DNA of 23,231 bases from Gemmatimonadota bacterium (GTDB lineage Bacteria; Latescibacterota; UBA2968; UBA8231), in the NCBI GenBank assembly GCA_002712305.1, contig PATE01000107.1, positions 1-23,231 of the forward strand, given 5' to 3'. A model generated the notes under the pieces. It was not told the origin of the DNA and ran no database searches. It saw only the letters and a list, made by a program, of their open reading frames with translations. Shown one piece after another: positions 1-23,231 of the stretch. The translations under genes and the position numbers were made by a program. Numbering within the stretch: the first letter of the stretch is position 1; every line of letters begins with the position of its first letter.

Positions 1-660
1 CCCCCCGGCCCAGTTCTTTGCCTGGGGCAAGTTCAGCGGATTCGTAGCCTCGATACCATTGTCGGTGGCATCATTCCCACCCGTGTAACCGAGACGCTCG
101 ATCTGACCGGCCGCATTCAAGCCATAGACGCTGATCAGTTCCGTCTCGGGCACCAGTCGCTCCGTATCGGCGGGTCGGGTGATCACGCCGTGGTGTCCGA
201 CGACGGTGTCGGGTTCGCCCTTCGAGAACAGTTCGGGCCGCCCCCCGGCGGCGCACTCCCGATACTTCTGGTCATACACGTTGACCGCGTCGCCGGTGGC
301 CTGCTGGGCTTCGATTTCGCGCAGTTTGGCACTGTCTTCGTGAGTAACGCCGGCAAGCCACACCCGCATCGCGTAGGGTTTCCCATCGGGGCCGGAAACG
401 GGTTTGTCGAGGCGAACGGCACTGTCGGCAGGAGCCGCCAGCAGATCCGTCAACGACAGCGTCCGGTTGCCGGCGGCGGCAGTCACGGTAGCAGCGAGGG
501 CAGCATCGAGCCCATAGCGGTCCCCACCACGATCGTAGTACAATTCGAACAGCGACGCGGGACCATCCCCCTGTGTCAGGTCGAGGATCTCATCGCCGTC
601 GACGACCCCCAGGTGGCGCGGGGAGGCTTTTGTGGTGTCCAGAAACTGAATCAATCGCAT
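1..660 (-). CDS. Fumarylacetoacetate hydrolase (FAH) family protein, GguC/AraD1-like (3' end outside window)
   Basis: The reading frame opens with ATG at 660 (MRLIQFLD) and stays open for 220 codons to the window edge, so the C-terminal part is missing. Visible family marks are MRVWLAGVTHEDS around residue 118, a VYDQKYRE segment near 148, and a final stretch with GYTGGNDATD and NPLNLPQAKNW. The GNDxT and NPLxLPQAK motifs are typical of GguC/AraD1-type members of the FAH superfamily. These are metal-dependent enzymes acting on 2-keto-3-deoxy sugar acids or related keto acids in pentose and aldonic acid degradation. It starts 24 bases after the mqnD stop and is probably the last gene seen of the operon from 4567. 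The superfamily is secure from sequence; the substrate is inferred only from family resemblance. Confidence 0.85.
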   Translation of the reverse strand, partial: MRLIQFLDTTKASPRHLGVVDGDEILDLTQGDGPASLFELYYDRGGDRYGLDAALAATVTAAAGNRTLSLTDLLAAPADSAVRLDKPVSGPDGKPYAMRVWLAGVTHEDSAKLREIEAQQATGDAVNVYDQKYRECAAGGRPELFSKGEPDTVVGHHGVITRPADTERLVPETELISVYGLNAAGQIERLGYTGGNDATDNGIEATNPLNLPQAKNWAGG

Positions 661-684
661 GATAGGGCCTTTCGTTTCAGATCG

Positions 685-1527
685 TCACGTTGCGGATGCA
701 AACAACGGATGGTCGATAGATGGCACGATCCCGGATGCCTCTGCCCGTGCCAGCAGATCACCGATGGCCGCCTCGCCTTCGGGGCCATAGTCGCTCGTAA
801 ACTCATTGACGTAGAGGGCGATGTGGGCATCCATCACTTCCCTGTCCATCTCCTGGGCATTGGCCGCCACATATTGCCTGACCACATCGGGCTGGGCGTG
901 GGCGAAGGCGACACTGTCACGCAGGGCCGACTCGATCTGCAGCAGGCGTTGCGTGCCCAGGTCGCGGCGAGCCGCGATCCCACCGAGCGGAATCGGCTGC
1001 CCCGTCGTCGACTCCCACCACTGGCCGAGATCGATCACCTCATGGAGACCATGTCGGGGATAGGTGAAGCGACTCTCGTGAATGATGACACCTGCATCGA
1101 CCTCGTCAGCACTGATGGCGTCCATGATGTGATGAAAGGGAATCTCCACCACATCGGTCAGTTGTGGCGCAAAGAGTCGCACGAGCAATGCCGCCGTCGT
1201 CATACGGCCGGGTATCGCCACTCGGCACTGGCTCAGATCGCTCGGCTTGATCACGCGGTTGCTCACCACGAGGGGGCCACAACCGCGCCCGAGGGCACCA
1301 CCGGATCGTAGCAGACAGTAGGACTGGCGAAAGTGACCGAGGGCGTGAAAGGAGACCTTGACGATATCGAGTTCCTCACGCGTGGCCATGCCGTTGAGAG
1401 TTTCGATATCCTCCAACACCTCCGTCACGACGGGCGCCTGTGGCAGCACACCGTGGACAAGAGCATAGAAGATGAATGTGTCATTGGGACACGGTGAGTA
1501 TCCCAGACTCAGCGTCTCATCCGCCAA
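685..1527 (-). CDS. mqnD: 1,4-dihydroxy-6-naphthoate synthase
   Basis: MqnD converts cyclic dehypoxanthine futalosine to 1,4-dihydroxy-6-naphthoate in the futalosine route to menaquinone. The 280-residue protein has the family length. It carries the hallmark N-terminus LGYSPCPNDTFIFYALVHG (residues 8-26), the CGPLVVSN segment near 83-90, and a histidine in VIIHESR (about residue 150) that should match the catalytic His of characterised MqnD. The start is TTG at 1527: no in-frame ATG lies nearby, and a strong GAGGGGGG ribosome site sits 4 bases upstream. The first 11 bases overlap the end of mqnB, which implies translational coupling of two enzymes of the same pathway. mqnA, mqnC and mqnE are not in the window. 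Confidence 0.95.
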   Translation of the reverse strand: MADETLSLGYSPCPNDTFIFYALVHGVLPQAPVVTEVLEDIETLNGMATREELDIVKVSFHALGHFRQSYCLLRSGGALGRGCGPLVVSNRVIKPSDLSQCRVAIPGRMTTAALLVRLFAPQLTDVVEIPFHHIMDAISADEVDAGVIIHESRFTYPRHGLHEVIDLGQWWESTTGQPIPLGGIAARRDLGTQRLLQIESALRDSVAFAHAQPDVVRQYVAANAQEMDREVMDAHIALYVNEFTSDYGPEGEAAIGDLLARAEASGIVPSIDHPLFASAT

Positions 1528-2251
1528 GGAGTCCCCCCTCTACCAGAAGTTGTGCCGCGGTCTGAGACCGCTCGCATGCCAGTGGCAGATCCCATTTCGA
1601 TCGGTCCCGGTCCTCCACAGCATTGCTGATGCCGCGCAGTTGCACGAAATCGATGCCGTAGAGCGCACAGATCTGGGCAGCCGCGGCTCCCTCCATACTT
1701 TCGCAGATCGCACCAGGAATCCGCCGACTGCGCTCGACGCCCAGGGCTGCTGTACCACTGACCTCCTGAACCGTGGCGAAGGGTCCGAGGCGGATCACAC
1801 CCTCGACTCGAGACGAAAGAAACTCGCACGCCCCTTCCGACACCGAGGCTGCGCAGGGAAACGTGTTGTAAAGAGGTGGCGGGCCCTTCAAGACGGGGAT
1901 GCCGATCCCTTCCGCCGTCTCCCAACCCGCCGGCGTCAAGACGCCCAGATCGGCGAAACTGTCGTCTCGGGCCAGCGCGAGATCGCCGATGTGCAGCCCC
2001 GATTGCGCATAGGCACCACCGACCCCGACCTGCAGCACGATCTGAGGCGCGGAGATTTGCTCCAGAGCTCGCGTGAGGGCATAGGCCGTATTGACCGCCC
2101 CCAATCCCGTCTCGATGAGATGGGCACCGATTCCCTGCAGTTGCCCAAAGAGCCACCGCCGACCAAAGATCTCTTGCTCGACGGCCAGCTCGAGACACGA
2201 CGCAAGACGGTCCCCCTCCATCGCCGTGGCGGTGAGCAGGAGGATCGACAC
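1517..2251 (-). CDS. mqnB: Futalosine hydrolase
   Basis: MqnB removes hypoxanthine from futalosine, giving dehypoxanthine futalosine for MqnC, upstream of MqnD in the pathway. The 244-residue protein is a nucleoside phosphorylase/MTA-nucleosidase fold member. It shows VGVGGAY near residues 75-81, the nucleoside-binding motif ESMEGAAAA at about 184-192, and SNAVEDRDRSKWDLPLA at about 209-225, which is typical of futalosine hydrolases. The start is GTG at 2251 with an AGAGG-like ribosome site about 7 bases upstream. It lies 25 bases after the dehydrogenase stop and overlaps mqnD by 11 bases. The adjacent mqnD strengthens the call over a generic nucleosidase. Confidence 0.93.
   Translation of the reverse strand: MSILLLTATAMEGDRLASCLELAVEQEIFGRRWLFGQLQGIGAHLIETGLGAVNTAYALTRALEQISAPQIVLQVGVGGAYAQSGLHIGDLALARDDSFADLGVLTPAGWETAEGIGIPVLKGPPPLYNTFPCAASVSEGACEFLSSRVEGVIRLGPFATVQEVSGTAALGVERSRRIPGAICESMEGAAAAQICALYGIDFVQLRGISNAVEDRDRSKWDLPLACERSQTAAQLLVEGGLLGG
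1533..1540 (-). promoter_or_regulatory. Ribosome binding site (GAGGGGGG) supporting the TTG start of mqnD
   Basis: This purine run lies inside the end of mqnB, about 5 bases before the TTG at 1527. It supports a non-ATG start and coupled translation of mqnD. No ATG in the mqnD frame is close enough to replace it. Confidence 0.65.
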
Positions 2252-2276
2252 GATGGCCTCTGATCAGTCTTGAGAG

Positions 2277-3251
2277 TCAGTACTGCAGAACGACCTTGAC
2301 GGGTCGTTCGGCGACGGGTCGATCGGCAAACAGATCGAAGGCCGGTTGGATCTGGTCGAAGGGCAGCATGTGGGTGATCAGGTGTTCCACCTCAATCCGG
2401 CCCTGGCAGATCCAATCGAGAGCGGTCGCGTAGTCGTCGTATGGATTGTCACCGGCATTCACCGTCATGATCAATCGAATCTCGCGACGCTGCATGTGGA
2501 GCAGGGGCAACTGAATCTCTCCCTCATGTCCAGCCTTGTCAGGCACGCCAAAGCCGATCACCGTGCCATTTCGACGTGTCAGATCGGCGGCGAGCCGGTA
2601 TGTATCGGCATCTCCCACAGCCTCGACGACGATATCTGCCATGGCACCAGCCGTGATGTCGCGTACCGCATCAACAATGGAGTCACGAGTCGGGTTCAGT
2701 GTGTGAGTAGCGCCACTTTGGCGGCTGACCTCGAGCCGGAAGTCGAGAGGATCGACAGCGACGATCGAGCGAGCGCCGAGATTTCTCAGCGTTGCGTCGA
2801 ACAGTTGCCCTGTGGGGCCCTGGCCAAGTACGACCACATGCTGATTGATGATCTGTGAGATCTTTCGAAAGGGCCGGATCACCGTGCCAAGCAATTGCGA
2901 CATCAGGATCTTTTCCGGCGTCTCATCGCTGGGTAGTCGCAGAAGGCCTGCGTCGTGCGTGAGGACCGCCTCCTGGAAAAGACCATTGTCGCGGTCGAAT
3001 CCCCACAGCAGAACGAGATCACCCTCTGCATACGATCCGGAAGGGCATGCTTCTACAATGCCGATCCCTTCGTGACCGCTGCCTCCTGGGGCGACGGGGT
3101 AGTTTGGGGCGATACCGAGAAAGTCAGGCAGGTCACTGCCGCAAAGGGCCACCTGCTGTAGCCGGACACGCATCTGACCCGCACGGGGGTCGGGCGTGTC
3201 GACGTCGACGAATTCCCATTGACGCGGTCCGCACAGAGTGGCGGCTTTCAC
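2277..3251 (-). CDS. Zinc-type medium-chain alcohol dehydrogenase-like (MDR) protein
   Basis: A 324-residue cytosolic MDR-superfamily NAD(P)-dependent dehydrogenase. The catalytic zinc ligands appear as C37 in ALCGSD and H60-E61 in SGHEG. The Rossmann motif is VVVLGQGPTGQ (about 139-149), followed by an acidic residue in VAVDPLD, which suggests NAD(H) preference. The usual four-cysteine structural zinc lobe is absent: the chain runs from GDLVLLWGFDRDNG straight into FQEAVLTH, which explains the short length. The start overlaps the last four bases of the HD-GYP gene (ATGA), so the two are probably translated together. The substrate is unknown; polyol or sugar-alcohol oxidation would suit the neighbourhood but is inference. 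Confidence 0.85.
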   Translation of the reverse strand: MKAATLCGPRQWEFVDVDTPDPRAGQMRVRLQQVALCGSDLPDFLGIAPNYPVAPGGSGHEGIGIVEACPSGSYAEGDLVLLWGFDRDNGLFQEAVLTHDAGLLRLPSDETPEKILMSQLLGTVIRPFRKISQIINQHVVVLGQGPTGQLFDATLRNLGARSIVAVDPLDFRLEVSRQSGATHTLNPTRDSIVDAVRDITAGAMADIVVEAVGDADTYRLAADLTRRNGTVIGFGVPDKAGHEGEIQLPLLHMQRREIRLIMTVNAGDNPYDDYATALDWICQGRIEVEHLITHMLPFDQIQPAFDLFADRPVAERPVKVVLQY

Positions 3252-4567
3252 CGCCGCAGCCTCTCAGTACGCTCTCCGCGGATCTTGGCTGCTTCGATGA
3301 TCTCTTCCGTATCGACACCGGCCGTCTCCGGGTCGACGACCTTGGCCACCTCGCGCCCCTCAGCTTCAGACCGCTTCGCAAGGTTCACGATAAATGGGTT
3401 CGGACGGGGGCGACCATTCGAGGTGGTCACGATGGCGAGGGTTGGCTTGTGCACATTGTCCGGATTCGGCTCGTAGACGACGGCCATCTCTTTGTTGTTG
3501 AGCTCGACGAGGCTTCCGACAGGATACACGCCGAGAGAGCGCACGAAGAGATCTACGAAGTGCTCGTCGAATTCAGTGCCGCGGTTCTTATGCAAGGCCA
3601 CGAGAGCCATGTGCATGGGCATGGCCGGTTTATACACCCGCTTTGCGGTCAGCGCATCATAGACGTCGGCGACGGCGGTCATGCGGGCGTAGGGATGAAT
3701 CTCATCGCCCTTCAAGCCGTAGGGATATCCACTCCCATCGAGCATCTCATGATGCTGTTCGGCGATCAAGACCTGTTCTTCGGTGAAGCCACCCTCTTCA
3801 CGCATGATATCGCCGGAGAACACGGCGTGTTTGCGCATGACTTCGAGCTCGTGGGCCTCGAAGCGACCCGGTTTGTTGAGGATTTCGAGGGGGACACGCG
3901 TTTTGCCGACATCGTGCAGCAGTGTCGCCGCGGTGATGGTCGGCAGATAACCTGGATCGACGCCATCCGCCTGGGCCACGGCCACCACGAGGGTGCACAC
4001 ATTCATACAGTGCAGGGCGGTGTAGGGATCGTGCTTCTTGATACGGGTCAGCGACAACATGGCGTCTACGTTGCGCACCATCGACTCGGTGATGACCTCG
4101 CTGGCTTCGTTCACCTTCTCCGCGTCTACACCCTTGCCCTCCGCTACATCGGCCAGGGCGCTGGTCAGGGTCTCCGACGTCTCGTCACGGATTTCGGTGG
4201 CTCGCTCGATCTCTTCGTCAAAGTGGACGAGACGACCCTCCGGCGGCGGTCTGCGCGACGGGTCGGTAAGGGGTTTCACCCCTTCGGCCAGATCTCCGCC
4301 TTTGTCCGTGTCGATGGTGACCATGGACAGACCCGTTTCGCGCAATCGGGTGACCAGGGCATCGGAGGAGATGAGTAGACCACCATTCTTGGAGATCTTC
4401 TCATGCATCTTACCCGTCAGACGCGCTCGCTTCGCACTGGAGCCGGTCCGAACCGCATTCAGCGGCTCGAGGAAACGAGTCTCCTCCCCGTCACGTTCCT
4501 CGACGATGACTCCGGCTTCGAGAAACATGCCAGCTTGGAGGTGATCGACGGAAATCAGCTTCTTCAT
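3248..4567 (-). CDS. HD-GYP domain protein, probable cyclic-di-GMP phosphodiesterase
   Basis: A 439-residue cytoplasmic protein with no membrane segment. Residues 1-90 look like a DUF3391 input domain (LQAGMFLE near 10, LISSDALVTRLRETG near 65, TIDTDKGGD near 85). The HD-GYP core spans about 170-345 with H186, the HD pair H218/D219 in LLHDVGKTRVP, H247, HHE at 272-274, DGSGYP at 277-282, and D301 in ADVYDALT. All residues expected for metal binding and c-di-GMP hydrolysis are present. A charged tail (355-439) of unknown role follows. It is the first gene of the minus-strand operon that includes mqnB and mqnD. Being first next to a divergent intergenic gap, it should carry the operon promoter. 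Confidence 0.92.
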   Translation of the reverse strand: MKKLISVDHLQAGMFLEAGVIVEERDGEETRFLEPLNAVRTGSSAKRARLTGKMHEKISKNGGLLISSDALVTRLRETGLSMVTIDTDKGGDLAEGVKPLTDPSRRPPPEGRLVHFDEEIERATEIRDETSETLTSALADVAEGKGVDAEKVNEASEVITESMVRNVDAMLSLTRIKKHDPYTALHCMNVCTLVVAVAQADGVDPGYLPTITAATLLHDVGKTRVPLEILNKPGRFEAHELEVMRKHAVFSGDIMREEGGFTEEQVLIAEQHHEMLDGSGYPYGLKGDEIHPYARMTAVADVYDALTAKRVYKPAMPMHMALVALHKNRGTEFDEHFVDLFVRSLGVYPVGSLVELNNKEMAVVYEPNPDNVHKPTLAIVTTSNGRPRPNPFIVNLAKRSEAEGREVAKVVDPETAGVDTEEIIEAAKIRGERTERLRR

Positions 4568-4694
4568 GACGCTGGATCTTGAGCCCTTGCTTGGAGGACG
4601 CGTGGGTGCGAACCTGTATAAGAAGATGACTCACACGTAGACAGTCAAGAGCCATGGAAGCACACGCATTTACAGGAACTTCCGGGCATTAGCG
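4568..4694. promoter_or_regulatory. Divergent intergenic region between the HD-GYP operon and the NRDE operon
   Basis: These 127 bases separate two divergent operons and must hold both promoters. On the minus strand a TTGACT at 4648-4643 is followed by TTATAC at 4621-4616. The boxes resemble sigma-70 elements, but the 21-base spacer is too long, so this is weak. No clear plus-strand promoter and no strong ribosome site for the gene at 4695 were found. Confidence 0.3.
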
Positions 4695-5437
4695 ATGTGT
4701 CTGATTCTGCTGGATCACCTCACTGGCGACTCCACCCCCCCCTCATACTGGGCGCCAATCGTGAAGAGGTGTACAGCCGTCCCAGTGCGCCACCTGCCTG
4801 GCAGCCGCAACAACGTGCCTTCCCCGGCACCGACCTGCAGGCCGGGGGAACCTGGCTTGGCGTGTCGGAGACGGGTGTCGTGGTGGCCGTCACCAACCGT
4901 CGTGAGTCCTTACCAGCCGAGGATCCACGCTCCCGTGGACATCTCTGCTTCGATACGTTGCAGCACCCATCCGCGTCCACTGCTCTCGACTGGGCACAGA
5001 ACCATCTGGAGACGACCCGATATCGAGCCTGCAATCTGCTGATCGCCGACATCCACTGCGCCGGCGTGGTTCATGTGGCCCACACAATCGATCGTCGTGA
5101 CCTGGGGTCGGGACACCATGTTCTTGCAGATGTGGACATCGATGACACCCAGAGTGTACGGGTGCAGCGCGCACGAGCGTTGGCGACCCAGGCACCGGCG
5201 ACAGATCTGTCCGGTCGCCAGAAGCAGCTGCAGACGATTCTGGCTGACCGAGATCCGCGGGCCATCGAAACCGAGCGGATCTGTCGCCGGGGGGCGACGG
5301 CAGGGACAGTCTCGGCCTGCGTTCTTGCCATGCCGACCTCAGGTCTGACACAGGGCCACTACCGCTTTGCCGCGGGTCCACCGGATACCCATCCTTTCGA
5401 AGACCTCTCTACACAATTGCGGAGCCGAATGAGATGA
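4695..5437 (+). CDS. NRDE family (TANGO2-like) protein, frameshifted at a poly-C tract
   Basis: NRDE proteins start with a conserved Met-Cys and carry an N-R-(D/E)-E motif; the human homologue is TANGO2 and the biochemical role is unclear. Here the family start MCLILLDHLTGDS (ATG at 4695) and the body LILGANREEVYSRPS, GGTWLGVSETG and VAVTNRRESLP lie in different frames. They join if the C8 run at 4735-4742 had nine C residues, giving an intact protein of about 247 residues, the normal family size. As written, ATG 4695 runs out of frame, and the in-frame alternative GTG at 4697 gives 246 residues without the conserved Met-Cys. The stop overlaps the next gene (ATGA at 5434). Sequencing error, true mutation or tract-length variation all fit. 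Confidence 0.8.
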
Positions 5438-6621
5438 CCCTGCTCACTACCCGGATCGTCGACATCATCGTCCACGCAGTGCGGATTCCGCGCCACTATG
5501 TGACCCATGTGGCTGAGGGAGGATCTGCTCAGGGCAAACAGGCTTCGGCCTACTATCTGCTCGAGCTGATGGGAGACGACGGGCAGGTCGGACTCGGAGA
5601 GATCTCAGACATGGAAGCGGAATGGGATCCGCCACCGCCTGAGCAACTGCGCACGGCCCTCAAGGAAGCCCTGATTGGCCAACCCGTCGTAGACGAGAAT
5701 TCCCTCAAGGACCGATCCGAATCGGCCCTGTCCGACATCGCTCACCCAGAGCTGAAGCGCCTCACGCGATGCGCCGTGGAGATAGCCATTCTTGATCTGA
5801 TGGGCCGATGTGCAGGCGTGCCGGTGTCTGCTCTGCTGGGTGGAACCGTGCGGCGAAACGTGAATGTCAGCTGGGTTGCCTACATCCGGTCGACGGAGGA
5901 TGTCGTTTCGGAGGTCGAGCAACGACAGAACGAGGGGTTCAGCGCCTTTAAGCTCAAGGTCGGTCTTGACGCGGATCAAGATGATGATCGCGTCGAACAG
6001 GTTCGGGCACGCCTCAACCCGGGAGCTCACCTACGCGTCGATGCGAGCGGTGCGTGGGGCCCATCCGAGGCACGAGACCGCCTGCACCGGCTCGGCGAAC
6101 TGGGGATCGACGCCGTTGAGACACCCCTGGCGGTGGTCGCCCGCAGTATCGCCAAGGATCGACCGCACGTGATCGACGAGGACCCGGAGTCTGCCGCGAG
6201 GCAGCTTGCCTCTCTCAGGTCAGAGGTCGCAGTGCCCCTCATCGAGCACGTGGGGGACTTCGAGGACCCCTTCACGCTGGCCTTGCTCGCTCACCGATCG
6301 GTGGATGCCATCAACGTGATCCCCGCACAGGCCGGTGGTCTGCGTCGGGCACGGCGCCTGCTCGGGTTGGCTGAAGCGGCGCGGATCCCCGCCCTGTTGG
6401 GTAGCACCGTTGAGTTGGGGATTGGCACGGCGGCGGCCCTTCACGTGGCGGCCACCAGCCCTGCCGTCACGTGGGCCAGCGATCTGGTCGGACCGGGTTT
6501 GCTCACGGCAGATGTGGTGGAACCGCCCATGACCTACGTGTCTGGCCAGTTGAGCACGCCCCCGGGCTCCGGACTGGGTGTACGTCTGTCACCTGAGGCC
6601 CTTCAGCGTTGGCAGGGTTGA
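5434..6621 (+). CDS. Enolase-superfamily enzyme (mandelate racemase/muconate lactonizing family)
   Basis: A 395-residue protein with an N-terminal capping domain (about 1-130) and a C-terminal TIM barrel. Visible superfamily residues are the K-x-K pair K173/K175 in FKLKVG, metal ligand D203 in RVDASGAW and E229 in AVETP. The third ligand probably lies in PLIEHVGD (E271 or D275), which is not the usual DES-type motif. Where most muconate-lactonizing/dipeptide-epimerase types have a lysine (INLKPS-like), this protein has INVIPAQAGG, so the second catalytic lysine appears lost. It may be an acid-sugar dehydratase, a cycloisomerase or a related lyase; I cannot assign a substrate. It overlaps the NRDE gene by four bases and is followed by a sugar-epimerase-like gene. 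Confidence 0.85.
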   Translation: MTLLTTRIVDIIVHAVRIPRHYVTHVAEGGSAQGKQASAYYLLELMGDDGQVGLGEISDMEAEWDPPPPEQLRTALKEALIGQPVVDENSLKDRSESALSDIAHPELKRLTRCAVEIAILDLMGRCAGVPVSALLGGTVRRNVNVSWVAYIRSTEDVVSEVEQRQNEGFSAFKLKVGLDADQDDDRVEQVRARLNPGAHLRVDASGAWGPSEARDRLHRLGELGIDAVETPLAVVARSIAKDRPHVIDEDPESAARQLASLRSEVAVPLIEHVGDFEDPFTLALLAHRSVDAINVIPAQAGGLRRARRLLGLAEAARIPALLGSTVELGIGTAAALHVAATSPAVTWASDLVGPGLLTADVVEPPMTYVSGQLSTPPGSGLGVRLSPEALQRWQG

Positions 6622-6682
6622 GCCCCTCGCCGCCGCGGGTGACACGCCGTGACCGGCTGCCTAAGATTGGCGCCTCACTTCC

Positions 6683-6690
6683 AAAGGAGG
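6683..6690 (+). promoter_or_regulatory. Strong ribosome binding site (AAAGGAGG) of the DUF4432 gene
   Basis: A near-perfect Shine-Dalgarno sequence lies 6 bases before the ATG at 6697. It decides that start over an upstream in-frame GTG at 6649. Confidence 0.85.
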
Positions 6691-6696
6691 TCGACC

Positions 6697-7770
6697 ATGC
6701 CCCGGTTGTTCGGACGTAACTACACACGGCAACAGATTCAAGATCTCGTCGGAGATATGTCGCAGGTCGCCGGGATCCGGCGTGGCGAACTGGCGGAAGG
6801 CACCGAACGCGGTGCGGGGTTGATGGAGGTGACCAATGCCTCAGGCCTTCAATTCTCGGTGCTTCCGGGCCGCGCCCTCGACATCAGTGCCGCTACGTAC
6901 AAGGGGATGTCCCTGTGCTTCCGCTCCAAGACCGGTGATGTGGGCCCCGCCTTCTACGAACCCACCGGATACGATTGGATGCGAGGCTCCTTCCTCGGTC
7001 TGTTGACGACCTGTGGTCTGACCTTCGTGGGACATCCCGAGACGGATCCGCAGGAGGAGAACGAGGAACTGCCCCTCCATGGACGACTGTCCTACATCCC
7101 CGCCAAGGATGTGTATTCACGAGGAGCGTGGGAAGGTGACGACTATGTCCTGCGTCTCGGTGGGCGGATGCGCGAACATATCATGTTCGGCCACTGTCTG
7201 GAGATGACACGAGAGATGTCGACGGTCCTGGGTGAAAGTGTCATTCGAATACACGACCGCGTTGAGAATCTCGGTGCCGATCCTGCCCCCCTGATGGTAC
7301 TGTATCACACCAACCCCGGTTGGCCCCTGCTGGATGCCGGTGCGCGTCTGCTGGTGAACTCACGCAAGACGACAGAATGGACGAAAGACGAAACGGTGAC
7401 GGCCGACGTGTACACGAAGGTAGCCGGTCCTCGGAAGCGGATGCATGACGACGTCTACGTACACAGGCCGCGCGCCGATCGACGGGGCGACGTTCGTGCC
7501 GGCCTCGTCAACGACCGGCTCGGTTTAGGACTGTATTGGAAGTTTCCGCGCAAGGAACTGCCCCTGCTGAATCAGTGGCAGCATTTCCACAGGGGCACGT
7601 ATGTGTCGGGCATCGAACCGGGCAACTGCAGTGCTCTCGGTCGTGCGTGGAATCGAAAACACGGCACCCTCGAGTATCTGGCACCGGGAGAGAGCCGTGA
7701 ATTCCACCTCGAGATGGGTGTCCTCGACGGCGAGAAGGAGATCGGTGCCTTTGAGCGATCCATGGGCTGA
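6697..7770 (+). CDS. DUF4432 / aldose 1-epimerase family protein
   Basis: A 357-residue cytosolic protein of the galactose-mutarotase-like beta-sandwich fold. The N-terminal MEVTNASGLQFSVLPGRALD (about 48-67) is typical of DUF4432 proteins. Further support comes from GYDWMRGSFLGLLTTCGL, LHGRLSYIPA, YHTNPGWPLLDAGA, and a late HRGTYVSGIEPGNC segment matching the family's sugar-binding region. Members are thought to bind or interconvert sugar anomers; a biochemical role is not established. It is probably the third gene of the operon starting at 4695, 75 bases after the enolase-superfamily gene, and its strong ribosome site suggests high expression. It converges on the glycosyltransferase gene with a 24-base gap and no evident hairpin. 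Confidence 0.88.
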   Translation: MPRLFGRNYTRQQIQDLVGDMSQVAGIRRGELAEGTERGAGLMEVTNASGLQFSVLPGRALDISAATYKGMSLCFRSKTGDVGPAFYEPTGYDWMRGSFLGLLTTCGLTFVGHPETDPQEENEELPLHGRLSYIPAKDVYSRGAWEGDDYVLRLGGRMREHIMFGHCLEMTREMSTVLGESVIRIHDRVENLGADPAPLMVLYHTNPGWPLLDAGARLLVNSRKTTEWTKDETVTADVYTKVAGPRKRMHDDVYVHRPRADRRGDVRAGLVNDRLGLGLYWKFPRKELPLLNQWQHFHRGTYVSGIEPGNCSALGRAWNRKHGTLEYLAPGESREFHLEMGVLDGEKEIGAFERSMG

Positions 7771-7794
7771 CCCCGCTGGGCCTCGCCTTTGTCG

Positions 7795-8988
7795 CTAGAG
7801 CGACTCAGTGGCCTTGGCCTGCTCGTTGGACAACGCACCGTAGATATCAAGCAGTCGCCGTGCGACGATGGACTCGGTGTAGTTCTCGATCACGCGTTGC
7901 CGACCGGCATCGCCCATCTGCTGGCGCAGATCATCATCGTCATGCATCCGTGCCACGGCCTGATGTAGCGCTGCCACGTCCTTCAGGGGCGTGAGCAAAC
8001 CGGTTTCACCATCCACCACGACTTCACGGCATCCACGGATGTTGCACGTCACCGTGGGCCGCGCCATCGCTGTGGCTTCCAGCAGAGACTTCGACAAGCC
8101 TTCCCGGTGAGAAGCCAGCACGAACACATCCATCGCCGCATAGAGTGCGGGCATGTCGTTGCGGCCTTGTAGAATCTGGCACCTGTCCTCGATCCCATGA
8201 CGACGGGCCAGTTCGAAGGGATCGACCGCATCGGACTGCTCGGGCTCGAAGAGCCCCACCACGAGAAAACGAACGTTGGCGTGTGTTTTTGCTAGTTGGC
8301 CCGCCATCTCGAAAAACTCCAGATAGCCTTTTTCTTCGACGACGCGCCCTACGGTGCCGACAACGAACTCGTCAGACGACCACCCCAACTCGGTGCGCTT
8401 GGTGTTGCCTACCTCGGGTTGGGCAGCGGGATCGAAATAGGTCTCGTCCACGCCGTTGCCGACATGGTGCAGGCGATCTGCGCATTTGAACCGTCTCTGC
8501 GTCGCGTAACTCAGGTCTTCCTCAGACTGAAACAACAGATGATCTGACCAGAAGGCAGTCCATCGCTCCGCCGCGAGCGCCGCCGCGTGATATAAGCCCC
8601 GTGTCAGATCGTGAAACAGGAAACCATGCACCGTGTGCAGCACGTGTGGTGCGCCAGCCAGCAACGCGATGGGAGGCCCAAGCAGTCCCGCCTTGGGATT
8701 GTGCGTGTGGATGATGTCGTAATCGCCACGACGGATCACGTGATACATGGCGATTGATGTCCGGGCGTCGGTCCAGGGCGAAATCTCTCGCTCAAAGGGC
8801 AGATACCGGACGCTGAATCCCAGATCTGACAGGCCCGATTCGTAGTCGACGCCACCCGCGGCACCTGAGTCGGGCGCGCGACCACAGAGGATGTCGATCT
8901 CGCAACCGGCGGCCAGCAGGTGAGTCAATCGGCGGCGCAGCAGAAGCCAGCATATCCGGTCGGTGGGTACCACGTGGGCAACGCGCAT
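7795..8988 (-). CDS. Glycosyltransferase family 4 protein
   Basis: A 397-residue GT-B fold retaining glycosyltransferase acting at the cytoplasmic membrane face on nucleotide-sugar donors, usually in polysaccharide or glycolipid synthesis. The N-terminal half holds YDIIHTHNPKAGLLG (about 90-104) and HTVHGFLFHD. The C-terminal half holds GTVGRVVEEKGY (211-222), LVVGLFEPE and the donor-binding E-x7-E motif at E296/E304 (HREGLSKSLLEATA). The DIIHTHNPKAG and VHGF pattern is like lipopolysaccharide or capsule transferases of the CapM/PglA type. It begins 16 bases after the TIM-barrel isomerase stop. The acceptor cannot be deduced, and the neighbours are metabolic rather than cell-surface genes. 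Confidence 0.9.
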   Translation of the reverse strand: MRVAHVVPTDRICWLLLRRRLTHLLAAGCEIDILCGRAPDSGAAGGVDYESGLSDLGFSVRYLPFEREISPWTDARTSIAMYHVIRRGDYDIIHTHNPKAGLLGPPIALLAGAPHVLHTVHGFLFHDLTRGLYHAAALAAERWTAFWSDHLLFQSEEDLSYATQRRFKCADRLHHVGNGVDETYFDPAAQPEVGNTKRTELGWSSDEFVVGTVGRVVEEKGYLEFFEMAGQLAKTHANVRFLVVGLFEPEQSDAVDPFELARRHGIEDRCQILQGRNDMPALYAAMDVFVLASHREGLSKSLLEATAMARPTVTCNIRGCREVVVDGETGLLTPLKDVAALHQAVARMHDDDDLRQQMGDAGRQRVIENYTESIVARRLLDIYGALSNEQAKATESL

Positions 8989-9004
8989 CAGGTTGCCTGG
9001 CGCT

Positions 9005-9844
9005 TCACAGCCCCGCCTCGCCCCACACCGACATCAGCGCCCTGGCTGTGGCCTGACAGGCGTCTTCCGCGGACATCTCCTTCACGGTGGTGCTGAAGGG
9101 CTCCACCATGACAGGACCATCGTAGCCGATACGCTTGAGGGCGGTGAGAAATGTGACGATGTCGATCACACCCGTCGCCCCGGGCAACTCCCGTTGGCTG
9201 TCGATCTGGGCATCGACGGACATATCCGGTGCGTCATTCACATGCACATCGACGACCTGTTCGGGATTCAGCCTCTGCAGATGAGTGCTGTCTTCACCCG
9301 CGGTGTACCAGTGCCAGGCGTCGAGAAGGAATCCCACCCTGGGCCCCACAGCGGCACACAGTTCGGCCATCTGATCCATGGAATGGATGAAGGTGTGTTT
9401 GCTGTTTTCACGGCTCTTCAGGGGGCCCACGTACTCCAGCCCCAGATGAATGCCATGGTCATCGAGGATTTCGGCAGCGGGGCGCAGGCGCTCGACGTGG
9501 AAGGCGAAATTCTCCTCGAAGGTGAGTTCGTTCGAAGCGGGGCTGATCCACGTCGCCGTGCGACGCACGCCCAGGTCTGCCGCGACGGCGGCCTGTGATG
9601 CCAGTGCCGCAAGACTCTGCTCGAGATCTTGCTCACCTTGTCGAAACTCGACAGGAAAACCAAAGGCCGACAGACGGACCCCCGTCTCGTCGCAAAGTTC
9701 TCGCACGTGATCGGCACCGAGTTGAACCGCTTCGGCAATACTGAAGTGATAACCGGCAAACCCGTGGCGTGCGGCCAGACGCAGGCCTTCTTCCAGGCTG
9801 GCGACAGAGACGCCGATCGCTCCCGGACTCAGAGACGTGAACAT
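9005..9844 (-). CDS. Sugar phosphate isomerase/epimerase-like TIM-barrel protein
   Basis: A 279-residue protein of the xylose-isomerase-like TIM-barrel superfamily (AP endonuclease family 2 fold). Putative metal ligands are in the expected order: E137 in LGLEYVG, D175 in FLLDAWHWY, H201 in VHVNDAP and E248 in MVEPF, so it looks catalytically competent. Members interconvert keto and aldo sugars, inositol derivatives or hydroxypyruvate; the substrate here is unknown. ATG at 9844 has a GAGGGG ribosome site about 8 bases upstream. It follows the dehydrogenase gene by 82 bases and precedes the glycosyltransferase by 16. The pairing with a 2-hydroxyacid dehydrogenase suggests sugar or sugar-acid catabolism (inference). 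Confidence 0.87.
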   Translation of the reverse strand: MFTSLSPGAIGVSVASLEEGLRLAARHGFAGYHFSIAEAVQLGADHVRELCDETGVRLSAFGFPVEFRQGEQDLEQSLAALASQAAVAADLGVRRTATWISPASNELTFEENFAFHVERLRPAAEILDDHGIHLGLEYVGPLKSRENSKHTFIHSMDQMAELCAAVGPRVGFLLDAWHWYTAGEDSTHLQRLNPEQVVDVHVNDAPDMSVDAQIDSQRELPGATGVIDIVTFLTALKRIGYDGPVMVEPFSTTVKEMSAEDACQATARALMSVWGEAGL

Positions 9845-9926
9845 GGTCTACCCCTCAACCCAGATCCCGTGGCTGCGAAAAAACCGAACTTGTCTGTGCG
9901 AAACGCGTCCTACGCACTCGAGCATA

Positions 9927-10895
9927 CTAGACTGCAACATTGTTCTGCGGGCGACCCTCGAGAAAGGCGATGACATTGTCTACGGCACCCCCGTTGAGCA
10001 GGTCCACTCCCTCGGGCGTCTGATCGGCGGCGTGAGGAGTCATCACGACCTGCTCGCAATCGCTGATCGGATGAGCCTCGACAAAGGGCTCGTCGGGAAA
10101 CACGTCCAACCCGGCACCGGCCAACTGTCCTTTCTGCAGCGAATCAGCCAATGCATCGAGATCCACGACAGGTCCCCGGGCGCCATTCAGCAGCACCGCG
10201 TCGTCCTTCATCACGGCCAGCTCCTGTTGGCCGATGAGGCCTCGTGTATCCTCGGTCAACGCCACGTGAAGGCTGATATAGTCACTTTGCTGCAGAAGTT
10301 CGGACAACGTGTCCACGAATCGAACACCGAGTTGGCTGGCTCGCTCAGGTGTTGGATTGAAGGTCCATGCGATCACGTCCATCCCCATGGCCCGGCCAAG
10401 GCGCGCCATCTCTGCGCCGATGTTCCCGGTGCCGACGATGCCCAGCGTCTTACCCTGAACGCCGAGGTTCATTCTTCGCGTCCACCGCTGCTCACGGATC
10501 TCGGCGGTCTGAAAAGCGGCACGCTTGGCGACCGTGAACAAGAGACCAAACATGTGTTCGGCCACCACCGGTGCTGTTCGTCCGGGCTGATTGGATACGA
10601 CAATACCGAGTTCAGCGGCCGTCTTCAGATCGATCATATCCGTGCCGATGGAACAAGTGGTGATCATGCGTAGATCGGGCAGTGCACGCAGTTCCTCGTC
10701 GCGCCAGGTCACCGATCCGCGTGAATTGATGACCACCTGGCAGCCTGCTGCACGTTGAATCTGGTCTTGTTTCGATGCGGGACGATCCGCATGGATGACC
10801 ACTTCGCCGTAGGACTGCAATCGGTCGAGTTGAGGCGATCCTGCGATCTGTGGAGGATCATCGCCTGGGACGAGAATACGTACGGAATCTGACAT
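9927..10895 (-). CDS. D-isomer specific 2-hydroxyacid dehydrogenase
   Basis: A 322-residue NAD(P)-dependent dehydrogenase that reduces 2-keto acids (glyoxylate, hydroxypyruvate, phosphohydroxypyruvate and similar). Key residues: SIGTDMIDL near 82-90, the Rossmann motif GTGNIG at 155-160, and the catalytic triad R240 (NGARG), E269 (FPDEP) and H288 (MTPHAAD). I start at ATG 10895 (MSDSVRILVPG). The frame is open further upstream to 11045, but those 50 residues lack family similarity and would run through the divergent gene's start region. It lacks the regulatory ACT domain of long SerA proteins, so glyoxylate/hydroxypyruvate reductase-like activity is more likely than serine synthesis. The exact substrate is unresolved. 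Confidence 0.9.
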   Translation of the reverse strand: MSDSVRILVPGDDPPQIAGSPQLDRLQSYGEVVIHADRPASKQDQIQRAAGCQVVINSRGSVTWRDEELRALPDLRMITTCSIGTDMIDLKTAAELGIVVSNQPGRTAPVVAEHMFGLLFTVAKRAAFQTAEIREQRWTRRMNLGVQGKTLGIVGTGNIGAEMARLGRAMGMDVIAWTFNPTPERASQLGVRFVDTLSELLQQSDYISLHVALTEDTRGLIGQQELAVMKDDAVLLNGARGPVVDLDALADSLQKGQLAGAGLDVFPDEPFVEAHPISDCEQVVMTPHAADQTPEGVDLLNGGAVDNVIAFLEGRPQNNVAV

Positions 10896-11035
10896 GAAGG
10901 TTGTCTCAACAGAGAGCGGATTGAAGGGAGTTGCCGGTCCATCTACCTTGTCTGCGGCAGTTCGGTAATAGAGCCCCATCTTCGCCAATCTGTCAAAGAC
11001 CGGTCTGACCGTCCTTGACCCCGAAAGGCATCGCC
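10896..11035. promoter_or_regulatory. Divergent intergenic region with a 10-bp palindrome
   Basis: This stretch lies between the divergent dehydrogenase and TIM-barrel genes. It contains a perfect palindrome AGACCGGTCT at 10997-11006, a possible operator. No convincing -35/-10 pair was recognised on either strand. The palindrome is short enough to occur by chance. Confidence 0.25.
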
Positions 11036-11878
11036 GTGGATCCATTGCTGAATACGATCATGCTCGAACCGAACCGATGGACGGCTGAGAAGCGACTCAG
11101 TTGGCCCTTGATCGACCTGCTGGAACCCGTGCAATTGGCGGGGTTCCACCAGATCGAGATCTGGCAGTATCACATCAGTGATCTGAATGATGGCGAAGTC
11201 GAAGATCTGCGGGCCCGGCAGGAGCAGTTGGGCATGCAGACGATTGCCGTCGGTGCTTATCCGCAGTTTCACCATCAGGATGGCGAGGCCGAGACCTATG
11301 CCGCTGAGTTGGAACGAACCGTCGAGGTCAGTGCCGCCATGGGTGCCAATGTCTTCAAGATCTTTCCCGGCCGCGTGGCCAGTGCGGATGCGGATGCCGG
11401 TGTGCGCGAGCGAACCCTGCAACGATTGCGGGCCTTGGCTGGCAATGTGAGCGAACATGGGATGATCCTGACCCTCGAGACGCACGGCGGAACACTGTGT
11501 GACACACCCGCCAGCACCCAGCAGCTCTTAGCGGAGCTGTCGGACGTAGAAAATCTTGCGATCTGCTTTCAGCCCTATGTGGAGCATGACACGGAATCGA
11601 CGACCGACTTCTACGACAGCATCGCTCACCGTGTCCATCATCTCCATCTGCAGAACAGACTCAGTGCAGAGCGACAGACGGTGTGTCTGGAAGACGGAGA
11701 CTGGGTGGACTACTCGAGGCTGCTTCCTCACATCCGGGATACGGGCTTCGAAGGAATCGCCTGCATCGAGTTCACGGCGGGGATCACCCCACCCGAGGGT
11801 CAGACCTTCTCCCTCGATGAGGTGATCGGCAATGCGGTGACCGATCGAGAGTTTACCAAGAAGGTCTGGACCGGTTGA
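11036..11878 (+). CDS. Sugar phosphate isomerase/epimerase-like TIM-barrel protein (second copy type)
   Basis: A 280-residue protein of the same xylose-isomerase-like superfamily as the gene at 9005-9844, but only distantly similar. Likely ligand positions are E148 (LTLETHGG), H204 (LHLQNR) and E245 (CIEFTAG). At the usual Asp position there is Gln179 in ICFQPYVEHD, so metal binding may be altered. The start is chosen as GTG 11036, because GAAAGG lies about 8 bases upstream; TTG 11015 and ATG 11060 are in-frame alternatives. It is divergent from the dehydrogenase, so the two may share a regulatory region. A role in carbohydrate metabolism is inferred from the fold only. Confidence 0.82.
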   Translation: MDPLLNTIMLEPNRWTAEKRLSWPLIDLLEPVQLAGFHQIEIWQYHISDLNDGEVEDLRARQEQLGMQTIAVGAYPQFHHQDGEAETYAAELERTVEVSAAMGANVFKIFPGRVASADADAGVRERTLQRLRALAGNVSEHGMILTLETHGGTLCDTPASTQQLLAELSDVENLAICFQPYVEHDTESTTDFYDSIAHRVHHLHLQNRLSAERQTVCLEDGDWVDYSRLLPHIRDTGFEGIACIEFTAGITPPEGQTFSLDEVIGNAVTDREFTKKVWTG

Positions 11879-11924
11879 CGAGCCGGTAGAGGCCGACGAC
11901 CGCCTGAATATCCAAGTCCATACG

Positions 11925-11952
11925 TTGACTTATCTGGTTGTGCCCGTATGTT
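11925..11952 (+). promoter_or_regulatory. Sigma-70-like promoter of ppk1
   Basis: TTGACT (11925-11930), a 16-base spacer and TATGTT (11947-11952) lie 36 bases before the ppk1 start in the 110-base gap after the isomerase gene. Five of six -35 positions match consensus. The placement suggests ppk1 and the following nucleotidyltransferase have their own transcript. Confidence 0.5.
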
Positions 11953-11988
11953 TTACAGGCTTTCTCTCCCCCTACGCCGTGAGGCCCC

Positions 11989-14115
11989 GTGACCACCGAT
12001 CTGTCCCGTCCTGAGTACTACATCAATCGCGAACTCTCCTGGTTGGACTTCAACCGCAGAGTCCTCGAAGAGGCCCAGGACGACCGCAATCCGCTGTTGG
12101 AACGGGTAAAGTTCCTCGGCATCGTCGCCAACAATCTGGACGAGTTTTTCGAGGTTCGTGTTGCGGGGTTGCTGCAGATCCGTGAGAGTGGCGGCGGTCC
12201 CACCGGCCCGGATGGGCTCACGCCGAATGAGCAGTTGAAGGCCATTGGGCGAGCCGCCCACGCACAGGTCGACGCTCAGTATTCATGCTGGAACGATGAT
12301 CTGCTCCCCGCATTGGCCGCCGAGAAGATCCATCTGTGGGAAGTGGATCAGTTGCAAGGCGAGCACCTCGCCTTCATTCGCCGCTATTGGCGAGGCGAGC
12401 TTGAACCGATCCTGACACCGATCGTCATCGACCCTGCTCACCCCTTTCCCCGTGTTCTCAACAAAGCCCTCTGTATTGGTGTGCTCCTCGAACAGGATGG
12501 GCAGACCGCCGTGGGTGTCGTCACCGTGCCGCGCGTGCTGCCGCGTATCCTGCGACTGCCAGATCTCGACGATGGCTCGGTGCACCTGGTCACCCTGGCA
12601 GGGATCGTCGAACACCAGATCAGTGAGCTTTTTGAGGGCTATGCCGTCACGGGCCATGGCGCCTTCCGGGTCACCCGCAATGGCGAACTTTTCGTGAACG
12701 AGGAAGAGGCGGACAATCTCCTCGAAGAGATCGAAGAGTCCCTGGAGAAGCGGCGCAAGGGAGACGTGGTTCGCCTCGAGATCGATCAAGGAGCCCCTGA
12801 ACGTCTGGTGAGTTTCCTCAGCCGGCAGTTCGCCATCGTCAAGGATCAGGTGTACTACGCCCACGGCCCGGTCAATCTCAACCGGATCTTCGCCATCTAC
12901 GGTCAATCACCTCGCCCAGACTTGAAGGATCGACCCTTTACGCAGGTCGAAGTGAGTCTCCCGGAGAAGGCCGACACCTTTTTTGAAACCATCCGCCGAC
13001 GTGATGTCGTGCTTCATCACCCGTACGAATCCTTCAGTACAGTCATCGACTTCATCGACAGGGCCGCATCCGATCCGCGAGTGTTGGCGATCAAACAGAC
13101 CTTGTACCGAACGGGTGAAGATTCGCACGTCGTACAGGCCCTCATCTCAGCATCTGAGCGTGGCAAAGAGGTGACGGCCCTCGTGGAGCTGAAAGCCCGT
13201 TTCGACGAAGCTTCGAACATCGAATGGGCAAAGCAGTTGGAGGAAAGCGGCGTCCATGTCGTGTATGGACTGTTGGGCATGAAGACCCACTGCAAGCTGT
13301 CCATGCTCGTGCGACGAGACGAGGACCGTCTTAGGCGATACGTCCACCTCGGCACAGGCAACTACAATCACACGACGGCTCGGCTGTACACCGACATCGG
13401 TCTGCTGACGGCGCGCGAAGAGATCACCCGCGAGGTGGCGGAGGTCTTCAACATGCTGACAGCACGATCGGAGGAGACCTTCCGGCAGTTGCTGGTGGCT
13501 CCAACGACGCTGATGAATGGCATGCTAAGGAGAATCGAGCGCGAGACCGAACACGCGCGGGCGGGCAGACCTGCAACGATTATCGCGAAGATGAACGGTC
13601 TTACCGATCCCAAGATCATCAAGGCCTTGTATCACGCATCGATGGCGGGGGTCGAGATCGATCTGATTGTGCGCGGCGTGTGTCGACTGCGACCGGGCAT
13701 GCTCGGAATCAGCGAACGCATTCGGGTAGTCAGCATCATCGGCCGATTCCTCGAGCATAGTCGTCTGTACTACTTCGCCAATGGTGGGAATCCTGAGCTG
13801 TGGGCGGGAAGTGCCGATTGGATGAGCCGCAACCTGCGCAATCGGGTAGAGGTGATCTTTCCGATCGAGGATGAGATCATCCGGAACAGGCTCGTCCTGT
13901 TCCTGCAGTTGTGTCTGGCGGATCGGATCAAGGCACGGGCTTGCGGGGCGGATGGTCGATATATGCGGCTCGAAGCGATGGACGGTGAACCTGCCCTGAA
14001 CATGCAGGACACCCTCATGGCCATGGCGCAGGGCGCCAACCCTCCTGAGAATCTGCCGCCCCTGCCGGGTTGGCCCACTGCGGCCCTCGACGGCGACAGG
14101 GCCAGGCGGGCTTGA
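11989..14115 (+). CDS. ppk1: Polyphosphate kinase 1
   Basis: PPK1 reversibly polymerises the gamma phosphate of ATP into inorganic polyphosphate, usually at the inner membrane face. The 708-residue length is typical. The N-terminal domain opens with YYINRELSWLDFNRRVLEEA (10-29) and NNLDEFFEVRVAG (48-60). The two phospholipase-D-like catalytic domains hold the autophosphorylated histidine H434 in KTHCKLSML and the second histidine H590 in LEHSRLYYF, at the same places as E. coli H435 and H592. Also seen are LVELKARFDEASNI (398-411), HLGTGNYNHTTARLYTD (453-469) and the late GSADWMSRNL. The start is GTG 11989, with GAGG 5 bases upstream. The nucleotidyltransferase gene follows after two bases, so the pair is almost certainly co-transcribed. 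Confidence 0.97.
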   Translation: MTTDLSRPEYYINRELSWLDFNRRVLEEAQDDRNPLLERVKFLGIVANNLDEFFEVRVAGLLQIRESGGGPTGPDGLTPNEQLKAIGRAAHAQVDAQYSCWNDDLLPALAAEKIHLWEVDQLQGEHLAFIRRYWRGELEPILTPIVIDPAHPFPRVLNKALCIGVLLEQDGQTAVGVVTVPRVLPRILRLPDLDDGSVHLVTLAGIVEHQISELFEGYAVTGHGAFRVTRNGELFVNEEEADNLLEEIEESLEKRRKGDVVRLEIDQGAPERLVSFLSRQFAIVKDQVYYAHGPVNLNRIFAIYGQSPRPDLKDRPFTQVEVSLPEKADTFFETIRRRDVVLHHPYESFSTVIDFIDRAASDPRVLAIKQTLYRTGEDSHVVQALISASERGKEVTALVELKARFDEASNIEWAKQLEESGVHVVYGLLGMKTHCKLSMLVRRDEDRLRRYVHLGTGNYNHTTARLYTDIGLLTAREEITREVAEVFNMLTARSEETFRQLLVAPTTLMNGMLRRIERETEHARAGRPATIIAKMNGLTDPKIIKALYHASMAGVEIDLIVRGVCRLRPGMLGISERIRVVSIIGRFLEHSRLYYFANGGNPELWAGSADWMSRNLRNRVEVIFPIEDEIIRNRLVLFLQLCLADRIKARACGADGRYMRLEAMDGEPALNMQDTLMAMAQGANPPENLPPLPGWPTAALDGDRARRA

Positions 14116-14117
14116 AC

Positions 14118-15623
14118 GTGGCAGCTGCCGACACGCGCGCTCTGCTCGACCAGCTTCAACGCCCTCTGACCGACAACCCACGCCTGGGTATCGTCCTGGC
14201 CGCAGGACATGGCAAGCGGATCCGCTCTGCCACATCCAAGATGCTGCACGAAATCTGGGGACGACCTTCGGTTCAACGCGTGGCGGATGCCGTTTCGGCG
14301 GGCGTGGACAGTCCGAATCAGGTGATCGTAGTCGGCATCAAGGGTGAGGAGGTAGCGCGCACACTCGACGCCTGTCCGGGACGGCGTTTCGCCTATCAGG
14401 AGAATCCGGTACTTGGACTTCCTGGTGGGACGGGGGATGCTGTCCGGGTCGCTCTCGAGCATTTCGATGCCGAAGATCGGACGGTGTATGTCTTTCCTGG
14501 CGACATGGCTCTTCTCACCCAGCGCGTTGTGGCCCAGTTCAGACAGGATTTCGAAGCGCAGGACTGCGACATGATGGTGCTCACGGGTCTGTACGACGGC
14601 ACGCCGGAGACCAACTACTACGGCCGGATTGTGCGCGTGCCGGATGTGGATGCCCAGGGCGATTCGACGGGCGCCGATGTGGGGCGCGTGATCGCGATCA
14701 AGGAACACAAGGACATCCTCGGTCTACCTGCCGATGGTGGTGAAACTCTGCAGTACAAGGGCCGGGACTTCACCTTCACGCGAGACGAGTTGCTGCGAAT
14801 CAACGAGATCAACACCCTCGTTGTCGCCTTTCGCGAGCGGGCCCTGCGAGAGCACATCGGCTCCATGGATACGGACAACGTTCAAGGCGAGCTGATGCTC
14901 ACGGACCTGGTCGAGATATTCAATCGCCACGCCTTGATCGTTCGCGCCGTTCCCGCCGTCAGCGAAGAGGACATCCTCGGCTTCAATGTGAAGAGTGTCT
15001 GGCGACAGATGGAGTCCATCGCCACACGTCGCTCCTACGAACGGCTGATGGATATCGTGACCGTCGTCGACGAAGATGATTTCTATCTCGACGACGATGT
15101 CATCGACCAGATCATCGCCCTCGACGAGGAACAGGGTCCCCTCGATATCGTCATTGGCAAGGGAGTACAGGTGGGCAGGGGCATCCGGCTGGCACCCAAG
15201 GTGCATCTTGGAGATCGCTGCCGATTGTCAGGATCTATCGTATTCGAGCAGGGCGTTCACATCGGCCCCGGTGTCGAATTGAGCACCTATCCCGGGCAGA
15301 CCATGGTCCTGAGATGTGACTCGCAGGTTCTTGCCCGCAGCGTGTTGAAGGGAAATCTGGAGTTGGGCGCCGGCAGTCGCGTCGAATCTGGCGTGTTGAT
15401 GACCGGCAGCAATGAGCACCCGATGCGGGTTGGAAAGGGCGTGACCATCAAGGGCACGAGCTACCTGTATGGCTGCCGGGTCGATGATGATATCACGATC
15501 GAGCATTCGGTGATCAAGAGTCGTCACGTGCATCGTGTCATGCGTCGTGATGGCTCAGTACAACCTGTTCGATACGTGCTGCCACCGCCGGAAGGCCTGG
15601 ATTCGATCGCCCCCCTGTCATAG
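14118..15623 (+). CDS. GlmU-like sugar nucleotidyltransferase with left-handed beta-helix domain
   Basis: A 501-residue two-domain protein. The N-terminal nucleotidyltransferase domain has VLAAGHGKRIRS (26-37), LGLPGGTGDAV (99-109), the metal-binding Asp of FPGDM (129) and NEINT at 229-233, close to the GlmU pyrophosphorylase pattern. A 40-residue acidic linker (about 314-345, rich in D and E) leads to a left-handed beta-helix made of hexapeptide-like turns (about 345-470). The usual acetyl-CoA site of GlmU is not recognisable, so it may be a single-activity pyrophosphorylase for UDP-GlcNAc or another sugar. GTG 14118 is chosen because it follows the ppk1 stop with GGCGGG upstream; an open extension to 14070 lies inside ppk1. 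It converges on the acetamidase gene. Confidence 0.85.
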   Translation: MAAADTRALLDQLQRPLTDNPRLGIVLAAGHGKRIRSATSKMLHEIWGRPSVQRVADAVSAGVDSPNQVIVVGIKGEEVARTLDACPGRRFAYQENPVLGLPGGTGDAVRVALEHFDAEDRTVYVFPGDMALLTQRVVAQFRQDFEAQDCDMMVLTGLYDGTPETNYYGRIVRVPDVDAQGDSTGADVGRVIAIKEHKDILGLPADGGETLQYKGRDFTFTRDELLRINEINTLVVAFRERALREHIGSMDTDNVQGELMLTDLVEIFNRHALIVRAVPAVSEEDILGFNVKSVWRQMESIATRRSYERLMDIVTVVDEDDFYLDDDVIDQIIALDEEQGPLDIVIGKGVQVGRGIRLAPKVHLGDRCRLSGSIVFEQGVHIGPGVELSTYPGQTMVLRCDSQVLARSVLKGNLELGAGSRVESGVLMTGSNEHPMRVGKGVTIKGTSYLYGCRVDDDITIEHSVIKSRHVHRVMRRDGSVQPVRYVLPPPEGLDSIAPLS

Positions 15624-15639
15624 GCGTTATGTAGGTGTC

Positions 15640-16593
15640 TTAGGCGTCGCGGAGAGCGTCGACCTGGTCCCGTCTGATCTTGCAGACCATGGTGTAGGCA
15701 GGATCGAAGACGTTCCCCAGATCGTATTCGACGCACTGCCCAAGCAGATGGTGCGCCGTTCGTGAATCGAGACCGATTTCCTCGCTCGTTAGCCAGGACA
15801 GCATCTCCGTGGTCGCGTGCTGTACACACTGATCCAAGGGACGAGCATTTCCCACGGCCATCATCCATGTGTCATCCAGTGCTCGTGGCCAGCCAATGCG
15901 TCGTCCCTTGATTAGTTCCACCTTGAAACGCACGGCGAAAGAGATCTCCACACCGGTGCCGACGATCTCACCGTCGCCCTGGGTGGCGTGCCCATCGCCA
16001 AGATGAAACAGAGCCCCTGGCGCAAACACAGGGAACTGCACCTGCGTCCCCTGGCGGAATCCACGGTAGTCCATGTTGCCACCGTGCGTCGATGACGTGG
16101 CCGTCGAAATCGCTTGCCCCCCTGCAGGACCGACCCCGAAACAACCGACCATCGGATCCAGTGCGATGGGTGTTCGAGTCATGGGGCCATCGCCGGTGGC
16201 CAACTGCACGGTGCCCGCCTCCAGATCGACATTCCAGCGGAATGACGGGCGCGCATCGTCGTCGAATTGGGGCTTGGGATTGTCGTGAAACTCGGGAGTG
16301 AAGCCGGGCTCCAGTACGTTGGCGGCGACCTGTCCACCCGTCCAGCCCCACGGTCGATTGGGCGTGAGTTCCTCCAGATGAACGATGAGCGTGTCCCCCT
16401 CTTCGGCACCACGGACGAAGAAGGGCCCCGTCATCGGGTTTCCTCTGGGCGTCACTCGCTCACCGGTTTGATCGCGCCCACGCGCATCGACCGTCGTGGT
16501 AGCGACCGTGTCGCCGGAATCGATCTCGAGGACAGGGTCGTGCCAACCGATGGTCGTGTGGTAATGGTCCGGTGTGAAATCGTGATGGGCCAT
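15640..16593 (-). CDS. Acetamidase/formamidase family protein
   Basis: A 317-residue FmdA/AmdA-family amidase, hydrolysing short amides such as formamide or acetamide to ammonia and the acid. Family marks: PVLEIDSGDTVATTTVDA near the N-terminus, GPFFVRGAEEGDTLIVH, GCFGVGPAG, SSTHGGNMDYR and LFHLGDGHATQGDGE, the last being the classic GDxHAxQGDGE metal-site region. I start at ATG 16593 (MAHHDF). The frame is open to 16866, but that extension is antisense-like arginine-rich sequence overlapping the oxidoreductase gene. ATG overlaps the upstream stop (TGATG), with GGGGGCTCC as ribosome site. Coupling to a sugar oxidoreductase is unusual, and the natural amide is unknown. Confidence 0.93.
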   Translation of the reverse strand: MAHHDFTPDHYHTTIGWHDPVLEIDSGDTVATTTVDARGRDQTGERVTPRGNPMTGPFFVRGAEEGDTLIVHLEELTPNRPWGWTGGQVAANVLEPGFTPEFHDNPKPQFDDDARPSFRWNVDLEAGTVQLATGDGPMTRTPIALDPMVGCFGVGPAGGQAISTATSSTHGGNMDYRGFRQGTQVQFPVFAPGALFHLGDGHATQGDGEIVGTGVEISFAVRFKVELIKGRRIGWPRALDDTWMMAVGNARPLDQCVQHATTEMLSWLTSEEIGLDSRTAHHLLGQCVEYDLGNVFDPAYTMVCKIRRDQVDALRDA

Positions 16594-17657
16594 CAGGAGC
16601 CCCCGCCCAGGATAATCTCCTTGCCGGTTCGACTCGACTCGTAGATCGAGTTGATGATCTCCACGGCGTGACGCGCACTGTCGAGGCTGATGTGGGGGTC
16701 GCGTCCTTCCCTTAGCGCATCCATGAGATCGATCACGATCTGCGTATGGCCGTCGAAGCTCACGGCAAGGGGATCGGCAGCGCCGCTCTTCTTGTCCGCC
16801 TTGGCGCCGAAACTCTCGAGCATCTTCGCCTCCTGCGCGCCATCCTCGTCGTTGAGCATCTTCCACCCGTCGAGGGCGCCCTCACGCTTGCTGACAGAAC
16901 CATCACTGCCGTAGAGCATCAAACGCTGGTCAAATCCGGGATAGGCGCAGGTGGTTGTGAATAACGTTCCAATGGCGCCACACTCGAAGCGCAGCAGGGC
17001 CACGGTCTGATCTTCGGCTTCGATGTCGTGGCCGAAGACGCCGAACATCCCCATGACCGAGGCGACTGGACCGGCGAACCATTGAAGAAGATCGACCGTG
17101 TGCACACCCTGGTTCATCAAAGAACCGCCACCATCCATATCCCAAGTCCCTTTCCAGGAACCGTGAGGGCCATCGTAGTAGGTCTGCTTGCGATACCAGG
17201 GCAGGTGGCCGTGCACGCCGATCAGGTTGCCGAGTTTCCCACCAGCCACAGCGTCGCGAATCTGACGATTCAGCGGGTCGAGGCGGGATTGGAAGATCCC
17301 AGCGGCCTTCACACCCGCCTTGTCGACGGCGGCGATGAGTGCGTCGATGCGGTCGACGCGGATATCGGCGGGTTTCTCGACGATCAGGTGTTTACCAGCA
17401 GCCACTGCCTGCAGAGCCAACTCCACATGCGTGCCTGAGGGTGTCGCAATGTTGACGACATCGACCTCGTCGTCGGCCAACAGTTCATCGAGATGACTCC
17501 AGGCCTTACACCCGTACTCCTCTGCAGCAGGACCAAGGCGCTCGGCATCGACGTCACAAACACCGACGAGACGGGCACCTGGGGCATTCTGAACAGCCTT
17601 GCAGTGATGTCGGCCCATACCAAGGCCGACGACAGCGAATCCGATTTCAGCGGACAT
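16593..17657 (-). CDS. Gfo/Idh/MocA family oxidoreductase
   Basis: A 354-residue NAD(P)-dependent oxidoreductase acting on sugars, inositols or their derivatives. The N-terminal Rossmann motif is VVGLGMGRHH (8-17), followed by GVCDVDAERLG. The catalytic lysine lies in LIVEKPADIRVD. The C-terminal domain shows the family's GGGSLMNQGVHTVDLLQWFAG pattern (split here as GGGSLMNQG and VHTVDLLQWFAG). I start at ATG 17657 (MSAEIGF), with TGGAG 8 bases upstream. The open frame continues to 17975, but that segment belongs to the broken gene upstream and is not family sequence. It is translationally coupled to the acetamidase and lies 98 bases downstream of the remnant's stop. The substrate is unknown. 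Confidence 0.92.
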   Translation of the reverse strand: MSAEIGFAVVGLGMGRHHCKAVQNAPGARLVGVCDVDAERLGPAAEEYGCKAWSHLDELLADDEVDVVNIATPSGTHVELALQAVAAGKHLIVEKPADIRVDRIDALIAAVDKAGVKAAGIFQSRLDPLNRQIRDAVAGGKLGNLIGVHGHLPWYRKQTYYDGPHGSWKGTWDMDGGGSLMNQGVHTVDLLQWFAGPVASVMGMFGVFGHDIEAEDQTVALLRFECGAIGTLFTTTCAYPGFDQRLMLYGSDGSVSKREGALDGWKMLNDEDGAQEAKMLESFGAKADKKSGAADPLAVSFDGHTQIVIDLMDALREGRDPHISLDSARHAVEIINSIYESSRTGKEIILGGGS

Positions 17658-17755
17658 CACAGACTCCAGCGGACGACGTCCGAGTTGAAGTGGACGCGTC
17701 GATGCAAAGGTCAATGGAAAAGGACGAAGAAAGATCGTCGAAGAAGCTAAGTCAC

Positions 17756-18157
17756 TCAGAAGGCGGTGAACACCTTGGTTGTACCGTCGTCCCCCTTCAC
17801 GCAGCATTTCGAGCAGCTGTGGAATCACCTTGTCCGGCTGATGCACCGAGTCGATCACGGCCCAAGCCTGGCCGCAAAACGTGCTTCGCCGCATCGTCGT
17901 AGATGGCTCCCAGATCACTGGGCTGCAGCAACTCCACCGGTACATCGCCTGCCTGGGTCTTCTCGGCGCCTTCAAAGGTCAATGGATTGGCAGCCAGCTC
18001 AGCGTGGAGTTTCTCTTCAGAAGCCGTATGGCCTTCGTTGACCAAGTCTGTAGCGAACTCCCGACTCGCCAACGTCCTCTATCGCAACGTCCAAGGACCT
18101 ATCGGCGTCGATCTCATCCCAAACGTGCAACGCTGGCAAAACAGATAAAAGGAGGCG
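17756..18157 (-). pseudogene. Remnant of a protein-coding gene with three frame changes (possible peptidase-MA-like C-terminus)
   Basis: This is the only stretch over 300 bases without an intact gene. Four overlapping pieces on the minus strand read as one protein. Piece A begins after the permease stop (ALHVWDEIDADRSLDVAIED); piece B has EFATDLVNEGHTASEEKLHA and GDVPVELLQPSDLGAIYDD; piece C has GQAWAVIDSVHQPDKVIPQL; piece D is DDGTTKVFTAF, ending in TGA at 17756-17758. The joins fall at short runs: CCC 18060-18062, AAAA 17876-17879 and CCCCC 17791-17795 (plus-strand letters). Each would be repaired by removing one base. The layout (a VPxxxL turn, a QAWAVIDSV helix, LLEMLREG) resembles the end of peptidase-MA/gluzincin domains, but this is tentative. 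No good start codon or ribosome site is visible, so the 5' part may be lost. Confidence 0.5.
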
Positions 18158-19564
18158 CTACTGAACGTCGTACCGAAGAAACGAGAGCCACGCCCCCATG
18201 AAGAAAATCACATTCCAGAGCACCAGGAGAAGGATGTCCGGATAGACAGACGTCAATCTCTCGCTTGCTGGCATGTAGGAGAATTCAAACTGCGGCGCAT
18301 CACTCAGATCTATGTCGTTGAACTGCTCCATCAACTCCGGTGTCATGCGACCCCGATTCTCCTCCATGACACGACGGAAGTCCGCCTGCTTCTCCTCTGC
18401 GTAGACGCCCCACTTCTCTGAGAACGCCTGTAGTGCCTCAACATACCGCTGTTCCTGCGTAATCCCTGAGGCCGCCAGATCGAGGCTGGCAAGGGTGAAG
18501 GAGGTCATGGGCGAGACACGCGCGATGATCGCAGACCAGCGCATCTGATGTCGCACACGAGCGGTCTGGCTGTCGGAGACCTTCTGCATTTCCGCCTCCA
18601 TCTCCTGACGCATATCATCGAAGCGCTGGCGCAGGGCCTCATCGAACACATCGTCGCGTCCCTGCTTCTCCTGCTCCTCGCGGAAGATCTTCTGGGAACG
18701 CTCACTCCATTCCTGCTGAATCGCCTGTTTCTCGCGCCGCATGCTCTCCTGGGATGGGATGGGCAGAACCTGCGAAACCGCATAGGGCGCCATGTTGGGC
18801 AGGGCGAGCACGAAAGCCACCCACAACAACAGCAGAACGGTGATCGACGTCGATGCGAGTCTCGTTCGACTGCTGACGAAGATTCCTAAGGAGAAGATCG
18901 CTGCCAGATAGAGCAGGGCGAGCACGAACAGCGCCAGCAGAGACAGTGTGCCGTCCATGTCGGGCTCGACCTCTGGAAACAGCAACAGCAGAAGCATCGA
19001 GAGCAAAAAGGACACGGTGAAGGGCGCGACCAACGCCAGGTAGCCACCGATCCACTTCCCGAGCAGCACCGTATCTCGCGGCACGCTGTACGACAGGAGC
19101 AGCTTGATCACCCCCGATTCGGCTTCACCAGACACGGCGTCGTATCCGAAGGCCAACGCCAGCAGCGAAACGATCACGCCGACGATGAAGACGAAGTCCA
19201 CCGCCGGAAACAGGGGCAAAACAGGGTTTCCTTCCCAGGTCTCGGGAAAGTCCAGACGATTGCCGGGTTGGATCTTCACGCTCTCCGTCAGTTCCTGGGA
19301 CAGTCCCCGGACCATCGTATTCATCAGATTCAGGGGTCGATCGACGGTCATCCCCTCATTGACGGACCGGATCTGCGTTCGCTGCTCCAATTCGTTGCGG
19401 TGCATGACACGATTCATGTTGTACGTCGACAGTGCCTCACGATAGTCGCGCGTGAGTACAGCCGAACTCAACAGCATCACCAACAGACACACGGCACAGG
19501 CGATGGCAAAGCGCAGTGAGCGCAGCTGGTCGAGAAGCTCTTTTCGAACGATGTGCAGCAGCAT
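18158..19564 (-). CDS. ABC-2 type transporter permease subunit (paralogue 2)
   Basis: A 468-residue membrane protein, the second of two paralogous permeases. Predicted membrane segments are about 18-37, 121-141, 168-196, 205-229, 238-256 and 441-462. A long extracytoplasmic loop follows the first helix (38-118), and a charged, probably coiled-coil region spans about 272-335. The cytoplasmic SYSVPRDTVLLGKWIGGYL segment (158-176) is nearly the same as in the other permease (SNSVPRDTVLLGKWVGGYL), and both end in FLRYDV plus one residue. This is a NosY/GldF-like exporter type with large inserted domains. It starts 22 bases after the first permease and should work with it and the ATPase at 22406. 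The substrate is unknown. Confidence 0.87.
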   Translation of the reverse strand: MLLHIVRKELLDQLRSLRFAIACAVCLLVMLLSSAVLTRDYREALSTYNMNRVMHRNELEQRTQIRSVNEGMTVDRPLNLMNTMVRGLSQELTESVKIQPGNRLDFPETWEGNPVLPLFPAVDFVFIVGVIVSLLALAFGYDAVSGEAESGVIKLLLSYSVPRDTVLLGKWIGGYLALVAPFTVSFLLSMLLLLLFPEVEPDMDGTLSLLALFVLALLYLAAIFSLGIFVSSRTRLASTSITVLLLLWVAFVLALPNMAPYAVSQVLPIPSQESMRREKQAIQQEWSERSQKIFREEQEKQGRDDVFDEALRQRFDDMRQEMEAEMQKVSDSQTARVRHQMRWSAIIARVSPMTSFTLASLDLAASGITQEQRYVEALQAFSEKWGVYAEEKQADFRRVMEENRGRMTPELMEQFNDIDLSDAPQFEFSYMPASERLTSVYPDILLLVLWNVIFFMGAWLSFLRYDVQ

Positions 19565-19586
19565 GAGTACCCTGATCTGTCAGGCG

Positions 19587-20978
19587 CTAGGTGACGTCAT
19601 AGCGCAGGAAAAACGCGAAGGAGAGCATGAAGAAGAGCACGGCGAACACCACGAGAAGGAGGATGTCGAACATGGCCGCATCAATGGCGGCCCGCGTCGC
19701 CTCCGAATACATCTGAAACCGAGGAATCGAGTCGGGATCGAACCAGTCCTTGTCCTTGACCTGAGGACCTGTGCGCGTGAATTCGACATTCCCCGACCGA
19801 AACAGGTCATCACGCCAGTCGTTCTGGGCTTCCTGGAATCGATCGTGAGCGTCGCGGAAACGATCGAAGAGAATGGGGCCCGTACCTGCCAGGCGTGTGA
19901 CGGCAAATAGATAACTCGCCGACGGGGAGAGCCGTGCCAGTCCCTGGCTGAAGGAGACCTGTCGGGTCATTCGGTCATTGTAGAATTGATCGAGCTTGCG
20001 ACGCTTACGTTCAGCATCCTGCTGGATGCGTTCGCTCTCCTCCTGATCGCCATACACCTTGCGCTTTCGAATCGACTCCTGCAGCAGCTGTGCTTCGCGA
20101 TCGATGGCCTGCTGTTCTGCGTCTATGACCTGGCGCGATGGAACGGGCGCCACCAGTCGAGCGGTGATCGGCGCGAGATTGGGAACCACGAGAATCCACA
20201 CGATCCACACCAGCAAGGAGAGTAACAGTGCCGTGGATCCTCTGTGAGTGGCAGTGGAGATAAACAAGCCAAGGCTGAAGAAGACAGCGATATACAACAG
20301 AGATATCAGTGAGATCGCGGCAAAACGGATCACGTCGTCCGGCTGCAACTGCATGGCCCCCGACAGAGACAGATAGACGAAGCCTCCCACGACAGCCACC
20401 GCAAAGGGAGCCGAAATCGAAAGGTATCCACCTACCCATTTGCCCAGCAGCACAGTGTCGCGCGGCACCGAGTTGGAGAGCAGGACTTTCAATGTGCCGC
20501 GCTCTTTCTCACCGCAGATGGAATCGAAGACAAACAGCAAGGCCAGTAGACTCAGGACTATGTTGACCACATAGGCAAAATCCGGCGTCTGAAACACATC
20601 GAAGAGAACGTTGCGACCTAAGCGATCGTCACTGGAACGGGTGACGAAGCGATTTCGTGAAGACACCTGCGTAGGGAGGCTGCCCTCAAGACCCCGAGCC
20701 AGAACCGACAGGGGGCGCGGCGCCCTGGCACCTGGCAGATCGGCCTGGATCACCTTCTGGAATTGCTCATTCGCGTCAGGTGTATTCGTGATCTCGTCGA
20801 GTTTGGTGTTGAGTTGCCCCTCGGCACGGATGTACTCGTCGACTTTCGTCCGATGCTGCGAGCCCATGAGAAACATGGACACCACCACCAGGATGAAGAG
20901 CAACGCGTAGGTCACGGCGAAGCGGAAACTGAGGACGTTGTGCAGGACCTCTTTGCGGATAATTCTCAGCAACAGCAT
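19587..20978 (-). CDS. ABC-2 type transporter permease subunit (paralogue 1)
   Basis: A 463-residue membrane protein. The start is placed at ATG 20978 (MLLLRIIRKEV), which aligns with the start of paralogue 2 (MLLHIVRKEL). The frame is open 18 codons further up, but those overlap the lipoprotein gene. Membrane segments are about 20-38, 134-152, 181-205, 217-240, 247-268 and 434-456. A loop of about 95 residues follows the first helix, and a charged coiled-coil-like stretch rich in Q, E, K and R lies at 285-335. FDSICGEKERGTLKVLLSNS (151-170) is the cytoplasmic coupling region typical of ABC-2 exporters. The gap to the lipoprotein stop is 7 bases. Tandem duplication of this gene likely produced paralogue 2, giving a heterodimeric channel. 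Confidence 0.87.
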   Translation of the reverse strand: MLLLRIIRKEVLHNVLSFRFAVTYALLFILVVVSMFLMGSQHRTKVDEYIRAEGQLNTKLDEITNTPDANEQFQKVIQADLPGARAPRPLSVLARGLEGSLPTQVSSRNRFVTRSSDDRLGRNVLFDVFQTPDFAYVVNIVLSLLALLFVFDSICGEKERGTLKVLLSNSVPRDTVLLGKWVGGYLSISAPFAVAVVGGFVYLSLSGAMQLQPDDVIRFAAISLISLLYIAVFFSLGLFISTATHRGSTALLLSLLVWIVWILVVPNLAPITARLVAPVPSRQVIDAEQQAIDREAQLLQESIRKRKVYGDQEESERIQQDAERKRRKLDQFYNDRMTRQVSFSQGLARLSPSASYLFAVTRLAGTGPILFDRFRDAHDRFQEAQNDWRDDLFRSGNVEFTRTGPQVKDKDWFDPDSIPRFQMYSEATRAAIDAAMFDILLLVVFAVLFFMLSFAFFLRYDVT

Positions 20979-20985
20979 CGTCCAC

Positions 20986-22391
20986 TCACTGGAAAAGGAG
21001 GACCCCGAAATCGTCGGGACTGTGGCCACCACTGTAGGTACGAACCCACTGGTTGTATTCCTGACCGCGGTAGACGCGGATCAGATTGAACCCCCAGACG
21101 GTTCCAGGTGTCGGCGAAGGAATGTTGGTGTCGTCAAAATCGATTCGGTACTCGAGAGCCCAATGATCTGAGCCGATGTGAGTTGCGAGGTCGCCACTTT
21201 CGAACATCTCTTGTCGCGAACGCGCAATCCACTCGTCCACACGGACGCCAAGATTGTTGATGCCAATGTGAGCGTAGGAGCTGTGATTGAAATTCGTGTC
21301 GATAAACAGTTCAATAATGTCATCGGTCCAGATACTCTCATCCCCTACAGGACCACCTTCGTACTGGTCGGCGTCCTCCTGTTCCTCGAGTGTAATCTTG
21401 GCCACCAGATTCTCAGGTTCAGCATCTTCTCCGTAGAAACCGATCCACAGCGACTCGGCAGTCCGGCCAATGAAAAAGTGAGATCGGTGCTCGGAGGAGG
21501 TGGCCGCTGTATGCCCAAAGAAAAACTGGTAAGCCCCATGCGGCCCGGGCCGCATGGCGCCAGGCCTTGTCGTCGAGTCGCCCATCCAGGTATGGTTCGT
21601 CAGGTAGCAGAGGCACATCCAACAATAGACCGTGTGCTCGTAGCGTGTCGAGCCCGCGCTGGGGGTTGTCGTTTTCGTAGATGAAACGCCCAGCTGGTAG
21701 TGTGCCCGCTGACTGGTCGGGTCGATGACCAGAGCATCGGCGTAGATCGACTCCGCCTCGGAAAGCCTCGACTCGAGGGTGGCCTGGCGCGCCTTGGTCA
21801 GCACTTCATCGACCTGCGACGCCACGCGAATCATGGCCTCGTTTCGCACGGCAATGTCGTCGTCATGGAGCAGGAGACGAGCGAGAGAATCGACGACGGC
21901 TTCCTGCTCGGGCCCGAGTCTGCCGGAAAAACTGTCGACGGCGATGATCGCCTCAAGGCGCACCTTTGCATCAGTGTCGCCAAGTGCCGTGATCACGGCG
22001 TCGAGAAGCTGGGTCCGTCGATGCATACCGGCGAGCCGGATGAGCCGGCCTCGCAGGGTGGCATCGGAGTCCTGCGCCAGCAGACGAGTGCAGGGCGGAA
22101 CCGATGCGCTCGTCGTCAACACGCATCATCAGACTGACGAGAATCTCCACGAGGGCCGCCCTCGCCTCGGCTACGCTGTGGATCGGCAAGGGCCTGTAAC
22201 AGGGGCTCCACAGCGCGTTCCTTTGCCAGCAGCAACTCCTGCGTGGCTGCTTCGTGCTCTTCCACGGTGCCAGACAGGTCGTCGATCAGGTCATCCGGCC
22301 CCTGAGCACATCCGGAAATCCCGACGCCGAAAGAGACGACGAGAATGACGACGCTTGAACATCTGAGCAAGTTGTGGCGGGGGGAGATCAT
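20986..22391 (-). pseudogene. Frameshifted lipoprotein gene with HEAT/TPR-like region and C-terminal CBM9-like domain
   Basis: ATG 22391 begins a lipoprotein signal (lipobox ISGC, Cys28) 14 bases after the ATPase gene. The intact product would have about 467 residues, but the frame changes near 22180 (LLQALAD to HSVAEARAALVEIL), 22090 (to RLLAQDSDATLRG), 21688 (HYQLG to FIYENDNPQRGLDTLR) and 21535 (AWRHAARA to AYQFFFGH). The N-terminal half has HEAT-like repeats (LLDAVITALGDTDAKVRLEA) and a TPR-like helix pair (YADALVIDPTSQRAHYQLG). The C-terminal half has YLDGRLDDKAW, GRTAESLWIGFYGED and WTDDIIELFIDT, the pattern of CBM9/DOMON-like sugar-binding beta-sandwiches. It stops 7 bases before the permease. 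It probably served as an extracytoplasmic partner of the exporter. Sequence error remains possible. Confidence 0.7.
21536..21557. repeat. 22-bp perfect GC-rich palindrome
   Basis: Each half is CCATGCGGCCC followed directly by its reverse complement with no loop; the next bases outward no longer pair. It lies inside the broken lipoprotein gene, next to the GGGG run where the fourth frame change occurs. It could extrude as a hairpin and promote small deletions or polymerase errors. Confidence 0.8.
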
Positions 22392-22405
22392 CCCCGGCTC
22401 CGGAG

Positions 22406-23128
22406 TCAGGCGGCCTGTTCGGCTGGTTGACTCACGTATTCGACGTAGATTTTCTCGAGGTCTTCCTGCTCGAGTTCGTCGCTGGAGAAGATGCGTACGA
22501 GATTACCTTCCACCATGATGCCCACGCGATCGGCGATCTGTTTGGCGCGGAAGATGTCGTGCGTCGTCATCCAGATCGCCTTGTTCTCTTCTCGCAGCTC
22601 GGCCAGCAGTTGGAGAAACTCGGCGCCACTCTTGGGATCGAGTCCGGATGTGGGTTCGTCCAAGAGAATGACCTCGGCATTCTTCATGATCGCGATGGCG
22701 ATCCCCAGCTTCTGCCGCATGCCTTTGGAAAATCCCTTCACGCGACGGTCGAAGGCATCTTGCTGTAGGCCCACGCGGCCCATCACCTCGCGATACTCGT
22801 CGTCGCTCACGTCCTTACGGCCACCGAGTTTGGTGAAGAATTCGAGATTCTGCCGGGCCGTGAAGTTGCCGTAGAGCATGACATTCTCAGACACGTAGGC
22901 AACGTGCTTCTTTGCCTCGAGGGGGTCCTTGGTCACATCGATCCCGCAGATCTTCACGGTCCCTGCTGTCGGTTCCGTAAAGCCAAGGGAGACCATCAAG
23001 GTCGTCGTCTTTCCCGCTCCGTTGGCACCCAACATGGTGAAGATCTCCCCCGGCTCGATGGTCAGAGATAGGTCGTTGACGGCGTGAACGTCGCCATAGT
23101 GCTTGGAAAGGCCGATGATCTCGAGCAT
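22406..23128 (-). CDS. ABC transporter ATP-binding protein (ABC-2 exporter, GldA/NosF-like)
   Basis: A 240-residue cytoplasmic ATPase that drives the two permeases encoded downstream. Motifs in order: Walker A GANGAGKTTT (34-43), a Q-loop region with SEN in AYVSENVMLYGNFTARQNL (the usual Gln is not evident), signature FSKGMRQKLG (in place of LSGGQ, normal for this subfamily), Walker B VILLDEPTSGLDP and the H-loop TTHD. The ATG at 23128 has AAAGGA 8 bases upstream, and no other gene precedes it within 103 bases. It is therefore probably the first gene of the operon ATPase > lipoprotein > permease 1 > permease 2. The transported substrate is unknown. Confidence 0.94.
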   Translation of the reverse strand: MLEIIGLSKHYGDVHAVNDLSLTIEPGEIFTMLGANGAGKTTTLMVSLGFTEPTAGTVKICGIDVTKDPLEAKKHVAYVSENVMLYGNFTARQNLEFFTKLGGRKDVSDDEYREVMGRVGLQQDAFDRRVKGFSKGMRQKLGIAIAIMKNAEVILLDEPTSGLDPKSGAEFLQLLAELREENKAIWMTTHDIFRAKQIADRVGIMVEGNLVRIFSSDELEQEDLEKIYVEYVSQPAEQAA

Positions 23129-23231
23129 GCGGAGTATCCTTTACAGGTAGTCAGAGCCACGGGAGTACGTGCCAGTGATTTTCGCCGTTACAGTGGCGGC
23201 GGAAGGTGGTCTATGCAAGCGTTTCCCAACC
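23129..23231 (-). promoter_or_regulatory. Upstream region of the ABC exporter operon (truncated by window end)
   Basis: It holds the AAAGGA ribosome site (23142-23137) of the ATPase gene. A TTGCAT (23219-23214) followed after 20 bases by TGTAAC is a poor promoter match. No coding sequence was seen. Confidence 0.3.

Follow-up and report, generated by a model that had tools for sequence, protein, structure and literature searches.

The NosDFY transporter uses an extracytoplasmic partner to act on NosZ and is not known to have a TolC-family channel or adaptor-like proteins. In tripartite systems such as MacAB-TolC, YbhGFSR, and an H. pylori system (PMC9570263), the ATPase, the inner-membrane subunits, an adaptor-like protein, and a TolC-family channel are encoded together. 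ABC-2 permeases with DUF3526 (PF12040) are found in Massilia and Duganella (L117–L120) as a tandem pair with an ATPase. Among importers, ATPases such as MsmK, MceG, and FhuC are shared, a single ATPase serving several membrane complexes (PMC4519317, PMC9947336, PMC10147376). The CBM9-2 module of T. maritima has a sugar clamp of two tryptophans, Trp71 and Trp175, and a CBM9 module devoid of these clamp residues showed no binding to any natural carbohydrate assayed (PMC8280721).

In our study, we analysed a window that comprises the entire contig C107 (23,231 bases) of a fragmented 4.77-Mb draft genome of an uncultured member of the Latescibacterota, probably a MAG; the records of its relatives bear the name Candidatus Latescibacterota or, in some cases, Gemmatimonadetes. 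Genomes are denoted by G-numbers and loci by L-numbers, L030 being the same-genus locus in genome G020. On balance, we favour the explanation that the locus encodes the inner core of a tripartite exporter of ABC-2 type, powered by a shared ATPase and joined by an accessory lipoprotein. It is probably a variant of the tripartite ABC-2 exporters and not a NosDFY or Gld system. The parts are ordinary (an ABC ATPase, NosY-like permeases, a CBM9 fold), and it is their arrangement that is unusual. The permease fold and the separate single-domain ATPase are shared with NosFY (PDB 7o12, 7o0y, 7znq), whereas the window encodes two unlike permeases where NosFY has a NosY pair, these permeases carry a helical extracytoplasmic insert of more than 100 residues, the sole extracytoplasmic protein of the operon is a HEAT/TPR/CBM9 protein and not a NosD beta-helix, and TolC and NEW3 adaptor-like genes belong to the Latescibacterota locus. 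The tripartite efflux systems differ in that the Latescibacterota adaptor-like protein carries a NEW3 domain and a C-terminal TM segment in place of a HlyD/lipoyl domain of the classical kind and is present in two paralogous forms, and in that the permeases are NosY-like. The Massilia and Duganella loci contain an ATPase of 46–47% identity and a DUF3526 region within the permease insert, whereas they adjoin TonB-dependent receptors and not TolC/NEW3 genes. If our explanation is correct, the locus would represent a new type of tripartite ABC-2 exporter, in which a heterodimer of NosY fold is combined with an undescribed class of NEW3 adaptors. A literature search on DUF3526, or on NEW3 together with ABC-2 and TolC, found nothing relevant in the library searched.

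Gene order, ATPase, and permeases

Four close-packed, co-directional genes were found on the minus strand from nucleotide 18158 to 23128. They encode an ABC ATPase of 240 aa (22406–23128; PF00005, 109 bits), a lipoprotein whose gene lies in several frames (20986–22391), and two different ABC-2 permeases, namely P2 of the "first" type (463 aa, 19587–20978; PF12679, 123 bits) and P1 of the "second" type (468 aa, 18158–19564; PF12679, 113.5 bits). The coordinates and motifs given for these genes in the initial annotation were correct, and its reading of them as an ABC-2 exporter operon was supported. The neighbourhood search proposed there recovered the ATPase-lipoprotein-P2-P1 order in two relatives, L030 and, with the lipoprotein gene as a pseudogene, G013. 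Because it recurs in both, the order is more than chance, and its confinement to this contig was ruled out. Downstream of P1, L030 contains an intact gene whose 908-aa product is conserved and of no known family; of this gene, only a remnant was found in the window (17759–18066, minus strand); tblastn with the L030 protein recovered residues 686–775 in two frames (E 7e-32) and residues 894–908 weakly, the rest being missing.

The ATPase was 97% identical to its orthologue in L030. Orthologues of 74–97% identity were present in 13 of the 25 genomes of the family, and the next-best other ABC ATPases reached at most 38% identity, except for one paralogue of 54%. The dN/dS values against L030, with dS saturated, were about 0.014 for the ATPase, 0.033 for P2, and 0.044 for P1; judged from these ratios, the ATPase and both permeases are under strong purifying selection. 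The GldA profile (TIGR03522) scored 157 bits on the ATPase and did not reach its curated cut-off of 402.6, and the GldF profile (TIGR03518) gave 26.2 bits for P2 against a cut-off of 288.5 and no match for P1.

P2 and P1 were 88 and 90% identical to their L030 counterparts, respectively, and are paralogues of 31% identity to each other. As the initial annotation had noted, SVPRDTVLLGKW is present in both permeases, both end in FLRYDV, and both contain a large insert. The insert separates TM5 from TM6, and Pfam locates DUF3526 there (34.1 bits in P1 and 23.8 bits in P2, cut-off 25), and in the AlphaFold model of P2 (pLDDT 86.8) it is helical and extracytoplasmic, with helices at residues 282–394. 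The nearest solved fold of the P2 model was NosY (7o12_E; VIA-align Z 27.0, rmsd 2.2, 246/246 residues, 24% identity), a match that supports a NosY-type permease, spans the NosY chain, and by itself says little about the insert.

In a tree of 114 permeases, the first-position and second-position permeases formed separate clades across the Latescibacterota, Planctomycetota, and Verrucomicrobiota records. The motif positions R173 and K180, which likely belong to the coupling region, were conserved in 92–94% of the 114 permeases and in all pair types; the motif therefore marks the permease family. The initial annotation had read a tandem duplication of P1 and P2 from the shared motifs; a recent duplication is ruled out by the separate clades and the family-wide conservation. 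The heterodimer suggested alongside it is upheld as probable, and since the two clades are separate across phyla, P2 and P1 probably form an old heterodimer. For annotators, short conserved motifs of ABC-2 permeases should be taken as a mark of the family and not as a sign of recent duplication.

TolC-family and adaptor-like genes beyond the contig end

In L030, the order UVR-ADAP-ADAP-OEP (UVR-motif protein, two NEW3 adaptor-like proteins, TolC-family channel) is divergent from ATP-LIPO-P2-P1 (ABC ATPase, lipoprotein, permeases). The same divergent arrangement of the ATPase and the genes for the TolC-family channel, the two NEW3 proteins, and the UVR-motif protein was seen in L050, L051, L052, and L054. 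The channel protein of L030 belongs to the TolC family (PF02321, 112 bits). The two adaptor-like proteins are paralogues that contain a NEW3 domain followed by a C-terminal hydrophobic or TM segment; no classical HlyD/lipoyl adaptor domain was among their Pfam matches, and their N-terminal hairpin gave a weak but specific match to the MexJ/MexA/ZneB adaptors (best E 1e-4). Upstream of the ATPase, 103 nt remain before the window ends. Another contig of the same genome, C124, opens within the first adaptor-like gene (87.5% identity to L030) and continues with the second adaptor-like gene (91%) and the UVR gene (87%). The start of C124 and the end of the window together put the contig break in the interval that separates the ATPase from the first adaptor gene, and the TolC gene is expected in this interval. 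The TolC and adaptor-like genes lie past the contig end and so were outside the view of the initial annotation.

The order ADAP-OEP-ATP-PERM-PERM (PERM, permease) was also seen in records of Planctomycetota and Spartobacteria; other Latescibacterota records contain it or parts of it, and partial versions were found at contig edges in other records. Four genomes of genus g5 (G014, G015, G017, and G018) have kept the channel and/or the adaptors without the cognate ATPase and permeases, and in a further g5 genome (G016) the ATPase and permeases have decayed; the two modules are thus separable. A MacB-type permease follows one adaptor set in G012. Taken together with the g5 genomes, this neighbour indicates that the adaptor module is not exclusive to the ATPase/permease core. 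These observations, like the weakness of the hairpin match, speak against a tripartite exporter.

The TolC and adaptor-like neighbours point to a tripartite exporter. The window would then encode the part of a Latescibacterota tripartite ABC-2 exporter that forms its core in the inner membrane, and in this exporter ATP binding and hydrolysis by an ATPase pair would drive the NosY-like heterodimer of P2 and P1. The helical extracytoplasmic inserts of the permeases would dock on the two NEW3 adaptor-like proteins, which would in turn lead to the TolC-family channel in the outer membrane. The full NosY fold of P2 (Z 27) and the presence of an extracytoplasmic protein encoded next to the permease pair also fit a mechanical machine of the NosDFY kind, in which ATP-driven movement of the permeases would reshape the lipoprotein or the adaptors for the assembly or remodelling of an envelope component and nothing would be exported. 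We consider such a machine improbable, because in most relatives the ATPase is accompanied by a TolC-family channel and adaptor-like proteins, and because the lipoprotein contains no NosD-type beta-helix and is dispensable.

The HEAT-TPR-CBM9 lipoprotein

The broken lipoprotein gene, aligned to the intact L030 gene, encodes a lipobox signal peptide (GISGC), HEAT and TPR repeats, and a CBM9-like domain. The lipobox cysteine was present in all 16 aligned relatives, and Pfam matched HEAT_2 in 16/16 and CBM9_1 in 14/16 of them. The predicted structure of an intact relative (pLDDT 88.6) was helical at the N-terminus (HEAT), had a TPR-like part, and ended in a beta-sandwich of CBM9 fold (7nwn, Z 21.6; 1i82, Z 21.0), which bears out the helical-repeat half and the CBM9-like half of the initial annotation. 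No described system with such a lipoprotein was found, and none had been known to the initial annotation; the HEAT-TPR-CBM9 lipoprotein is a real domain combination that is apparently undescribed.

The residues of the CBM9 domain were mapped by profile alignment to T. maritima CBM9-2, residue numbers being counted on the alignment. The Trp71 position was Trp in 13 of the 16 relatives and the Glu77 position was an invariant Glu, whereas the Trp175 position was mostly Gly, Ala, Leu, or Thr, so that one of the two tryptophans of the sugar clamp (Trp71) is kept and the clamp is incomplete. The lipoprotein therefore shares its fold, the mostly conserved Trp71 position, and Glu77 with known CBM9 modules, and differs from them in the loss of Trp175 and in its fusion partners, which are HEAT/TPR repeats and a lipobox and not a glycanase. 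As the Trp71 and Glu77 positions are kept and the Trp175 position is lost, sugar binding by the lipoprotein appears possible from the alignment, but is not indicated. The initial annotation had guessed at export or remodelling of a surface glycan or glycoprotein; in such a role, the glycan would be bound by the CBM9-like domain. The true CBM9 fold and the two retained positions agree with this guess; the altered Trp175 position, the behaviour of the clamp-less module, and the neighbouring genes, among which no polysaccharide cluster was recognised, make it very unlikely, and it stands unsupported.

Compared with the intact L030 gene, the window copy carried single-base indels at four sites (near 22170, 22090, 21689, and 21543); near 21189 it also lacked 45 bp in frame, and with them a Trp kept in 15/16 relatives. 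The blocks that remain in frame had a pN/pS of 0.23, which suggests that the gene was under selection until recently. This low ratio would also be expected if the four frameshifts were assembly or sequencing errors and the gene were intact in the cell, and the source genome is a fragmented draft. We regard such errors as unlikely and genuine decay as more likely: the four indels fall within a single gene of 1.4 kb, while no break is apparent in the ATPase, the permeases, or the window's other long reading frames; none of the indels is in a long homopolymer; the 45-bp deletion removes the Trp; the adjoining 908-aa gene is likewise a remnant; and the lipoprotein gene is a pseudogene in G013 too.

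Of 64 genomes from the phylum, 9 contained the full-length lipoprotein, in about 22 copies, and all 9 belong to the family of the window genome; in the other genomes, matches were confined to the CBM9-like domain and lay in other proteins. About 17 of the 22 copies were not next to permeases, and four intact copies stood beside a P2-P1 pair (L030, L040, L041, and L044). The pseudogene of G013 (L053) lies exactly within the gap between the ATPase and P2, deletion remnants were found in L057 and L048, and a weak remnant in L056. In the lipoprotein tree, the permease-linked copies occurred in at least three places, and the adjacency was seen in two arrangements. One copy (L034) follows a different ABC exporter pair. 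A close P2 was present in 8 of the 9 lipoprotein genomes and in 0 of 16 others, a comparison confounded by phylogeny and by incomplete assemblies; the co-occurrence with P2/P1 also holds inside genera g3 and g7.

An obligate subunit is ruled out, since the lipoprotein is absent, a remnant, or a pseudogene beside intact permeases; it accompanies the P2/P1-type pair as an accessory that can be dispensed with and not as a fixed partner. Its probable role would be that of a docking or ligand-sensing part of this pair in the periplasm or at the outer membrane. The lipoprotein might instead be cargo or a mere neighbour, a surface family that landed by the permease genes and has no role in transport. 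The many copies away from permeases, the frequent loss or breakage of the gene where the transporter persists, and the L034 copy are in keeping with this; adjacency in two arrangements and at least three places of the tree, together with the remnants, is far above chance, and presence of the lipoprotein follows the P2/P1 pair within g3 and g7, and we hold cargo or a mere neighbour to be the rather less likely case.

Permease pairs and their ATPases

Permease pairs and cognate ATPases were counted in eight related genomes with fragmented assemblies. G000, G013, and G021 each contained two pairs and one ATPase; one ATPase was likewise found with three pairs in G007, six in G020, one in G023, and four in G024, whereas G022 contained eight pairs and two ATPases. 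In total, about 28 permease pairs were found against 9 cognate ATPases, and most pairs were devoid of an ABC ATPase of the cognate type in the retrieved neighbourhood. The adaptors usually occurred as one pair per genome. These counts are most simply explained if several permease pairs share one ATPase, which we consider probable. The MAGs are fragmented, and orphan pairs could be served by an ATPase that the assemblies miss or by another ABC ATPase of the cell.

The conserved ATPase, and probably also the single set of adaptors and TolC, would be common to the alternative permease pairs of a cell, and the pair would set the specificity for the substrate or partner. Sharing of the MsmK, MceG, and FhuC kind concerns importers, whereas in Latescibacterota it is suggested for an exporter-type system by copy numbers and conservation. 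If true, this would place ATPase sharing, otherwise reported for importers in the papers retrieved, on the export side, and would explain the many permease pairs without an ATPase in the Latescibacterota genomes examined. We tentatively extend this to a modular exporter, which we think possible but short of probable: the ATPase, the adaptor pair, and TolC would serve as a common chassis for many interchangeable heterodimeric permease pairs, and every type of pair would have its own family of extracytoplasmic partners, namely the HEAT-TPR-CBM9 lipoproteins for P2/P1 and the "QYGG" secreted proteins, which gave no Pfam match, for Px/Py. The Px/Py permease pairs and the "QYGG" proteins were seen in G012-type genomes.

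Outer-membrane channel and adaptor genes

The NEW3 genes, encoding two adaptor-like proteins, were retained in four genomes of genus g5, namely G018, G014, G017 and G015 (loci L127, L128, L129 and L130, respectively). The gene of the TolC-family outer-membrane channel (OEP) accompanied them in this genus wherever the contig covered that position. Despite the retained NEW3 genes, no matching ATPase or permeases were found in genus g5. In G016, the set was in decay (L134). At L132 (8062-15176), the OEP and two NEW3 genes were followed by a MacB_PCD/FtsX permease in place of the ABC-2 core. A conserved UVR-motif protein of 260-300 aa adjoined the OEP/NEW3 genes in many loci; its gene was located at 784-1698 in the same-genus locus L030 and at 3094-3882 in L126.

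Settings of the lipoprotein and the 908-aa protein

A HEAT-CBM9 lipoprotein gene was found at L034 (3842-8699) downstream of two in-line ABC exporter genes, the first of which, the one submitted to the domain scan, matched ABC_membrane and ABC_tran. At L048 (8584-9183), a short open frame combined the first part of a P2-type permease with the last part of a lipoprotein, as if the middle of a P2-P1-lipoprotein unit had been lost. Beside P1, the window contained at 17759-18066 a remnant of a conserved 908-aa protein, whereas in other genomes the gene was intact next to the exporter system.

Other permease clusters

Genome G012 contained a cluster of about 60 kb (L062, L063 and L064), where genes of the Px/Py permease pairs alternated with secreted-protein genes. 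The secreted proteins, of about 280 aa, had a QYGG motif in common and no Pfam match. Similar sets were also present in G008, G003 and G010, and loci L079-L084 were grouped with these clusters. In Massilia and Duganella (L117-L120), tandem DUF3526 permeases and an ATPase (46% identical) adjoined TonB-dependent receptor genes.
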